Origin: Eudoraea adriatica DSM 19308 | GTDB lineage: Bacteria > Bacteroidota > Bacteroidia > Flavobacteriales > Flavobacteriaceae | Direction: 5' to 3' | NCBI RefSeq assembly: GCF_000382125.1 | Contig: NZ_KB907549.1 | Coordinates: 398,965-462,964 of the forward strand | DNA length: 64,000 nt | Part shown: positions 1-64,000 of the stretch, piece by piece | Numbering within the stretch: position 1 is the stretch's first letter | How the letters are laid out: each line of letters starts with the position of its first letter | Translations under genes and position numbers: made by a program | Notes under the pieces: model-generated | What the model was told of the DNA's origin: nothing | Seen by the model: the letters and a program-made list of their open reading frames with translations, nothing else | Databases searched by the model: none

Positions 1-540
1 TTTTATGGACCAAAATTAGATTTCATGGTCAAAGATGCCTTAGGCAGAAATTGGCAATTGGGGACAATTCAGGTCGACTATAACCTGCCGGAACGCTTTG
101 AACTCACCTATAAAGGCAGTGATAATGCGGAACACAGACCCGTAATGATTCACAGGGCACCGTTTGGCAGCATGGAGCGATTTGTGGCCTTGTTACTTGA
201 ACATACCGGAGGAAATTTTCCATTATGGCTTACCCCGGATCAGGCTATTCTGCTGCCGGTAAGTGAGAAACATGAAAAATATGCCGAAAAAGTTTTAAAT
301 TCCTTGGAAAATCACGAAATTCGCGCGCTCGTTGATGTTAGGAACGAGACTGTAGGTAAGAAAATACGGGAGGCAGAAATGAATAAAATACCGTATATGC
401 TGATTGTAGGTGAAAATGAAGAGGAACAAAATACAATTTCGGTGCGCAAGCACGGAGGTGAAGACCTGGGCATGCTAAGTATAAAAGAATTTGCAAACTT
501 GGTCGAAAAGGAAATAAGTAGTACATTAAAGTCGTTTTAA
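1..540 (+). CDS. thrS: Threonine--tRNA ligase, C-terminal part (5' end outside window)
   Basis: This is the last 179 residues of a class II aminoacyl-tRNA synthetase that charges tRNA-Thr in the cytoplasm. The reading frame is open from base 1, so the start lies upstream of the window. The visible part begins in the catalytic core (FYGPKLDF, then [13 protein letters not shown], typical ThrRS core segments, and [11 protein letters not shown]). It continues into the anticodon-binding domain ([14 protein letters not shown], then [17 protein letters not shown]). The order thrS-infC-rpmI-rplT that follows is the classical translation-factor cluster and supports the call. Nothing unusual is visible in the fragment. 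Confidence 0.95.
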
Positions 541-568
541 TAGTAAAGTTTAATTAAAAATATAAGCC

Positions 569-1123
569 ATAGCAATACGAAGAAGATTTAGGCCCCAACC
601 CAGGAGGGAAAACAAGAACCCTCATAATATCAATGAAAAAATTACTGCACCAAGTATTCGTTTGGTTGGTGATAACGTTGAAGTGGGTATATATCCCATT
701 GCTAAAGCAATTGTTCTGGCCGAAGAGCAAGGTCTGGATTTGGTGGAAATTTCACCAAAAGCGGATCCGCCGGTTTGTAAAGTAATTGATTATAAAAAAT
801 TCCTTTACGAGCAAAAAAAGCGAGAAAAGGTAATGAAGGCGAAAGCCACCAAAGTAATCATTAAAGAGATTAGATTTGGCCCTAATACCGATGATCACGA
901 TTATGAATTTAAAAAGAAACATGCTGAAAAGTTTCTGAAAGACGGGGCTAAATTAAAGGCATACGTTTTTTTTAAAGGAAGATCTATAGTTTATAAGGAC
1001 AAAGGAGAAATTCTCTTGTTAAAGCTGGCACAGGAGCTGGAAGAATTTGGCAAGGTAGAGCAGATGCCAAGGCTTGAAGGAAAGCGAATGACAATGTTCA
1101 TAGCGCCTAAGACGAAAAAATAA
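569..1123 (+). CDS. infC: Translation initiation factor IF-3
   Basis: IF-3 binds the 30S subunit, prevents premature 50S joining and proofreads the start codon. The first ordinary start codon in frame (TTG at 662) would cut off the N-terminal domain. Reading upstream in frame gives [17 protein letters not shown], the usual basic N-terminus, starting at an ATA codon at 569 just after an in-frame TAA at 563. From 569 the protein is 184 residues, the normal family length. The N-domain has [10 protein letters not shown] and the C-domain has [14 protein letters not shown] rare start codon on infC is the known basis of IF-3 autoregulation (AUU in E. coli). Using ATA here is my inference; no ATG, GTG or TTG lies between the stop and the basic tail. 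It lies 28 nt after thrS and is followed by rpmI and rplT. Confidence 0.9.
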
Positions 1124-1161
1124 GAAAGAAAAGAAGCGAGATTAATAAACAAATAGGAAAA

Positions 1162-1359
1162 ATGCCTAAGATCAAAACAAAATCCAGTGCCAAAAAGCGT
1201 TTTAAGCTTACAGGCTCTGGCAAAATCAAAAGAAAGCACGCTTTTAAGAGTCACATTTTGACAAAGAAGTCTAAAAAGCGAAAGCTTAAGCTAACACATG
1301 CCACATTGGTACACGATTCCGATGTAGCAAATATTAAAGGACAATTAGGTTTAAAATAA
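1162..1359 (+). CDS. rpmI: Ribosomal protein bL35
   Basis: A small, very basic 65-residue protein of the large ribosomal subunit. It opens with [20 protein letters not shown], the hallmark of bL35, and has the central basic run [19 protein letters not shown]. It starts 38 nt after infC and about 100 nt before rplT, as in the conserved infC-rpmI-rplT operon. Length is normal. Confidence 0.97.
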
Positions 1360-1459
1360 ACTGTCCTTTGGGTAATCAGTATTAACCATGGAGTTGGGCC
1401 AATAAAAGTGTTTCTGGAATTATTCTACGAACCGCCTACTACAAAAACAAATGTAAAAA

Positions 1460-1804
1460 ATGCCAAGATCAGTAAATTCAGTAGCTTCCAGAGCCAGAAG
1501 AAAAAAGGTAATGAAGCAAGCCAAAGGTTACTTCGGGAGACGTAAAAACGTCTGGACAGTAGCTAAAAATGCGGTTGAAAAAGCAATGGTATATGCTTAT
1601 AGGGACCGTAGAAATAAGAAAAGAAATTTCCGTGCACTATGGATCACGCGTATTAATGCGGGCGCAAGGCTGCATGGAATGTCTTACTCACAATTCATGG
1701 GTAAGGTTAAAGCCAATAATATAGAACTTAACAGAAAAGTTCTGGCAGATTTGGCAATGAACCACCCGGATGCCTTTAAAGCCGTTGTGGATAAGGTAAA
1801 ATAG
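1460..1804 (+). CDS. rplT: Ribosomal protein bL20
   Basis: A 114-residue basic protein of the 50S subunit that acts early in assembly and, in some bacteria, represses its own operon. It shows the family start [23 protein letters not shown], the [11 protein letters not shown] segment and the [16 protein letters not shown] segment. The 100 nt before it has no gene. In other phyla this leader can carry an L20-binding structure, but I could not recognise one here. A strong terminator follows directly. Confidence 0.97.
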
Positions 1805-1820
1805 AAAAAACTCTCGCTTC

Positions 1821-1854
1821 AAAGCCCTGATGATAACCATCAGGGCTTTTTTTT
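1821..1854 (+). terminator. Rho-independent terminator of the thrS-infC-rpmI-rplT operon
   Basis: A perfect 12-bp stem (AAAGCCCTGATG pairing with CATCAGGGCTTT) with a 5-nt loop is followed by a run of eight T. It lies 17 nt after the rplT stop codon. Confidence 0.93.
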
Positions 1855-1871
1855 ATATTCCTTTAAAAGGG

Positions 1872-2294
1872 TTAACTTCCAAAACAGCTAAGGACTAAAC
1901 TACGGCCCGAAGCGCTATTTCTATGTTCGCATAAATAAATTCCCTGCCAAATACCCAGATTTAATCGTCCGCCGCTAATCGGAATTTGAATTGAAGATCC
2001 CATAAGCGACGCTTTAATATGTGCAGGCATATCGTCGGAACCTTCAAAAGTATGTCTATAATAAGGGGCATCTTCAGGTACCATGGTATTCATATGTGCT
2101 TCAAAATCTGAACGTACCGTAGCGTCCGCATTTTCATTAATAGTTAAACTTGCAGATGTATGTTTTATGAACACATTGAGGAACCCCATCTTAATTCCCC
2201 GTATTTCCGGAAAATTTTCTTTGATAGTCTCCGTAATTAAATGAAAACCTCGTTTATAAGGTCTTAATCTTATTTCCTTTTGGTAAATTTTCAT
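1872..2294 (-). CDS. YjbQ-family protein (secondary thiamine-phosphate synthase type)
   Basis: A 140-residue member of the YjbQ/UPF0047 family, a compact cytoplasmic fold. Some members have weak thiamine-phosphate synthase activity, but the true role is unsettled. The family signature is clear: FIKHTSASLTINENAD around residues 43-58, then a conserved GSSIQIPI segment and a C-terminal GIWQGIYLCEHR with the conserved His. Length is normal. It is convergent with rplT across the terminator and probably has its own promoter in the gap before the HAD gene. Confidence 0.85.
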   Translation of the reverse strand: MKIYQKEIRLRPYKRGFHLITETIKENFPEIRGIKMGFLNVFIKHTSASLTINENADATVRSDFEAHMNTMVPEDAPYYRHTFEGSDDMPAHIKASLMGSSIQIPISGGRLNLGIWQGIYLCEHRNSASGRSLVLSCFGS

Positions 2295-2377
2295 GGCCGT
2301 TTATATTATGTAAAACTTTGTGAAAGTTACTTGTAATTTACACATAAAAAATACCTTTGCCCACAACAGCACGAAAT

Positions 2378-3181
2378 ATGGATTTATCTAAAATAAAAAT
2401 GGTGGTAACGGATATGGATGGAACACTTTTGAATTCCAGACATGAAGTAAGCCCTCTTTTTTTTGAATTATACGGGGAATTAAGGAAAAGGGAAATCCTT
2501 TTTGTTGCAGCCAGTGGCCGCCAATACAATAGTATTGCTGATAAACTTAGCCCGATTGAAAATGAGATAATTATAATCGCGGAGAACGGTGGACTGGCTA
2601 TACAGAATGATCAGGAACTGATTTCAACCCCCTTGGATTCAATTTCAAAGAATACCATCCTGAGCATTTTGGAAAAGATTGAAGGAGCCCATCCTGTATT
2701 ATGTGGCAAACACAATGCTTATATTCTTGGTGAATCTCCAAGATTTATCAATACATTGAAAGAGTATTATACCAAATATTCAATTATTGAAGATTTGCAA
2801 AAGTTTGAGAACGAGGTGATGAAAATTGCCGTATATCACTATGAGGGTTCAGAAAAACATATATATCCGTCAGTGAAACACCTTGAAGGTAAATTCAAGA
2901 TAAAAGTATCTGGCGAAAACTGGGTAGATTTATCTCATATAAATGCACATAAAGGTTTTGCATTACAGAAAATACAGGAAAAATATAGTATTGGCCCCGA
3001 AGAAACTCTTGTTTTTGGTGACTATAACAATGACCTGGAAATGCTTGCGCTTGCAAAATATAGTTTTGCCATGGCTAATGCACACCCAAATGTCCTAAGA
3101 TCTGCTAATTATACTACCTTAAGTAATGATAATTTTGGAGTAGAGCATATCCTTAAAAAACTAATTAAAGATAAAAACTAG
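2378..3181 (+). CDS. HAD-superfamily (Cof-type) phosphatase
   Basis: A 267-residue Cof/YidA-type HAD hydrolase that likely dephosphorylates small sugar phosphates or nucleotides in the cytoplasm. Motif I is DMDGT (nucleophile Asp 12), motif II is VAASGRQYNS, and the C-terminal acidic motif is FGDYNNDLEML. The middle is the Cof-type cap. I chose ATG at 2378 over an upstream in-frame TTG, because the protein then starts a few residues before the beta strand leading to motif I, as usual. Its TAG stop interlocks with the stop of the convergent gene at 3178. The exact substrate cannot be told from sequence. Confidence 0.85.
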   Translation: MDLSKIKMVVTDMDGTLLNSRHEVSPLFFELYGELRKREILFVAASGRQYNSIADKLSPIENEIIIIAENGGLAIQNDQELISTPLDSISKNTILSILEKIEGAHPVLCGKHNAYILGESPRFINTLKEYYTKYSIIEDLQKFENEVMKIAVYHYEGSEKHIYPSVKHLEGKFKIKVSGENWVDLSHINAHKGFALQKIQEKYSIGPEETLVFGDYNNDLEMLALAKYSFAMANAHPNVLRSANYTTLSNDNFGVEHILKKLIKDKN

Positions 3182-4497
3182 GTCTTTTGTTTCTTCTTGC
3201 GCGCTGCCGGAAACAATACGTTGTTTAAAATTAGTCGATAGCCGGGAGAATTTGGATGAAGTTCCAACTCAGTTTTAGGATCCCCTACCCTATGCTGGTA
3301 GTCCTCCGGATCGTGCCCACCGTAAAAAGTAAAAAACCCTTTCCCTTTTATACCATGTATATAACGGGCTTCTCCGTTTATTTTATTTTCACCCAAAATC
3401 AGTACGGTAGGTTTTACTTCGTTTCTTTCAAAAGCAGTTGTCTGGCCCATAAATCCCTTTATCAAAGAAGTGTGATTCTGGCAGAGCATGGTTGGAACAG
3501 GATCCCACTTTGCTGAAAAATCCATTAAACTAAAATAATCTGTCTCGCGTGCAACATTACTCCGCTTGCTTGTCATATCAATGGAAGAAAATTCATAACG
3601 CAATGGATTTCGCTCTAATGTAAAATTTGTAAAGGCAAAGGTTTTATTGAAGTCCAGCCTGCTTTGATAGTTAGCATCCGAAGGATCCCCATCAAACATT
3701 GGTTCACAAATATCAACGCCGTCGGCTGCAAGCGATATATCAAAACTATCTGTTGCAGAGCACATTGCAAACATAAATCCTCCGCCTATTACATAATTCC
3801 TTATTTTAAGTGCAACAGCTCTTTTTTCCTCTGAAACCTTATTGTATCCAAGCTTTGCCGCCAAGGCCTCTGCCTCCTGTTTACCTTCAATATACCAGGG
3901 GGCAGCCCTGTAAGCCCCATAAAATTTACCATATTGTCCGGTAAAATCTTCATGATGTAAGTGAAGCCAGTCATATAAAACAAGTTTATTATCTAATACT
4001 TCTTCGTCATATATAGTGATATAGGGAATTTCCGCATAAGTCAACGCCATCGTTACCGCATCATCCCACGGCTGATTGTTCTTGGGTGAGTAAACCGCTA
4101 TTTTTGGTGCTTTCTCCAGTACTACTGCTTCCTGATTTTTTGACGGACTACTTATACCATCCAGAATGGATTGGGTTTGTCCGTCCGACAAAATTTCGAA
4201 GCTTACCCCCCTTATCTGGCACTCTTTCCGGATAGATTCGCCATCAGGCAATAAAAATGACCCTCCCCTATAATTTAAAAGCCATTGAACTTTTTGTTGT
4301 TTGGTCAATACCCAGTAAGTAATACCATAAGCTTTTAAGTGGTTCTCCTGACTCTCCGCGTCCATTGGGATTAGAATTGCAGAGGCTTTGGCTTGAAAAG
4401 AAGCTACTAAAAGAGATAGAACCAACAACAGAAAGGTTGCAGTCTTATGCTTTCTGAAATTGGAGCAGCAGGTATTAAAAAGGTACATCATTATCAT
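3178..4497 (-). CDS. Conserved exported Bacteroidota protein of unknown function
   Basis: 439 residues with an N-terminal hydrophobic segment (about residues 18-38, TATFLLLVLSLLVASFQAKA) that looks like a signal peptide. The mature part begins with ILIPMDAESQENHLKAYG and ends with GYRLILNNVLFPAA. A central Gly-rich stretch (YVIGGGFMFAMCSATDSFD, about residue 240) and a late GKGFFTFYGGHDPEDYQH segment resemble the ThuA/GATase-like fold, but no catalytic Cys-His-Glu triad can be assigned. Related proteins are, from memory, often labelled asparagine synthetase B in databases. I see neither a glutaminase Cys2 nor an ATP-pyrophosphatase motif, so that name is not supported. ATG codons at 4497, 4491 and 4488 are all possible; the first overlaps the end of dnaB by 23 nt, so the two are probably co-transcribed. 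Confidence 0.6.
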   Translation of the reverse strand: MIMMYLFNTCCSNFRKHKTATFLLLVLSLLVASFQAKASAILIPMDAESQENHLKAYGITYWVLTKQQKVQWLLNYRGGSFLLPDGESIRKECQIRGVSFEILSDGQTQSILDGISSPSKNQEAVVLEKAPKIAVYSPKNNQPWDDAVTMALTYAEIPYITIYDEEVLDNKLVLYDWLHLHHEDFTGQYGKFYGAYRAAPWYIEGKQEAEALAAKLGYNKVSEEKRAVALKIRNYVIGGGFMFAMCSATDSFDISLAADGVDICEPMFDGDPSDANYQSRLDFNKTFAFTNFTLERNPLRYEFSSIDMTSKRSNVARETDYFSLMDFSAKWDPVPTMLCQNHTSLIKGFMGQTTAFERNEVKPTVLILGENKINGEARYIHGIKGKGFFTFYGGHDPEDYQHRVGDPKTELELHPNSPGYRLILNNVLFPAARKKKQKT

Positions 4498-6028
4498 CCG
4501 GGTCTAAATCAGAATCATCATTCATAGTACTTCCAATAGCTTCTTCCGCACCGGGAAGGTTTTTAGCTATGAATGGATTATCCCCATCTATATTCATCTT
4601 TGACTGAAACTCAAATGGTGAATCAAAGTCATCCAAGTTATCAAATTTACCCAGTTGTGCAATGAACTTTAACCTAATATTATCTAATCCGCCATTCCTG
4701 TGTTTAGCTACTATAAATTCTGCCTGGCCCTGAGTTGGTGTTCGCTCTTCATCATCCCATTCATCAATTTTGTAATATTCCGGGCGATATATAAAGGAAA
4801 CGATATCGGCATCCTGCTCAATAGCACCGGATTCCCTGAGATCAGATAAAATTGGCCTTTTGCTACCTCCCCGCGTTTCTACCGCCCTGGACAACTGGGA
4901 CAAAGCAATTACCGGGACATTTAATTCTTTTGCCAGTGCTTTTAAGTTTCTGGAAATCGTTGAAATCTCCTGTTCCCTATTTCCGCCTTTTTGGCTGCCG
5001 CCGGCAGTCATTAGTTGCAAATAATCCAGTACAATTAATTTAATTTTGTGCTGTGATGCCAATCTTCTTGCCTTTGCCCTGAGATCAAAAATGGATAGGG
5101 ATGGGGTATCATCAATGAATAAAGGAGCTTTCTCAAGTGCTTTTACTTTTACATTCAATTGTTCCCATTCATGTTTTTCCAGTCTTCCGGTCCTAAGTTT
5201 TTCTGAAGGTAAACCCGTTTCGGAAGATATTAGCCTGGTAATCAATTGTACAGAAGACATTTCCAAAGAGAAAAAGGCTACCGGGATATTGGAATTGACT
5301 GCCATATTCCTTGCCATGGATAGTGTGAGCGCGGTTTTACCCATACCCGGCCTTGCTGCAATAATCACCAAATCACTTGGTTGCCATCCGGAAGTGAGCC
5401 GGTCTACTTTATCAAAACCAGAAGGAATACCACTTAAACCATCCTTATTGGATATTTCCTCAATTTTCTTTTTGGCCTGAATCACCAGGTTTTGAGCTGT
5501 TTCAGCAGAACGCTTTAAATTTCCCTGGGTAACTTCATATAATTTAGCCTCTGCATTATCAAGGAGATCAAAAACATCTGTAGAATCAGTATATGCATCC
5601 TCAATAATTTCACTTGAAATTTTAATCAGACTACGTTGAATATATTTTTGAAGAATAATCCTTGCATGGAACTCAATATGAGCTGAAGAAGCTACTTTTT
5701 GGGTTAATTTTATTAAATAAAAATCTCCTCCAACGGCCTCAAGTTGCTCATCCTTCCGGAGTTGGCTTGAAACGGTTAATAAATCCACAGGTTCCGAACT
5801 TTCGAACAATTTAAAGATAGCCTCATAGATATATCGATGCGCATCTTTATAAAATGCATCCGGATGTAAAATATCAATAACCTCATCCACACCTTTTTTA
5901 TCAATCATCATTGCGCCAAGCACAACTTCCTCTAAATCAACAGCTTGGGGTGGTATTTTACCCTTCTCGAGATTGATGATTGCTGGCTTGCCTATTTTAC
6001 GACCAATAATTGGACTTGGTTTTTCCAT
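4475..6028 (-). CDS. dnaB: Replicative DNA helicase DnaB
   Basis: The hexameric helicase that unwinds DNA ahead of the replication fork. The 517-residue protein has the N-terminal primase-interaction domain (PPQAVDLEEVVLGAMMID) and then the RecA-like motor. Walker A is ARPGMGKTA near residue 225; Walker B is LIVLDYLQLM; DLRESGAIEQDAD and IVAKHRNGG follow. No intein interrupts it. ATG at 6028 (MEKPSP) is preferred over an in-frame TTG at 6046. The acidic tail ending in DVPF is usual for this group. Confidence 0.96.
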   Translation of the reverse strand: MEKPSPIIGRKIGKPAIINLEKGKIPPQAVDLEEVVLGAMMIDKKGVDEVIDILHPDAFYKDAHRYIYEAIFKLFESSEPVDLLTVSSQLRKDEQLEAVGGDFYLIKLTQKVASSAHIEFHARIILQKYIQRSLIKISSEIIEDAYTDSTDVFDLLDNAEAKLYEVTQGNLKRSAETAQNLVIQAKKKIEEISNKDGLSGIPSGFDKVDRLTSGWQPSDLVIIAARPGMGKTALTLSMARNMAVNSNIPVAFFSLEMSSVQLITRLISSETGLPSEKLRTGRLEKHEWEQLNVKVKALEKAPLFIDDTPSLSIFDLRAKARRLASQHKIKLIVLDYLQLMTAGGSQKGGNREQEISTISRNLKALAKELNVPVIALSQLSRAVETRGGSKRPILSDLRESGAIEQDADIVSFIYRPEYYKIDEWDDEERTPTQGQAEFIVAKHRNGGLDNIRLKFIAQLGKFDNLDDFDSPFEFQSKMNIDGDNPFIAKNLPGAEEAIGSTMNDDSDLDPDDNDVPF

Positions 6029-6140
6029 GTGTGTAAAAATATACAATTAACCTTTAGTTAACTTTAAATTAAGCTTTAACGATATCAACTGGTAATTAAC
6101 AATTAGACTGTTCATAAGTTACGAATTTGTGTTGATAACC

Positions 6141-6169
6141 AAAAAAATCCGAAGAATGAATTCTCCGGA
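6141..6169 (-). terminator. Terminator of accA
   Basis: Read on the minus strand, a hairpin (TCCGGAGAA / TTCTTCGGA with one mismatch) is followed by seven T. It lies 28 nt after the accA stop codon and before the dnaB promoter region. Confidence 0.75.
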
Positions 6170-6196
6170 CTTCCTTCATCCTGATAAAAACGTGGA

Positions 6197-7150
6197 TTAG
6201 CCGTTAAATACGCCCATATTTGCGTATTTATCCATTCGGGTTGCAACTAATTCTTTTGGTGATAACTTTTTGAGATCCTCATAATGTTTGGATATTTTGT
6301 TTTTTACGATTTCAAAAGTCTTTTCCCTATTACTATGGGCGCCTCCGGAGGGTTCCCGAACAATCTCGTCGATGAGTTTTAATTTTTTCATGTCCGTTGC
6401 AGTAAGTTTTAGTGCCTCCGCAGCAATTTCCTTATACTCCCAGCTTCTCCACAAAATTGAAGAGCAGGATTCCGGGGATATAACGGAATACCAGGTATTT
6501 TCGAGCATCAATACCTTGTCTCCTACGCCTATTCCCAATGCCCCACCAGAAGCCCCCTCTCCTATTATCACCACAATAATTGGCACTTTAAGACGGGTCA
6601 TCTCAAGGATATTCCTGGCTATAGCTTCTCCCTGTCCTCGTTGCTCTGCTTCTATACCGGGATACGCACCGGGTGTATCAATTAAACAAACAACTGGTAT
6701 CCCGAATTTCTCAGCAGATTTCATAAGTCTGAGCGCTTTCCTGTATCCTTCGGGATTAGCCATCCCAAAATTCCTGTACTGTCTGGTTTTAGTATTATAG
6801 CCCTTCTGCTGACCAACAAACATATAACTCTGGTCTCCAATTTTTCCCAAACCACCAATCATGGCCTTGTCGTCTTTTACATTCCTATCGCCATGCAGCT
6901 CTAAAAAAGTATCCCCGCAAATGGCATTAATATAATCCAGCGTATAGGGTCTGTTTGGATGTCTTGAAAGCTGCACCCGCTGCCAGGCGGTTAGGTTTTT
7001 GTAGATATTTTTTCTTGTCTCTTCTAATTTTTCTTCAATTTGCCTGCAGGTCTCGGTTACATCAACTTCGCTCTCCTCACCTATAATCTGGCATTTCTCC
7101 AATTGCTCCACCAATTCCTTAATAGGAAGTTCAAATTCCAAATATTCCAT
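6197..7150 (-). CDS. accA: Acetyl-CoA carboxylase carboxyltransferase, alpha subunit
   Basis: AccA pairs with AccD to move the carboxyl group from biotin to acetyl-CoA, the first committed step of fatty-acid synthesis. The 317-residue length matches the family. Visible landmarks are the N-terminal helical part ending in [17 protein letters not shown], the crotonase-fold core with [17 protein letters not shown], and the oxyanion region [15 protein letters not shown] followed by [15 protein letters not shown]. It is a single-gene unit with its own terminator. Confidence 0.96.
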
Positions 7151-7268
7151 TAAAAAAGATTTTTGCCACCATCAAGAATGGCATTAGTTAGATTGTGTGA
7201 ACAAATATAAAATTTTATACCGTTTTACACATTAAATTAATAAACACTTAAGGTAACCTAACCCCATA

Positions 7269-8174
7269 TTAACTTCTATTACCAGATTTTCTTCTGTTCT
7301 TCAGGATACCATTTGCAATAATAGTTGTCACTATAATAAGGGCTCCGATATAAAAAAGCGGGCTCATCTTTTCGCTCTGCCCAAAGATTAAAAGCGCCAA
7401 TAGAATACCATATACGGGTTCTAAATTTATAGTTAGCATAACAGTGTACGGACTTATAAATCGCATAACTTTTATTGCGGCGATAAAAGCATAGGCCGTA
7501 CATACCGATGCCAGGACAAAAATAAAGACCCAGTCATTTAAGGGAAGCATAAAAAACGACCCATTGAAGGATCCATCTATTAGCAAATAAACTGTAATAA
7601 AAAATGCACCGCTCATTAGTTCATAGAAAGAAATTGTAGACGGCTTATGTGTTTTAATCAATTGTCCGTTTATTAAGGTAAACACAGCTCCCAGCAATGC
7701 AGAAATAAGAGCCAGGCTCATTCCGAGACTATAAGAAGTATTTACATTAAATATCAGGTAAAGGCCCAAAACAACCATCAGACCAAATACAACTTCATAC
7801 CAAATCATTTTTCTGCCGTACCAAATTGGCTCAAGAAATGCAGTGAACAATGCACCCGTAGACATTGTTACCAATGCAATAGAAACATTAGATACCTTAA
7901 TTGCCTTAAAAAATGTCACCCAGTGCAGCGCTATGACAATTCCTGCCATAAACATTATCATTCCGGTTTTAGAACTGACCCTGATGGAATTGCGCCTGAT
8001 GGAATTGCGCCTGATGAAAATAAAAACAGCCACCAGGATAGAAGCAATTACCATCCGATACCAAACCAAAGGCATAGCGTCTATTGAGATTAACTTTCCA
8101 AGGACTGCCGTAAAACCCCAAATTAAAACGATCAGGTGAAGGTGCAGATAGTTTTTAAACTTATCGTTTGGCAT
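7269..8174 (-). CDS. EamA-family (DMT superfamily) inner-membrane transporter
   Basis: A 301-residue integral membrane protein with about ten hydrophobic segments in two homologous halves, the hallmark of the EamA/RhaT drug-metabolite transporters. The first segment contains LIVLIWGFTAVLGKLIS. A charged linker (RRNSIRRNSIRVSS) with a short tandem duplication of RRNSI lies near residue 60. The substrate is unknown; relatives export amino acids or metabolites. Its start overlaps the end of the lptF/G gene by 14 nt, so it is in the tgt-lptF/G-eamA operon. Confidence 0.85.
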   Translation of the reverse strand: MPNDKFKNYLHLHLIVLIWGFTAVLGKLISIDAMPLVWYRMVIASILVAVFIFIRRNSIRRNSIRVSSKTGMIMFMAGIVIALHWVTFFKAIKVSNVSIALVTMSTGALFTAFLEPIWYGRKMIWYEVVFGLMVVLGLYLIFNVNTSYSLGMSLALISALLGAVFTLINGQLIKTHKPSTISFYELMSGAFFITVYLLIDGSFNGSFFMLPLNDWVFIFVLASVCTAYAFIAAIKVMRFISPYTVMLTINLEPVYGILLALLIFGQSEKMSPLFYIGALIIVTTIIANGILKNRRKSGNRS

Positions 8175-9240
8175 TTTTAAGCAAATAAAACCCTAAAATA
8201 CCAAATAACACATTAGGTATGATTACTGCCAACAAAGGCGAAAAGCCGGATTGCTCCGCCAGTGTACCAAATACTTTATCAAAAAATATGTATATGAAGG
8301 CTACTCCTATTCCAAAAGCCAGGTTTACACCCATACCCCCTCTTCGTTTCACCGAAGAAACGGCCACCCCAATAACGGTAAGAATAAATGCGGCAACCGG
8401 GAGTGCCCACCGCCGGTATTTGACCAAAATGTAGGAGTTAATATTTGATGCTCCCTTTTTTTTCTGGACCTCAATAAATTCATTTAGTTCAAATATATTT
8501 TTAGTCTCGGCTACATAGGAAACCGGGGTTAAGTCTTCAATATTAAAAGTAAATAAAGTATCCAGCCTCCTTTTTTTCTCAATGACCTCAGTATTGGCGC
8601 TTATTTTCCGCTTGACATAGGATGTTAATCTGTAAAGGCTGTCTTTTGGTACCCAGCGAATATTACCGGCCGATATCTTGTAATCCAATTGATTCTGATC
8701 ATTAAAATGTTCGAATGTAAAATTATATCCTATCCTTCTTGCAGGATCAAAACTACTGACATAAATAAAATCATTCTCGTTCAGCTGGTTAAAGATATTA
8801 CTCGTAACCCGGTCTTTATTTCCCCTTTTTAAATATTTAAACTTAAACTCATTATACTCTTTGCTGGCATTGGGCACAATGAACATCCCCATAAAAAACA
8901 TTAGCACTGCAATGATACTTGCCCCAATCCAATAAGGCCGCAAAAAGCGACTATATGAAACACCCGAACTTAGAATGGCCACTATTTCCGTATTATTGGC
9001 CAATTTTGACGTAAAGAAAATAATAGACAGAAACAAAAAAATAGGAAACAAGAGACTGCCTATGTAAATCGTAAAATTAAGGTAGTAGATAAGTATTTCA
9101 TTAAGGGGAGCTTCATTGTCTATCATCTTCCCTATCTGCTCCGCAAGATTAAGCATAATCCCAATTGGCACAAATAACATTAACATGGTACCAAAAGTGG
9201 CCAGATATCTTTTTAATATGTATTTGTCTAAAATTGTCAT
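8161..9240 (-). CDS. LptF/LptG-family permease
   Basis: A 359-residue YjgP/YjgQ family protein, the membrane part of the ABC machine that extracts lipopolysaccharide from the inner membrane. It shows the family plan: N-terminal LDKYILKRYLATF, then transmembrane segments to about residue 125, a periplasmic beta-jellyroll domain (about 130-265), and three C-terminal membrane helices. Sequence alone does not separate LptF from LptG. It starts 2 nt after tgt, a pairing seen in other Bacteroidota. Confidence 0.88.
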   Translation of the reverse strand: MTILDKYILKRYLATFGTMLMLFVPIGIMLNLAEQIGKMIDNEAPLNEILIYYLNFTIYIGSLLFPIFLFLSIIFFTSKLANNTEIVAILSSGVSYSRFLRPYWIGASIIAVLMFFMGMFIVPNASKEYNEFKFKYLKRGNKDRVTSNIFNQLNENDFIYVSSFDPARRIGYNFTFEHFNDQNQLDYKISAGNIRWVPKDSLYRLTSYVKRKISANTEVIEKKRRLDTLFTFNIEDLTPVSYVAETKNIFELNEFIEVQKKKGASNINSYILVKYRRWALPVAAFILTVIGVAVSSVKRRGGMGVNLAFGIGVAFIYIFFDKVFGTLAEQSGFSPLLAVIIPNVLFGILGFYLLKNAKR

Positions 9241-9242
9241 GC

Positions 9243-10373
9243 CTATAGCCTCTTGTCCATTTGAAGTACCATCTTATCCTTCCATTTTGAAAAAGTCCCT
9301 GCGAAAATATGATTTCTGGCTTCCCTAACCAATCTCATATAAAAACCAAGGTTGTGAATTGTAGCTATTTGTTTACCCAAATATTCATTCGCTGCAAATA
9401 AATGACGTAAATATGCTTTGGTATATTCTTTATCAACGAAGGTAGTGCCTTCTTCATCAATCACGGAAAAATCATTTTCCCACTTTTTATTCTTTATATT
9501 AATAGTCCCATGCGCGGTAAACAGCATACCGTTCCTTGCATTTCTGGTAGGCATCACACAATCAAACATATCTATACCCAACGCAATGTTTTCCAAAATG
9601 TTTATTGGTGTTCCAACACCCATAAGGTAGCGTGGTTTATCTTTGGGCAAAATATTGCAAACAACTTCGGTCATGGCATACATTTCCTCGGCCGGTTCCC
9701 CAACAGAAAGTCCGCCAATGGCATTTCCTTCTGCCCCGGCATTTGCGATATACTCCGCAGACTGAATACGCAAATCCTTATATGTAGATCCCTGCACAAT
9801 AGGAAAAAAGGACTGAGAATAACCATATTTATAGGGTAACTTATCAAGGTGTTTTATGCACCGGTCTAACCATCGGTGGGTCATGTCCATAGACTTTTTT
9901 GCATAGTTATACTCACAAGGATAGGGTGTGCACTCATCAAAGGCCATAATGATATCAGCGCCTATTGCCCTCTGGATTTCCATAACATTTTCAGGGGTAA
10001 ACATATGTAAAGAACCATCAATATGAGATTTAAACTTTACACCTTCTTCTTTTATTTTCCTGTTAGCAGAAAGCGAATATACCTGGTACCCTCCGCTGTC
10101 TGTTAAAATATTCCTATCCCACCCCATAAACTTATGAATTCCGCCTGCCTGCTCCAGGATTGAAATTTTAGGCCTTAAAAATAAATGGTAGGTATTCCCC
10201 AGAATAATATCAGGGTCAATTTCATCCCGAAGTTCCCGCTGATGCACTCCTTTTACCGATGCCGCTGTTCCGACGGGCATAAATATTGGCGTCCTAATTG
10301 CACCATGGTCCGTTATTATTTCTCCTGCACGGGCCTGGGTTTCAGAATCTGTATGTTCTAATTTAAACTTCAA
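9243..10373 (-). CDS. tgt: tRNA-guanine transglycosylase (queuine synthesis), zinc-cysteine-less type
   Basis: Exchanges guanine 34 for preQ1 in tRNAs with GUN anticodons. The 376-residue protein has the catalytic segments LTDSGGYQVYSL and DMFDCVMPTRNARNG (nucleophile Asp) and the substrate loop GGLSVGEP. The start is a TTG at 10373: the only nearby ATG is out of frame and the family N-terminus (KFKLEHTDSETQARAG) begins right there. The CxCxxC zinc motif expected before the conserved YTKAYLRHL is absent; the three cysteine positions read Gly, Thr and Asp, while the later IHNL His is kept. It heads a three-gene operon with the LptF/G and EamA genes. Confidence 0.95.
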   Translation of the reverse strand: MKFKLEHTDSETQARAGEIITDHGAIRTPIFMPVGTAASVKGVHQRELRDEIDPDIILGNTYHLFLRPKISILEQAGGIHKFMGWDRNILTDSGGYQVYSLSANRKIKEEGVKFKSHIDGSLHMFTPENVMEIQRAIGADIIMAFDECTPYPCEYNYAKKSMDMTHRWLDRCIKHLDKLPYKYGYSQSFFPIVQGSTYKDLRIQSAEYIANAGAEGNAIGGLSVGEPAEEMYAMTEVVCNILPKDKPRYLMGVGTPINILENIALGIDMFDCVMPTRNARNGMLFTAHGTINIKNKKWENDFSVIDEEGTTFVDKEYTKAYLRHLFAANEYLGKQIATIHNLGFYMRLVREARNHIFAGTFSKWKDKMVLQMDKRL

Positions 10374-10480
10374 AGCGAGATTTCATTGGCAAATATACTC
10401 AACTGACATGCATAAATTACTTAACAAAAAAATAAAGTTCTTCCACAGCTTCTAACGTTAATAAAATATAATAACTACTC

Positions 10481-10511
10481 TTGTAAAGGCAAAACTTTGC
10501 CAGTACATTTG
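10481..10511 (+). promoter_or_regulatory. Bacteroidota-type promoter for transketolase genes
   Basis: A TTG (10481-10483) is followed after 20 nt by TACATTTG (10504-10511), matching the TTG-N17-20-TAnnTTTG pattern of Bacteroidota housekeeping promoters. The start codon is 23 nt further on. Confidence 0.6.
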
Positions 10512-10533
10512 ACGCTGATAAAACCAATATAAA

Positions 10534-11379
10534 ATGTCAGAAATAAAGGAATTAGAAGACCTCGTTTCGCAAGTCCGGCGAGACATTGTGCGCATGGTGC
10601 ACAAAGTAAATTCGGGCCACCCGGGAGGTTCCCTGGGATGTGCGGAATTTATGGTAGCATTGTATAATGAGATCATGGACTTAAAAGAAGGGTTTGATAT
10701 GGATGGAATAGGTGAAGATTTGTTCTTCTTATCAAATGGCCATATTTCCCCTCTTTTTTATAGTGTACTTGCCAGGCGCGGTTACTTTCCGGTTGAAGAA
10801 TTACAAACATTCAGGTTATTGAATTCCAGGCTGCAGGGTCACCCCGCTACGCATGAAGGATTGCCAGGGGTACGGATTGCCTCCGGTTCACTAGGCCAGG
10901 GAATGTCTGTTGCCATAGGAGCCGCATTGGCAAAAAAATTAAATAGCGATGATCATATCGTATATAGCCTCCATGGCGATGGCGAACTGCAGGAAGGCCA
11001 GAATTGGGAAGCAATAATGTATGCGGCAGGAAATAAGGTTGATAACCTCATAGCAACTATTGATCATAACGGGCAACAAATAGATGGCGCCACATCTGAT
11101 GTTTTACCTATGGGTGATTTAAAGAAAAAGTTTGAAGCTTTTGGCTGGGATACCATGGAAATTAAAAATGGAAATAACCTGGAGGAAGTTATCCATGGGC
11201 TCAAAGAAGCGAAGAAGAGAACTGGTTTAGGAAAACCGGTTTGTGTAATTATGGATACTGTAATGGGGCATGGTGTGGATTTTATGATGCACACACATGC
11301 ATGGCATGGCAAAGCTCCGAACGATGAGCAATTAGAAATAGCATTAAACCAGAATCCGGAAACACTCGGTGACTATTAA
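10534..11379 (+). CDS. Transketolase, N-terminal subunit
   Basis: Carries the thiamine-diphosphate pyrophosphate-binding half of transketolase, which moves two-carbon units in the pentose phosphate pathway. The 281-residue chain has NSGHPGGSLG near the start, the ThDP motif beginning HGDGELQEGQNWEA and ending DHNGQ, and a C-terminal MGHGVDFMMHTHAWHGKAP. It stops before the pyrimidine-binding half, which is encoded by the next gene 24 nt away. Split transketolase is common in Bacteroidota. Confidence 0.93.
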   Translation: MSEIKELEDLVSQVRRDIVRMVHKVNSGHPGGSLGCAEFMVALYNEIMDLKEGFDMDGIGEDLFFLSNGHISPLFYSVLARRGYFPVEELQTFRLLNSRLQGHPATHEGLPGVRIASGSLGQGMSVAIGAALAKKLNSDDHIVYSLHGDGELQEGQNWEAIMYAAGNKVDNLIATIDHNGQQIDGATSDVLPMGDLKKKFEAFGWDTMEIKNGNNLEEVIHGLKEAKKRTGLGKPVCVIMDTVMGHGVDFMMHTHAWHGKAPNDEQLEIALNQNPETLGDY

Positions 11380-11403
11380 TTCTCAAGACGAAAAACAGAT
11401 TCA

Positions 11404-12366
11404 ATGAAAAAATATACAGATCAAGGAAAGAAAGACACAAGAAGTGGTTACGGAGCGGGCATGACAGTACTTGGCCGCACAAATCCGAAAGTAGTGGCCT
11501 TGTGTGCGGATTTGGTAGGTTCGCTTAAAATTCAGGAATTTATAAATGAAAATCCGGAACGATTTTTCCAGGTCGGAATCGCCGAAGCGAATATGATGGG
11601 TATCGCAGCCGGACTTACCATTGGAGGATATATTCCTTTTACAGGGACTTTTGCCAACTTTTCTACTGGCAGGGTTTACGATCAAATCAGGCAGTCCATA
11701 GCCTATTCCCATAAGAATGTTAAGATATGTGCTTCACACGCCGGTATTACTCTTGGCGAAGACGGAGCTACCCACCAAATACTGGAGGACATTGGGCTAA
11801 TGAAAATGCTGCCTGGAATGACCGTTATCAATCCTTGTGATTTTAATCAAACGAAAGCCGCTACCATAGCAATCGCAGAGCACGAAGGACCGGTATATTT
11901 AAGATTTGGAAGACCTGCTGTGCCTAATTTTACACCTGCGGATCAAAATTTTGAGATTGGAAAAGCTCTGCTGCTCAATGAAGGAACTGATGTTACCATT
12001 GTGGCTACCGGACATTTAGTCTGGCAATCTTTGATTGCCGCTGAAAATTTAGAAAATCAGGGTATTTCGGCAGAGGTAATTAATATACATACTATTAAGC
12101 CATTAGATGAGGAAGCCATAATTAATTCTGTAAAAAAGACCGGTGCTATAGTAACTGCTGAAGAACACAATTATTTTGGTGGACTTGGAGAAAGTGTAGC
12201 GAGAACTTTAACCACCAGATATCCTGTGCCTCAGGAGTTTATTGCCACTCAGGACACCTTTGGTGAAAGCGGGACACCAGCTCAATTAATGGAAAAATAC
12301 GGTTTGAATGATAAAGCTATTGAAAGGGCCGTTTTCAAAGTAACAAAGAGAAAATCCGTATATTAG
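11404..12366 (+). CDS. Transketolase, C-terminal subunit
   Basis: The 320-residue partner supplies the pyrimidine-binding domain and the C-terminal regulatory domain of transketolase. It has DTRSGYGAGM at the start, QVGIAEANMMGIAAGLT with the conserved catalytic Glu, and HAGITLGEDGATHQILEDIG. It ends with a typical C-domain (TAEEHNYFGGLGESV). It is co-transcribed with the N-terminal subunit and is 22 nt from the next gene. Confidence 0.93.
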   Translation: MKKYTDQGKKDTRSGYGAGMTVLGRTNPKVVALCADLVGSLKIQEFINENPERFFQVGIAEANMMGIAAGLTIGGYIPFTGTFANFSTGRVYDQIRQSIAYSHKNVKICASHAGITLGEDGATHQILEDIGLMKMLPGMTVINPCDFNQTKAATIAIAEHEGPVYLRFGRPAVPNFTPADQNFEIGKALLLNEGTDVTIVATGHLVWQSLIAAENLENQGISAEVINIHTIKPLDEEAIINSVKKTGAIVTAEEHNYFGGLGESVARTLTTRYPVPQEFIATQDTFGESGTPAQLMEKYGLNDKAIERAVFKVTKRKSVY

Positions 12367-12387
12367 GACCTATAAATTGAACACACT

Positions 12388-12972
12388 ATGAAACACTTAA
12401 TATTTTTGGGGCTCCTGCTTCTCGGATGTTTCTCCTATGCCCAAAGTGGCGGTTCCGGATTTGGGCTTAGGGCCGGAGTGAATTACACAAATACTGGGAA
12501 AATAAGCGTCGATGATATAACTACCCTGCAGCCGGATGGAAAATTAGGGTATCATGTCGGGATCTGGGGTCGCCTGGGCGACAGGGCTTATATGCGGCCG
12601 GAACTCGTCTTCACCCAAATCAATTCTTCCTATAGCGGTGAAGGATTTGACGAAGATTTCAAGATGCAAAAACTGGATCTTCCGATTCTGTTCGGTCACA
12701 AGTTTCTGGGAATTTTTCACGGCTTTATCGGTCCGGCCTTTCAATATGTGCTTAAGACAGATTTAAAAGATATCGAACTCAGCGATGTCGAAAATGAATT
12801 TACAGTTGGATTCCAGATCGGAGGTGGCGTGAACTTTGGGAAAATCGGTATTGACCTGAGGTATGAAACGGGTTTCAGCCCCAACTACATAGACCTGATC
12901 GGGGATGTCGAAGGAGTTCGTCTGGACACCCGACCCACCCAGTTGATACTCGGGCTATCCTATAAATTTTGA
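12388..12972 (+). CDS. Small outer-membrane beta-barrel protein (PorT-like family)
   Basis: A 194-residue protein with a signal peptide (MKHLIFLGLLLLGCFSYAQS). A string of alternating amphipathic strands follows (GFGLRAGVNYTNTG, YHVGIWGRLGDRAYMRPEL, VGFQIGGGVNFGKIGIDLRYE), ending in an aromatic LSYKF. This is the outer-membrane beta-barrel family often annotated as porin family or PorT. The role is unknown. It follows the transketolase pair by 21 nt and probably shares its transcript. Its codons look more GC-rich than those of neighbouring genes. Confidence 0.75.
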   Translation: MKHLIFLGLLLLGCFSYAQSGGSGFGLRAGVNYTNTGKISVDDITTLQPDGKLGYHVGIWGRLGDRAYMRPELVFTQINSSYSGEGFDEDFKMQKLDLPILFGHKFLGIFHGFIGPAFQYVLKTDLKDIELSDVENEFTVGFQIGGGVNFGKIGIDLRYETGFSPNYIDLIGDVEGVRLDTRPTQLILGLSYKF

Positions 12973-13089
12973 GGTAATTGTAGGCGGTCCTGAGCTTTCA
13001 GACCGATATATCTGAAGAAGTTTCCGCGCGGACAGATCAGGTTATCTTTAGCTTATCTTTCAAATTCTAGCTAATTCTTTTACATAATA

Positions 13090-13117
13090 AAAAAGCCCGC
13101 AAAGATGCGGGCTTTTT
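13090..13117. terminator. Bidirectional terminator
   Basis: A perfect 12-bp stem (AAAAAGCCCGCA / TGCGGGCTTTTT) with a 4-nt loop and T runs on both strands. It serves the barrel gene on the plus strand and the FKBP gene on the minus strand. Confidence 0.93.
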
Positions 13118-13137
13118 AGTTAATACTATTCTTTCAA

Positions 13138-14091
13138 TTAGCTATCCGCATCCAGATAATCGGGGGTTCCATCTCCATCAGAATCCGGAAATGTAATATT
13201 TCCTTCATTGTCTATCACAATTTCATCCCTGGTAAGCGTGCCATCCTGATCGTCATCCCGATCCAGGTGATTTGGCAGGAACCCAAATCCAGAGGAAAGT
13301 TCAATACTTTGATCCGTATTATCATCAGACAGAATACCATTGTTGTTCAGGTCTTCCATTATGGAGGGAATTCCATCATTGTCGTAATCAGTAGCCTCTT
13401 CAAACAAGCCAGTATTTACCTGAAAAACCAATACGTCATAAAGTGAGATGCCACCGCTTAATGGAGGGTTATTATAATACGCCAATCCGGAAGGGAGAAA
13501 CATCATTCCTATACCACTTCCTGTAATTTCGGCGGTACCATCAGGATTAGAAATCACCTCGGTACCAACCTTAAAATTTGAAATGCCCGCACCATAGCCT
13601 CTAAGAAAAAATGGCAGGTACTGCCAGGTATAGGTAACATTGCTGTCAAATACGTCCCCGGAAAGCAACTGACCTTCATATTTTACCAAGGTTGAATCTG
13701 CAATCGTTGGGCTTCCGCCTGTTCCCTCGCGGGCTTCAAAATAATATAGCGTGTGATCAACGACTACATCGTCTTCTAAATTAAAAGTTGCAGAGGAAAC
13801 CGGAATAGTCATTGTAGACACTTGTTCTGAAAGCGGAATTTTATCCTGGGTTTCACCGGCTATCGTATCCAAAACTATCTTAAAATTGAAATCCGCAGGC
13901 GGATTTTCAAATTCTTCATAGTTATAATAATGTGTATTTAAAAATTCTTTAATTTCAGCATTATTCTCTGCTTCCACCTCAGCAAGGGGCCTTGGAGGAA
14001 CAACCTCCACACCATTCGTACTATCATCATTATTACAGGCAGCCAGTATAAACAAGGCCGCAATAAAGAGCAGAACTCCTTTTTCTTTCAT
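13138..14091 (-). CDS. FKBP-type peptidyl-prolyl isomerase lipoprotein with calcium-type Asp repeats
   Basis: A 317-residue lipoprotein with lipobox ILAAC about 20 residues from the ATG at 14091; an upstream TTG at 14121 is unlikely. The middle (about 110-240) is FKBP-like, with STLVKYEGQLLSGDVFDSN and a glyceryl GIGMMFLPSGLAYYN segment typical of FKBPs. The C-terminal 80 residues carry several DxDxDG-like repeats (DYDNDGIPSIMED, DRDDDQDGTLTRDE, DSDGDGTPDYLD), resembling thrombospondin type-3 calcium-binding repeats. Related FKBP lipoproteins, for example GldI, help fold exported proteins in gliding flavobacteria. Whether this one does so is unknown. Confidence 0.8.
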   Translation of the reverse strand: MKEKGVLLFIAALFILAACNNDDSTNGVEVVPPRPLAEVEAENNAEIKEFLNTHYYNYEEFENPPADFNFKIVLDTIAGETQDKIPLSEQVSTMTIPVSSATFNLEDDVVVDHTLYYFEAREGTGGSPTIADSTLVKYEGQLLSGDVFDSNVTYTWQYLPFFLRGYGAGISNFKVGTEVISNPDGTAEITGSGIGMMFLPSGLAYYNNPPLSGGISLYDVLVFQVNTGLFEEATDYDNDGIPSIMEDLNNNGILSDDNTDQSIELSSGFGFLPNHLDRDDDQDGTLTRDEIVIDNEGNITFPDSDGDGTPDYLDADS

Positions 14092-14169
14092 AGATCTTCT
14101 TTTGAGGCTCGCAAGATACAATTTTCCACTATTTTTGTTTTAGTCGTTAACAAAGATTTTTATTAGTAA

Positions 14170-14541
14170 ATGCGTATAGATAAGTATTTATGGAGTATAC
14201 GTTATTATAAGACCCGTAATATGGCCTCAGAAGCTTGTAAAAAAGGGCACATTCGTATTAATGGAAATACAGCTAAACCATCAAGGGAAGTTTATAAAAT
14301 GGATGAAATTATAGTACGTAAAAATCAAATTAATTATGAACTCAACGTACTGGATATTCCCCCCGGAAGGGTTAGCGCCAAACTTGTGGATATTTATAGA
14401 AAGGACACCACGCCAAAGGAAGCATTTCAAAATACCGAACTATTGCGTTTAAGCAAAAACCTGTACAGGGAAAAAGGTCTTGGCAGACCAACTAAAAAGG
14501 AACGGCGAGACATAGACGATTATCTGGATGAATCTGAATAG
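14170..14541 (+). CDS. S4-domain RNA-binding protein (heat shock protein 15 family)
   Basis: A 123-residue member of the Hsp15/HslR family, which binds stalled 50S subunits carrying nascent chains. The S4 domain is at the N-terminus (MRIDKYLWSIRYYKTR, ACKKGHIRINGNTAKPSREV). The basic C-terminus has KGLGRPTKKERRDID, as in this family. The gene overlaps the following methyltransferase by 14 nt. Confidence 0.87.
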   Translation: MRIDKYLWSIRYYKTRNMASEACKKGHIRINGNTAKPSREVYKMDEIIVRKNQINYELNVLDIPPGRVSAKLVDIYRKDTTPKEAFQNTELLRLSKNLYREKGLGRPTKKERRDIDDYLDESE

Positions 14542-15109
14542 AGACTATTGGGAAGAGCGGTATGCCGCGAATAATCTGGGTTGGGATATTGGTACAATAT
14601 CTACTCCCTTAAAGGATTATATTGATCAACTTGAAAATAAAAACCTTAAAATATTGATTCCGGGTGCCGGCAATGGCTATGAAGCAATTTATCTTCACAA
14701 AAGCGGATTTGCTGACGTTTATGTTCTGGACCTGGCAAGGCAACCTTTGGAAAAAATAAAAGCTGAAATTCCAGAAATAGAAAATAACCGTTTAATTCAG
14801 GGCGATTTTTTTGATCTTGAATTACAGGACTTCGACCTGATCCTGGAACAAACTTTCTTTTGTGCCCTGGATCCTAAGTTGCGGGAAGATTATGTCCTTA
14901 AAATGAATCAGCTACTAAGCCCGGGCGGTAAACTTGCCGGACTATTTTTTGATTTCCCGTTAACCCATAGTGGCCCCCCGTTTGGAGGCAGTTTTGAAGA
15001 ATACATCGGGTTATTTAATCCATTTTTCAAGATAAAAGTATTGGAGCGGGCAAACAACTCCATAGCGCCAAGAAAAGGTAAAGAACTGTTTTTTATCTTT
15101 GAAAAATAA
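14528..15109 (+). CDS. Thiopurine-methyltransferase-like SAM-dependent methyltransferase
   Basis: A 193-residue class I methyltransferase. It has the N-terminal DYWEERYAANNLGWDIG segment of the TPMT family, the SAM-binding ILIPGAGNGYEAIYL (motif I) and DFDLILEQTFFCALDP (motif IV region). The natural substrate of bacterial members is usually unknown (sulfur, selenium or halide methylation have been reported). It is translationally coupled to the S4 gene and 12 nt from the phosphoribosyltransferase gene. Confidence 0.8.
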   Translation: MNLNRDYWEERYAANNLGWDIGTISTPLKDYIDQLENKNLKILIPGAGNGYEAIYLHKSGFADVYVLDLARQPLEKIKAEIPEIENNRLIQGDFFDLELQDFDLILEQTFFCALDPKLREDYVLKMNQLLSPGGKLAGLFFDFPLTHSGPPFGGSFEEYIGLFNPFFKIKVLERANNSIAPRKGKELFFIFEK

Positions 15110-15121
15110 TTATGTGCCATT

Positions 15122-15622
15122 ATGCAAAATAAAATACTTTCCCACGTACAGATTCAACATAAGATAAGGAGGATTGCCTATCAGATTTATGAAACCAATG
15201 TGTCTGAGAAAAAAATTATACTTGCCGGAATTGTGGGGGGAGGTTTAAATTTTGCAAAAAAATTACAGGCCGTTCTGGAGGATATTACGACAGCAGAAAT
15301 TGTATTGTGTAAAGTAATGATGGACAAAAAGAATCCTATTAAAAGTGGGGTTACCATGTCTATTCCTGAGAGTGAATATATAAATAAATCGGTTGTTTTG
15401 GTAGATGACGTTCTTAAGACTGGCACTACCCTCATATATGGCGTGCACCATCTACTGAAAACGCCTCTAAAACAATTAAAAACGGCAGTTCTTGTAAACC
15501 GCAACCATAAAAAATATCCTGTAAAAGCCGATTTTAAAGGGATTTCGCTATCCACCTCCTTGCAGGAACATGTTCAGGTAGAGTTCAAGGCAAATAATTA
15601 TGCGGTTTACTTAGGGGAGTAA
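15122..15622 (+). CDS. Phosphoribosyltransferase-family protein (PyrR-like)
   Basis: A 166-residue type I PRTase fold with the PRPP-binding motif SVVLVDDVLKTGTT around residues 89-102. The order and length recall PyrR-type regulators/uracil PRTases, but the RNA-binding surface cannot be judged. Its last 12 nt overlap the convergent aroK gene. It ends the three-gene plus-strand unit with the S4 and methyltransferase genes. Confidence 0.75.
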   Translation: MQNKILSHVQIQHKIRRIAYQIYETNVSEKKIILAGIVGGGLNFAKKLQAVLEDITTAEIVLCKVMMDKKNPIKSGVTMSIPESEYINKSVVLVDDVLKTGTTLIYGVHHLLKTPLKQLKTAVLVNRNHKKYPVKADFKGISLSTSLQEHVQVEFKANNYAVYLGE

Positions 15623-16126
15623 AGTCAGTATTTCGTCTTTTACATCTTCAGGAAGCCTGTTATCTCCAAGGACCGTATAATTGGCGCGGGAATAAAAAAC
15701 TGCTCTTTCGAAAATGTGCTTCCCAATAAATTCAGGTAAATCTTCATCACCAAGATGCGCAATCAATGGTCTGTGTTCCTTCTCCTTATGAAGCCTTTCT
15801 GTCAGAGAAGTAATAGATAATTTCAGATAAAAAACAAGCGATGTTTTTTCTAGAATTGTATCCATGTTTATGCCGTAACAGGGTGTTCCACCTCCTACCG
15901 CTATTACCAGATTACGATCGTCCTCAAGTATTTCATTCAGTAATTCGCTTTCCTTTTTCCTGAAGTACAGTTCCCCTTTAGTTTCAAATATGTGGGCAAT
16001 CTTCTCATTCAACCTTGTCTCAATATAATCATCCAGATCTACGAATTCAACATTGATTTCCTCTGCGACCAACTTGCCTATTGTGGATTTACCACTACCC
16101 ATATATCCTATAAGGATGATCTTCAT
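15611..16126 (-). CDS. aroK: Shikimate kinase
   Basis: Phosphorylates shikimate at O3 in the aromatic amino-acid pathway. At 171 residues the length is normal. Walker A is GYMGSGKSTIG at residues 7-17. The shikimate-binding DLDDYIE and VAVGGGTPCYG motifs are present, and the lid has KEKEHRPL with the conserved Arg. It is a monocistronic minus-strand gene whose tail overlaps the PRTase gene. Confidence 0.95.
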   Translation of the reverse strand: MKIILIGYMGSGKSTIGKLVAEEINVEFVDLDDYIETRLNEKIAHIFETKGELYFRKKESELLNEILEDDRNLVIAVGGGTPCYGINMDTILEKTSLVFYLKLSITSLTERLHKEKEHRPLIAHLGDEDLPEFIGKHIFERAVFYSRANYTVLGDNRLPEDVKDEILTLLP

Positions 16127-16199
16127 TTTAATTATTTTGGTAAAAATGTATTAATTCTATAGGAATTCAAAGAAAACCTAAATTAATCTTTAAATGGAC

Positions 16200-16229
16200 T
16201 TGAAAAATTAATTAATGATAGTATATTTG
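16200..16229 (+). promoter_or_regulatory. Promoter of tRNA-Lys
   Basis: TTG (16200-16202), 19 nt, then TATATTTG (16222-16229): a full match to the Bacteroidota promoter pattern, about 50 nt before the tRNA. Confidence 0.65.
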
Positions 16230-16280
16230 CACCCGCTAATGCCGTTTTTTATTGTGCATTGGAATAATACTGAAATTTTT

Positions 16281-16353
16281 GACCTGGTAGCTCAGTTGGT
16301 AGAGCATCTCCCTTTTAAGGAGAGGGTCCTGGGTTCGAGCCCCAGCCAGGTCA
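16281..16353 (+). tRNA. tRNA-Lys (anticodon TTT)
   Basis: A 73-nt cloverleaf can be folded by eye. The acceptor GACCTGG pairs with CCAGGTC. The D stem is GCTC/GAGC, the anticodon stem TCTCC/GGAGA holds loop CTTTTAA (anticodon TTT), and the T arm is CTGGG-TTCGAGC-CCCAG. The discriminator is A and the next three bases happen to be CCA. A promoter lies upstream and a terminator at 16365. Confidence 0.97.
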
Positions 16354-16364
16354 CCAGAGAGAGC

Positions 16365-16392
16365 AAAAACCCGCCAATTTGGTGGGTTTTTT
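16365..16392 (+). terminator. Terminator of tRNA-Lys
   Basis: A 12-bp stem AAAAACCCGCCA / TGGTGGGTTTTT (one G-T pair) with a 3-nt loop and a T run, 12 nt after the tRNA. A very similar ACCCGCCA hairpin recurs at 21391. Confidence 0.85.
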
Positions 16393-16474
16393 ATTTTAGA
16401 GGAAATCCAAGCTCGCTTGGGTTTTCTGAAGAAATATAAAACAGCAAGCGCTAGCTTGCTTGGTTTTGTTCTTG

Positions 16475-16529
16475 GACCTTGGGGGCGCTGGGTCAGACGA
16501 CCAGCATGAGTCAACCCCAGCCAGGTCAC
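16475..16529 (+). repeat. tRNA-Lys 3'-end-like repeat, copy 1 (54-bp form)
   Basis: The last 15 bases (CCCCAGCCAGGTCAC, 16515-16529) are identical to the 3' end of tRNA-Lys at 16340-16354. The 54-nt unit begins with GACCTTG, which could pair with the terminal CCAGGTC except for one mismatch, like an acceptor stem. CTGGG...CCCAG could pair like a T stem but with a 23-nt loop. An equal-length relative lies at 19234. Confidence 0.6.
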
Positions 16530-16541
16530 AAAGTGATATGG

Positions 16542-16571
16542 AAATCCTGACAGCAACGTCAGGATTTTTTT
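16542..16571 (+). terminator. Terminator-like hairpin after repeat copy 1
   Basis: A perfect 10-bp stem AAATCCTGAC / GTCAGGATTT with loop AGCAAC and seven T. No gene precedes it, so it is probably a leftover of a lost transcription unit. Confidence 0.75.
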
Positions 16572-16636
16572 ATGAAATAAAATTGGGGCGAGAAGTTTAT
16601 GCCGATTTTGGTGCAAAAGCGCCTTACTAGGGTAAG

Positions 16637-16651
16637 CCCCAGCCACGTCAC
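16637..16651 (+). repeat. tRNA-Lys 3'-end-like repeat, copy 2
   Basis: CCCCAGCCACGTCAC matches the tRNA-Lys end in 14 of 15 positions. It lies 98 nt before the stop codon of the minus-strand gene at 16749. Confidence 0.55.
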
Positions 16652-16748
16652 TTTTAAACCACAAAGAATATAAAAAAACATCTAAATCGTTACTTTACAG
16701 CATTTTTTATACTATTAATTGAATTATTTCGCTGTTCCTGTTTAGCCT

Positions 16749-18344
16749 TTAATTTTTCACATTTTGAAGCGGGGTATTCATCCAATACTCTTCGTAATCT
16801 TTTGGTTTGATAATGGGTTGATCTGCGTATAAGGGTATGGTTTTATCCATAAAAGGATCATCAAAAGGAGCTCGTGAAATTGGCTTGACTCGTTGCACGA
16901 AAAACTCTCGAAATTGAAAAAACTCTTCCTTGGTCCACTGATTAATTAAATTTCCCAAAGTATCTTTAACATTGTCAATTCTAACGTCTACTATTGCATT
17001 TAGGTTCATACCATTTTTATCTGCTTCCATTATTTCACTCAACATCTTCGTAAAATCTAATTCCTCCATATTTGGATATAAAAAGACTTTGGTTCGTAGT
17101 TTTTCAGCATCTCTAAATTTCACTCGCCGATTATTGAATTTCACTGTATAATTGGGGAGGTACCTGGCCGACTGGGATTCTGGAATATTATTATATTCCA
17201 ATACAAAACACATGCATGTTGGATCGACTGTTATATAATGGGTTGTGAAAGCAGGTGGAATGTTCAGTATAAAACTATTATTAAAAGAAATATAGTTTAA
17301 ATACATCTTATCACCAATTCTCCGATAATCTGTAATGATATCAAAAATTACTTTCTGTCCTTGCCCCTGTTTGTTTTTCTTGCGGTTCTTATCCCATTTT
17401 TCGTCGTACATGGTGTACTCCAGTTTATGAATAGAATAATCCCATTTTGATATATAAATGGTGCCATTTGCTCTATAGTTTGGGTACAATTTTGTAAATT
17501 TTATGGTATAGAGTGCTTCATTATCCTTGCTAGTGTCACTACTTCTCTGGAAAAAATGATTTTCAATAAAATTAGTCTTTAGGGCACCAATAAAATCATA
17601 GGAATATACATTGTAATTCCTAATGGCATCGTGGATTCGCAAAATTCGAAATTCATTCCCTCCAGAAATATCCAGATAGGCTTTATTTATAATTTTTCGA
17701 AAAGATTTATAATCATAGGCTTTGCGCGCCATAGAATCTATTTTAAAATCTTCGTTCAAATCGAAATTAAATATTCTGACTTCAGAGGTAGAATCGTCTA
17801 ATTGGTCAATACCTTGATCAAATACTTCCAGAATGGCCTCGTTAAGATTGATATATTCTTGATCTTTATATTGATACTCGCGATAATACCCTATCGTTGA
17901 GAAGGATGTTGAAGCATAGTTGTTAGGAATTGCATCAATCGCTTTCTGAACAATCCGTGATGCATTCAGTTTTCTTCGCCTTTTATCTTTTCCCGTAACA
18001 GTAGCTTCTTCCAAACCTATAACCCCTGCAGATATCGGAATTAAATTGAGCTGGTCCTCTACCAACTCGGTAATCGAAATTTCTTTGGTCTGATAGCCCA
18101 TAGATGATATTTCTATGATATCCCCGTATTGCTTCAAGCTTAGAGGAATTCTAAATCCTCCATCCGCATTGGTAATAACTCCCAAAGCTCTCCCTTTGAT
18201 CCTCATACTCGCAAACACAACAGGTTCATTAGTCTGGGCATCAAGGAGCTTACCTTCTATGAAGTCCTTGTTTTGAGACCACGCAGGACATGACCATAAC
18301 AAGAAGATACTATAAAGTCCTATAAAACATATATAATTTTTCAT
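16749..18344 (-). CDS. Exported protein with carboxypeptidase-regulatory-like domain
   Basis: 531 residues with a signal peptide (MKNYICFIGLYSIFLLWSCPAWSQ). A carboxypeptidase-D regulatory-like beta-sandwich spans about 27-105 (EGKLLDAQTNEPVVFASMRIKG, then NADGGFRIPL). The rest is a large domain of unknown function found in Bacteroidota, with ASRIVQKAIDAIPNNYA, GTIYISKWDYSIHKLEY and VIFDIITDYRRIG. It probably sits in the periplasm or at the outer-membrane inner face. It follows the plug-domain gene on the same strand with a 54-nt gap, so the pair may act together. Base use appears more AT-rich than in neighbouring housekeeping genes. Confidence 0.75.
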   Translation of the reverse strand: MKNYICFIGLYSIFLLWSCPAWSQNKDFIEGKLLDAQTNEPVVFASMRIKGRALGVITNADGGFRIPLSLKQYGDIIEISSMGYQTKEISITELVEDQLNLIPISAGVIGLEEATVTGKDKRRRKLNASRIVQKAIDAIPNNYASTSFSTIGYYREYQYKDQEYINLNEAILEVFDQGIDQLDDSTSEVRIFNFDLNEDFKIDSMARKAYDYKSFRKIINKAYLDISGGNEFRILRIHDAIRNYNVYSYDFIGALKTNFIENHFFQRSSDTSKDNEALYTIKFTKLYPNYRANGTIYISKWDYSIHKLEYTMYDEKWDKNRKKNKQGQGQKVIFDIITDYRRIGDKMYLNYISFNNSFILNIPPAFTTHYITVDPTCMCFVLEYNNIPESQSARYLPNYTVKFNNRRVKFRDAEKLRTKVFLYPNMEELDFTKMLSEIMEADKNGMNLNAIVDVRIDNVKDTLGNLINQWTKEEFFQFREFFVQRVKPISRAPFDDPFMDKTIPLYADQPIIKPKDYEEYWMNTPLQNVKN

Positions 18345-18398
18345 GCTATTATAGAAATGGTCTTTCTCCTATTGCAATAGGAGAAAGTTAGTTAATAC

Positions 18399-19058
18399 CT
18401 ATTTCTTCATGGTGATTATAAATACTCCTGGAGCGCCTCTAGCTCCATATATTGCGGTATCTGCTCCCTTTAGTAATTCGACGGACTTCAACTCAATCGG
18501 ATTAATACTCCCGATATTACTAACATAACTCCCATCGACAATAAACAAAGGTGTTTGATCTCCGCCTATATATCCTCTTACTATTATAGTACCAGAGACT
18601 TCATTTACAATTACGCCCGCAAATTCTTGTTTTATTAACTGATAGATATTCTGATATATGGCGTAATCCTTTCTACCAATACTCCGAAATACCTCCTTAT
18701 CGAAAATATATCCATGTTTCATAAGATCTGACTTCTTAAGTAATTCATTGTTATTGGTAAATTTGAGATTAATTTCCTCCTGTCCATTATAGACTTCACT
18801 TTGTAAACCATGCTGTTCGGAATAGACACTAATAATGTCAGTATCAATCGGTGTTCGCATTTTATACATGCCCTTTTTATTGGTGCGAACCCCGGTTATT
18901 AAAGAATCTGCAAAGATATCACCTTTCAGAATCGGGTTACCTTGTGCGTCCGTGACGGTTCCACTTATTTTAACCATTTTTATATTTCCGTTTTGGGCTT
19001 GTAATGAAGGTAGGGCAAGGAATATAATTAAGGTGAATGTTAAAAATGTCTTTTTCAT
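18399..19058 (-). CDS. TonB-receptor plug-like protein without a barrel
   Basis: 219 residues with a signal peptide ending in LQAQ, then a carboxypeptidase-regulatory-like segment (KISGTVTDAQGNPILKG, about 28-100). A plug-type domain ends at IELKSVELLKGADTAIYGARGAPGVFIITMKK, the signature that closes plug domains in SusC-like receptors. The chain stops there with a clean TAG and no barrel follows in any frame: the next 54 nt are non-coding and then the next gene begins. Such plug-only proteins occur in Bacteroidota; their role is unknown. Its downstream partner also has a regulatory-like domain. Confidence 0.7.
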   Translation of the reverse strand: MKKTFLTFTLIIFLALPSLQAQNGNIKMVKISGTVTDAQGNPILKGDIFADSLITGVRTNKKGMYKMRTPIDTDIISVYSEQHGLQSEVYNGQEEINLKFTNNNELLKKSDLMKHGYIFDKEVFRSIGRKDYAIYQNIYQLIKQEFAGVIVNEVSGTIIVRGYIGGDQTPLFIVDGSYVSNIGSINPIELKSVELLKGADTAIYGARGAPGVFIITMKK

Positions 19059-19515
19059 ATAAAATGGTTTGATGGAATATTCTTTTAAATTAGTTCATTC
19101 GTACTTATAAACGGCAATGGTAATGCCATTATCTTCTGAAAACCAGTAATATTTCATGGATTTTGGAAGTAGTAAAGTTATCAAAAGTAGACTGCTGGCC
19201 TTGGAAGCTATTGATCTTGGGGATTTACATTTTGACCTTGAGATCACTGGATCAGGCGACCCAAGGGAACCAATCACAGCCAGGTCACTTTTCAAGGAAT
19301 CTGGTCTATAGATTCTGGCTGGAATTTTTCATTTAAATCCTTTTCCAAATTGATATGGGCTATTTAAAAGGTGCCCCCATTCTGTTATTATATGAATTTA
19401 AGAAATACACCTATTAACCTATTAATATGTGCTACAGGTCCTTACAGTCTGACATATTGGTAAGATTTCAAAAGTATTTTATTAACTTGTAGATATCAAC
19501 AAGTGAAAAATACCC
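19059..19515. other. Divergent intergenic region holding a tRNA-end repeat
   Basis: No supportable gene. It separates the plug gene (minus) from the AraC gene (plus) and contains the repeat at 19234-19288. The stretch just before 19516 is AT-rich and must hold the AraC promoter, but no clear TAnnTTTG element is seen. Confidence 0.5.
19234..19288 (+). repeat. tRNA-Lys 3'-end-like repeat, copy 3 (54-bp form)
   Basis: Starts with GACCTTG and ends with CAGCCAGGTCAC, the last 12 bases being identical to the tRNA-Lys end. The 54-nt unit aligns without gaps to copy 1 (16475) at roughly 70 percent by hand count. Confidence 0.55.
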
Positions 19516-20418
19516 ATGTTTGATTCGTATAAACACTTTCTAGAGACCCCTGGATATCACAAAATCATTGGAGAGGATTACCTGATTGTTGAATTTAAAT
19601 GTCCTATAAAAGAGGAACTCTTTGACGCGTGGTCTGAGTGTCATAGCATTGTTTATGTATTAAACGGTCAGAAAAAATGGATTACCCCAACCAACGAATA
19701 CCTGGTTAAGGAAGATCAGTCGATTTTTGTAAGAAAAGGAGCGTTCAAAAATCAACAGTACTTTGAACAGAGCTTTTGTGTGTTGATGTTTTTCATGAAG
19801 GATGATTTTATTAATAGATGCATGGAAAGCGATATTGGAAAAGAAATGTCTGTACTACAAAAGGTAGAACATCCAGATTTTATATATCGAATAACCTTAA
19901 ACGAGAGCTTGAGAGTACTTTATCACTCTTTTTTTTCTTACCTCAAACAACCCCACAAAACCCCTCAGAAGATCATTGAATTAAAATTCCGGGAAATGTT
20001 GATGAATATTTGTTTGGACCCGGACAATAAAGAGATAAAAAATGTATTATATACATTGGCAAAAAATTCGGGTGGCACTATTGAGCAAGTGATGGAGGAG
20101 CAATATGTCTATAATCTCAAACTGGATGATTATGCCAGACTTTGTGGAAAAAGTACATCTTCTTTTAAAAGAGACTTTAAAAAGGCCTTTAACACGTCTC
20201 CCGGGAAATGGCTGTTGACCAAACGGCTCAATCTGGCGCGGGAACTAATACTCACTACCGATTTTACTATGCAGCAAATATGCTATGACTGCGGTTTTGA
20301 AAGTGATTCTCATTTTATCCGAAGTTTTAAAAAAGAATATGGTATTACGCCCAATAATTGGAGAAAGGATAAAATAAAAGCCGTCCGTCTGCATAATGAA
20401 GAAAACAAAATCCATTAA
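19516..20418 (+). CDS. AraC-family transcriptional regulator
   Basis: 300 residues. The C-terminal third carries two helix-turn-helix units of the AraC type: LKLDDYARLCGKSTSSFKRDFKKAFNTSPGKWL, then TDFTMQQICYDCGFESDSHFIRSFKKEYGITPNNWR. The N-terminal 190 residues are a cupin-like sensor region (CPIKEELFDAWSECHSIVYVLNGQKKW) that presumably binds a small ligand. The target may be the neighbouring rhodanese/DsrE genes or the plug-protein pair, but no operator was identified. Confidence 0.85.
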   Translation: MFDSYKHFLETPGYHKIIGEDYLIVEFKCPIKEELFDAWSECHSIVYVLNGQKKWITPTNEYLVKEDQSIFVRKGAFKNQQYFEQSFCVLMFFMKDDFINRCMESDIGKEMSVLQKVEHPDFIYRITLNESLRVLYHSFFSYLKQPHKTPQKIIELKFREMLMNICLDPDNKEIKNVLYTLAKNSGGTIEQVMEEQYVYNLKLDDYARLCGKSTSSFKRDFKKAFNTSPGKWLLTKRLNLARELILTTDFTMQQICYDCGFESDSHFIRSFKKEYGITPNNWRKDKIKAVRLHNEENKIH

Positions 20419-20468
20419 TGCTTCAGGACATTGAAACATTAATGGATATTAAAGGATAAATTTTCCTT

Positions 20469-20858
20469 TTAGATAAGCTGGCCTGCCATTTGTGCTTCTT
20501 TCCATTTTTTCCAGGCAGAATGTCCACTTTCTAAATTATGAACACCAGGCAAACCATTTTCCTGGGCATGAATGGCCGCCATATAAGACATTACACCTCC
20601 TGTGCAGCAAAATAGAAATGGCCCACTGCCATTCAGCAATGATTCAGAAGTAGTATTTCTTTCATCAATTTGCTTTTTTACTTCTTCTAAAGGAATATTG
20701 ATAGCTCCGGGGATACTTCCCTGACTTTGGATACCCTGCGGGGATCTTACATCGATAATAGTAAATAAACCTTTTGCCAGGATTTCATCTAATTTATCTG
20801 TAGCGACTTGTTTGATAACCTCTTTTGAGGTATGAAATTTTGAATTGGCTTCTTCCAT
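20469..20858 (-). CDS. Rhodanese-like sulfurtransferase domain protein
   Basis: A 129-residue single rhodanese domain. It has the DVRSPQGIQSQGSIPGAINIPLEEV lead-in and the active-site loop around FCCTGGVMSYMAA, with the persulfide cysteine. It probably carries sulfur as a persulfide in the cytoplasm. I prefer the ATG at 20858 over an in-frame TTG at 20879. It lies just downstream of a DsrE-family gene on the same strand; DsrE proteins also handle persulfide sulfur, so the two form a likely sulfur-relay pair. Confidence 0.83.
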   Translation of the reverse strand: MEEANSKFHTSKEVIKQVATDKLDEILAKGLFTIIDVRSPQGIQSQGSIPGAINIPLEEVKKQIDERNTTSESLLNGSGPFLFCCTGGVMSYMAAIHAQENGLPGVHNLESGHSAWKKWKEAQMAGQLI

Positions 20859-20892
20859 GATTATTGTTTTTAATGTCAAATAAATATTTTAA

Positions 20893-21261
20893 TTAGATGG
20901 AGATTGTTTCTGCACCTTCAAGAATAAGCTGATGCAATGCTGGAGATCCAACTAATTCTATTCCCTCAATCAGATCTCCAGGAGTATACCCTCTTACTGC
21001 TGAACAAGGGAGGCATACCATAATCCTGCATTTATTCTCCCTTACAGTTTCGATCATGTGCTTCATGGTAGGATCTTTTGGATTGAGGTGGGCATGTTCA
21101 TATGCGCCTTTTCTAACCCAGTCCACACCTGAACTCACCAGAAATATGCTGACCTCTAAACCTGATTTAATGCCTCCATTGGCTATGCTCCATGCTACAG
21201 ATGCTCTTTCGTCATCCATTCCTTTGCTGATTAACACTACTACTTTTTTTGTTGTACTCAT
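20893..21261 (-). CDS. DsrE-family protein
   Basis: A 122-residue DsrE/DsrF-like fold. It starts with KKVVVLISKGMDDERASVAWSIANGG, and has a conserved-type cysteine in RIMVCLPCSAVRGY and the closing ELVGSPALHQLILEGAETISI. Family members act in sulfur relay or are small oligomeric sulfur-carrier-like proteins. It is the first gene of a pair with the rhodanese gene. Confidence 0.8.
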   Translation of the reverse strand: MSTTKKVVVLISKGMDDERASVAWSIANGGIKSGLEVSIFLVSSGVDWVRKGAYEHAHLNPKDPTMKHMIETVRENKCRIMVCLPCSAVRGYTPGDLIEGIELVGSPALHQLILEGAETISI

Positions 21262-21364
21262 GATTTTTCTTTTTTATTAATAATGAGACAAAGTAAGCAT
21301 GTTCTGAATCGGCTGGGTTGCCTGTGAAGTTCAATAAATTGACTGAGTGGGTCATGGAGTTAAT

Positions 21365-21373
21365 CCCAGCCAG
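21365..21373 (+). repeat. Degenerate tRNA-Lys 3'-end-like repeat, copy 4
   Basis: CCCAGCCAG matches the core of the tRNA-Lys 3' end and is followed by degenerate bases. GGCTGGG about 50 nt upstream is complementary to CCCAGCC. The hairpin right after it (21391) resembles the tRNA-Lys terminator, so both tRNA end and terminator appear to be duplicated here. Confidence 0.45.
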
Positions 21374-21390
21374 ATTATAATAAAGCATAA

Positions 21391-21417
21391 AACCCGCCAA
21401 TATTGGCGGGGTTTTTT
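21391..21417. terminator. Terminator hairpin, likely serving both strands
   Basis: CCCGCCA-ATAT-TGGCGGG with A-rich and T-rich flanks. It closes the OmpA gene on the minus strand and is similar in sequence to the hairpin after tRNA-Lys. Confidence 0.8.
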
Positions 21418-21454
21418 AAAGAAAAGTTAATTCCTTCTTTATTAAGATCCTCTG

Positions 21455-22666
21455 TTAGATTTTAGGTGCGTCCATTTTCACAAATTCTACCCTTCTGTTA
21501 TTGGCTTTACCTTCGGGTGAAGTATTGTCTGCAACCGGTATATCTTCTCCAAATCCTTTTGCAACCATCCTTTTACCATCAATACCCCGGGCAACTAATT
21601 CATTTATTACGGTATTGGCCCGCTGCTCAGATAAATCTATGTTGAACTGTGCATCACCATCACTATCTGTGTGTCCTTCAACACTGAAATTTATTTCCGG
21701 ATGCTCCTTCATGAGTTTCACAATTTCATTAATGACCCCCATTGACTCAAGTTTTAAAGTTGCTTTTCCCGAATCAAATTTAATTCCATTGGTAACGATT
21801 TTGCCATCAGATATAAAGCGATCGTAGAGTTTAACGGCTCCTTCAGCTATCCTTATATTCTTTATCATAGTAGGATAATCCCCGGTCTGACCAAAATCGT
21901 ACGTGCTCGCGTGAATACTTAACGCACTAGGATTGCCCGTTACATTTGGGATCATGACAAGTCGGTCCTGATCTATATATATTTTGAGCGCTCTTACATT
22001 GAATGAAATAGCTACATGGCGCCAGTGTGGATACGGTTTTTGTGATGCTTCCGGTAATTTCCGCTGCATTTTACCCCCTTCATAAGAAGCTTCCTGATCA
22101 TAGCCTACATCTATGGCATGTAACCCATCTGGCCGTCTATTCGATTTTCCTTTATCCCATAAGTAAACTGTATACTTGCTGGTCCTGCTGGACAAGTACA
22201 TATCAAATTCAATCGTGAATTTCTCCGGTAGGTAGTCACCTTCCTTTTTCATAAGTGGTTTAATGGTGGCCCCGGAATTTTCAATAGGAAATCGAATCAC
22301 GTTTTCACCTGAAAACAAGGCATTTTCAACATAGCCATCGATTAAATCCCACTGTGACGGAAACTCACCATTTTGCTCACCTTCTAAATTATCTTCAAAT
22401 AGTATGGTTTCGCCTGGAACAAAATCGTATTTAGACCAGGGTCTGGCCACTTGTTCATCTTTAGTTTCTTCAGGCTTCTGTTGGTCTTCTTTGGTTTGTT
22501 TCTCTTCTGTTTGAGGTTCTTCTGCTTCGCCTTCCAGTGCTTTATCAATCTCCTTTTCGACCTGCTTTTCGGCTTTCTTTTTTAGTTTACCCAATATTTG
22601 TGCTTCAGATACAGCCGGCATCTGAATAAAAAAGCCAACTATCAGGAACAACATTAAATTTTTCAT
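21455..22666 (-). CDS. OmpA-family peptidoglycan-binding protein with LamG-like middle domain
   Basis: 403 residues. A signal peptide spans 1-22 and a Lys/Glu/Gln-rich low-complexity linker about 26-75. A beta-rich concanavalin-like middle (FEDNLEGEQNGEFPSQWDLIDG, then AISFNVRALKIYIDQDRL) covers about 85-275. A C-terminal OmpA domain (about 290-400) has the VEGHTDSDG and NIDLSEQRANTVINELV motifs that bind peptidoglycan. It likely anchors the outer envelope to the cell wall. It is monocistronic, with a 23-bp tandem duplication about 100 nt before the start. Confidence 0.85.
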   Translation of the reverse strand: MKNLMLFLIVGFFIQMPAVSEAQILGKLKKKAEKQVEKEIDKALEGEAEEPQTEEKQTKEDQQKPEETKDEQVARPWSKYDFVPGETILFEDNLEGEQNGEFPSQWDLIDGYVENALFSGENVIRFPIENSGATIKPLMKKEGDYLPEKFTIEFDMYLSSRTSKYTVYLWDKGKSNRRPDGLHAIDVGYDQEASYEGGKMQRKLPEASQKPYPHWRHVAISFNVRALKIYIDQDRLVMIPNVTGNPSALSIHASTYDFGQTGDYPTMIKNIRIAEGAVKLYDRFISDGKIVTNGIKFDSGKATLKLESMGVINEIVKLMKEHPEINFSVEGHTDSDGDAQFNIDLSEQRANTVINELVARGIDGKRMVAKGFGEDIPVADNTSPEGKANNRRVEFVKMDAPKI

Positions 22667-23189
22667 GATCTGCTTATATTAAATTAGTTTCTTTTGAAGT
22701 ATCGAATAAAACTAAGAAGCAAGATTCAGGATGTCAATGATTTAGGTCAGGCCTGATTAGTATTACCTGGTTAGCTTATACTTTTTTACCTGGTTAGCTT
22801 ATACTTTTAAAGTTGAAACCAATAATTTTATTCTTAAATCCATTGCCGCTGTTATCACAAAATAAAGTATGTATTTAACGGAAAGAGGAAACACCAGTGG
22901 ATAGAAGGAACAAATTCCAATAAATCTATAAACAAACCGATTCTGTGTATGCAAATCCGTAGTACTGAGTCTGGTAGGCGACTTGATCGCCGAAGCCTTT
23001 GGCCAAGGTGGAAGATAAGTTAATTGGCGAGAAATTGCAGGAAGGCGTGAATTGGATTAGGATAATGTACAAACTTAGTTGAGATAAAATAACTAAATCC
23101 AATAGCAAATCCTTTTAGTTGGCTGAATTCATATTTAAAGATATTTTTATAAATCCTTAACTCTTTCATATAAACACTGGTTAGTGTCT
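22667..23189. other. Gene-free 520-bp region upstream of ompA-like gene
   Basis: No supportable gene. It contains the 23-bp tandem repeat at 22763 and a hairpin at 22977-22991 (GGCGA-CTTGA-TCGCC), followed by further GC-rich, self-complementary bases around 22992-23012. This could be a decayed gene or a small structured RNA. Confidence 0.4.
22763..22808. repeat. Perfect 23-bp tandem duplication
   Basis: Two identical head-to-tail 23-bp units (22763-22785 and 22786-22808), each containing ACCTGGTTAGCTTATA. They sit about 100-140 nt upstream of the OmpA-family start codon, where regulator binding would be plausible. Confidence 0.9.
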
Positions 23190-23381
23190 CTATATAGAAA
23201 GATTACAATCTTCACAATCCTTTACCTCGCCATAGTAAGTTTCTCTATACTTGTGCATCGTTTCGACAGGGATGCCCAACAGGTATTTCTTAATGCGCGT
23301 CACTTTGGTGGTTAATTTCCCCATAGACTGACTATATCGCTTTTCATATCTGGTTTTCCTCTTTACTTCTATTAATCTCAT
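23190..23381 (-). CDS. Small protein of unknown function coupled to the bS21 gene
   Basis: A 63-residue hypothetical protein whose ATG overlaps the stop of the bS21-like gene by one base (TAATG), so translation is probably coupled. It is basic at the N-terminus (KRKTRYEKRYSQS) and has IKKYLLGIPVETMHKYRETYYGE in the middle. The end has two nearby cysteines (CEDC) that could bind metal or be redox-active. I recognise no family. Confidence 0.5.
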   Translation of the reverse strand: MRLIEVKRKTRYEKRYSQSMGKLTTKVTRIKKYLLGIPVETMHKYRETYYGEVKDCEDCNLSI

Positions 23382-23581
23382 TACAATTCGTTTTCTTGTT
23401 TATTTAAATACAATTGCCTGTATTTGGCCTTTTTATTGATTTCTCGCCTTAAAAGCGATTTTTTCGTATAGTGTTTTCTTTCCCTCACTTCATCCATCTG
23501 TTTTACATTTCTCACTTTACGTTTATACCGTTTTAACGCCCGCTCTATATTTTCTCCTGGTAACACCTTAATTCTCAACAT
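23381..23581 (-). CDS. rpsU: bS21-like ribosomal protein (divergent rpsU)
   Basis: From the ATG at 23581 this encodes a 66-residue protein matching the bS21 pattern. It opens with a beta strand (MLRIKVLPGENIERALKRYKRK), then VRNVKQMDEVRERKHYTKKS, and ends in the basic helical tail RREINKKAKYRQLYL. A longer in-frame extension to 23698 does not resemble the family and is left out. bS21 sits next to the 16S 3' end and in Bacteroidota helps sequester the anti-Shine-Dalgarno. This copy lies in an accessory region, not a ribosomal operon, so it may be a second, specialised copy. No strong Shine-Dalgarno is seen. Confidence 0.72.
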   Translation of the reverse strand: MLRIKVLPGENIERALKRYKRKVRNVKQMDEVRERKHYTKKSLLRREINKKAKYRQLYLNKQENEL

Positions 23582-23698
23582 GTTTTTTATTTCTTTAATT
23601 TTTATATTATGGTCTAAAAATATTCGTGCGATTGTCAATCCTGAAAGTAGCTGGTCTTGAATAGACATTATAATTGCTAAATCCTTGAATAGCAACAA

Positions 23699-24127
23699 TT
23701 AATAATACCTTTATGCCTGGGTGATTAAATATTATAACCGCTAAATTGCATGTTTTTAAACAAACAATAACAGCCTATCAGCTACTGAAAATGACAGTTG
23801 CATTTAAAATAAGGGAGGAATGAATTTTTGAGGTTGGTTTCTAAAAACCAAATAATTAAAGCTAAGTATTCTGCTGTTATTATTTTCGTGCATTTTAATT
23901 CTCATTAGTACAAAGGTAGTGAAACTAAAACCATATGTATATATTATGCCTTATAGTTTCAAAAACTTAACGTTAAGTCTGCATAGATCAAGACCATATA
24001 CAAGGGCATATTAAATAAGAAATCAGGAATCCATAGTTAGCATGGCATACCAATATAATGTAGATCCTGTTTTCAGGAAATATGAAGACGACCCCAGGTT
24101 TAGGGCACTTAGGGAAAAAATGAAATA
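23699..24127. other. Gene-poor region between bS21-like gene and the propeller gene
   Basis: It holds a hairpin at 23834-23851 (TTGGTTT-CTAA-AAACCAA) and a minus-strand TACCTTTG element (23911-23918) that could be the -7 box of the bS21-like gene with a long leader. A remnant coding fragment starts at 24042. Confidence 0.4.
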
Positions 24128-24155
24128 TTATGATTTTATCTTCTTCTCAAGCTGA
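24042..24155 (+). pseudogene. Remnant of a protein C-terminus (TPR/TolB-type tail)
   Basis: The frame reads MAYQYNVDPVFRKYEDDPRF and then RALREKMKYY before the stop at 24155. This resembles the closing tail (DPRFxALxxKM) of TPR-containing regulators common in Bacteroidota. Upstream the frame is closed by a TAA at 24012, so the body of the gene is missing. It overlaps the 3' end of the minus-strand propeller gene by 28 nt. Confidence 0.4.
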
Positions 24156-27100
24156 ATTTGCAGTTCACTTTTTTTCAACTGCGTATTGAACGTTTTCAAT
24201 TCAACTTCCATAAATTTTGTAAATCTCTTGTTGATACCGTCTAAGCGTTCATTAAAAATGGCATAGACCTCGCGCTGCTGATCCGTGGGTTTAAAATCCA
24301 CCCCGTTTCCGGTAATATCACTGGCAAGGGCACTTAACCTTCCGTAAAGTTTCATCGGTGCCCTGAACGCATCTTCCCGGGCCCCGGTAAGCTGAATATC
24401 GTATAGTGTGCCGGCTATGGACTCTGACAAGGCCTGCAATTGCATTGCTTTTTCAATATCGCCCTTCTTCTTCAATTTGGGTATTACCTCCGTAAGTTCC
24501 GAGCGAATTTCCTCAATATCATTGATCATGGTTACTGCTAAATTTATGGCATCGCGCAGTTCCAGCGAAAAAACTACCTGTTGTTTAATTTCTTCCAGGG
24601 TTCCTTCAGTAGCAGGATCTTTTAAGACTTTTAATTCCCTTATGTATTCCTGCTCCCCGACAATCAGCTTCACCCTGTACATATCCGGAACCACTTTAGG
24701 GCCGTATTGCCCGCGCATGAGATCAAGATCCCAGGTAACAAGGGAGCGCCATCCTTCACCGTTTAGCTGTACCCATGGCCTTCCGGGAGGTGCGGTCTGC
24801 AATTTTGGCTTATAGGTCGGTTCATAGCGCAAATCCCACATTACCCTGTTTACACCCTGTTGCTTAGTTCCCTCCAGGGTCCTTACAATTTCAGCATTCT
24901 GCGTTATTATCTGTATTTCCACATTTTGATCTGTGCGGTCTTTCAGGTAATAATTAATGTCTGCACCATAAGCCGGGTTATCCCCGGAGTTCATACTTGG
25001 TCCGTCAGTTTTAATACTCTGCTGTTCCTGAAAACGATACGCCTGGCGAAGGCTAAAGAGATGCGCTTCCTTATTCCGGGCATCCATATCAAATTCGCGG
25101 AGGGGTGAAATATTATCTAATATATAATACCCTCTTCCATAAGTACCAACTACCAGGTCATCAAAACGCTCCTGTATCTCCAGCCAATAAACTGGTGCCG
25201 GCGGAAGGTTGTTTTTTAATCGCATCCAATTCTCCCCGTCATTATGCGAAATGTAAAGGCCATTATCTACCCCCAGGTACAACATACCCTGGCGTTTAGG
25301 GTCTTCCTTTATAACATGGGCAAAGCTGTGAACCGACTTAGGAACGGAACCACTGATGAATTTCCAATTCTGGCCGTAGTCTTCTGTTTTGTAAACATAG
25401 GGGTCAAAGTCTCCCATTTGGTGTAAATCTACCGTTATATAAGCCGTTCCCTTTGCATACACAGAAGGTTCAATATTGGCTATGGTTCCCCATTTTGGAA
25501 GATCGGGAATATTAGGGGTAAGGTTGGTCCAGTTTTGGCCTCCATCTTTGGTAAGTTGCACCTGTCCATCATTACTTCCGGTCCAGATGAGCCCGGGTTC
25601 CAGTGTTGATTCTGCGATACTGAATAGAACAGATCCATCAAAAGTCATTAAATTGTCTACAGCGATACCGCCGGAACTTTGTTGGTGGGTCTTATCGTTA
25701 AGTGTCAGATCCGGACTAATTACCTGCCAGCTTTGACCATCATCATCGCTTTTGTGCACAAACTGACTGCCTACATAGACCCTGTGTTTTGTATGCGGCG
25801 AAAATGCCAGTGGAAAATTCCAGTGCCAACGGTACTTTAGTTTTCCGGGCTCCCACCCGTATCCGGCTTCCGGCCAAACGCGTACGTCTCGTGCATGACC
25901 CGTTTTGGCATTGTAACGCTGCAATCCACCATCATAGCATCCAGACCACACAATGTCATTATCAAAAGGATCGGGCTGGGCAAAACCGCTTTCGCAGCCC
26001 CCTACCCCTTTCCATAGACCGAGTGGAATATATCCTTGTCTGCTATTACTTGGCCCCTTGTATGAATAACCATCCTGGCGATTTCCATAAACATTATAAG
26101 GAATCTGGTCATCAACAGAAACATGGTACATCTGTGCAATAGGCAGTACCACACGCTGATAACTTTTGCCATGGTTTAGGGTAATACTGGCACAACCATC
26201 GTGCGCCACCATTATACGATCCGGATTACCCGGATCTAACCAAATATCGTGGTTATCGCCTCCGGCACTATAGCCTGTTTTAATGGTCTTACCGCCATCT
26301 TTGGAGATGCAAAACTTTACACTTGCAAAATAGAGTTCGTTGGGATCACCGGGAGATACGGCCATTCGGGTATAATAAGGGGCACGCTCCGCAATATCAT
26401 GATTCCGGGTCTGTAGCGACCAGCTATTCCCAAAATCTTCGGATCTGTACAAGGCAGGGCTATCGATCTCAAATAAGGCATACACAATGTCCGGTTCTGA
26501 AGGTGAAATAGCCACCGCCGTTTTACCTACGGGATGCTCAGCACCACCAGGAAGTCCTTTTTCAGAAAGTGCTTCCCAGGATCCACCTCCGTCTTCAGAT
26601 CTATATACACCTCCTCCGGGTCCGCCACTTCTCAATCCCCAGGTATTGATATGAATAGACCACATCCCCACTAGCAGTCGGTCAGGGTTTTTTGGGTCCA
26701 TGGCCAATTCAGCAGCCCCTGTACCTTCATCCACAAAGAATACCTGCTTCCAGGTCTTACCTCCATCGGTGGTTTTATAAACCCCCCGTTCCTTTTGGGG
26801 GCCGTAAGTGTGGCCCAGGGCCGCGGCATATACAATATCCGGATTGGATGGGTGCACAATGATACGGCCAATCCTGCCTGTTTTTTTGAGGCCCATATTT
26901 CTCCAGGTCTTGCCGCCATCTTCAGATTTATAAATACCATCACCCATGGCATGTGCAGGTCGTATAACAAAGGTCTCCCCTGTCCCCACCCAAATAATGT
27001 CGGGGTTAGTTGGCGTAACGGCAATAGAACCAATAGAAGATACATCCTGGGTATCAAAAACAGGATCCCAGTTGAGGCCCCCATCCGTAGTTTTCCATAG

Positions 27101-27289
27101 TCCACCCGATGCAGCACCAATATAATTGATCATGGGATCACCTGGAACCCCTGCAATGGCAATCGCCCGGTTTCCTTCTGGGCCTATAAACCGAAATTTC
27201 AGGCTATCAAATACAGAAGAATCAACCTGGGAAAAAGTTGTGAACGAAACAATGAAAAAGAATAAAAGAAAGGCTAGTTTGGTTTTCAT
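24128..27289 (-). CDS. Sortilin/VPS10-like Asp-box beta-propeller protein, exported
   Basis: 1053 residues with a signal peptide (MKTKLAFLLFFFIVSFTTFSQ). At least eight Asp-box (BNR) repeats such as TTDGGLNW, SEDGGKTW, SEDFGNSW, TKDGGQNW and TEDYGQNW run over residues 60-740, forming one or two beta-propellers of the VPS10/sialidase type. The C-terminal 200 residues are helical and charged (EIKQQVVFSLELRDAINLAV...). Bacteroidota encode many such proteins. They are often called glycosyl hydrolases, but there is no sialidase Arg triad or FRIP motif, so a binding or scaffolding role is more likely. Confidence 0.8.
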   Translation of the reverse strand: MKTKLAFLLFFFIVSFTTFSQVDSSVFDSLKFRFIGPEGNRAIAIAGVPGDPMINYIGAASGGLWKTTDGGLNWDPVFDTQDVSSIGSIAVTPTNPDIIWVGTGETFVIRPAHAMGDGIYKSEDGGKTWRNMGLKKTGRIGRIIVHPSNPDIVYAAALGHTYGPQKERGVYKTTDGGKTWKQVFFVDEGTGAAELAMDPKNPDRLLVGMWSIHINTWGLRSGGPGGGVYRSEDGGGSWEALSEKGLPGGAEHPVGKTAVAISPSEPDIVYALFEIDSPALYRSEDFGNSWSLQTRNHDIAERAPYYTRMAVSPGDPNELYFASVKFCISKDGGKTIKTGYSAGGDNHDIWLDPGNPDRIMVAHDGCASITLNHGKSYQRVVLPIAQMYHVSVDDQIPYNVYGNRQDGYSYKGPSNSRQGYIPLGLWKGVGGCESGFAQPDPFDNDIVWSGCYDGGLQRYNAKTGHARDVRVWPEAGYGWEPGKLKYRWHWNFPLAFSPHTKHRVYVGSQFVHKSDDDGQSWQVISPDLTLNDKTHQQSSGGIAVDNLMTFDGSVLFSIAESTLEPGLIWTGSNDGQVQLTKDGGQNWTNLTPNIPDLPKWGTIANIEPSVYAKGTAYITVDLHQMGDFDPYVYKTEDYGQNWKFISGSVPKSVHSFAHVIKEDPKRQGMLYLGVDNGLYISHNDGENWMRLKNNLPPAPVYWLEIQERFDDLVVGTYGRGYYILDNISPLREFDMDARNKEAHLFSLRQAYRFQEQQSIKTDGPSMNSGDNPAYGADINYYLKDRTDQNVEIQIITQNAEIVRTLEGTKQQGVNRVMWDLRYEPTYKPKLQTAPPGRPWVQLNGEGWRSLVTWDLDLMRGQYGPKVVPDMYRVKLIVGEQEYIRELKVLKDPATEGTLEEIKQQVVFSLELRDAINLAVTMINDIEEIRSELTEVIPKLKKKGDIEKAMQLQALSESIAGTLYDIQLTGAREDAFRAPMKLYGRLSALASDITGNGVDFKPTDQQREVYAIFNERLDGINKRFTKFMEVELKTFNTQLKKSELQIQLEKKIKS

Positions 27290-27495
27290 AGAATTATGGT
27301 TGGTGTTAATCTGAAGGTGTGGTTACTAATATAGCCAAGATTAATGGATTAGAAAGGGTTTTTTAAATTTGGAAAGCTTCAGAATAGATAATAGCTCTAA
27401 TATGTAGTCCTAAAATTTTTATATCCAGGAAATAGAGACGTCAGCATTAGTAATCCATACTGAGATAATTTGAATTTAAAGGATACAAGACCACT

Positions 27496-28833
27496 TTACT
27501 TGAGCGTAATTTCTATTACGGTATCAATAGCTTCTTTTTTTTCCTCTGGTATTGTGAGTTTTAATTCCCGCTTTTTTAATCTGAAGTTTACAGGTGTTTT
27601 ATCTTTAAAATAAATTGCTTTTTTAATTTTCATATCAAAATCCGGAATACGTAACTCATTGTCCGCATCCTCCAGAACATGCAGATATAATTTATCCCCT
27701 CTTCGGGTAGAAACTATGTTGTCATCAGTCATGGCCAACCCTTGTCTTGTGCCATAAATAGTCTCCCCATATATGGATAACCAGGCTCCCATGGCTTTTA
27801 AGATCTCTTTATGCTCTTTTTGGACTTTTCCGTTTGGCATAGGTCCTACATTTAAAAGAAAATTGGCATTGTTTCCTGCCGCTTTTACCAGATACCTGAC
27901 AAGTTCCGGCACAGTTTTATGTTTGTCATCCTGTAAATTAAAGCCCCAGGAATGGTTAATGGTTTCGCAGGTTTCCAAAGGCAGCTGCCCTATATCAGCT
28001 CCGCCAAAACCGGTAGTATTCTTTCCCGGAAGGTCTTTTTCGAACATTTGAAAATCTTCGCCCTCAAAAGGAAGTTCATGGTGGTTATTGCCGATCAATA
28101 ATTTCGAATCAATATCGTGAATCATTTTATAGGTCCTTTCCAAATCCCAATCAATTCCCTTTATTCTAAAATCAACAGTTTTGTGCCAATCTTCTTTTTC
28201 AGGTGCCTGATCCCACCAGCCATCGAACCAAAATCCTGAGATGTCATAATTTTCTGCAAGTTCTTTTATTTGGGCATTCTGGTAATCTAAATAGGCGCTC
28301 CATTCCCCGGCTTCCGGCCTTCCCGTTTTCCTGCCGGTCCAACCACGGGGAAAATAGTCCGGATGGTGCCAATCTAATTGCGAATAGTATGCAAATAACT
28401 TTATCCCCTGTTTTTTGCACTCCTGCTCAAGCATCCTGAAAATATCTTTTCCATAGGGTGTGGCATCAACAATGTTATAATCTGAAACTTTGGAATCGTA
28501 CATAGCAAAGCCATCATGGTGTTTGGTGGTAATGGTAATATATTTCATCCCGGCATTTATGGCCATTTCTACAATTTCCTGTGCATTAAAATCAATAGGG
28601 TTGAAAAAGGTGGGTAAGAGTTCATAGCGATCTACAGTAATATCCTGATATTGCATTACCCATTCGGCATCACCAAGGTTACTATAAACCCCCCAGTGAA
28701 TAAACAGGCCAAATTTAGCATCCTGAAACCATGTCCGGGCTTCCAGATTCTCTTTGGAAGGCATATATTTTTCTTGTGAATTTATTGCCTGACAAACCAG
28801 GGTAAGGCAAATCAAGACCAATAATTTTTTCAT
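27496..28833 (-). CDS. Alpha-L-fucosidase, GH29
   Basis: 445 residues with a signal peptide (to about residue 19), so secreted or periplasmic. GH29 landmarks are WFQDAKFGLFIHWGVYS at 35-51, ITTKHHDGFAMYDS at 101-114, and the nucleophile Asp 204 in ISGFWFDGWW. A short C-terminal beta domain follows (from about 350). It would release fucose from algal or host glycans. It is monocistronic and flanked by the propeller gene and a DUF1330 gene. Confidence 0.9.
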   Translation of the reverse strand: MKKLLVLICLTLVCQAINSQEKYMPSKENLEARTWFQDAKFGLFIHWGVYSNLGDAEWVMQYQDITVDRYELLPTFFNPIDFNAQEIVEMAINAGMKYITITTKHHDGFAMYDSKVSDYNIVDATPYGKDIFRMLEQECKKQGIKLFAYYSQLDWHHPDYFPRGWTGRKTGRPEAGEWSAYLDYQNAQIKELAENYDISGFWFDGWWDQAPEKEDWHKTVDFRIKGIDWDLERTYKMIHDIDSKLLIGNNHHELPFEGEDFQMFEKDLPGKNTTGFGGADIGQLPLETCETINHSWGFNLQDDKHKTVPELVRYLVKAAGNNANFLLNVGPMPNGKVQKEHKEILKAMGAWLSIYGETIYGTRQGLAMTDDNIVSTRRGDKLYLHVLEDADNELRIPDFDMKIKKAIYFKDKTPVNFRLKKRELKLTIPEEKKEAIDTVIEITLK

Positions 28834-28960
28834 GATGTTTGTCTTAACTAGTTATTAATTTATGCATTATAATCAAAATTTGCCACCATGGAATTTCATT
28901 ACCAAAGGGCGGCCAGTATAAGTGTCGCTTTCAAATAAATAAAGAAACTATCCCCGGCAA

Positions 28961-29275
28961 TCAGGCAAATTCATCCTTGCCTTCAATCAGATAATGATTG
29001 CTAACCGAACCTTCAGTACGGGCATTTAGGTGAGGAGTATATTCTTCGTCATTCATAAAAGCAATCGCCGCTTCTTTGGAAGGCCACTGGATAATTACAC
29101 GCAGACCTACGGCACTGCCATCTCCTTCAAGCTGTTCATGGCTGGCCGTTCTGGCCAGGTACCTACCCCCGTGTTTGGCCATAAGTTTATTGGCTACCGG
29201 AAGATAGGCCGGAATCCAATCTTCGCTTGTTGGTGTTACATCCAGTACGGAGTAAAAAGCTGCAGAATTTTCCAT
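28961..29275 (-). CDS. DUF1330-family protein
   Basis: A 104-residue dimeric alpha/beta-barrel-type (ferredoxin-like) protein of the DUF1330 family, recognised by YLPVANKLMAKHGGRYLAR and VIIQWPSKEAAIAFMNDEEY. Function is unknown. It stands alone on the minus strand. Confidence 0.8.
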   Translation of the reverse strand: MENSAAFYSVLDVTPTSEDWIPAYLPVANKLMAKHGGRYLARTASHEQLEGDGSAVGLRVIIQWPSKEAAIAFMNDEEYTPHLNARTEGSVSNHYLIEGKDEFA

Positions 29276-29543
29276 TGTTTTGTTAATTTTTGATTTAAAT
29301 TCTTTGGTTGTTTGTTTATCGTAGTTGTCATTTTATTCCTAATCCCGGAATATAAAATAAACTGATCTGCCAGGTAAGTTACCAAAAAACTAATTATCAG
29401 GTTCCAAAAAATTACAATTAAAAAAACATGCATTATTTTCAAATGATTGAAGGGCTAAATTGGCTATTTTGTGTAGCAAGTAGAATATCCTCAAAAAAAT
29501 AATATAGCCCTCAACTTAAAAATACTTAATTTTATTCTTGGCT

Positions 29544-29551
29544 TAACTTTG
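29544..29551 (+). promoter_or_regulatory. -7 promoter element of the AsmA-like gene
   Basis: TAACTTTG matches TAnnTTTG and lies 28 nt before the ATG at 29580. No TTG is found at the usual upstream distance. Confidence 0.45.
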
Positions 29552-29579
29552 GCTTTCTTCTCATTTAGGAAACGGTCCC

Positions 29580-32500
29580 ATGCTTAAAAAACTCTTAAAA
29601 TTTGGTTCAGGATTATTAATTATTATTACCATTCTATTCCTTGCAACCTACTTTTATGTAACGAGCCACAAGGAAGAGGTTGCCAACTTTATTGTAAATA
29701 CGCTCACAGAGAATCATAGGGGTACCGTGAATTTTGAAGACATGACCATGAAAAGCTGGGGCAGATTTTCAAATCCCGCATTCCATATTACAAATATGGT
29801 GCTTCTGGACTCAACTCAGAATAAAATAGCCCGTTTAGAAATAGAGGATGCCTATGTTAATATATTCGTCAAGAGTCTTTTTAAAAACCAGATTCAGGTA
29901 AAATCTGTTGAAATAAAAAAGGCAAAATATACTTCAATTATATTACAGGAGGTTTTTTCAGATACCATTATAAAAAAAGAAATGCCGGTTCCTGATAAGA
30001 GATCGACTGAACCCTTTACACCATTTAAAATGGATCTGGACATTGAAGATGTTACCATTGCTATTCAAAACCTTCCGCGCAATAAAGCCATAAAATTTAA
30101 ACTTAACACAGTATCATCAACAGTTAATTTCGAACAGGATAAGATTACCTCCTCATTGGATTTGGACGCTACAGTTGAGCAATTGGGATTTAACCTGGAG
30201 AAAGGGAGTTTTCTCAAAGATTCTAAAATTTCCGGCTCAATGAATCCTGTGATTGATTTGAAATCCAATAAGATCCATATTCCAACTTTTGATTTAGCTA
30301 TAAATGATCAGTTGTTTAAACTCACAGCCGATTTTAACATGGCTAACAAGGGTAGTTTTGCATTTAAAATTGAGAATGACCATACAGCATATTTGCCTAC
30401 GGTAAACCTTGTGTCGGAGCATATTCAGCAAAAACTCAGCAATTATATTATTGACAAGCCTTTTTACACCCATACCACCCTGGAAGGAAGTTTTGCGCCA
30501 TTTACCAATCCATTGGTCCATATTGAATTTAAGGCAGTCGATAATTCGGCAAAAATAGCAGATCGGTATATCCTGGATTCATTGGCATTTAATGGAAGTT
30601 TTAAAAACAGGATCTATGAAGATGACCGTGCAAAAACCGAAGACAAAAAGAACTTAAAATTAAATTTCAATACTATTGCCGGCAAATACAAAGAGACAAC
30701 TTTTGAACTTCGTGATGGCCTCTATAAAAGTACGCTTGAAAACAAAGCTTATATTGAAGCAGCAATTAATGCGCATGGTGACCCGGAGAATTTAATTTCA
30801 ATATTTGATGACCCTATTTTTAGCCTTAAAGGCGGTAGCTTTAACTTTGTAGGAGATATCAAGGGGGATGCCAGTTCGGCAGCTGCATTACTATCCTCAT
30901 CCGCCACGGAATTGCAGGTATCAAATACCTCATTGGTTGACCATGAAAACAAAATTACTATTCCTGTGGATGAATTAAAACTTCATCTAAAAAAAAATAA
31001 TGCAGTTTTAGATATAATGAAACTGCAAATGACATCGGGAGACAAGCTAATAATTGAAGGGCAAACAAGCCCCTTTTCGGCCCTTTTATCGGAAGAATCT
31101 AAAAACTTGGTTTCCTCAAATTTAAATTTCAGATCAAATAAATTGAACTGGAAGGACTTCCTTGAAATTTTTGATGGCCCCCAAACAAACAGCACAGTAA
31201 AGGCAGAACATCCCGAATTTGTATTGCATGATATTTTTAAAAAAATCTATCAAAAATTCAACCCCAATATTGACATAGCTATTAAACAATTTCAATATGA
31301 AAACCTGATTTTAGACAACTTCTCAACCGATTTGTCTTTTAGCAATGAAAATAATCTGCACCTAACCAATATGGGGTTTGATATTCCCTCCGGGAAAGTA
31401 AAACTTATAGCTGATTTGAATTATGAAAATTCCGAAGAGATCTTAGTAACTGCCGCTTTTGACGCTTCTGGCGGTGCGGTTTTTTTAAATGATTTATTTA
31501 ACAATGATACTTTCCTCTTCAAAAGCGGGCGTTTTGATCTTAAGGCAGAAATGAATGGAGACCTGATGCAACTGGAAAGCCTTATCCTGGAAGCTAACAG
31601 TTCAATAATCCTATCCGAGGGAAGTGTTTTTTACAAACCAATGGATCTGATGGTGCCAATTGATCTCCTGGATGTAAAAATAAAAGACAATCGTGCAATT
31701 CTTAATTCTTTAGAAATTTCGGTAGGCTCAGAAGATAAATTAAATTTTTCGGGTGAATTAGATGATCTATTGTCCCTTATTTCTTCCAATTCAAAAAATC
31801 AGGTAAACTCATCACTCCTATTGCATTCTGACAAATTACAATGGGATGATTTTTTACAAGTATTTGCCCATGATAGTGAAAAGCACCTGAGTCAAAAAAA
31901 GGATCCGGAAACCAGGCTAAAAGAAACTTTACGGGGAATCTATTCCGATTTTAACCCCCGTATTGTTATTAAGGTTGACACGTTTGCGTATAAAGACCTT
32001 TTGACCCTGGAAAATTTTAAGACCGGGTTACATTTTCAGGACAGGAATAACTTGATACTAGAGGAAAGCGGTTTTAATTTTAATTCTAATGGGCTGGCAG
32101 ATTTTTCAGCACAATTAGACATATCAGAACCAAATCAAACCCATGTAAATATAGATTTTGAAGCCAGGGCAGATCCATCACAACTGAATGAGATGCTCAA
32201 TTATGATACTTTTTTACTTCAGGGTGGGGCTTTAAAACTGACTGCCAATATTACCGGTGCCGTTGAAAAAATAAATGAATTGATAAGCGCTTCAAGTAGC
32301 ACATTCCTGATTGAAAATAGTTCTTTGATTCATAATTCAAGCAAAACCAAGATTCCGTTTAGCGTCCTGGAAATAGATATTCAAGATGATGACGCTATTC
32401 TTAAAACCCTTAAAATTGAATTGCCTTCCGGAGACCAATTGGAGTTTTCTGGTGAACTGGATAATATTACTTCAATTCTACCTTTCAATAGTACGAACAA

Positions 32501-33515
32501 TTCAGGAATGAGTTCAAAACTCAATATTTATTCAAAAAAACTTAGGTTTGGCGACTTTTTGGAACTGTTCAATAGCACAGATACCATAATCCGTGAAAAG
32601 GTCACAAACCGCAATAGGGCGCTAAAAATTGCGGTTAAAGACTTTTATACCAAATATAAACCGGAACTGTCTATTACTATTGATGAGTTTTTATTCAATA
32701 AGCTACTGGTTAAAAATTTTAATTCCGGTTTTTATTTTGAAAATAAAGATCTTCTGTACCTGGAGAATACCGGTTTTGATTTTTATAAGGGTAAGGTAAG
32801 TCTCGACGCGCATTTAAATATATCCGATCCATATGAAACTGCTTTTTCAATTGGCTTTGCCACGGATAATCTGGATTTGGAAAAGCTTTTGACATCCTTT
32901 GATTATTTTAATGTTCCTTCAATAAAGGAGGCAGATAAAATAGATGGAAAAGTAAGTGTCAATTCACATATAGAAGGCGATTTAATAGATAGTACAGGCA
33001 TAATATCCAATTCACTAAAAGGAACCATAGGTTTTGACCTTGAAGAAATGGAAATTAAAGGCTTCGATCCCATAATTAAGCTGGGAAATATAGTTTTCAA
33101 GAAAAAACGATTTGAAGATATTCGTTTCGGGTCTATTGAGAATGTACTCTATCTTGCCAACAATACTGTAGAATTCCCCCTGATGGAGGTGAAATCCACG
33201 GCATTCGATTTTTTTGTAGCAGGACATTTAGGTTTTGAAGAAGTCCCAACCAATATTTGGACAGGAATACCACTATCCAATTTCAAAAGCAGAGATCTTG
33301 TTAATATACCCAACAAAACAGGATATGTGGAGGCCGGCAAAAAAATATATATAGAAGCAAAAAGCGATAAAAAAAATAAGATTAAATACAAACTTCATTT
33401 ATCTGAAAGGCAATATTTCAAAGAAAGAAGTTCCATTAGTACATACAGAACCCAGATGAAAGAAGACAGATTGCTGCGAAGAAAATATAAGCGAGACACA
33501 AGAATGAGTGAATAG
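29580..33515 (+). CDS. AsmA-like giant envelope protein with three internal repeats
   Basis: 1311 residues. An N-terminal membrane anchor (about 7-29, FGSGLLIIITILFLATYF) is followed by an all-beta periplasmic body typical of AsmA/TamB/YhdP-like proteins, which form long grooves thought to move lipids between membranes. A block of about 230 residues is repeated three times. FSLKGGSFNF / FLFKSGRFDL / FLLQGGALKL fall near residues 413, 644 and 877; KLNWKDFLEIF / KLQWDDFLQVF / KLRFGDFLELF fall near 520, 750 and 986. A fourth partial copy leads into the C-terminal AsmA-type domain (GTIGFDLEEMEIKGFDPI). The tail is very basic (LLRRKYKRDTR). It is monocistronic. Confidence 0.82.
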   Translation: MLKKLLKFGSGLLIIITILFLATYFYVTSHKEEVANFIVNTLTENHRGTVNFEDMTMKSWGRFSNPAFHITNMVLLDSTQNKIARLEIEDAYVNIFVKSLFKNQIQVKSVEIKKAKYTSIILQEVFSDTIIKKEMPVPDKRSTEPFTPFKMDLDIEDVTIAIQNLPRNKAIKFKLNTVSSTVNFEQDKITSSLDLDATVEQLGFNLEKGSFLKDSKISGSMNPVIDLKSNKIHIPTFDLAINDQLFKLTADFNMANKGSFAFKIENDHTAYLPTVNLVSEHIQQKLSNYIIDKPFYTHTTLEGSFAPFTNPLVHIEFKAVDNSAKIADRYILDSLAFNGSFKNRIYEDDRAKTEDKKNLKLNFNTIAGKYKETTFELRDGLYKSTLENKAYIEAAINAHGDPENLISIFDDPIFSLKGGSFNFVGDIKGDASSAAALLSSSATELQVSNTSLVDHENKITIPVDELKLHLKKNNAVLDIMKLQMTSGDKLIIEGQTSPFSALLSEESKNLVSSNLNFRSNKLNWKDFLEIFDGPQTNSTVKAEHPEFVLHDIFKKIYQKFNPNIDIAIKQFQYENLILDNFSTDLSFSNENNLHLTNMGFDIPSGKVKLIADLNYENSEEILVTAAFDASGGAVFLNDLFNNDTFLFKSGRFDLKAEMNGDLMQLESLILEANSSIILSEGSVFYKPMDLMVPIDLLDVKIKDNRAILNSLEISVGSEDKLNFSGELDDLLSLISSNSKNQVNSSLLLHSDKLQWDDFLQVFAHDSEKHLSQKKDPETRLKETLRGIYSDFNPRIVIKVDTFAYKDLLTLENFKTGLHFQDRNNLILEESGFNFNSNGLADFSAQLDISEPNQTHVNIDFEARADPSQLNEMLNYDTFLLQGGALKLTANITGAVEKINELISASSSTFLIENSSLIHNSSKTKIPFSVLEIDIQDDDAILKTLKIELPSGDQLEFSGELDNITSILPFNSTNNSGMSSKLNIYSKKLRFGDFLELFNSTDTIIREKVTNRNRALKIAVKDFYTKYKPELSITIDEFLFNKLLVKNFNSGFYFENKDLLYLENTGFDFYKGKVSLDAHLNISDPYETAFSIGFATDNLDLEKLLTSFDYFNVPSIKEADKIDGKVSVNSHIEGDLIDSTGIISNSLKGTIGFDLEEMEIKGFDPIIKLGNIVFKKKRFEDIRFGSIENVLYLANNTVEFPLMEVKSTAFDFFVAGHLGFEEVPTNIWTGIPLSNFKSRDLVNIPNKTGYVEAGKKIYIEAKSDKKNKIKYKLHLSERQYFKERSSISTYRTQMKEDRLLRRKYKRDTRMSE

Positions 33516-33640
33516 TCAGGTTTACCCGATGACGGTAAAACCAATTAAATACATCCTGAACTTATACCAAATATAGATTGCAAAACATTGTTTAGAAATA
33601 AACTTTCGAAACTCAATTTTTAATACACCTTTTAACACTC

Positions 33641-34963
33641 CTATTTACTTTGTTCCGCCAACCATTCCATAATTGTCACGGGCCTGTTATTTAGCATTAC
33701 AGGATTTCCATCAAAATCTAATTTAGCATGGTTTGCATGAGAATAGATCCAGGACCAATGCCCGGTGTAATGATAATTATCTCCTCCAAAAAACCCCGTA
33801 ATATCCGTAACATGGTCATAGAAGGAAAAATGGACGTTATTGGCACCCGCGCTAATTAAGCGCTTATATAAGGGTACTACCGTCTTTTCCGGTACAGTTG
33901 TGCCATCGTCTTTAGAATGGACAAACCAAATAGGCACATCTTTGATTTTCTCGACTTGTGCATTGGTAATGTATTCGTTTTGATATGCCAAAGCACTGAT
34001 ATAACCCGCAGCGAAATAGTCAGGGCTTAACAGAATCAGCTTTAGTGCCATATAACCCCCATTAGAACAGCCTCCGACATATATTCTGTTTGGGTCAATA
34101 TCAGGATGGTCAGCCACATATTTCTTTATAAGCGCCAGCAGGGCTTCATTATAGATATCATTCTCTTTACCCCTGGTGTAAGCCCCGCTTGAAGATTGCA
34201 TCCAAAAAGTCGGACTCTGGGGTGCCAAAACATATGCGCCTTTAAATATTCTTTGGATCTCGTCCGATGCATAGTTAGCGGCCTTATTCGCGATCAAAGG
34301 AATACTTGGATCATTTCCTCCCTCGCCGCCACCATGCAGCCAAATGATCAAAGGCGATGTCTGATTAGTCCTCTCAGGTTTAAAAGAGGCAAAAGGGAGT
34401 GTAAGCCCATTGTGCGAGTACGCACCAGTTAAATCAAACTTGTCTATTAAAGGTAAAAACCTTTTGGATTCAGAATTCCATACCTTTTTTGAAGTCGTAT
34501 CGGTTATGTTCAATTCATAATTTATCCATTTATTGCTACCTCTGTTATTTGCCCGAATATATTTAATAGGCGAACCCAGGATTTCTTCCGGGCCAACAAA
34601 CAGTACCAGGGTTACATGATTTCCCTGCTCTAGCCTGTTACCTTTTTCATCCGATACATAGGCGTAGATTACTTTTCGACTTCCACTGGCTTCGCCGGGA
34701 TTCATTTCAACACCTTCATAACTTCTCTTTGCCGTTACAGTAAAATTTTCCGCTTTGACTTCTATAGCCGGTTCCTCCATAGAGAGGATTATTTTACTAA
34801 CAGCAGGTCCCCAATCATATCCCTCAATAATCAGGTTATATTCCCCATTATCATTACTATGTGGAGCTACTGAACTTTTGGTGTAAGCACTATTTGCCAA
34901 AAGGTTTAGGGAAATGGTCATTAAACCAATAAAAATGAGTCGAAAAATTGCCTTGCTATTCAT
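33641..34963 (-). CDS. Secreted esterase/peptidase with N-terminal Ig-like domain
   Basis: 440 residues with a signal peptide to about residue 27. An Ig-like beta domain follows (about 40-175: NLIIEGYDWGPAVSKIIL, EVKAENFTVTAK) like that of EstA-type esterases. The alpha/beta-hydrolase domain has oxyanion-type PLIIWLHGGGEGGND, nucleophile Ser in YVGGCSNGGYMAL, an Asp-bearing VHSKDDGTTVPE, and a C-terminal His region (GHWSWIYSHAN). It likely cleaves acyl or feruloyl-type esters outside the cytoplasm; a peptidase role cannot be excluded. Confidence 0.78.
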   Translation of the reverse strand: MNSKAIFRLIFIGLMTISLNLLANSAYTKSSVAPHSNDNGEYNLIIEGYDWGPAVSKIILSMEEPAIEVKAENFTVTAKRSYEGVEMNPGEASGSRKVIYAYVSDEKGNRLEQGNHVTLVLFVGPEEILGSPIKYIRANNRGSNKWINYELNITDTTSKKVWNSESKRFLPLIDKFDLTGAYSHNGLTLPFASFKPERTNQTSPLIIWLHGGGEGGNDPSIPLIANKAANYASDEIQRIFKGAYVLAPQSPTFWMQSSSGAYTRGKENDIYNEALLALIKKYVADHPDIDPNRIYVGGCSNGGYMALKLILLSPDYFAAGYISALAYQNEYITNAQVEKIKDVPIWFVHSKDDGTTVPEKTVVPLYKRLISAGANNVHFSFYDHVTDITGFFGGDNYHYTGHWSWIYSHANHAKLDFDGNPVMLNNRPVTIMEWLAEQSK

Positions 34964-35098
34964 ATTTCATATTTAATTGTGAGAATATTTGTTTTGCCTG
35001 TAAAATTGATTATTCTGAGTCCTGCGCACTAAAAAAATATCGTTACACCATTTATTGGAGCCAGCCTCTCATAACGTCTTTGCTTCGGTTACCTTATT

Positions 35099-35767
35099 TT
35101 AATCAGTTTTTATGCTAATAGCCAGGCCACCACCGGAGTTGTTAACTGTTGTGGTAAAATTTTCCAGCCCCATGACATACGATAAATAAGCCTTCGTTCC
35201 AGAAATACCCCCTGCTCCCGGCGGGCGCACATTATGCGCAGCGAAACAACCCCCGGTTTTTAATTTAGGAACTACATCAATAAAGTAATTCGTATACCAA
35301 TCCTTGTCTGCATCACTAAAAACAAAATCAAACGGACCCTTAAGTTCCTTTACAAGATCATGGGCATTAGCCAATCTTGCATCAATGTATTTTGACAAAC
35401 CAGCTTCTTCAAAATTAGAAATGGCTTCCTTGTAACGACTTTCGTCAATCTCAATTGTAATGAGTTTTCCTTTGGTTTTACTCATTGCCCAGGCAATCCA
35501 AATTGCAGAATGACCGGTTGATGTGCCAATTTCCAGTCCGCTTGTATAACCGTTCTTAATTATTATGTCATAAAGTAATTTGCCATCTGTATCAGGCACA
35601 TTTAAATCGTGCCACCGGTTTTTTTTACTTTTCAGAAATGCCTCCACTTTCCTGTCCAGTTCCGGATTACCATCAGAGTTCTGTGCAGGGAGGTAATTCC
35701 CTGAAAAAATTACCATGATTAAGTAAATAAAAAACGGTCCACGTAAAAATGAAATTATTCTTCCCAT
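35099..35767 (-). CDS. O-methyltransferase family protein with N-terminal signal/anchor
   Basis: 222 residues from the ATG at 35767. The core matches caffeoyl-CoA/catechol O-methyltransferases: GLEIGTSTGHSAIWIAWAM (SAM motif I), LITIEIDESRY, DFVFSDADKDWYTNY and GGCFAAHNV. Unusually, it is preceded by a hydrophobic segment (GPFFIYLIMVIFSGNYLPAQ) that looks like a signal peptide or anchor, although SAM is a cytoplasmic cofactor. It follows the PepSY gene by 57 nt on the same strand. Confidence 0.75.
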   Translation of the reverse strand: MGRIISFLRGPFFIYLIMVIFSGNYLPAQNSDGNPELDRKVEAFLKSKKNRWHDLNVPDTDGKLLYDIIIKNGYTSGLEIGTSTGHSAIWIAWAMSKTKGKLITIEIDESRYKEAISNFEEAGLSKYIDARLANAHDLVKELKGPFDFVFSDADKDWYTNYFIDVVPKLKTGGCFAAHNVRPPGAGGISGTKAYLSYVMGLENFTTTVNNSGGGLAISIKTD

Positions 35768-35824
35768 AATCAAAATCTATTCCTGTTACAATATAATACT
35801 TGCTTTGCTGAAAATAATTAGAAA

Positions 35825-36334
35825 TTACACAAAAAGCAGAACTACCGTAAGAACAATACCTCCAAGTGCAAAGTACAGCCCTTTTTTGAATATTGGTGTT
35901 TTGGGTTTGAACATCCAAAATGCTGAAACAGCAAAAAACAGTAATGCTATCCCAAAAAATATATTCAACCAATACAAAGGATGCCCTGAATGCATTTTGT
36001 GCAACTTGTTCATATTATCCAAAATAAGTGGCATCTTCATCTCGATATAGCTCGCCTGTCCTGTAATTTTGTCGTAGGTTCCTCCTTCAAAATAAACCAG
36101 ATTACCTTCTGTCTTGTCTACCTTAAAGGCTCTTTTTCCAAGGGCGCGGCCTAAATCTTCGTCTTGCAAACCTATAGCAAGTTTGCTTTCAACAAGAACT
36201 TCCTTTTTTAAATAATCTGTGTTTCTATAAGTTAGTACAATACCGCTAATGGCGTATACTGCCATAATACCGGCCAAAAAGAACCCAAGATATCTGTGGT
36301 AGGTTCGTACTTTTTGTTCTGTTTTTCTTCCCAT
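35825..36334 (-). CDS. PepSY-associated membrane protein
   Basis: 169 residues with three transmembrane segments: about 14-32 (LGFFLAGIMAVYAISGIVL), about 118-138 and about 150-169. A periplasmic loop sits between the first two. The RTYHRYLGFF start and the HKMHSGH motif are typical of PepSY-TM proteins, often linked to iron reduction or siderophore handling. It is upstream of the O-methyltransferase gene. Confidence 0.75.
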   Translation of the reverse strand: MGRKTEQKVRTYHRYLGFFLAGIMAVYAISGIVLTYRNTDYLKKEVLVESKLAIGLQDEDLGRALGKRAFKVDKTEGNLVYFEGGTYDKITGQASYIEMKMPLILDNMNKLHKMHSGHPLYWLNIFFGIALLFFAVSAFWMFKPKTPIFKKGLYFALGGIVLTVVLLFV

Positions 36335-36546
36335 TATTTACTGATATTTAAATATTAATGCGTCTCTGTTTCCAAATCAATCTCAATTAAGCTATTTTAT
36401 TAAACCAAAGATTGATTTTTATTTAAAGAATAGGAAATAATCTGCTGTAAACAGCATAAGGTTAAAGGTAAACAGTATGTTATAATCTCAAAGTAGAACA
36501 ATTGTCGTTAGCAGGTTTGTTTTTGCAGTTTGCACTTAGTCTTTTT

Positions 36547-36574
36547 TTGGAATGTGTCTAATAGTGTAGATTTG
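36547..36574 (+). promoter_or_regulatory. Promoter of the LytS/LytTR operon
   Basis: TTG (36547-36549), a 17-nt gap, then TAGATTTG (36567-36574). The ATG at 36585 is only 10 nt on, so the leader must be very short; the alternative ATG at 36591 would give a few more bases. Confidence 0.6.
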
Positions 36575-36584
36575 TGGTATTAGC

Positions 36585-37613
36585 ATGAATATGAATAAGA
36601 TATCTCAACGTATTAGCTGGCAAGAACTTTTTTTTCAATTTGTATTGTATATTTTGGTTCTCCTCTTTTATTCCTTTGACAGGAATGACCCGGGTATTAC
36701 CCTGGCGCAGTTGGTCTTCTTTTTGGTATATGCCTGTGCTTCTGTTTTTATCACCTACTTTTTAATGCCTAAATTTTTGTATAACAAGAAATATTGGCAT
36801 TTTTTTGGTTTTGTTATTTTGATCCTGTTACTCGTAATTATAACAGAAGAGTTACTAGAAGTCGTCTTTTATCCAGGCACACGAAGAGCATCCATAGTTC
36901 CGGGTATTTATTATGCGATATTCGATGTACTTCCCATAATTGCAATCTTGTCCGGGTTTAAATTCGCTTGGGATGCCATAGGCAAACAAGGCGAAGTAGA
37001 GAAATTAAAAACAACAATGCAGGAAAGTGAACTTCAATTTTTAAAGTCCCAGATTAATCCCCATTTTTTGTTCAATAACCTTAACAACCTCTATTCATAT
37101 GCCATTGAACTTTCTCCTAAAACTCCGGCCATAATTTTGGAATTAAGTTCGGTTTTGCGCTACATGCTCTATGAATGCAAAGAAAGATTTGTACCCTTAT
37201 CCAAAGAAATTGAACAACTGGAACATTTTACGCAACTCAATCAGCTTCAGATTGAAGAAAGAGGTAAGGTAAGTTTTACCGCTACTGCCATTAAACCCGG
37301 CTATCAAATTGCCCCTTTGATCCTGCTCGTTTTTATCGAAAATGCATTTAAGCACAGTCAATCAGGACAGTCCAGCAATATCAGGATAGACATTGACATT
37401 AAAATGGATGGAGATACACTTCATTTTAATTGTAAAAACAATTTTCAACCGATAACCGAGACTGAAAACCTAACCAAGGGCATTGGTTTGGATAATGTAA
37501 AAAAACGATTGCAATTGCTATACCCTAAGGCACATGAACTAATAATCAAAGAAACTTCAAATCAATTTGAAGTTGATTTGAAAATGGAATTGCAGAAAAT
37601 TAGTTTGAAATGA
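36585..37613 (+). CDS. LytS-type sensor histidine kinase
   Basis: 342 residues. Four hydrophobic segments fill the first 130 residues, then a short coiled linker. A His_kinase domain of the LytS/YehU class follows: FLKSQINPHFLFNNLNNLYSYA with the phospho-accepting His, and a HATPase with FIENAFKHSQSG and KGIGLDNVKKRLQLLYP. No periplasmic sensor domain is present, so the membrane segments probably sense the stimulus. It overlaps the response regulator gene by 4 nt (ATGA). Confidence 0.9.
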   Translation: MNMNKISQRISWQELFFQFVLYILVLLFYSFDRNDPGITLAQLVFFLVYACASVFITYFLMPKFLYNKKYWHFFGFVILILLLVIITEELLEVVFYPGTRRASIVPGIYYAIFDVLPIIAILSGFKFAWDAIGKQGEVEKLKTTMQESELQFLKSQINPHFLFNNLNNLYSYAIELSPKTPAIILELSSVLRYMLYECKERFVPLSKEIEQLEHFTQLNQLQIEERGKVSFTATAIKPGYQIAPLILLVFIENAFKHSQSGQSSNIRIDIDIKMDGDTLHFNCKNNFQPITETENLTKGIGLDNVKKRLQLLYPKAHELIIKETSNQFEVDLKMELQKISLK

Positions 37614-38314
37614 ATTGTATAATTATTGAAGATCAGCCCCCGGCTCAGCGCATCCTTAAAAAATTTGTAGAGGATATTGGCACCCTGCATCTTAAAGGCG
37701 TTTTTTCAGATGCCATCGAGGCTATGGAATTTTTGAAATCCAATTCGGTTGATCTTATGTTTCTGGACATTCATTTGCCTAAGATATCCGGGATAGACTT
37801 TTTAAAATCCATGCCCAATCCTCCTCATGTTATATTAACAACTGCCTTCTCGGATTATGCCTTAGAGAGTTATGAATTTAATGTTGTGGATTATTTGCTG
37901 AAACCTTTTTCATTTCAGCGTTTCGTAAAAGCCGTCGCTAAAATACCTGTAAAAAGTACTTCGAACACAGCGGATTACACAGAATCCGGAATTCAGGAAA
38001 ATCGCAAAGAAATATTTATAAAATCGGGCTATGAGCACATCAAAATAACCATAGAAGACATTATATACATTAAATCCGATACGGACTATACAGAAATTAT
38101 AACCGCCGAAAAAAAATATTTATCTTCAGAGCCGTTACGATTCTGGGAAGAACAATTAAGCCAAAATCATTTCTTCAGAATTCATAAGTCTTTTATCATT
38201 AACACCTCTAAAATTGAAAAAATAATTGGCAACCAGGTCTATTTAACCAGAGCTATTAAGGTGCCTATTGGAAGAGCCTTTAAAGAAAATTTTATGAAAA
38301 GTTTGTTGAACTAA
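37610..38314 (+). CDS. LytTR-family response regulator
   Basis: 234 residues. The receiver domain (1-120) has the acidic pair at E7-D8, phospho-acceptor Asp 53 in FLDIHLP and the conserved Lys in [12 protein letters not shown]-terminal LytTR DNA-binding domain (about 140-234) has [20 protein letters not shown] and [18 protein letters not shown]. It is the partner of the preceding kinase and probably controls the dienelactone hydrolase gene 14 nt downstream and its own operon. Confidence 0.92.
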
Positions 38315-38328
38315 ACAAGAACGCTATT

Positions 38329-39213
38329 ATGAAATCACTAAAAAAAGAAGATATTGAACAGGAAGTCTTTGACCTGTATGATGACTACGCGCACAACAAA
38401 TTACAAAGGCGTGAATTTATTGAAAGACTTTCTCTTTACGCTGTGGGAGGTATTACGGTGGCATCACTGATGAGTTTCCTGATGCCCAATTACAAGGATA
38501 CTATGTTGGTGCCAGCCAATGACCCAAGGTTGGATTCTGATTATATCAACTATGAATCTCCAAAAGGTGGGGGAACAATAAAAGGACTGCTTTCTAAACC
38601 TGTTGATGCCAAAGGGAAATTACCGGGCATAGTTGTGGTTCATGAAAACAGGGGCCTCAACCCGTACATTGAAGATACGGCCAGAATGGCTGCTTTAGAA
38701 GGTTTCATCACTCTAGCACCGGATGCGCTGACGCCTCTTGGCGGATATCCGGGAAATGATGATGAAGGCCGTGAAATGCAAAGAAAGCGTGACCGTAATG
38801 AAATGCTGGAAGATTTTATTGCTGCCTATGAATATTTAAAGGCACATAAGGACTGTAGTGGTAATATCGGTGTTGTTGGTTTTTGTTTTGGGGGATGGAT
38901 TTCCAATATGATGGCGGTAAAAGTACCCGGCCTGTCGGCAGCAGTACCTTTTTATGGCGGGCAACCCACGGAAGATATTGATAAAATCAATGCCCCTTTG
39001 ATGTTGCAGTTCGCAGGACTGGATAAGAGAGTGAATGAAGGCTGGCCGGCTTATGAAGAGGCGCTGAAAGCAAATAACAAGGAATATGTGGCCTATACCT
39101 ACCCTGATGTCAATCATGGTTTTCACAATACAACTACACCGCGATACGACAAAGAAGCAGCGGAACTGGCATGGAAAAGGACCATTGATTTTTTTAACAA
39201 AAACCTGAAATAA
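38329..39213 (+). CDS. Dienelactone-hydrolase-family protein with Tat-like signal
   Basis: 294 residues. The alpha/beta-hydrolase core has the DLH nucleophile Cys in [10 protein letters not shown], an Asp region ([16 protein letters not shown]) and the catalytic His in [10 protein letters not shown]. Upstream lies a long N-region with [22 protein letters not shown] at about residues 24-45, similar to twin-arginine signals placed after a charged extension in this family. It is therefore probably periplasmic. Co-transcription with the LytS/LytTR pair suggests that system responds to its substrate or to envelope stress. Confidence 0.85.
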
Positions 39214-39273
39214 ATATCCTTGTTCAAATGAAGTGCCAGAAAATACTTACCATTTGAACTCTATAATGCACAG

Positions 39274-39303
39274 AAAAAAACCCGCTGAATAGCGGGTTTT
39301 TTT
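39274..39303. terminator. Bidirectional terminator
   Basis: A stem of A7-CCCGCT with AGCGGG-T7 and loop GAAT lies between the convergent hydrolase (plus) and carboxylesterase (minus) genes. Confidence 0.93.
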
Positions 39304-39342
39304 GTTATTTGGCCTTTGGTTACTTATTCGCAAAAAGTGCAT

Positions 39343-40974
39343 TCAATTTCCATAGGTTTTATCCAAAAACTCATAACGCGCATCATTTACGGCATTTTTG
39401 GCTACGCTCTCCGTGTTTAGAATCATAACCGGCGGAGCTGTATCATTAGCTTCCGCAGAGGGCCACTCAGGCAGATCTTCCGAATTTGGATTGCCGGTTT
39501 TAACGAAATTGGCAAAATAATTCTGCATGGTTTCTGAGACTTTGAAATCATCCTCAGTCCAGGCATAGTCATCCACCAGCTGCAAATTACCCATACAATA
39601 TTCTATCTCGCAAGCATGGGGTGCGCCTATTGGCTCGGGCCTTTTTGGGGTATCCGAATTTTTTGCAACCGTACCTCCTGCCAAACCAGGTTCCAGGTTC
39701 TTATCCCTGAGTGGTGGTCTGATTTTGCTGTAAAGATATCGGTAAACAGGCTGGTTGCTATTTTTGCGATGCAGGTCGAACCACTTCCACGTACTATATG
39801 CAATAAATCTGTCGGAGGCCAGGTCCGTGGCAGATTGTTCTATTTCCTCCACGGAGCTGTGAGGATATAACTTTAAAACTTCTTCATGGGTATCAGGATA
39901 AGCTTCTTTAACCTTTGCTACATAATTTTCCTCCGAATAAGGCTGTCCCTGCATAAATGCCATTCCCGGAATCTCCGCTGAATTCCACCCAAGCAATAGA
40001 GGCACCTGAGCCTGTTCTTTGGCGTTAAATATCTGGGGTAGGGTTTTTGGTAAAAAGTAGCCGTCGATCACCATTGGAAAACCAAATCGCTTGGATTCGT
40101 TGTATATTTCATAGATGTCGCGTGTACTTAATTTCCTTAGTTGTTCAATAGCAGGGTATACTGCATTTTGCGCAAACTCCAGACCGGTATTTTCAGCTTC
40201 TTCCAATGAAACGGGCGCCAAAGTAGGATTAATACAAGCACCACTCTCCCCTATTGCTGCTGCTATCAAATCCTTAGATAGCGGTGATGCCATTTGAGCG
40301 CTAACAGCTAAGGATCCGGCGGACTCCCCAGCTATAGTAACTTTGCCCGGATCGCCCCCGAAAGCGGCAATATTCTTATTAACCCATTTTAAGGCCGCAT
40401 GCTGGTCCAGTACCCCATAATTACCGGAGGCCTTGTAAGGAGCTTCAGCACTTAGTTCCGGGTGCGATAAAAATCCAAATATATTGAGCCGATAGTTGGT
40501 AGTAACTACTACCATGCCCTTCCTGGCCATACTTTCGCCATCGTACCTGTATTCCGAGGCATCACCTGCCACATTTCCCCCGCCATAGAAATAAACCAGA
40601 ACAGGCAGGCCTTTTGTATTCCTCTTGGCAGGTGTCCATATATTAAGATACAGACAATCTTCGCTTACCCCGTTGGAACGCGACTTCATATCTCCGAAGA
40701 CCATGGTTTGCATAGGCCGCGGCCCAAATTTCTTTGTTTCTTTTACACCCTCCCAATTGTCCACAGGCTGCGGAGCCCTCCATCTAAGGTTTCCGACCGG
40801 AGGTTTGGCAAAAGGTACCCCGAAGTATTTTTGAATACCTGTATGCGTATCATAATTCCCCTCAATTAATCCGTTTTCTACGGTAACCTGAACAGGAAAT
40901 GAATTGTTATTCTGTGCTTTTCCAACTGAGCTCATTAGAACTAATAACATGGATAAAATTGCGGCTGTTTTCAT
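39343..40974 (-). CDS. Type-B carboxylesterase, exported
   Basis: 543 residues with a signal peptide (to about residue 20). Type-B carboxylesterase/lipase fold: YFGVPFAKPPVGNLRWRAP, SEDCLYLNIWTP, oxyanion VYFYGGGNVAG, nucleophile Ser in TIAGESAGSLAV, and catalytic His in GAPHACEIEYCMG. It probably removes acyl groups (for example acetyl) from glycans or small esters. It is divergent from the Nudix-like regulator gene, with a palindrome between them that suggests joint control. Confidence 0.88.
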   Translation of the reverse strand: MKTAAILSMLLVLMSSVGKAQNNNSFPVQVTVENGLIEGNYDTHTGIQKYFGVPFAKPPVGNLRWRAPQPVDNWEGVKETKKFGPRPMQTMVFGDMKSRSNGVSEDCLYLNIWTPAKRNTKGLPVLVYFYGGGNVAGDASEYRYDGESMARKGMVVVTTNYRLNIFGFLSHPELSAEAPYKASGNYGVLDQHAALKWVNKNIAAFGGDPGKVTIAGESAGSLAVSAQMASPLSKDLIAAAIGESGACINPTLAPVSLEEAENTGLEFAQNAVYPAIEQLRKLSTRDIYEIYNESKRFGFPMVIDGYFLPKTLPQIFNAKEQAQVPLLLGWNSAEIPGMAFMQGQPYSEENYVAKVKEAYPDTHEEVLKLYPHSSVEEIEQSATDLASDRFIAYSTWKWFDLHRKNSNQPVYRYLYSKIRPPLRDKNLEPGLAGGTVAKNSDTPKRPEPIGAPHACEIEYCMGNLQLVDDYAWTEDDFKVSETMQNYFANFVKTGNPNSEDLPEWPSAEANDTAPPVMILNTESVAKNAVNDARYEFLDKTYGN

Positions 40975-40994
40975 TGTATAAAGTGTTAAAGTTT

Positions 40995-41023
40995 TATTAT
41001 TGTCTCATTTTGTTACAATAATA
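40995..41023. promoter_or_regulatory. Palindromic operator candidate in divergent promoter
   Basis: A perfect 9-bp inverted repeat, TATTATTGT and ACAATAATA, separated by 11 bp. Centre-to-centre distance is 20 bp, two helical turns, as expected for a dimeric regulator. It lies 20 nt from the esterase start and 60 nt from the Nudix-like regulator start. Confidence 0.65.
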
Positions 41024-41083
41024 CTTTTATTTCTTGATATTTTATCATTTATTTGAATAAAAATACATCTTGTCGAGTCTAAA

Positions 41084-41824
41084 ATGAGCAATATTCTACC
41101 TTCTCTTGACGAATACATTCCTCACCTGGCCTATGATTCTGTAATATTTGGGTTTAATGGCGAAGAATTAAAAATACTTATTCTCGAATACCACAATACA
41201 GGTTTATTTGCACTGCCCGGAGGATTTGTAAGACGAAATGAAAACCTGGATGATGCTGTGAAACGGGGTTTGAATGAGCGAACCGGACTGGATAAAATTT
41301 ATCTGGAACAGTTTCATACGTTTGGGGACATATCCAGACCAGATCCCGATATCATGCGCACCATTCTGGAAGCAAACGGACAAAAAGTTGAGGAGGGAAA
41401 TTGGTTGTTAGACCGGTTTATTTCTGTAGCCTATTACGCTTTGATTAATTATAACAATGTGGAGCCTAAACCTGATAAGCTTTCAGATTCTATTAATTGG
41501 TATGCGATAGACAAGTTGCCACCTTTAATGATGGACCATGGGAAAATAGTTGAAAAAGCCCTTGAAACGCTTAGGAACAATTTAGAAAAAAAATTGGTGG
41601 GCATGAATCTATTACCCTCCAAATTTACCATGAAGGAACTGCAATTGGTATATGAAGCTGTTCTGGGAGAGAAACTACGCAGAACGACTTTTCAAAGAAA
41701 AATATTGGGCCTTGACATTTTAAAAAGGCATGAAAAATTGTTTACCGGGGGGGCACATAAAGCGCCTTATCTATATAGTTTTAAGAATAAAGAATCTATT
41801 GAACAACAATATGTACATGGATAA
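41084..41824 (+). CDS. Nudix-domain transcriptional regulator (NrtR/AraR-like), catalytically degenerate
   Basis: 246 residues: a Nudix domain (about 15-150) followed by a winged-helix DNA-binding domain (about 160-235, FTMKELQLVYEAVLGEKLRRTTFQRKIL). In the Nudix box the usual R-E-U-x-E-E-x-G reads R-G-L-N-E-R-T-G, so the key metal-binding glutamates are lost. This fits a ligand sensor, not a hydrolase. Known relatives (NrtR, Bacteroides AraR) sense ADP-ribose or arabinose and repress nearby catabolic genes. It is divergent from the esterase gene and 71 nt upstream of the isomerase-oxidase-esterase-GH3 run, which it probably controls. Confidence 0.83.
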   Translation: MSNILPSLDEYIPHLAYDSVIFGFNGEELKILILEYHNTGLFALPGGFVRRNENLDDAVKRGLNERTGLDKIYLEQFHTFGDISRPDPDIMRTILEANGQKVEEGNWLLDRFISVAYYALINYNNVEPKPDKLSDSINWYAIDKLPPLMMDHGKIVEKALETLRNNLEKKLVGMNLLPSKFTMKELQLVYEAVLGEKLRRTTFQRKILGLDILKRHEKLFTGGAHKAPYLYSFKNKESIEQQYVHG

Positions 41825-41895
41825 ATTTTATTTGACCTTGTTCAGGTCTTTACCCTTAATACTTAATTATAATAATAAGCAATAGTTAGAATCTT

Positions 41896-42762
41896 ATGAA
41901 AATCACATTTGTTAAACTCTTTTTATCTCTCTTTCTTTTAGGAGGGTCATTCCTTTGCCAGGCACAGCAAAAATCTGGTGGCCTTGCACTTTATACTGTT
42001 CGGGATGACATGGCCGCCAATGCAAAGGCAACACTTACCGCCGTTTCGGATGCGGGCTATAAAAATATTGAAGCTGCGGGTTACAAGGACGGCAAATTTT
42101 ACGATATGTCTCCTGCCGATTTTAAAAAATTACTCAAAGAGCTCCGTTTAAACCCAATTAGTACCCACCAGGCATCCGTAACCCTGGAAAATGCAGATTC
42201 TATGATTGCCGATGTAAAGGAAGCAGGGTTTAAGTATTTTGTGATACCTGTGCCACCCATGGGGCTTTTTAAAATTGACCGGGAAACCAGGACGATGGGT
42301 ATGACCGGTGGTGCCGCCAACCTCGCTGAAATTATAACCACCCTGGGTAAAAAATGCGAAGCAGCCGGACTTAAATTACTCTATCATAACCATGATTTTG
42401 AATTTAAAAAAGATGCTGATGGTATTGTTCCCATAGACTACTTATTAGAAAATACGGATCCCAAATATGTAAACTTTCAAATGGACCTGTATTGGGTTAC
42501 AAAAGCTGGTGCTGACCCTGTTGCTTATTTTGAAAAATACCCCGGGCGCTTCAAAATCTGGCATGTAAAAGACATGGACAAGGAAGGGAGGTTTGCTCCG
42601 GTGGGTAAAGGAAGAATAGACTTTGTCCGTATCCTTGAGAAGAAAAAGCTATCCGGCATGAAGTACTATATGGTAGAACAGGATATGACCTTCGATGGGC
42701 TGAAACCAATAGATGCCATTAAAATAAGCCATGAAGGACTTAAGAATATTGGTTTTAAATAG
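41896..42762 (+). CDS. Sugar phosphate isomerase/epimerase family protein, exported
   Basis: 288 residues with a signal peptide (MKITFVKLFLSLFLLGGSFLCQA). A xylose-isomerase-like TIM barrel follows: GLALYTVRDDM, KLLYHNHDFEF, VNFQMDLYWVTKAG and KIWHVKDMDKEG, with the His, Glu/Asp and His residues that bind the metal. Exported members act on sugars or polyols without phosphate. It is 9 nt from the oxidase gene, so the two likely work together on the same sugar. Confidence 0.82.
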   Translation: MKITFVKLFLSLFLLGGSFLCQAQQKSGGLALYTVRDDMAANAKATLTAVSDAGYKNIEAAGYKDGKFYDMSPADFKKLLKELRLNPISTHQASVTLENADSMIADVKEAGFKYFVIPVPPMGLFKIDRETRTMGMTGGAANLAEIITTLGKKCEAAGLKLLYHNHDFEFKKDADGIVPIDYLLENTDPKYVNFQMDLYWVTKAGADPVAYFEKYPGRFKIWHVKDMDKEGRFAPVGKGRIDFVRILEKKKLSGMKYYMVEQDMTFDGLKPIDAIKISHEGLKNIGFK

Positions 42763-42771
42763 GAGCTTATT

Positions 42772-44145
42772 ATGAAAAGAACGGAATTTATAAGAACAAC
42801 CATGACTTTTGCTACAGCTACTGCTCTGACCCCTCTGGCATCTTGTAATATGGACAAGAAAAAAATTGGTGCAGAAGTTGAACCCCCAATGCTGAGGAAA
42901 AACTGGGCTGGTAATTACATTTATAAGGCTAATAACTTACATGAGCCTGAAACTGTAGAAGAAGTGCAGGTTCTCGTCAAAAAACTTAAGGCACAGAAGG
43001 CTTTAGGCTCTTGCCATTGCTTTAACAATATTGCCGATAGTCCCATGAATCAGATTTCTACGAAAAACTTAAAAGGAGTATTGGGTATTGATGAGGAGAA
43101 AATGACTATAACAGTAGGGGCGGGAACTAAATATGGAGATTTCGCACCCGAACTTCATCAAAAAGGATATGCACTGCATAATCTGGCATCTCTACCGCAT
43201 ATTTCCGTTGCAGGAGCCTGCGCAACCGCAACACATGGTTCGGGTGTGGCGAATGGGAATCTCGCCAGTTCGGTTGCTGGTGTGGAATTAGTGACCGGAA
43301 ATGGAGATATTATAAATTTTAACAGGGACACGGACCAGGATATGCTAAATGCTGTTGTGGTTAATCTTGGTGCCCTGGGGATCATTACCAAAGTTACGCT
43401 TGATATTGAAAAGACTTTCGATGTGCGACAAGATGTGTTCCAAAATCTGACTCTGGAATCCTTAAAGACTAATTTTGATGCGATACTGTCAGGCGGTTAT
43501 AGTGTAAGTCTTTTTACCGATTGGCAAAACGAAGTGGTGAGCCAGGTATGGGTAAAAAGAAAGGTGGATGATCAAACCCAGGATTTAGGATCCGATTATT
43601 ATGGGGCCAAAGCAGCAGATCGTAATTTACATCCAATAACCGAACTTTCGGCTGAAAATTGTACGGAACAAATGGGGGTTCCGGGCCCTTGGTATGACAG
43701 GTTACCCCATTTTAAAATGGGTTTTACCCCAAGTAGTGGCAAAGAATTGCAATCAGAATTTTTTGTGCCCAGAGAAAGAGCTTTAGATGCTATTCTGGCC
43801 TTGGAAAAAAAGAAGGAGCAGATACATCCGCAATTGATGATAACAGAAATAAGAACAATTGCCGCCGATAAATTATGGATGAGCCCATGTTACCTCCAGG
43901 ATTGTGTGGCAATCCATTTTACATGGAAACAAAACCCGGAAGAAGTGGCAGAATTGATCTCAATGATCGAAACAGAGCTGGAACCATTTCTTTACCGCCC
44001 ACATTGGGGAAAACTTTTCTCTACAGATCCTTCTCTTCTGACTTCGCGGTATGACAAATTTCATGAATTTGTTGCCATAGCTGAGGAATTAGACCCTAAG
44101 GGAAAATTTAAGAATGATTATTTGAACTTGAACATATATATCTAA
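42772..44145 (+). CDS. FAD-linked alditol/xylitol-oxidase-like enzyme, exported
   Basis: 457 residues of the vanillyl-alcohol-oxidase-type flavoprotein family (alditol oxidase / sugar-lactone oxidase). His 82 in ALGSCHCFN sits where alditol oxidase binds FAD covalently. A second FAD loop is SVAGACATATHGSG, and the C-terminus has HWGKLF, typical of the group. The N-terminus (MKRTEFIRTTMTFATATALTPLASC) looks like a signal, with Cys 25 a possible lipidation site. It would oxidise a sugar alcohol and give hydrogen peroxide outside the cytoplasm. It lies between the isomerase and esterase genes. Confidence 0.82.
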   Translation: MKRTEFIRTTMTFATATALTPLASCNMDKKKIGAEVEPPMLRKNWAGNYIYKANNLHEPETVEEVQVLVKKLKAQKALGSCHCFNNIADSPMNQISTKNLKGVLGIDEEKMTITVGAGTKYGDFAPELHQKGYALHNLASLPHISVAGACATATHGSGVANGNLASSVAGVELVTGNGDIINFNRDTDQDMLNAVVVNLGALGIITKVTLDIEKTFDVRQDVFQNLTLESLKTNFDAILSGGYSVSLFTDWQNEVVSQVWVKRKVDDQTQDLGSDYYGAKAADRNLHPITELSAENCTEQMGVPGPWYDRLPHFKMGFTPSSGKELQSEFFVPRERALDAILALEKKKEQIHPQLMITEIRTIAADKLWMSPCYLQDCVAIHFTWKQNPEEVAELISMIETELEPFLYRPHWGKLFSTDPSLLTSRYDKFHEFVAIAEELDPKGKFKNDYLNLNIYI

Positions 44146-44166
44146 TTAGAAATAAAACCTTTACTA

Positions 44167-45783
44167 ATGAATAAATCAATTTTTAAAATAAGTTTAATTG
44201 GACTTTTTTTTGCAGTTTACCAAAATTTCGGTCAGGAAGTCATTACCGGTGAGAATATCGCGGTAACCAATACGGAATCGGGAAAAGTGAGGGGGTATAT
44301 CCATGATGGTACTTTTATCTACAAAGGAATTCCCTATGCCAAAGCGGAACGTTTTATGCCTCCAACAAAAGCTGATTCATGGGAAGGGGTTAGAAGTTCC
44401 ACGATGTATGGACCAGTGGCACCTCTTATTACGCCTACAACAGAGGTTAACGATGAACCGGAATTTGTTTTTGACCACGACTGGGGGTATCCTAATGAAG
44501 ACTGCCTGAGGATTAATATCTGGACACCGGGAATTAACGATGGTAAAAAAAGAGCCGTTCTTTTCTGGATCCACGGTGGTGGCTTCACTTCTGGCTCCAG
44601 CCAGGAATTACCATCTACGGATGGGGAAAACCTAAGCAAAAAAGGGGATGTGGTAGTTGTTTCCATTAACCATCGTCTGAATATTCTGGGCTTTCTGGAT
44701 CTTTCTGCCTATGGAGAGAAATATAAGCACTCTGCCAATAACAGTATTATTGACATGGTAGCGGCCCTTGAGTGGGTACAAACCAATATCCAAAATTTTG
44801 GTGGAGACCCGGATAATGTAACTATTTTTGGTCAGTCCGGTGGAGGCGCCAAAGTAAATACATTGATGGCCATGCCACATGCAAAAGGACTTTTTCACAA
44901 GGCCGTAAATCAAAGCGGGTCTTTCCGGGCTGCCATGTTGGAAAAAAACGAGACACAGGCTATTGCTGCAGAAGTACTTTCCAATCTCGGATTAAAAGAA
45001 AACCAGGTAGACAGCCTTCAGAAAATTCCTTTTGAGTTATTGAGTGCTGCAGGTAGCAAGGCATTAAAGACTGTAGAGGAAAAGATGAAGGCAGAAGGAA
45101 AACCTGTTATGGGTTTTGGCCTCAACTGGGGTCCCAGTCGTGATGGTGAAGACTTACCCTACCAACTTTTTTCTGAAGAAGCTTTTATGCTTTCCAAAGA
45201 CATTCCCTTACTATTAGGTACTACAAAAAATGAATTTGCACCTTTTGCAAATATGCGGTTTGTCAAAGCCTCCGAACAGCAAATAATGGAGCATATTAAA
45301 ACACAGTATAAAGATAAGGCGGATGCATATATCCGGGCTGTTAAAAAAGCTTATCCAAACGACAATGACCCAAAAGACCTTCTGGATGTGGATACCATGT
45401 TCCGACCCGGGGCAGTAGTTCAGGCAAACGCAAAATCGAAGATTCCGGATGGCGCACCGGTGTATATGTACCTTTTTACCTGGCAGTCACCGGTTTGGGA
45501 TGGTAAATACAAATCGCTGCACTGTATGGAATTACCCTTCGTTTTTGACAATATAAAACGGGGTAAAAATATGACCGGCGGCGGAGCGGCAGCACAGACA
45601 TTAGCGGATAAAGTAAGCAGCGCATGGATCAATTTTGCCAAAAATGGAGATCCCAACCATTCCGGATTACCAACATGGCCTGCCTACAACGACACAAATA
45701 CAGCTACCATGCATTTAGATAATACTTGCGAGGTAAAACCTCAGTTAGATAAAGAATTGTTTGAGCTGGTAGGTAATAATTAA
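44167..45783 (+). CDS. Type-B carboxylesterase, exported
   Basis: 538 residues with a signal peptide (to about residue 22). Landmarks: YKGIPYAKAERFMPP, NEDCLRINIWTPG, oxyanion FWIHGGGFTSG, nucleophile Ser in IFGQSGGGAKVN, and the His region SLHCMELPFVFDN. It is a paralogue of the esterase at 39343 but more diverged than a recent duplicate. It lies in the sugar-catabolic run, 22 nt before GH3, so it probably deacylates decorated oligosaccharides. Confidence 0.87.
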   Translation: MNKSIFKISLIGLFFAVYQNFGQEVITGENIAVTNTESGKVRGYIHDGTFIYKGIPYAKAERFMPPTKADSWEGVRSSTMYGPVAPLITPTTEVNDEPEFVFDHDWGYPNEDCLRINIWTPGINDGKKRAVLFWIHGGGFTSGSSQELPSTDGENLSKKGDVVVVSINHRLNILGFLDLSAYGEKYKHSANNSIIDMVAALEWVQTNIQNFGGDPDNVTIFGQSGGGAKVNTLMAMPHAKGLFHKAVNQSGSFRAAMLEKNETQAIAAEVLSNLGLKENQVDSLQKIPFELLSAAGSKALKTVEEKMKAEGKPVMGFGLNWGPSRDGEDLPYQLFSEEAFMLSKDIPLLLGTTKNEFAPFANMRFVKASEQQIMEHIKTQYKDKADAYIRAVKKAYPNDNDPKDLLDVDTMFRPGAVVQANAKSKIPDGAPVYMYLFTWQSPVWDGKYKSLHCMELPFVFDNIKRGKNMTGGGAAAQTLADKVSSAWINFAKNGDPNHSGLPTWPAYNDTNTATMHLDNTCEVKPQLDKELFELVGNN

Positions 45784-45805
45784 AAAATATAATTAAAACA
45801 AAAAG

Positions 45806-48118
45806 ATGAAATTACAAAACAAAACACTGATTGCATTTTGTTATGCCGCTTTTATGCTATCTATGGCTTGCAGCCCAAAGTTTACAGAGGAAGACAAAGG
45901 CGATTTTACGCTCGTAAAAAATGAAGGAGGAAAAATACTTGGGTACAACCCCGATTCGGGGGTGAAACTTTTACAGGTTGATCGCCATGCATTTAAGGAT
46001 CTTAACAAAGACGGAAAACTGGATATTTATGAAGATTGGCGTCTCCCGGCCAGTGAACGGGCAAAGGACCTTGCTGGGAAAATGTCTTTGGAACAAATTG
46101 CAGGATTGATGCTCTATAGCGGGCATCAATCTATTCCGGCAGGTGGAAACAGGTTTTTTGGCCCTGCTACTTATGGTGGGAAGCCTTATGACGAAAGTGG
46201 TGCAGCTCCCAGTGACCTCTCGGATGCACAGCTAAAATTTTTGGAGGAAGACAATCTGAGGCATGTACTTATCACCAGTGTAAAATCTCCTGCCATAGCC
46301 GCCAAATGGAATAACAATGCGCAGGCCATGGTAGAGAAAATTGGATTGGGAATCCCAATCAATACAAGTTCAGACCCCCGGCATGGCAGCGATTCCTATG
46401 CAGAATTCAACGCAGGTGCCGGCGGCGATATATCCATGTGGCCCGGGACCCTGGGAATTGCAGCTTCTTTTGATCCACAACTAATGTTTCAATTTGGTGA
46501 AATTGGATCAAAAGAATACAGGGCCCTTGGTATTGCAACCTCACTGTCACCGCAGATAGATTTAGGAACAGAACCGCGATGGAGCAGATTTGATGGCACC
46601 ATGGGGGAAGACCCGGATTTGGCAACTGATATGGCCAGAGCCTACGTAGATGGTTTCCAGTCATCAGACAATGGCGCAGGCTGGGGATATCAAAGCGTAA
46701 ATGCCATGGTAAAGCACTGGCCGGGCGGAGGTCCTGAAGAAGGAGGACGGGATGGTCATTTTGGCTATGGTGCGTACGCCGTGTACCCGGGCAAAAACCT
46801 GAAAGACCATTTACAACCATTTACCGAAGGTGCCTTTAAATTAGAAGGACCAACTAAAATGGCTTCAGCTGTTATGCCCTATTATACTATCTCTGATGGA
46901 CAGGACATTAAGAATGGTGATAAAGTAGGTAATGGTTTTAACAAGTACCTTATTACAGATCTATTAAGAGGCGAATATGGTTTTGACGGTGTTGTTTGTA
47001 CAGACTGGGGGATTACCCGCGATGTAAGCGCTGTAGATTTATTTGAAGGTAAAAGCTGGGGTGTTGAGAACATGACCGTTGCAGAACGCCATTATAAGGT
47101 AATTGAAGCTGGCTTGGACCAATTTGGTGGGAACAACGATATGGGCCCCATTTTAGAAGCTTATAAAATAGGCGTCGCGGAACATGGTGAAGACTATATG
47201 AGAAAACGATTTGAGGTCTCCGCCGTACGATTACTGATGAATATTTTCAGGGTAGGACTTTTTGAAAATCCGTATCTGGATATCCAAGAAACTGAAAATA
47301 TTGTTGGGAACCCGGAATTTATGAAGGCCGGGTTTGATGCGCAATTACGTTCAATTGTTATGCTTAAAAACGATCAAAATACGCTGCCGCTGAAAGTGAA
47401 ACAAAAAGTTTATGTTCCGCAAAGGTATATAGCCGCCAGCAGGAACTGGTTTGGCAGGGAGACTCCTGAGAAAACAGAACATCCTTTTAATATGGAAGTC
47501 GTTAAAAAGTATTTTGAAGTGGTTGAAAATCCGGAAGAGGCAGATTTCGCCCTGGTAGGGATTACAAGTCCCAATGGTGGTGTAGGTTATAATAGGGAAG
47601 ATTTGGCAAAGGGAGGTAACGGATATGTGCCTATTAGCCTGCAATATGGACCTTATACTGCCAACGATGCCCGGGAAACCAGTTTGGCTGGTGGAAGCCC
47701 CCTTGAAGATTTTACAAACCGTTCTTACAAAGGAAAATCCATAACCGCTTACAATACCACGGACATGAAAATGGTAAACGAAACCAGGTCAAAAATTGGA
47801 GACAAACCTCTTATTTTGGTAGTCAAGGTAGCCAAACCTATGGTATTTTCTGAAATTGAAAAGAGCGCTTCCTCTATTCTAATACACATGGGCGTGCAAG
47901 ATCAGGCTTTGATGGAATTAATTACCGGTGAAGCTGAGCCCTCCGCGCTATTACCTTTTCAAATGCCAGCGGATATGAAAACCGTTGAAGAACAGTTTGA
48001 AGATGTACCAAGAGATATGACGCCGTATGAAGATGCTAATGGTAATGCATATGACTTTGCGTTTGGAATGAACTGGAAAGGGGTAATTTCTGATGACCGT
48101 GTGAAAAAGTATAAATAA
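45806..48118 (+). CDS. Glycoside hydrolase family 3 lipoprotein (beta-glucosidase/xylosidase type)
   Basis: 770 residues; lipobox LSMAC with Cys 22. The GH3 TIM barrel shows SDPRHGS, LSPQIDLGTEPRW, MVKHWPGGGPEEGGRDGHF, and the nucleophile Asp 400 in FDGVVCTDWG. The second alpha/beta-sandwich domain (about 500-690) has SIVMLKNDQNTLPL, then the C-terminus ends near YDFAFGMNW. No fibronectin-like tail is evident. It is probably an outer-membrane-anchored exo-beta-glycosidase. Last enzyme of the isomerase-oxidase-esterase-GH3 run. Confidence 0.9.
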   Translation: MKLQNKTLIAFCYAAFMLSMACSPKFTEEDKGDFTLVKNEGGKILGYNPDSGVKLLQVDRHAFKDLNKDGKLDIYEDWRLPASERAKDLAGKMSLEQIAGLMLYSGHQSIPAGGNRFFGPATYGGKPYDESGAAPSDLSDAQLKFLEEDNLRHVLITSVKSPAIAAKWNNNAQAMVEKIGLGIPINTSSDPRHGSDSYAEFNAGAGGDISMWPGTLGIAASFDPQLMFQFGEIGSKEYRALGIATSLSPQIDLGTEPRWSRFDGTMGEDPDLATDMARAYVDGFQSSDNGAGWGYQSVNAMVKHWPGGGPEEGGRDGHFGYGAYAVYPGKNLKDHLQPFTEGAFKLEGPTKMASAVMPYYTISDGQDIKNGDKVGNGFNKYLITDLLRGEYGFDGVVCTDWGITRDVSAVDLFEGKSWGVENMTVAERHYKVIEAGLDQFGGNNDMGPILEAYKIGVAEHGEDYMRKRFEVSAVRLLMNIFRVGLFENPYLDIQETENIVGNPEFMKAGFDAQLRSIVMLKNDQNTLPLKVKQKVYVPQRYIAASRNWFGRETPEKTEHPFNMEVVKKYFEVVENPEEADFALVGITSPNGGVGYNREDLAKGGNGYVPISLQYGPYTANDARETSLAGGSPLEDFTNRSYKGKSITAYNTTDMKMVNETRSKIGDKPLILVVKVAKPMVFSEIEKSASSILIHMGVQDQALMELITGEAEPSALLPFQMPADMKTVEEQFEDVPRDMTPYEDANGNAYDFAFGMNWKGVISDDRVKKYK

Positions 48119-48178
48119 TCACTTTTTAATTCAATCTTTGCAATGAATAAAATTCTAAACCATTTTAATATATAGATC

Positions 48179-48676
48179 ATGTTGAAAAAAATCTTAACCG
48201 GACTGTTAGTTATCCTGATCATCATACAGTTTATACGTCCCGATAAAAACGAATCGAATGACCTAACCTATGACATTTCCACCAAATATGAGGTTCCGGA
48301 TGATGTTAGTCACCTGTTACAGGTTTCCTGCAATGACTGCCACTCCAATAAAACGGAGTATCCGTGGTATGCAAACATACAACCTGTTGCCTGGTGGCTT
48401 AATGATCATGTAGTAGATGGTAAAAGACATTTAAATTTTTCAACTTTTACAAAAATGCCGATAGCCATTCAGAATCATAAATTGGAAGAAACCATTGAAA
48501 TGGTTGAAGAGAAAGAAATGCCTCTGGCATCTTATACCAACTTCGGCTTACATAAAGAGGCTAATCTTTCAGAGGAACAAAGGCAAAAGATTATAGTCTG
48601 GGCAAAAAACCAAATGACTTATCTAAAAGAAACCTACCCGGCAGATAGTCTTGTAATGCCCAAAAGACGACAATAA
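48179..48676 (+). CDS. Haem-binding-domain (cytochrome c-like) protein
   Basis: 165 residues with an N-terminal hydrophobic anchor (ILTGLLVILIIIQFI) and a single CxxCH haem motif (SCNDCHSNKTEYPWY) at about residues 57-61. The conserved YPWYANIQPVAWWLNDHV and a C-terminal WAKNQM mark the Bacteroidota haem-binding domain. It is probably a periplasmic electron carrier. It follows GH3 by 60 nt; it might accept electrons linked to the oxidase, but that is only a guess. Confidence 0.83.
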   Translation: MLKKILTGLLVILIIIQFIRPDKNESNDLTYDISTKYEVPDDVSHLLQVSCNDCHSNKTEYPWYANIQPVAWWLNDHVVDGKRHLNFSTFTKMPIAIQNHKLEETIEMVEEKEMPLASYTNFGLHKEANLSEEQRQKIIVWAKNQMTYLKETYPADSLVMPKRRQ

Positions 48677-48734
48677 ATTGTAATACGGGATAAGCCAAAG
48701 GATAAATTTGCGTGTAAGATATAATTAAAAGTCA

Positions 48735-50243
48735 TTAGTTGGTATTGGTCACAAAAGCAATTTTTGTGCTGTCCGGGGACCAGCTGGGGACATTTATGGA
48801 GCCTTGCCCTCCGTATATATAGGCTATCACTTTTGGCTTACCTCCTTCGTAAGGCATAATACGCAACAAACAATGTTTGTAAAAAGGATGGTCTGAAGGG
48901 TCTATGTCTTTGGGGAAAGATATAAATGCAATCCACTTTTTATCCGGACTTATATGAGGAAACCAGTCATTATACTCATCAAAAGTCAACTGAGTCTTAT
49001 CTTCGCCATTGGCTTTCATCCTCCAAAGCTTCATCTTTCCCGTGCGGGTAGAATTAAAAAATATGTATTCACCATCCGGGCTATACTCCGGGCCATCATC
49101 CAAAGTATTTTTATTTGTGAGTTGTTGCTCCTTCCCCGAATCCAAATCAATGGTATAAATATCATAAGCGTTGTTACGATTTCCTGTAAACACCATTTTC
49201 TTGTTATCTGGCGACCAGCCATGTAAATACGATGCCCCTACCCCGGGTTTAGTAACCATTGTGGGAAGCGAATCTCCCTGAGCAGGCATATAATACAAAG
49301 CTGAAGTTCCACCGTCATCCTGGTTGTGATTACTTATTCCCAATAGCGTACCATCAAAGGTGAGCACATGATCATTATTGTTATTTACTGCAAAACCTGT
49401 ATTCAGGGGAGAAATGAAATTGGTTGATAACTCATAGTTATACAAATGCCCTTTGGAATTGTAAATTAATCGCTTACCATCTGGGGTCCAGTTTGGCGCT
49501 TGAATAGAGTGTGCAGATTTGTATATAATTTCGCGATTACCACTTCCTATATCCAAAATCTCCAGATTGCTGGCAAGATAGTCGCGATACGGCGTATAAT
49601 TTGGATCAACAGGTCTTATGATCCTTACGTTTCTAAATTCGGCAGATTCCAATACATCCGGATTATGAGAGCAAACATATAATCCTATATAGACAGAATT
49701 GTCCAATTCCAGTTTGGGCAATTCCACTATTGTAAACTCTTCCCCGAATTTGGCGGTAGACATAATAAATTTATTGCCGCTTCTTTCTAATTGTATAACA
49801 TCCGGATAAGTATCCCCGGAAATCACTTCGTCGGTATCCCCGCCTGTTTCTTTGCGATATTGCAATGTTGTTAGGCCATCGCCATGAGTAGAGGCATTTA
49901 CGTGCTGTGAATTTGTATCCAAACTGTTTTTTACGATCCATCCGGCCTTCCTGTGCGGATCAACACCTTCACCAATAAATCTTACCTCTGCCCTCAGGAT
50001 AAAGTCGCCCTGTATTGTTGTCCATAAATATTGAAAATCATCCTTGCCAAACCACATATTGGTCCCTGAACCAGAAATTTTGTAGGTTTGATTTTCTTCG
50101 GAATACTCTGAAAACCCCTGCAACCTGCATTCACCTATATCCCCATTTCTATCAAAAATTCCAATCTGGTTTTGGGCATTAGTGCTATTGATCGCAACGA
50201 TTAGGCAGCTTAGAAGTATGTAATATAACTTTGAGGTTTTCAT
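48735..50243 (-). CDS. Exported TolB-like PD40 propeller protein with LamG-like front domain
   Basis: 502 residues with a signal peptide (to about 23). A beta-sandwich region (about 28-205: FGKDDFQYLWTTIQGDFILRAEV, EFRNVRI) resembles DUF1349/concanavalin-like domains. A six-bladed TolB/PD40 propeller follows, with repeats such as PNWTPDGKRLIYNS, HGWSPDNKKMVFTG, PEYSPDGEYIFFNS and PSWSPDSTKIAFVT. Similar proteins occur beside glycan-degrading genes and may bind oligosaccharides; catalytic activity is not evident. Confidence 0.75.
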   Translation of the reverse strand: MKTSKLYYILLSCLIVAINSTNAQNQIGIFDRNGDIGECRLQGFSEYSEENQTYKISGSGTNMWFGKDDFQYLWTTIQGDFILRAEVRFIGEGVDPHRKAGWIVKNSLDTNSQHVNASTHGDGLTTLQYRKETGGDTDEVISGDTYPDVIQLERSGNKFIMSTAKFGEEFTIVELPKLELDNSVYIGLYVCSHNPDVLESAEFRNVRIIRPVDPNYTPYRDYLASNLEILDIGSGNREIIYKSAHSIQAPNWTPDGKRLIYNSKGHLYNYELSTNFISPLNTGFAVNNNNDHVLTFDGTLLGISNHNQDDGGTSALYYMPAQGDSLPTMVTKPGVGASYLHGWSPDNKKMVFTGNRNNAYDIYTIDLDSGKEQQLTNKNTLDDGPEYSPDGEYIFFNSTRTGKMKLWRMKANGEDKTQLTFDEYNDWFPHISPDKKWIAFISFPKDIDPSDHPFYKHCLLRIMPYEGGKPKVIAYIYGGQGSINVPSWSPDSTKIAFVTNTN

Positions 50244-50360
50244 TGGATTAGGTTTTTATATTTTGAAGACATGTTGCCCCTGGTTCCTTAAGTTTTGTAT
50301 GAATTCCTGATTTGCGTTATTAATATTAATCAGCAAAATACCAGGTGATATTCCCTATAC

Positions 50361-51470
50361 TCATTCCACCATGGCGTCTATTGTCTTAATGGTTCCGTCG
50401 CTATTGTATTGCAATTCTGTAACTTTAACACTTCTCAGATGCGTTTTTCCGCCTGAAAGGGAGCTGTCATGATAAAACAACCACCATTTGCCGTTGTATT
50501 CCACTATGGAATGATGGTTGGTCCAGCCTAAAACCGGTTTTAAGATAACCCCCTGATAAATAAAAGGACCGTAAGGATTGTCTCCGATGCCATAAGCAAT
50601 ATTATGTGTATCACCCGTTGAATAGGATAAATAATACTTTCCATTATACATATGTACCCATGCAGCTTCAAAGAATCGCCGGTCATTATCACCTGTAAGT
50701 AAGGGATTGCCCTCCCTGTCAAGTATAGCAACATCTCTCGGGGTTTCCGCAAATTGAAGCATATCTTCACTCAATTTTGCAATTTTAGGTTTTAATGCAG
50801 GTTCGTCATCAGCGGGGTAAACATCTTCACCATTGTAGTTTCCCCCAATCCAACGTTGCAACTGACCGCCCCAAATACCTCCAAAATACATATAATAACT
50901 ACCATCAGTATCCTCAAAAACAGCCGGATCTATGCTAAAACTCCCTTCTATAGGTTGTTCTTCCGCCCTAAATGGCCCGAAAGGGTTTTTACTCGTGGCT
51001 ACACCTATCCTAAAGATATCCGATTTATCCTTTGCCGGAAAATAGAAATAATATGTTCCGTTTTTTTTAGCCGCATCAGGTGCCCACATCTGTCTTCCTG
51101 CCCAAGCCACATTATCTATGTGCAAGGCAATACCATAATCTGTTACTTCACCTCCTATACTATCCAATGAAAAAACGTGGTAATCCTTCATGTCAAAATG
51201 ACTGCCTAAATCATCTTGTGGAACCCCGGATTCAAAATCGTGGGAAGGGTAGATATACAATTTTCCATCAAATACGTGTGCAGATGGATCGGCCGTAAAC
51301 ATATCTGAAATTAGCGGCGATGCGCTGGCTCCGCTAATTGATACCGCATCTTCCGAAAGGTCATTAACAGGAGGATCGGGTATTTTTTGTACCGTTTTGT
51401 TCTTACATCCAAAAAGTAAGGTTGCGACTAACAAATTCACACTTAAGATTCTTAAAACTGAAGTACACAT
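50361..51470 (-). CDS. Glycoside hydrolase family 43 lipoprotein
   Basis: 369 residues; lipobox LLFGC (Cys 22). The five-bladed GH43 propeller shows the catalytic base Asp 61 in TADPSAHVFDGK, the pKa-tuning Asp 181 in SIDPAVFED and the acid Glu 268 in FFEAAWVH. Substrate subtype is probably beta-xylosidase or alpha-arabinofuranosidase. It lies between the PD40 gene and GH67 on the minus strand. Confidence 0.9.
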   Translation of the reverse strand: MCTSVLRILSVNLLVATLLFGCKNKTVQKIPDPPVNDLSEDAVSISGASASPLISDMFTADPSAHVFDGKLYIYPSHDFESGVPQDDLGSHFDMKDYHVFSLDSIGGEVTDYGIALHIDNVAWAGRQMWAPDAAKKNGTYYFYFPAKDKSDIFRIGVATSKNPFGPFRAEEQPIEGSFSIDPAVFEDTDGSYYMYFGGIWGGQLQRWIGGNYNGEDVYPADDEPALKPKIAKLSEDMLQFAETPRDVAILDREGNPLLTGDNDRRFFEAAWVHMYNGKYYLSYSTGDTHNIAYGIGDNPYGPFIYQGVILKPVLGWTNHHSIVEYNGKWWLFYHDSSLSGGKTHLRSVKVTELQYNSDGTIKTIDAMVE

Positions 51471-51598
51471 AAAATGGTTTTGGTTGTAGTGTTTAGTAAT
51501 TTAAAGTCACTAATATTATTCATCAAATTCATGAAGTTCTTTTTTTGAGTACGCCGATGAAAGTTAATTAAAAAAACGCTCATAAATGCCCTGGTAAT

Positions 51599-53770
51599 TT
51601 AATTTCCGGGAGCATAAGGGAATTTCAGGGATTTGTAAAACTCCAGGTTTTCAGAAGGAAGTTCCACACCGGGCGGAATGTCCCTTCCGGAAAAGGTTTG
51701 AAAATAGAGCAGGCAGGCATTCCTCCACCATTTTGCTTCCTTCAGCTGAATCTCCAAAAGCATCCTTACTTCATTGTATTGATCATCAGAGATATACATT
51801 TTTGCTTGCTCCCAGCTACTTATCATTTCTTCGACCTGGTCTACTCCTTCCTGATACTTTAAAGCAATTGCATCCCACAATATCAATCCATCCTTTAGCT
51901 TATAGTCCCATGGTAAATGATGAAACCACAATAGGTATTCCTCCGGACAAGTCTCAGGGGTATTAAATATTTCAGCTATTTCAGGGGCATACTGGGAAGT
52001 AGCGTCACTACCTGCAGGCGTGCGATCAAATCCTATGCCTTCCTTATCGGCTTTATGATAATAGGTGGGGTTCCACTCTGGTCTGCTCAAATTACTCACC
52101 CATGGACCCGGGCCGTAATGATGGCCTGTATCCATTAAATGGTGCAGACCCAATGGCGTCATGTAGTTCACCACTGCTTCCCTGGAAACAGTCATCAAGG
52201 TTTTAACTGGCTCCAGAAATGACGAATCATTGGAGTAGGTTAATCGCAACCACTCTTCTGCTATGGATTCAGAACTTAGGTATGGGTTCCACGCCAGGCG
52301 TCCGTAACCGTACCAGTTACCCTGTGCAAAGGGATGGCCGGTCCAGTTTAAATCGGTTCCGATATTTGCCACTCCGGCCATTCCGGATATTTTGTTATTG
52401 AAAAGAGAGCCATCGACTACTTTGGTAACAGTTGCATTTTTCGCTTTTCTATAGGTCTCGGCGTCCAGCACTTCCTCAAAAAGTTGCGGAAGAAAAACCA
52501 GGTGAGAACTAAAACCAAGATATTCCTGGGTAATCTGAAACTCCATAACCAAAGGTGTATTGGGCATAGCACCAAATATCGGATGAAAAGGTTCCCTTGG
52601 TTGAAAATCAATGGGCCCGTTCTTTACCTGTACCAAGACGTTATCCTGAAATTTACCATCATAGGGTACGAATTCATTATAGGCCTGTTTTGCCCGGTCT
52701 GTTGCATCTTTTTCAGAATAGACAAAAGCCCTCCAAATTACAATTCCATTAAATGGATTTAATGCATCTGCCAGCATATTGGCACCATCTACATGGCTTC
52801 TGCCATAATTCTGCGGACCCGGTTGTCCTTCTGAATTGGCCTTAACCAAAAAGCCTCCAAAGTCAGGGATAAACTTGTAGATTTTTTCCACCCTGTCCTT
52901 CCACCATTTAATTACATCCTTATCCAAAGGGTCTGCGGTATTCAATCCTCCTATTTCCATAGGAGCAGAGAATCTGGCTGTTAAATACACCTTTATACCA
53001 TAGGGCCTAAATACTTTTGCCAAAGCAGCTACTTTTTCAAAATAGGCAGATGTTAGTACCAGGGCATTTGCATTTACATTGGTTAATACCGTGGCGTTGA
53101 TTCCAATTGATGCATTGGCCCGTGCGTAATCCTCATAACGCCGGTCTATATATTCGGGAAGTTTCTGCCAGTTCCAAAGTGAAAATCCTGCATATCCCCG
53201 TTCTACTGTCCGGTCAAGATTATCCCAATGATTCAGCATTCGCAATTTTATTTTTGGTGCGTCTACAATATTAATTCCCTCTAGGGGTTTGTGCATTTTC
53301 ATCAATTGCAACAATTTAAATACTCCGTAAAGTATACCTATGTCTTCGTTGGCAGTGATTAGCAAAATACTCTTGTCCTTAACCGTTACAGATTTAATAA
53401 TAAATCCTTCATTGCCAATCCGTTCAAAATCCGCCTTGAGAGCATTCGTAATATCTTTGCCCAGATTCATTTTTCTAGACACCCACATAGTATTTAATAA
53501 ACTAAGTGAATCGTGCATATTTGGTTGCTGTCCCAATAATCCTTCAACAGCTCGTAAAAGTTCTTTTTGCGCTGTTTCCAAAACGGCACCCCGGTTATTA
53601 AAAAATATGGATTTAGTGTATTTTTTGTATTCTGAAAGTACTACAGGATCTTCTATTTTTGGGTATCCCAGCCATAAATCGTATCCCCCAAATGATTGTG
53701 CACTGGAATTTAAGATAATAAGGAATATAAATGTAAAGAACAGTTTAGCCTTCGCTGCGGAGATATTCAT
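51599..53770 (-). CDS. Alpha-glucuronidase, GH67
   Basis: 723 residues with a signal peptide (to about 25). Removes (4-O-methyl)glucuronic acid from the non-reducing end of xylo-oligosaccharides. GH67 landmarks are the N-terminal GYDLWLGYPKIED, the RMLNHWDNLDRTVERGYAG segment, acid Glu 314 in ANSEGQPGP, and the base pair Asp 388 (KNGPIDFQ) and Glu 416 (QITQEYLG). The GH67 C-terminal helical domain (about 540-723) is complete. Its ATG directly follows the stop of the 96-residue gene (TAAATG), so both may be on one transcript. Confidence 0.93.
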   Translation of the reverse strand: MNISAAKAKLFFTFIFLIILNSSAQSFGGYDLWLGYPKIEDPVVLSEYKKYTKSIFFNNRGAVLETAQKELLRAVEGLLGQQPNMHDSLSLLNTMWVSRKMNLGKDITNALKADFERIGNEGFIIKSVTVKDKSILLITANEDIGILYGVFKLLQLMKMHKPLEGINIVDAPKIKLRMLNHWDNLDRTVERGYAGFSLWNWQKLPEYIDRRYEDYARANASIGINATVLTNVNANALVLTSAYFEKVAALAKVFRPYGIKVYLTARFSAPMEIGGLNTADPLDKDVIKWWKDRVEKIYKFIPDFGGFLVKANSEGQPGPQNYGRSHVDGANMLADALNPFNGIVIWRAFVYSEKDATDRAKQAYNEFVPYDGKFQDNVLVQVKNGPIDFQPREPFHPIFGAMPNTPLVMEFQITQEYLGFSSHLVFLPQLFEEVLDAETYRKAKNATVTKVVDGSLFNNKISGMAGVANIGTDLNWTGHPFAQGNWYGYGRLAWNPYLSSESIAEEWLRLTYSNDSSFLEPVKTLMTVSREAVVNYMTPLGLHHLMDTGHHYGPGPWVSNLSRPEWNPTYYHKADKEGIGFDRTPAGSDATSQYAPEIAEIFNTPETCPEEYLLWFHHLPWDYKLKDGLILWDAIALKYQEGVDQVEEMISSWEQAKMYISDDQYNEVRMLLEIQLKEAKWWRNACLLYFQTFSGRDIPPGVELPSENLEFYKSLKFPYAPGN

Positions 53771-54061
53771 TTATTCTTCGTCATCATTTATTTCATCTAT
53801 CTGCAACTCATTCTCGACATCCTCATTTATTATTTCATCTTCTTCCGGATCATGATCTTCCATGGCTGCTACGAGCCGTTTGCTGACTTTAACTAAATAG
53901 ACCGTATTATCCGTCCTGACTTCTACACATTCTACTATTTCATTCAGTGAATTTTTAAAAGTGATAATGTGGTCATCATCATATCCATCCGGGTACCTGG
54001 TTACGAGGAGATCCAGAATATCCTTGTTCAATTTTTTGAAATCTACGATTACACGTCGCAT
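53771..54061 (-). CDS. Small acidic conserved protein of unknown function
   Basis: 96 residues. A basic N-terminal half (MRRVIVDFKKLNKDILDLLV) leads into an acidic tail (DHDPEEDEIINEDVENE) with almost no hydrophobic residues. There is no signal peptide, so it is cytoplasmic. It is directly adjacent to GH67 and may be co-transcribed with it, though the functions do not obviously connect. I do not recognise the family with confidence. Confidence 0.6.
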   Translation of the reverse strand: MRRVIVDFKKLNKDILDLLVTRYPDGYDDDHIITFKNSLNEIVECVEVRTDNTVYLVKVSKRLVAAMEDHDPEEDEIINEDVENELQIDEINDDEE

Positions 54062-54197
54062 GATGAGGGTTTCTTTTGACGTTTAAATTACAAATTAAAT
54101 TGATACGCTAAACGTAAAATCTCAGGTACAGCCAATAAGGGTTACCGATAATAAATTTCAGGAAGTTGACCAATCTCAATTAATAGGATTGGGCAAA

Positions 54198-54857
54198 TTA
54201 AAGGCTTGATGAAGCTTCTTTATCTTCTTCCTTGTGAAAGATCAAATCTTGATCTTCAAGGGCAAAAACAACAAGTTTTATATAATCATCTACTGCACTT
54301 TTTATGTTTGAAGGGTCTGTAATATCGATTATTCCGCGCCATATGAGTTCGCGTTCCTTACCAACACAAATACAGTAAAGGGAAGTCTCTGAGTGATATA
54401 CCGTATATGCATCGTAATAATTTTCATCATAATAAATATCCTGATGAGAGATATAATCTTCTTTGAAAGTTCCATAATAGCTATCCAGATCAGCCATACT
54501 TTTTCTAAAAGTTGCTTTATCTTCCGCGCCTAGAATTTTAGTGAATAAAATAGCATCAAAATCCTTATCCAGGAGTGATTGTTCCACCTCATCCAGTTCT
54601 TCCTCGGACCTTTCTGAATCTGTAAATCCTACATCAAATAAATCTATGCTTCGCATTGCTTCTACCCCCCTGTTGGTGAAATGTCGCTTCATTTTGGTTT
54701 CGTAATCTTCCCTGGCTTTGAGGTTAGATGTCATACCAACAATAAGTACTTTGCTGGCATCGAAAATTACAATGTCAGGATTCTTCCAACTATCTACCAA
54801 CTCGGTGGAGGAACATCCCATACCTAATAGTACAATTAAAATAAGTGCCTTCTTCAT
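54198..54857 (-). CDS. Lipoprotein of unknown function in the stress island
   Basis: 219 residues with lipobox MGCSS (Cys 15). The mature part starts with ELVDSWKNPDIVIFDASKVLIVGMTSN. This recalls Bacteroidota lipoproteins with a nucleotide-phosphate-like alpha/beta core and a Tyr-rich loop (YYGTFKEDYISHQDIYYDENYYDAYT). The C-terminus is acidic (HKEEDKEASSSL). It starts 9 nt after the helical-protein gene, so it is in its operon and under the palindrome at 55441. Confidence 0.6.
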   Translation of the reverse strand: MKKALILIVLLGMGCSSTELVDSWKNPDIVIFDASKVLIVGMTSNLKAREDYETKMKRHFTNRGVEAMRSIDLFDVGFTDSERSEEELDEVEQSLLDKDFDAILFTKILGAEDKATFRKSMADLDSYYGTFKEDYISHQDIYYDENYYDAYTVYHSETSLYCICVGKERELIWRGIIDITDPSNIKSAVDDYIKLVVFALEDQDLIFHKEEDKEASSSL

Positions 54858-54866
54858 ATGCTTAAG

Positions 54867-55310
54867 CTAATTTAACAATCGCTTTTGTTTTTCCTTCTTA
54901 ATTACATTAGAAACTAAACTAAAAAGCCCGGATTTGATCTGCATGTATTCTTCCTTATAATGCTCTATAGTACCGGCTAATTCTCTGTGGGTATCCCTGT
55001 AGGCCTTTTCCAATTCCAGCTGATCAATATCGTCGATCATAATTTCTAATTTGTTTTCGTGAGCCTGTATTTTTTTCATAAGAGAAATGGCTTCCTTTTC
55101 AAGATCGGTAAGTCTGGACACAATTTCTTTGCTTTTACCAAAGATTTTTGAATCTACCAATTGTACGGTATAATGTTTTATGAGGTTGTTTAAAAACATT
55201 TGTTCATCTCTCATAAATTTCACTTCTGACAGCCAAAGTATGGTTGCCCTATGCATCTCTTCGGGATCTATCCATTCAATATACCTGTGTGTGTTATCTT
55301 TTATATCCAT
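54867..55310 (-). CDS. Helical/coiled-coil protein, stress-island paralogue A
   Basis: 147 residues from the ATG at 55310 (a TTG at 55319 is less likely). Almost entirely helical: ILWLSEVKFMRDEQMFLNNLIKHYTVQL, MKKIQAHENKLEIMIDDIDQLELEKAYRD. It shares WxSExxFMxDExxFLxxLxxxY and a later HENKL motif with the neighbour at 55483, so the two are paralogues. There is no signal peptide. Function unknown. An AATGAT-N4-ATCAG palindrome lies about 130 nt upstream. Confidence 0.65.
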   Translation of the reverse strand: MDIKDNTHRYIEWIDPEEMHRATILWLSEVKFMRDEQMFLNNLIKHYTVQLVDSKIFGKSKEIVSRLTDLEKEAISLMKKIQAHENKLEIMIDDIDQLELEKAYRDTHRELAGTIEHYKEEYMQIKSGLFSLVSNVIKKEKQKRLLN

Positions 55311-55440
55311 TGTATTCAATTTTTAATCAGTACTCGTATAAACCTAAATAGTTTGATATCTATAATTCTATTTATTTTCGATTTGGTTTAGGATTATTTC
55401 TTATCTGATTACAATTTAGCGAACAGAAGAACAATAGGAA

Positions 55441-55454
55441 ATGATAATTATCAG
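55441..55454 (-). promoter_or_regulatory. Fnr-type palindrome upstream of helical protein A
   Basis: ATGAT-AATT-ATCAG on the plus strand. A minus-strand TA that could begin a degenerate -7 element (TAAATTGT, 55411-55418) lies 23 nt from the box edge, the same distance as at other copies. Confidence 0.65.
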
Positions 55455-55482
55455 GAGGGCCTGGGGGTTATTCCTTTCAAAT

Positions 55483-55902
55483 TCAGTCTGGTCTTCGTTT
55501 CCTTAAAATGCCCCCGGCATAATTGAATACTTCTGATTTTAGCACTTGAAATTGTTGTAAGCAGTTCACCACGTTGGCTTTTAGTTGCTGATGTTCAACA
55601 TGAACATCTTCATCGCAATGCCCGCTCTTACATTCCAAAGCACCGCCCAGCTTATTTTCATGTTGTATTATTTGTTCTTCTAATTCCTTTCCATAATTCT
55701 TAACCGTCTTCAGGCGGGCGAGATAATCCTGTAAACGCTCAAACAAGTTGGGCGTATCGGGTTCAAAAACATAAGAGTGGAGCAATTCTTCTATAAACAC
55801 CAACTCATCCTTCATCAGATGAAAGGAAGATTTCCATTGCCGGGAGTCTAAATGGAATTTTTCCAGATCATATGGTTTGCGATCTTTCGTTTTATTTTTC
55901 AT
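55483..55902 (-). CDS. Helical/coiled-coil protein, stress-island paralogue B
   Basis: 139 residues, mostly helical: WKSSFHLMKDELVFIEELLHSYVFE, then EEQIIQHENKLGGALECKSGHCDED. It has the same organisation as the protein at 54867. A Cys/His-rich piece after HENKL (ECKSGHCDEDVHVEH) is absent in the paralogue and could bind a metal. The tail is basic (ILRKRRPD). Function unknown. Directly upstream is a perfect ATGAT-N4-ATCAT palindrome. Confidence 0.62.
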   Translation of the reverse strand: MKNKTKDRKPYDLEKFHLDSRQWKSSFHLMKDELVFIEELLHSYVFEPDTPNLFERLQDYLARLKTVKNYGKELEEQIIQHENKLGGALECKSGHCDEDVHVEHQQLKANVVNCLQQFQVLKSEVFNYAGGILRKRRPD

Positions 55903-55948
55903 TAAAATGTATCTGTTTTTAAAACTACTCTCGAATTACAGCATGAAC

Positions 55949-55962
55949 AATGATCAAAATCA
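55949..55962 (-). promoter_or_regulatory. Fnr-type palindrome upstream of helical protein B
   Basis: ATGAT-CAAA-ATCAT, with the same flanks (AA before, GTA after) as the copy at 62713. A TA that could start a -7 element (TAGTTTAA, 55919-55926) lies 23 nt from the box edge, 47 nt before the start codon side. Confidence 0.75.
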
Positions 55963-55970
55963 TGTATCAA

Positions 55971-57335
55971 TTAAAAAATAAGCTCTGCGGTTTCAAATAA
56001 TTCCGGAATCCGGACTTTCCATTTATAGATATCTTCAATTTTATCTTTGAACGCTGCCAGGGCTTCCTGCTCTCCATGTATCAAAAAAACACGTTCCGGA
56101 ATATTTTTTATAGACGCCATCCAATCCAACAATTCTTTTTGATCCGAGTGGGCCGACAAACTTTCTTCATGGTATACACCGGCATTTACGGAATAGTATT
56201 TTCCAAAGATCTTAAGCTCCTTAGCCCCTTCTAAAAGTGCTCTACCCCTGGTTCCTTCGGCCATGTAACCCACCAGTAAAATATTGGTGTTCGGATTATC
56301 GACCAGTTGTTGCAGGTATGTGAGAATTCTTCCTCCGGTGACCATTCCACTTCCGGCAATAACAATTTTTGGTCTGGGATCATCTATAGTTTCCCATGTT
56401 TGCCTATAGGAATCAATAATATTAAAGTGCCTGCACATCGCCTTGTATTCCTTTTTCGATAATTTATGCCATTTGGGGAAACGTTCGAAAATGGCCAGCA
56501 CATCGTTTCCCATTGGGCTATCTATAAATATTGGGATATGCGGTATTTTGTTCTTCTTATAAAGCTTCCAGAATAAATACATCAAAGATTGCAAACGCTC
56601 TACCGCAAAGGAAGGAATGAGCAGATTACCTCTGGCGTAAAGGGTTTTGTTTACGAGCGAAACCAATCTTTCCTCAACATTATCCGGCGGGTGCAATTTG
56701 TTTCCATAGGTGCTTTCAACAAACAGAAAATCGGCCCACTCGGGCTTAACCGGGGGATCTAATAATAAATCCTCTGGCCTTCCAACATCGCCTGAAAAAA
56801 CAAAACGCTTACCGGAGATGTCTAATTCAATAAAAGCAGAACCAATAATATGCCCGTTGTATCTGAACCTATATTGGATATTCTCGGAAAGTTGCATCCA
56901 ACGGTCTAATTCTTCCGCTTTAAACAGGGTAATTGTATGTTCTGCATCATTCAAGCTATATAATGGCATTGCCGGCTTATGCTTGCTATAGCCCTCCCTA
57001 TTTGCCATTTCTGCTTCTTCTTCATTTATTTTTGCGCTGTCGAGCAATATTATCCTCGCGATTGCCAGAGTGGGTGCAGTTCCTATAATGTTGCCTTTAA
57101 AGCCTGCTTTCACCAGCCTGGGCAAATAGCCTGTATGATCCAGATGACCATGTGTTAACAATACAACATCTATTGAACCAACCGATACGGGTAATGGTTT
57201 CCAATTGGAAATCCTGAGATCTTTCTTCCCCTGAAACAACCCACAATCAATGAGAATATTCTTCTCCGTTGTTTCGAGATAAAATTTGGATCCGGTTACC
57301 GTACCTGAAGCGCCTAAAAAATGTATTTTAACCAT
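55971..57335 (-). CDS. MBL-fold metallo-hydrolase with beta-CASP domain (RNase/exonuclease type)
   Basis: 454 residues. The metal site is THGHLDHTG (His 62, His 64, Asp 66, His 67). The beta-CASP domain contains GSAFIELDISG..FSGDVG and IPSFAVERLQSLMYLF, then GSGMVTGGRILTYL. It ends with an RMMBL motif, FLIHGEQEALAAFK. Family members are RNA-processing nucleases of the CPSF-73/RNase J type. It lies 18 nt after the ATP-cone nuclease gene in one unit that starts at the palindrome at 58740. Confidence 0.88.
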   Translation of the reverse strand: MVKIHFLGASGTVTGSKFYLETTEKNILIDCGLFQGKKDLRISNWKPLPVSVGSIDVVLLTHGHLDHTGYLPRLVKAGFKGNIIGTAPTLAIARIILLDSAKINEEEAEMANREGYSKHKPAMPLYSLNDAEHTITLFKAEELDRWMQLSENIQYRFRYNGHIIGSAFIELDISGKRFVFSGDVGRPEDLLLDPPVKPEWADFLFVESTYGNKLHPPDNVEERLVSLVNKTLYARGNLLIPSFAVERLQSLMYLFWKLYKKNKIPHIPIFIDSPMGNDVLAIFERFPKWHKLSKKEYKAMCRHFNIIDSYRQTWETIDDPRPKIVIAGSGMVTGGRILTYLQQLVDNPNTNILLVGYMAEGTRGRALLEGAKELKIFGKYYSVNAGVYHEESLSAHSDQKELLDWMASIKNIPERVFLIHGEQEALAAFKDKIEDIYKWKVRIPELFETAELIF

Positions 57336-57353
57336 TATATCAATTTAATGGTA

Positions 57354-58196
57354 TTAAGTCTTACAAAGCATCCCCACTTCGTTGAGAATTTTAGTTTTTC
57401 TTATATCGGAAACCCCCAAATGATCCAGGTAGAAACTATCTTTTAACAATTGACGGCACAATACCACATCGCGGCTTAACAAAAATTGCTTCTCTCTTTT
57501 CGTCAAAAGTGTTGAAACTGTTATGGGGTATAACCCCAGCCTGTCTATCCGTTCTTTTATGCTATTCCCTTTTGGATAGTCCCAGCTTAGAAGGTACAGC
57601 CCTGTACAATTTCCATAGACTATGGCATCTTTGGTAAAACGTGTATTGGTAACCACCCAGCAATCGTCTGGTTCCCCAATATTTGAAATAGCATTATCCC
57701 CGGCATTTTTTATATCCAGGTATCTTGAATAAATGTATAAAGGAATCTTTACATTACAATTGCGACCTTGTTCTCCATGAAATTTACATTCAATAATTAG
57801 AATAGCACCATTTTTCTCCGCAACCACATCTATTTCATGGCTTACACATTTTCCGGAAACATTCTTTCCAACCTGAATTTTATAGCCCGAATACATTAAT
57901 ATGGCGCCTATAAACCTTTCAAAAGGAAAACCTGTAGGTCCGAGCTCATAAATAGCCTTTTTAAGTTTATATTTGGATGCGTATACCGGCTTTTTGCGCT
58001 TTAAATAGCTATAGGCCCTGTTATATAATTCTTTGGTTGTGATTCCATCATATAACTCTTCCCTGACCAGACTCAAAATCTGAGAAATCAGTTTACTGTC
58101 TGCGCCACTTCTTTTTAAAGAAGATCGTAACTTCTCTTCAGAGAATAATACTTTGTCACCCGAAGCCTTAACTATGAAAAAATCTTCTTTTGCCAT
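57354..58196 (-). CDS. ATP-cone plus PD-(D/E)XK nuclease-domain protein
   Basis: 280 residues. An ATP-cone (about 4-85: IVKASGDKVLFSEEKLRSSLKRSG, then GITTKELYNRAYSYLKRKKP) like those regulating ribonucleotide reductase is followed by an Mrr-like restriction-endonuclease fold (about 88-190). Its core is Asp 123 in HEIDVVAEK and Glu 136-x-Lys 138 in IIECKFH. A C-terminal helix-rich region (FYLDHLGVSDIRKTKILNEVG) may bind DNA. The nuclease may be gated by ATP/dATP level. It is in the operon between the release-factor-like and beta-CASP genes. Confidence 0.78.
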   Translation of the reverse strand: MAKEDFFIVKASGDKVLFSEEKLRSSLKRSGADSKLISQILSLVREELYDGITTKELYNRAYSYLKRKKPVYASKYKLKKAIYELGPTGFPFERFIGAILMYSGYKIQVGKNVSGKCVSHEIDVVAEKNGAILIIECKFHGEQGRNCNVKIPLYIYSRYLDIKNAGDNAISNIGEPDDCWVVTNTRFTKDAIVYGNCTGLYLLSWDYPKGNSIKERIDRLGLYPITVSTLLTKREKQFLLSRDVVLCRQLLKDSFYLDHLGVSDIRKTKILNEVGMLCKT

Positions 58197-58239
58197 AATA
58201 TTCCCTGATTGAGGTGGTCCACAAAAAGTTTATCTAATC

Positions 58240-58656
58240 CTAGGCGTTACCCTTTTTATTAAAGAATTCCCTTACCAGGGCTTTGACCTGATTTTCGGTC
58301 ATACTATCTGCCTTCTCCACGGTCTTAACCTTTAAAGCCAGTGTCTTATAATTTTCATTTAATTCTTTGAAAAGCTTTGCATTGGTATCAGCCGGACCAA
58401 AAATTGCTATGGCTTCAGCATCTTCCATTGTTTTTGCCAATTCCTTAAAATACGATTTCAATTGATGTTTCTCTCTTTCCAGATATTTGCTATCCTGCAC
58501 TACATCCTGAGGACCCCATCTTGTCTTAGAGCGCGATCCACCCTTTGGATTAAAGAAATCAATTTCAGAATAAATGGTATTGAATCTAACATCTTCATTT
58601 TGCAGTGTTACCAGATGTGCCTTTTCCTTGTCCAACCAAATTCCAATTTTCTTCAT
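58240..58656 (-). CDS. Bacterial release-factor-like (baeRF/host-attachment-type) protein
   Basis: 138 residues. It starts with KIGIWLDKEKAHLVTLQ and has AIAIFGPADTNAKLFKEL and a C-terminal TVEKADSMTENQVKALVREFF, features of the bacterial eRF1-related (baeRF) proteins sometimes misnamed host attachment proteins. Such proteins are linked to ribosome rescue or stasis. The GGQ loop of true eRF1 is not seen; GGSRSKTRWG may be the corresponding loop. It is the first gene of a three-gene unit behind a palindrome. Confidence 0.6.
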   Translation of the reverse strand: MKKIGIWLDKEKAHLVTLQNEDVRFNTIYSEIDFFNPKGGSRSKTRWGPQDVVQDSKYLEREKHQLKSYFKELAKTMEDAEAIAIFGPADTNAKLFKELNENYKTLALKVKTVEKADSMTENQVKALVREFFNKKGNA

Positions 58657-58739
58657 CTCTATAAATTATGAATTAGTATTGCGTTTGTATATCAGCATTG
58701 TAAGGATCTTATACTATTAATCCATTCATCAATTGTAAA

Positions 58740-58753
58740 ATGATGGCTATCAG
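58740..58753 (-). promoter_or_regulatory. Fnr-type palindrome upstream of the release-factor-like operon
   Basis: ATGAT-GGCT-ATCAG, overlapping the stop codon of the upstream usp gene and 83 nt before the start at 58656. The -7 element here is less clear (TAATAGTA at 58712-58719). Confidence 0.6.
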
Positions 58754-59598
58754 TCGGTATATGGGAGAATTAGAAATGGTATGTTTATATTAAAACTTAC
58801 TTTTTCTATTACCGGTTCCCGCGTTAATTTCTCCAAAAAACCGTGTTTGTAATGAATCATTGCCAGCATATCAATACCCAATTCGTCAATAAAATCAGTA
58901 ATCGCCCTGGTTTTGTTAGTAAAATCGGGCATCCAATGTATGGTATGTCTAATATTTACCAAATACTCCCGTAGGGTATATAAATTAGATTTCTGTACCG
59001 GACTTAGCCTTTCTTCTTCATTTATATGCACTATAGAAATGTTAGAACTACAATTTGATGCCAATGTTTGGAGCGGTTGCAAAACTTTGGCATTGTAATT
59101 CTTCTTGTAGTCCGTGGCAAAAGCAATACTGGCAGGCGGCAAAAACTCCTTTTCCCCCGGAATAGTCAATATGGGACAATCCTTAATTGCATTTATGGAT
59201 TTAATTACGCTACTACCCAGAAATATGGATTTAGCCCCGGTTTTCCCTTTATTGCCCATCACAAGAAGATCGGCTTTCGTTTCTTTAATGGCCTGTGATA
59301 GAGCATCAACTAAATTTTTATTTTTTGAATGAATACTAATATGATGCCTGGGATTCCCTGAATCAAGATTTATTTTGTGCAAAAATCCATTTAACCCCTC
59401 CAGGGATTCCTCCTCCAATTGCTGTAATAAACTTAAATTACGACCTGCGGCCTGACAATTACTTTTTAGCGGGGTATGCTCCGTATAGGCATTGATTATA
59501 TGGAATGAGCAATTACAGTCTTGAAACAAGAGCTTGGCATAAAAAAGGGCGTTATAGGCATTGTTGGAAAAGTCAGTGGCAACAAGAATATTTTTCAT
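58750..59598 (-). CDS. Universal stress protein, tandem-domain
   Basis: 282 residues with two UspA domains. The first has MKNILVATDFSNNAYNALFYA and the ATP-binding-type loop MGNKGKTGAKSIFLGSS. The second (from about 158) is degenerate. Third gene of a run of three usp genes separated by about 20 nt. Confidence 0.88.
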   Translation of the reverse strand: MKNILVATDFSNNAYNALFYAKLLFQDCNCSFHIINAYTEHTPLKSNCQAAGRNLSLLQQLEEESLEGLNGFLHKINLDSGNPRHHISIHSKNKNLVDALSQAIKETKADLLVMGNKGKTGAKSIFLGSSVIKSINAIKDCPILTIPGEKEFLPPASIAFATDYKKNYNAKVLQPLQTLASNCSSNISIVHINEEERLSPVQKSNLYTLREYLVNIRHTIHWMPDFTNKTRAITDFIDELGIDMLAMIHYKHGFLEKLTREPVIEKVSFNINIPFLILPYTD

Positions 59599-59616
59599 TA
59601 AATTTTCTGTTTTTCT

Positions 59617-60450
59617 TTACGGAATAACCATAAAAGGAATGCTAACGTGAAATCCTATTTTCTTAATAACAGGTTCTATAAAAAGACTTTCCAAAAAGGT
59701 ATGCTTGTTTTGGATCATTGCCAACATGTTCATCTTGTTTTTTAATTGGAAATTATTTATTCCGGTTATGATTTCCTGACTTGGGAGATCATGAAACAAG
59801 TTGGGAGTTTTCTCTAATAGTTGTTCCAGTTTGGCCTTATTTTGTTCCTGAAACTCGGTAAGGTCATAACCGCTGGATATATGTATTACCTGAATCCTGG
59901 ATTTGTGTAATTCAGCCAAATCAAGAAGAGCAGTCAATTGTTCCTCACTGTACTCCACTTCAAAGTCCGTAGGAAACAATATTTCTTTAGGTGTTTCGAA
60001 CTCAAAATCTGCAGGAATTGCAATAACAGGACAAGTAGCTTTTTTAATGACATGAACCGTATGTGTGCCAAGGAAAATTTCTTTTGCCCCGGTTGCTCCC
60101 TGAGTACCCATTATTACCATATCAGCATTTTCATTGGCAACCATTGAGGCTACTTCATCTACAAGGATATTAAAAGCAGAATGGGTAATTATAGTATGCT
60201 TTGGATTCTTAAACTCCTTCTGAAGTTGTTTTTGAAGTTCTTCTAGCTGATTTATAGATTCTGATTGGTAAATATCTCCCAGACCAATCTGACCAGGGCT
60301 GTGCAACAAATATTCTGTTTGGTAAATTGCCGGTGTATAAGTATTCATCAGATAAAAAGTTGCCTCCTCATCCTTTAAGAGGTTCATTGCATAAGTGATA
60401 GCGTTATATGCATTATAGGAAAAATCGGTAGGAAGAATTATTTTTTTCAT
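59617..60450 (-). CDS. Universal stress protein, tandem-domain
   Basis: 277 residues with two UspA domains. It starts with KKIILPTDFSYNAYNAITYA and has the nucleotide loop MGTQGATGAKEIFLGTH in domain one, whereas domain two (KEILFPTDFEVEYS...) lacks a full loop. Middle gene of the three-usp operon. About the same length as its neighbours but clearly diverged. Confidence 0.88.
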   Translation of the reverse strand: MKKIILPTDFSYNAYNAITYAMNLLKDEEATFYLMNTYTPAIYQTEYLLHSPGQIGLGDIYQSESINQLEELQKQLQKEFKNPKHTIITHSAFNILVDEVASMVANENADMVIMGTQGATGAKEIFLGTHTVHVIKKATCPVIAIPADFEFETPKEILFPTDFEVEYSEEQLTALLDLAELHKSRIQVIHISSGYDLTEFQEQNKAKLEQLLEKTPNLFHDLPSQEIITGINNFQLKNKMNMLAMIQNKHTFLESLFIEPVIKKIGFHVSIPFMVIP

Positions 60451-60468
60451 GATACGTGTTTTTAAAAG

Positions 60469-61314
60469 TTAACGCGACAGGTTTTGCAAAACCAAAAATG
60501 GTATTTTTATGTGTAACCCTATTTTCTCAATAGTGGATTGATGCAACATTTGCTCCAGATGTGAATGCCTGGAATTAACCATTATCAAAAGGTCTATTTC
60601 TTTATGGACAATATATTTGGTGATTGCAACGGTTTTATCCTTTCCTTCTATCGTTTCAAAAAACAAGTCGGCTTTGTACAGGCATTCTTTTAAAAAACTC
60701 ATATTGTCTTCCTGTCGAAGTGAAAGTTTCTTGGTAGAGTTAATATAGAGCATATGAATAGATGATTTGAAGGAACCCGTTAATTCACACAATAATTTTA
60801 ATTCTCTCCTTTTATAAGGCACCATATAATCTGAAGGAAACAAGAGCTCTCTGGGTTGATGGTATTTGTAATTTTCAGGAATTGCCAGAACTGGGCATTG
60901 GACGTATTTCAAAACCTGAACGGTATTGCTTCCAAAGGTTATGGTTCTGTCATTCGTTTCACCCCTTGTCCCCATTACAACGATATCCGCATTTTCCAAA
61001 TTAACAAGATCATTGATTTCATCTGTAAGAGTGCCAAAAGCCGATACTGACTTGAATTTATGCCTTGGGTTGGGTGAGTACTCAAAGATATCTTTGCGTA
61101 TTTTTGCCAGTTTTTTTTCAGAATTATTGTAGGTTACCTCTTTTAGTTCGTCTAATGAACTTCGCTTAACAATCCGGTCTTGCTGATAAACCTCATCTGC
61201 ATAAGCATGTAAGATATAGAAGTCGCTCCTGGTATATTTGAATAATTGGCAGGCATATTTTAGTGCATTGAATGCATTTTCAGAAAAATCTGTGGGTACT
61301 ACAACTTTTCTCAT
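60469..61314 (-). CDS. Universal stress protein, tandem-domain
   Basis: 281 residues from the ATG at 61314 (an in-frame TTG at 61320 is less likely). RKVVVPTDFSENAFNALKYA and loop MGTRGETNDRTITFGSN in domain one; RELLFPSDYMVPYKRRELK in domain two. First gene of the usp run. A near-copy of the palindrome lies 56 nt before the start, with TAATTTTA 23 nt from its edge. Confidence 0.88.
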   Translation of the reverse strand: MRKVVVPTDFSENAFNALKYACQLFKYTRSDFYILHAYADEVYQQDRIVKRSSLDELKEVTYNNSEKKLAKIRKDIFEYSPNPRHKFKSVSAFGTLTDEINDLVNLENADIVVMGTRGETNDRTITFGSNTVQVLKYVQCPVLAIPENYKYHQPRELLFPSDYMVPYKRRELKLLCELTGSFKSSIHMLYINSTKKLSLRQEDNMSFLKECLYKADLFFETIEGKDKTVAITKYIVHKEIDLLIMVNSRHSHLEQMLHQSTIEKIGLHIKIPFLVLQNLSR

Positions 61315-61339
61315 AACCAATTTATCTTTGGAACTGCAT

Positions 61340-61383
61340 TAAAATTACCACTTAACAAGACAGTAAACCATGACATTAATCAG
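61340..61383 (-). promoter_or_regulatory. Fnr-type palindrome variant and -7 element for the usp operon
   Basis: The palindrome variant ATGAC-ATTA-ATCAG (61370-61383) differs from the others at one position. The minus-strand -7 element TAATTTTA (61340-61347) matches the one at 62683 in 7 of 8 bases and has identical spacing. It may also serve the divergent thioredoxin gene. Confidence 0.65.
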
Positions 61384-61432
61384 TTACTGAACTCTTTATA
61401 TTTTTTAAATTAGCCACAAATGATTGAAAAAA

Positions 61433-61732
61433 ATGAAACAAAATTTTCGAAAATTAACGTCGGGTGATATTCCTGTGCTTGTAGATTTTTATGCAGATTG
61501 GTGTGGCCCTTGTAAAATGCTGGCCCCCATCCTAAAGCAGGTTAAAGAAGAATTAGGTGACACCATTAAAATTGTTAAGATAGATGTAGATAAAAATCAA
61601 TCCATTGCCTCGAAATATCAGGTGAGAGGTGTTCCCACGATGCTTCTTTTCAAGAATAATAAGCAACTATGGAGACAATCCGGGGTTTTGCCAAAAAATG
61701 AAATAATAAATATCATTACGTCCTATAGGTAG
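61433..61732 (+). CDS. trxA: Thioredoxin
   Basis: 99 residues with the WCGPC active site (FYADWCGPCKML), the cis-proline loop RGVPT and the usual length. Reduces disulfides in the cytoplasm. Start chosen at the ATG 61433; an upstream TTG at 61424 adds only three residues. Divergent from the usp operon, sharing the palindrome region 61370-61383, so probably part of the same stress regulon. Confidence 0.93.
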   Translation: MKQNFRKLTSGDIPVLVDFYADWCGPCKMLAPILKQVKEELGDTIKIVKIDVDKNQSIASKYQVRGVPTMLLFKNNKQLWRQSGVLPKNEIINIITSYR

Positions 61733-61820
61733 ATGTATGAAAACCGGAAGTATCACCACCATTTGGATCTTCCCGTTAGATTCTGCAAGCACATAAAGAA
61801 ACAGCAACTTCGGCCGACTA

Positions 61821-62660
61821 TCATTCGTGTAATACCAGGAAAGGAATATCTGTATGGTAACTAATTTCTTCTACGGTTGGCCTGAAAAGAATTCGTTGGA
61901 AATAGTTAAGGTTTTTAGCCACCATTGCCATCATATCAATGTCTCTGCTCTCAATAAAGCACTGAACAGAAGTTTCCAGTTTTACACCGGTTAGGGTATG
62001 GAAACTATGGTCTATATCCCTCAGATAATCATGTAAAAAGTCCTTATTCCTGTTTTGTTCTTCCGTTAAAACTTCACCTTTTTTAGAAATATGAACTACT
62101 CTTAAAACAGAATTATTCATTGAAACCATTTCAAGTAAAGTATCCAGGACTTTGATATCATATGCAATATGAAAATCGGTTGGGAAGGCTATTTCTTTTA
62201 GTCTTCTGTAAACAGAATTCTCCGGAACTGCCAGCAAAGGGCATTTTACCTTGGTTATCACATCACCGGTATTGCTTCCCATAGCTACTTTTTTAAGCCC
62301 GGAAGCACCTTTAGTTCCCATTATAATAAGGTCTATCTCTTTATCTTCTACTTCCTTCTTGATTCCATCTGTGAAAAAATCATACTTTGCCTTTGAAACA
62401 AATGAATGCAATTCATTGTTATGATGCTCTTTAATAAAATCCACAAGTTTTTTCAGATCTTTTTTGCTTTGAGTTAAAACTTTTTCCTTTAGCATTACAG
62501 AACTACCCTTAACGGAAGTTCCGGCTCCCGAATAGGGTGGGATTGGATTAATGTGAATTATGTGAAAAGTACATTTGGTTTTCTTAAATAATTCAAGCCC
62601 ATAATTTATTGCATTATGTGCATTTTCTGAAAAATCTGTTGGGATTAAAATACGTTTCAT
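61821..62660 (-). CDS. Universal stress protein, tandem-domain
   Basis: 279 residues with two UspA domains. It starts with KRILIPTDFSENAHNAINYG; the nucleotide loop is MGTKGASGLKKVAMGSN. A fourth usp, separate from the run of three and convergent with trxA. It has the clearest promoter of the island: palindrome at 62713 and TAATTTTG at 62683. Confidence 0.88.
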   Translation of the reverse strand: MKRILIPTDFSENAHNAINYGLELFKKTKCTFHIIHINPIPPYSGAGTSVKGSSVMLKEKVLTQSKKDLKKLVDFIKEHHNNELHSFVSKAKYDFFTDGIKKEVEDKEIDLIIMGTKGASGLKKVAMGSNTGDVITKVKCPLLAVPENSVYRRLKEIAFPTDFHIAYDIKVLDTLLEMVSMNNSVLRVVHISKKGEVLTEEQNRNKDFLHDYLRDIDHSFHTLTGVKLETSVQCFIESRDIDMMAMVAKNLNYFQRILFRPTVEEISYHTDIPFLVLHE

Positions 62661-62682
62661 CTTAGTCTGATTTGTTAAAAAA

Positions 62683-62726
62683 CAAAATTACATTCAGCAG
62701 GATAACCGTAAAATGATTACCATCAT
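62683..62726 (-). promoter_or_regulatory. Fnr-type palindrome and promoter of the fourth usp gene
   Basis: Palindrome ATGAT-TACC-ATCAT (62713-62726) and an exact TAATTTTG -7 box (62683-62690) whose TA lies 23 nt from the box edge. The box centre would be near -41, the class II position for Crp/Fnr activators. The start codon follows 22 nt after the -7 box. Confidence 0.75.
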
Positions 62727-62752
62727 GTACCAGTAAATTCGGGTTTCAAAAA

Positions 62753-63811
62753 TTAATAAGGAATCTTTTCTAACCGATCCATATCCAAAATTCTAATATC
62801 CCGATCCTGAATCTCAATAATGCCTTCTTTCTTAAAGTTAGACAAGGTTCTTATGAGAGTTTCTGTAGCCATTCCGGCAACACTGGCCAGATCACTCCTC
62901 AATACATGAATATTACCGGCTTCATCTTTCTGTAACTTATCTGCAAATTTCAGCAAGGTAGAAGCTGTTTTCTTGCGCACAGAACCATAGGCCATCTGCA
63001 ATAACTGCTCTTTTATCTGTATTAAGTCCTCTGATAAAAGTTGTAATAACTCCATAACGAGTTCGCTGTTTTGCTCCAAAAGTATTTTTAATTGATCCTT
63101 GTGAAGGCCAATTAGGGTAGAATCTTCCATGGCTGTGGCATATTCCCGATAAGGAATGTTCTTAGTAAAACTTGTAAAGCCAAAAAAATCGTCTGCTCTG
63201 TAAATTCCTGTGATTAATTCCTTCCCTTGCTCATCCAACTTATGTGTTTTTACGTTGCCTTTTATCACCAAATAAACCAAATTAGAGTTGTCTCCTTCCC
63301 GGTAAATTACATCGCCCATTTGAAAATAGAAATCATCCCCATTGTCATCAATAAAATTCTTGAGCTGATGAATACTCTTAACCTGCATATCATTTCCTGA
63401 AGTATCAGTTGTATAATTCTGTTGGGACTCCATAAGAATATTGGCCTTGGCAATCCTGCTTTCAATTGCACCGACAAGTTCTGATTCTGCGAATGGTTTA
63501 GTGAGGTAGTCATCTGCACCCAATTCCATTCCCAGTCTAACTTCCTTGTGTTCCGTTTTGGCAGTGAGAAAGATGAATGGTATTGCCTTGGTCTTATTGT
63601 CAGCGGACAAAGCCTTTAAAACACCATAGCCATCTAACTTTGGCATCATAATGTCGCATATGATAACGTCCGGGTGAGCCGCTTTAGCAGTCAAAACTCC
63701 CTTTTCCCCGTCAGGAGCTGTAATGACTTTGTAATTTGCCAATTCCAATAATTCTGCGGTGCTCTCTCTTAGAGTAGTGTCATCTTCAATTAATAATACC
63801 TTTTTGATCAT
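62753..63811 (-). CDS. Response regulator fused to a Crp/Fnr-type activator
   Basis: 352 residues. The receiver domain (1-120) has phospho-acceptor Asp 53 in ICDIMMPKLDG and Lys in LTKPFAESELV. A linker leads to a cyclic-nucleotide-binding-like fold (about 155-270: MGDVIYREGDNSNLVYLVIKG). A Crp winged helix follows (about 285-345). The recognition helix reads GMATETLIRTLSNFKKEG; Glu 317 and Arg 321 match the Fnr residues that contact TGA/TCA half-sites, with Ile in place of Ser. No N-terminal Fe-S cysteines are present, so control is likely by phosphorylation from the adjacent kinase. Candidate regulator of the palindromes in this island. Confidence 0.88.
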   Translation of the reverse strand: MIKKVLLIEDDTTLRESTAELLELANYKVITAPDGEKGVLTAKAAHPDVIICDIMMPKLDGYGVLKALSADNKTKAIPFIFLTAKTEHKEVRLGMELGADDYLTKPFAESELVGAIESRIAKANILMESQQNYTTDTSGNDMQVKSIHQLKNFIDDNGDDFYFQMGDVIYREGDNSNLVYLVIKGNVKTHKLDEQGKELITGIYRADDFFGFTSFTKNIPYREYATAMEDSTLIGLHKDQLKILLEQNSELVMELLQLLSEDLIQIKEQLLQMAYGSVRKKTASTLLKFADKLQKDEAGNIHVLRSDLASVAGMATETLIRTLSNFKKEGIIEIQDRDIRILDMDRLEKIPY

Positions 63812-63868
63812 AGTAAAATCTTTGAAGTTTTAAAAAGAATCTCTTGGCATTATACCAATTGACAAATG

Positions 63869-64000
63869 TTATTTAATACTATTAACAGGGAGCTTAACGG
63901 TGAATGTACTCCCTTTGTTTTCAATACTTTTAAAGCTAATATTTCCTCCCAGATTTTCAATATGAAATTTGACAATATTAAGCCCTATTCCGGTACCCTG
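63869..64000 (-). CDS. Sensor histidine kinase, C-terminal end (5' part outside window)
   Basis: The last 43 residues of a HATPase domain. The fragment begins with QGTGIGLNIVKFHIENLGG (G2 box) and ends IENKGSTFTVKLPVNS. It ends 57 nt upstream of the response regulator-Crp gene on the same strand, so it is the likely cognate kinase. The sensing region is not visible. Confidence 0.88.
   Translation of the reverse strand, partial: QGTGIGLNIVKFHIENLGGNISFKSIENKGSTFTVKLPVNSIK

Follow-up and report, generated by a model that had tools for sequence, protein, structure and literature searches.

The window, that is, the whole 64,000-nucleotide stretch of Eudoraea adriatica DSM 19308 that was analysed, carries an island of genes on the minus strand, headed by the gene of a receiver-Crp fusion protein, REC-Crp (62753..63811). 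Four usp genes follow, assigned by Pfam PF00582: one at 61821..62660, the fourth usp, and three consecutive genes at 58750..61320 (60469-61320, 59617-60450 and 58750-59598). A trxA-like thioredoxin gene identified by Pfam (61424..61732, plus strand) was rejected as a member of the usp operon, as it lies on the opposite strand. Next on the minus strand are genes for a 138-aa protein of no known family (58240..58656; no Pfam or NCBIfam match at 0.001), which the sequence-only reading had called release-factor-like, for an ATP-cone protein with an Mrr-like nuclease fold (57354..58196; Pfam, with Mrr_cat below cut-off), and for an MBL-fold beta-CASP ribonuclease-like protein (55971..57335; Pfam, with NCBIfam matches below their cut-offs). 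Open reading frames for the 139-aa protein B (55483..55902; "helical" in the earlier reader's word), protein A (54867-55319) and a lipoprotein-like protein (54198-54857) complete the island, all three giving no Pfam match at 0.001. At the other end, the window closes within a histidine kinase gene directly upstream of REC-Crp (3' end at 63869..64000, minus strand; remainder outside the window; full gene G000:C4 462833-464728, 631 aa).

Five palindromic boxes, all proposed earlier and all verified in the 64-kb window, stand on the minus strand before these units: 55441..55454 (protein A and the lipoprotein), 55949..55963 (protein B; palindrome from 55949/55950), 58740..58753 (138-aa protein, ATP-cone and beta-CASP unit), 61370..61383 (three-usp operon; one mismatch, with the core TGATTAATGTCA matching the refined motif described below) and 62713..62726 (fourth usp). 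The claim of a box before every island unit stands for the boxes, but not for the placing of trxA in the usp operon; since trxA is divergent from that operon, the 61370 box lies between the two. A minus-strand TA exactly 23 nt from the box edge had been described for four of the five boxes, and four were found to have a TAnnTT-type -7 element at that distance. Scored by matches among the six fixed letters of TAnnTTTG, read 23 nt past the 12-mer core, they are TAATTTTG at 62683..62690 (6/6), TAATTTTA at 61340..61347 (5/6), TAGTTTTA at 55920..55927 (5/6) and the weak TAAATTGT at 55411..55418 (4/6). The exception is the 58740 box: the letters found 23 nt from it (ATAGTATA, 2/6) make no good -7 element. 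In L179, the counterpart of this promoter carries TAGTTTTA at the same distance.

Conservation in relatives, which had been suggested as a check, was found for every box: all five are conserved blocks in two syntenic Eudoraea MAGs, L178 (84% nucleotide identity) and L179 (79%). The palindromes at 55441, 55949, 61370 and 62713 are kept in both, the last also 3' of REC-Crp in other relatives, as are the half-sites at 58740, and the 55411 element reads TAAATTGT/TAAATTGG in L178/L179. One-mismatch matches to the motif number 55 in the window against 31.3 expected, a count reached in 0 of 100 shuffles. Judged by these patterns, the island boxes are real promoter elements.

The palindrome read earlier as ATGAT-N4-ATCAK is confirmed, although the true motif is looser at positions 4 and 9, where T or C and A or G, respectively, occur about equally; the refined form is [A/C]TGAYnnnnRTCAT-N23-TAnnTTTG. 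The genome scan proposed with the original pattern gave a sharp peak at 23 nt: TGATN4ATCA-N{8..38}-TANNTTTG has 23 matches in the E. adriatica genome, 16 of which have spacing 23 as judged by match length (binomial times 31 spacings, ~8e-18), and the reversed pattern has 0. These 16 strict sites are the most in any of 149 genomes, which together hold 409 sites at N23 vs 24 at the N18 control. The 80 named REC-Crp loci, which overlap the genome set in part (G007:C24 and L209 share a REC-Crp position), contain 111 TGAYN4RTCA sites at 23 nt, with none of 39 other spacings exceeding 5. In 17 relatives (L241-L257), most of which fall outside Flavobacteriaceae, the 23-nt sites number only 5, scattered and none adjoining REC-Crp. 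In all, the E. adriatica genome has 26 sites, every one outside open reading frames of 150 aa or more.

In the peak class, the box centre precedes the T of TAnnTTTG by 29.5 nt, which is compatible with -41.5. This geometry fits a predicted class II Crp/Fnr promoter with the site centred near -41.5, and the class II spacing assumed from the island is supported by the 23-nt peak. The combination of [A/C]TGAYnnnnRTCAT, 23 nt and TAnnTTTG would be a concrete promoter code for class II activation in Flavobacteriaceae. No description of the motif or of REC-Crp was found in the open-access literature among the matches listed, mostly at title or abstract level. The main text of a transcriptome paper on F. 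psychrophilum (PMC9723704) gave no match to Fnr or Crp. In a paper on an anammox meta-regulon (PMC8510549), a Crp/Fnr homologue from Flavobacteriales falls close to a MalR-like group.

REC-Crp is composed of a receiver (residues 5-116), a cNMP-binding fold (162-248) and a Crp HTH (282-350; Pfam), and belongs to the Crp/Fnr superfamily with PF00027 and PF13545 above cut-off. Its receiver is intact (D10, D11, D53, T83 and K105), and D10, D11, D53 and K105 are invariant in 29 sequences, its own included; with these residues and a linked kinase, it classes as a two-component response regulator, for which phosphorylation is predicted. The Glu and Arg that the sequence-only reading saw in the Crp/Fnr domain correspond to HTH residues Glu317 and Arg321, neither of which varies among the 29 sequences. 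That reading was also right that a receiver is present and Fe-S cysteines are lacking: the only cysteine is C52, and REC-Crp is therefore no [4Fe-4S] FNR. Nor is it a DosR, having HTH_Crp_2 in Pfam and no LuxR-type HTH, or a FixJ or FixK, as receiver and Crp HTH reside in one protein.

The partner kinase is built of a FixL-like PAS, a LOV domain, a further PAS, HisKA and HATPase_c, and a kinase-like ORF lies directly upstream of REC-Crp in 76/80 named relatives. The best PDB matches of PAS1 in the E. adriatica kinase are FixL, the rhizobial oxygen sensor (2.5e-9). Across 77 kinases, a His occupies the FixL heme-ligand column in 68 and the FixL distal Arg is found in 46; PAS domains that are not heme sensors can show His-containing patterns of this kind, too. 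PAS2 is a LOV domain (E 4.4e-36 to LOV proteins in PDB) with an intact adduct-Cys motif, NCRFLQ, so that at the sequence level the protein is a LOV photoreceptor kinase, with flavin binding and photochemistry predicted. Since only 9/77 kinases, this one included, have NCRFLQ, LOV is probably not the input shared by the family.

Comparative evidence points to REC-Crp as the reader of the boxes. A box, the 23-nt spacing, the element and a usp stand directly behind the REC-Crp gene in E. adriatica and in 24 of the 27 relatives that could be read (28 of 30 loci read, own included; L065 and L079 left out). Genomes were classed by chosen E-value cut-offs (P0001 below 1e-70 for REC; P0002-type at 1e-40 or better for Fnr), and mean strict sites per genome were 0.43 with neither (n=28; counted with the strict motif only), 2.31 with Fnr only (n=55), 3.07 with REC only (n=29; meaning that P0002-type Fnr is lacking and other Crp/Fnr proteins may be present) and 4.89 with both (n=37). 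REC-only genomes exceed those with neither at completeness of at least 90% (Mann-Whitney p 1.4e-6; 27 vs 17, genomes treated as independent); 3/29 of the former have zero strict sites, and 8/28 of the latter have at least one. Within the REC-only set, 33/89 sites lie within 20 kb of a REC-Crp gene. Nine REC-only genomes were surveyed for other Glu-x3-Arg helices, which are present in six; in G074, G089 and G118, no Crp-type HTH above cut-off other than that of REC-Crp has Glu-x3-Arg, and these genomes have 11, 6 (at 82% completeness) and 8 relaxed sites vs ~1.8 per 3.3 Mb expected from other spacings (32 matches over 39 spacings in 1.48 Mb). The island REC-Crp is a likely reader of the island boxes, as first proposed, given the conserved promoter behind its gene and the motif kept in genomes without a cco-linked Fnr.

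Targets, for which the first long ATG frame no more than 400 nt away was taken (450 for the 26 E. adriatica sites; some starts are approximate), include usp, hsp20, hemN-like, cytochrome c/nosZ-like and other genes in E. adriatica. As to the suggested clustering on usp-type genes, Usp targets go with REC-Crp: they make up 18/89 REC-only vs 1/69 Fnr-only sites (Fisher p 1.5e-4, sites treated as independent), where 89/89 REC-only sites and 70/127 Fnr-only sites were used, the latter comprising 30 tool-chosen loci and 40 sites picked blind to genes, with a gene called for 69. COX1/ccoN targets number 2 REC-only vs 9 Fnr-only, and hemN targets 10 vs 7. REC-Crp is a candidate for the control of Usp genes in a large family of bacteria. 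A smaller number of usp genes in Fnr-only genomes would likewise lower their Usp count.

From the motif, its spacing and conservation, the linkage to REC-Crp, the target genes and the kinase-regulator operon, all observed computationally, we infer that the boxes are probably class II Crp/Fnr-type activator sites, read in the island mainly by REC-Crp under its FixL-like partner kinase. The kinase would sense through PAS1, presumably with heme, and upon a change in oxygen, or in a related redox or ligand signal, would transfer phosphate to D53 of the receiver. Phosphorylated REC-Crp would then dimerise via its Crp part, bind the box centred near -41.5, and activate rather than repress usp, hsp20, hemN, cytochrome c/nos and other genes. 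Such a system would amount to a collapsed FixL-FixJ-FixK cascade, with the FixJ receiver and the FixK Crp domain in one protein, driving a DosR/lxa-like response.

The regulon was originally described as self-contained, a description we abandon because 26 sites are spread across the genome and a stand-alone Fnr-like protein carries a recognition helix of the same type. This protein (G000:C5 227458-228150; best NCBIfam score to Fnr, 8.7e-31, below cut-off) adjoins cbb3 oxidase, FixG-like and metal-ATPase genes and a usp, and its cbb3-linked type goes with the same motif elsewhere. A third Crp-type protein, L058 (G000:C1 565836-566480), has one of the 26 sites directly behind its gene. The Glu-x3-Arg helices of these other candidates in the genome are ESCIR and, for L058, EVVSR; the survey covered the 5/6 cNMP proteins on the correct strand, including L054, whose 124-aa frame contains no HTH. 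Looseness at position 4 (T or C) was rejected as a hallmark of REC-Crp sites, the strict/relaxed ratio being nearly the same (0.34 vs 0.36) in the comparison with Fnr-only genomes. As motif and looseness are alike there, sequence cannot tell the two regulators apart.

The stand-alone Fnr-like protein beside the cbb3 oxidase genes can probably act at these sites as well, and we give about even chances to a shared arrangement, i.e. one low-oxygen regulon with two inputs, which is compatible with reading by REC-Crp in the island. Genomes with both regulators have on average more sites than those with either one, E. adriatica itself has both together with the 149-genome maximum of strict sites, and each set includes hemN among its targets, although the remaining target classes differ (Usp vs ccoN and cytochrome c). 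That the island boxes are instead read mainly by the Fnr-like protein or L058, with REC-Crp acting elsewhere or only as a modulator, seems unlikely to us: the ESCIR and EVVSR helices, the usp beside the Fnr-like gene and its best score to Fnr, and the identical motif, spacing and looseness in Fnr-only genomes would allow it, but the motif is kept in the 29 REC-only genomes, including three that lack any further above-cut-off Glu-x3-Arg helix, boxes cluster at REC-Crp, and Usp targets nearly vanish in Fnr-only genomes.

We can imagine, as a speculative extension that is doubtful at present, that the FixL-like PAS and LOV in one kinase let both light and oxygen gate a programme for survival at low oxygen, an anoxia/dormancy-type regulon driven by REC-Crp, with a single protein standing in for the FixJ-FixK two-step in much of Flavobacteriaceae. 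Should the LOV domain be functional, one kinase would receive both signals. Light or flavin redox as the signal in place of oxygen is quite improbable. The LOV match with its intact NCRFLQ and a putative carotenoid-synthesis cluster behind a MerR/B12-binding-domain regulator, ~12 kb from REC-Crp, speak for it, but NCRFLQ is rare in the kinase family, and low oxygen is the signal suggested by the hemN, usp, hsp20 and nos-type targets. Finally, the idea that the pattern reflects chance or some general property of A/T-rich promoters, suggested by the A+T-rich intergenic sequence and the common one-mismatch matches in the window, is refuted for practical purposes by the single-nucleotide spacing peak, the lack of reversed matches and of sites within long frames in E. 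adriatica, and the near-background counts in genomes with neither regulator.

Under the preferred reading, the wiring resembles rhizobial FixL-FixJ-FixK in its FixL-like PAS kinase, receiver, Crp/Fnr-type activator devoid of an Fe-S cluster, and targets that include hemN and cbb3 oxidase genes. There, FixJ is a receiver with a LuxR-type HTH and FixK is a stand-alone Crp-type protein; here, receiver and Crp are fused, so that no LuxR-type FixJ step exists, the linked targets are chiefly Usp genes, and some kinases contain LOV. If the kinase senses oxygen, this would be an independent solution, with fewer parts, to the problem solved by FixLJ-FixK and DosR. FNR/ANR regulons share the type of palindrome (TTGAT-N4-ATCAA) and the Glu-x3-Arg recognition helix and have their sites at about -41.5, the position predicted here, whereas REC-Crp lacks Fe-S cysteines and half-site position 4 is T or C.

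The analogy to mycobacterial DosR drawn by the sequence-only reading fits for the two-component system, the Usp and HSP20 targets (HSP20 is a DosR target) and the hypoxia proposed here, but the wiring is closer to FixL-FixJ-FixK: DosR is a receiver with a NarL/LuxR-type HTH under GAF-heme kinases, unlike the Crp-type output and PAS kinases found here. The DosR regulon includes 10 USPs among 48 genes, according to PMC6127331. The oxygen-utilisation regulon NmpRSTU of Myxococcus xanthus likewise places Usp, hemN and cbb3-type oxidase genes under two-component control and its first kinase needs heme, but it employs an NtrC-like regulator, sigma-54 promoters and a phosphorelay (PMC11841059). The lxa (low-oxygen-activated) locus of Burkholderia cenocepacia is similarly Usp-rich, with an Anr/FixK-type regulator proposed for it; it belongs to another phylum, and the regulator in question is a Crp-type protein that stands on its own. 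PMC6127331 mentions that in Burkholderia a FixK is controlled by FixLJ, lists six Usps in lxa, and reports that BCAM0300, a 51-kDa metallo-beta-lactamase superfamily protein, rises with it. On our reading of the gene numbers, BCAM0300 would lie inside the lxa locus.

We found all five island palindromes at the positions proposed by the sequence-only reading (55441, 55949, 58740, 61370 and 62713). Its claim that four of them have a minus-strand element 23 nt away also holds: exactly 23 nt past the core on that strand, the fixed letters of TAnnTTTG are matched at 6/6 for 62713, 5/6 for 55949 and 61370, 4/6 for 55441 and 2/6 for the exception, 58740. Synteny of the 10.2-kb island extends to two Eudoraea MAGs, L178 and L179 (84% and 79% nucleotide identity). 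In this alignment all five boxes form conserved blocks within diverged intergenic DNA, and the -7 element is conserved along with the box at four of them; at the 58740 promoter, the 23-nt register is present in L179 and absent from the window. Three small island proteins without a Pfam family at an E cut-off of 0.001, encoded at 54867-55319, 55483-55902 and 58240-58656, have similar proteins in 22, 17 and 16 of 63 REC-Crp loci, respectively. The beta-CASP protein (55971-57335) matches the NCBIfam models for type VII Cas14 (389 bits, below the cut-off of 800) and archaeal aCPSF1 (285, below 580).

The arrangement recurs across the E. adriatica genome (3.9 Mb, 18 contigs), where a scan for TGATN4ATCA followed after 8-38 nt by TANNTTTG gave 23 matches, of which 16 have the 23-nt gap; the reversed pattern gave none. 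The looser core TGAN6TCA at 23 nt gave 26 sites, against none for the reversed pattern, and all 26 fall outside ORFs of 150 aa or more on both strands. Across 149 genomes of the family, 409 strict sites (TGATN4ATCA) have the 23-nt spacing versus 24 at 18 nt, an arbitrarily chosen control. In the 1.48 Mb covered by 80 named REC-Crp loci, the relaxed core TGAYN4RTCA occurs at 23 nt 111 times, in 57 loci, and 0-5 times at each of 39 other spacings. The profile from 110 TGAN6TCA sites in 63 loci (L178-L240) is [A/C]TGA[T/C]nnnn[A/G]TCAT, in which the four possible T/C-A/G pairings are nearly equally frequent (30, 29, 24 and 23; others 4). The T of TAnnTTTG, the -7 element of Bacteroidota promoters, lies 29.5 nt downstream of the box centre; with this element, the distance fits a centre near -41.5 and class II geometry. 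The median distance from element to start codon is 24 and 27 nt in the two target sets.

Six cNMP-binding proteins are encoded in the E. adriatica genome. L057 looks like an ion channel, the 124-aa frame of L054 has no HTH, and L059 lacks a Glu-x3-Arg helix. The other three have this helix, as ETLIR in REC-Crp, ESCIR in a 231-aa Fnr-like protein and EVVSR in L058. REC-Crp keeps its phosphorylation residues and has one cysteine; it is ruled out as an FNR, having no Fe-S cysteines, and as a FixJ or DosR, having no LuxR-type HTH. The Fnr-like protein (L121:9459-10154) adjoins a cbb3 oxidase gene (COX1 and FixO domains), FixG-like and metal-ATPase genes and usp, and its best NCBIfam score, below cut-off, is Fnr. 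A CxxC near the N-terminus is present in 11/11 distinct sequences, E. adriatica included; this protein also has Cys at 109, and no third N-terminal Cys at the place where E. coli FNR has one. Right behind the L058 frame (L058:1399-2043; G000:C1 565836-566480), a 23-nt-spaced box precedes a YgaP-like gene.

To relate the motif to its regulators, we split the 149 genomes by two proteins only, full-length REC-Crp, common in Flavobacteriaceae (66/149), and the Fnr-like protein (92). Mean strict sites are 0.43 with neither (28 genomes), 2.31 with Fnr only (55), 3.07 with REC-Crp only (29) and 4.89 with both (37); at completeness of at least 90% they are 0.29 (17), 2.04 (46), 3.19 (27) and 4.75 (36). 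In the latter set, REC-only differs from neither at p 1.4e-6 (27 vs 17; Mann-Whitney, ignoring phylogeny). Exceptions are 8/28 'neither' genomes with at least one site and 3/29 REC-only genomes with none. Site counts are raised with each protein, and therefore the motif goes with either regulator.

The odds that the stand-alone Fnr-like protein uses these sites together with REC-Crp are about even. Strict/relaxed counts are similar in REC-only (89/262) and Fnr-only genomes (124/343; 51 of 55 genomes), and therefore a site cannot be assigned to either protein by sequence alone. Of the 89 sites in REC-only genomes, 33 are no more than 20 kb away from a REC-Crp gene and 8 stand directly behind it. 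Allowing one mismatch, a box with an element of at least 5/6 letters at 23 nt stands directly behind REC-Crp in 25/28 readable loci, E. adriatica included, and by eye the following gene starts like Usp in 26/28; L069 and L077 have another gene, and L084 has usp without a box. Crp-type HTHs were listed for nine REC-only genomes (30 with loci read), six of which have a further Glu-x3-Arg helix. In the other three (G074, G089 and G118), REC-Crp alone has it among all above-cut-off Crp-type HTH matches, and TGAYN4RTCA sites number 11, 6 and 8.

A histidine kinase gene (G000:C4 462833-464728; L119:12834-14729; window part 63869-64000) lies 57 nt before REC-Crp. In 76/80 named relatives, an ORF of 300 aa or more ends no farther than 200 nt from REC-Crp, in many cases running into it; all 76 have a GTGLGL-type motif and 58 also match the H-box pattern used. 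With E. adriatica included (n=77), the kinases measure ~410 aa (49), ~505 aa (18) or ~630 aa (10). For the first PAS of the E. adriatica kinase, the best matches in the PDB are to FixL (E 2.5e-9). In FixL, a PAS His is the heme ligand and an Arg is distal; these columns hold His in 68/77 and Arg in 46/77 kinases. The second PAS, between two others, is by sequence a LOV domain (PDB E 4.4e-36) with NCRFLQ intact, a motif found in 9/77 kinases (8/76 relatives); this lineage and a few others thus have a LOV addition. In the REC-Crp operons of Mucilaginibacter (L241, L247, L251 and L257), the kinases carry IGIGREV, very close to the classical FixL heme-PAS motif, and no 23-nt box was found beside REC-Crp. 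About 12 kb from REC-Crp (L120:4649-8333) lies a cluster that reads as carotenoid synthesis, preceded by a MerR regulator in which Pfam recognises a B12-binding domain.

The computed results establish the operon, the motif with its spacing and conservation, the co-occurrence and the target genes, and we infer an oxygen signal, phosphotransfer, and binding and activation by REC-Crp. The FixL-like kinase would phosphorylate REC-Crp, which would bind the box as a dimer and contact RNA polymerase in class II fashion, overall a FixL-FixJ-FixK cascade in which one protein combines the second and third steps. The earlier observation of boxes and spacing is confirmed; its interpretation is borne out in part. 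The likeness to the DosR regulon is in content, and that of the kinase/REC-Crp pair to FixLJ-FixK is in wiring. Gene content also resembles that of the Burkholderia lxa locus (PMC6127331). In Myxococcus, a heme-dependent pathway leads to Usp, hemN and cbb3 genes with an NtrC-type regulator (PMC11841059). No paper on REC-Crp or the box motif was found among the open-access matches listed.

Computed targets differ between REC-only and Fnr-only genomes. First genes at REC-only sites (n=89) include Usp 18, hemN 10, cytochrome c 6 and COX1 2, versus 1, 7, 15 and 9 at Fnr-only sites (n=69); for Usp, Fisher p is 1.5e-4, with counts not scaled to usp copy number. Within 10 kb of REC-Crp, 63 mostly Flavobacteriaceae loci contain at least one usp in 60, at least three in 33 and a beta-CASP gene in 20. 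In E. adriatica, the first gene was called at 22/26 sites (none at L049; at L037, L044 and L052 the ORF start precedes the end of the element), and Pfam covers 20 of the 22, leaving out L031 and L045, the latter the window usp at 61821-62660. Pfam targets comprise Usp, HSP20, peroxiredoxin, YgaP-like, DoxX (below cut-off), radical SAM (hemN by reading, hemN itself being tested in relatives only), cytochrome c (followed by genes that read as FAS1-like and NosZ-like), POR/2-oxoacid oxidoreductase, a pyridoxamine-oxidase-like gene divergent from dodecin, TonB, a FadL-type porin, MlaE, an AI-2E transporter, a MetA-type outer-membrane protein, biotin carrier, flavin oxidoreductase, DUF1254/DUF1214 and a LytTR regulator adjoining the island; L264 has a CNECH motif and no Pfam family. 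Three boxes surround a DUF1254 gene (G000:C8 17173-18361; L125), and since the surroundings of two of them, L049 and L050, are near-identical, a promoter duplication is suggested.
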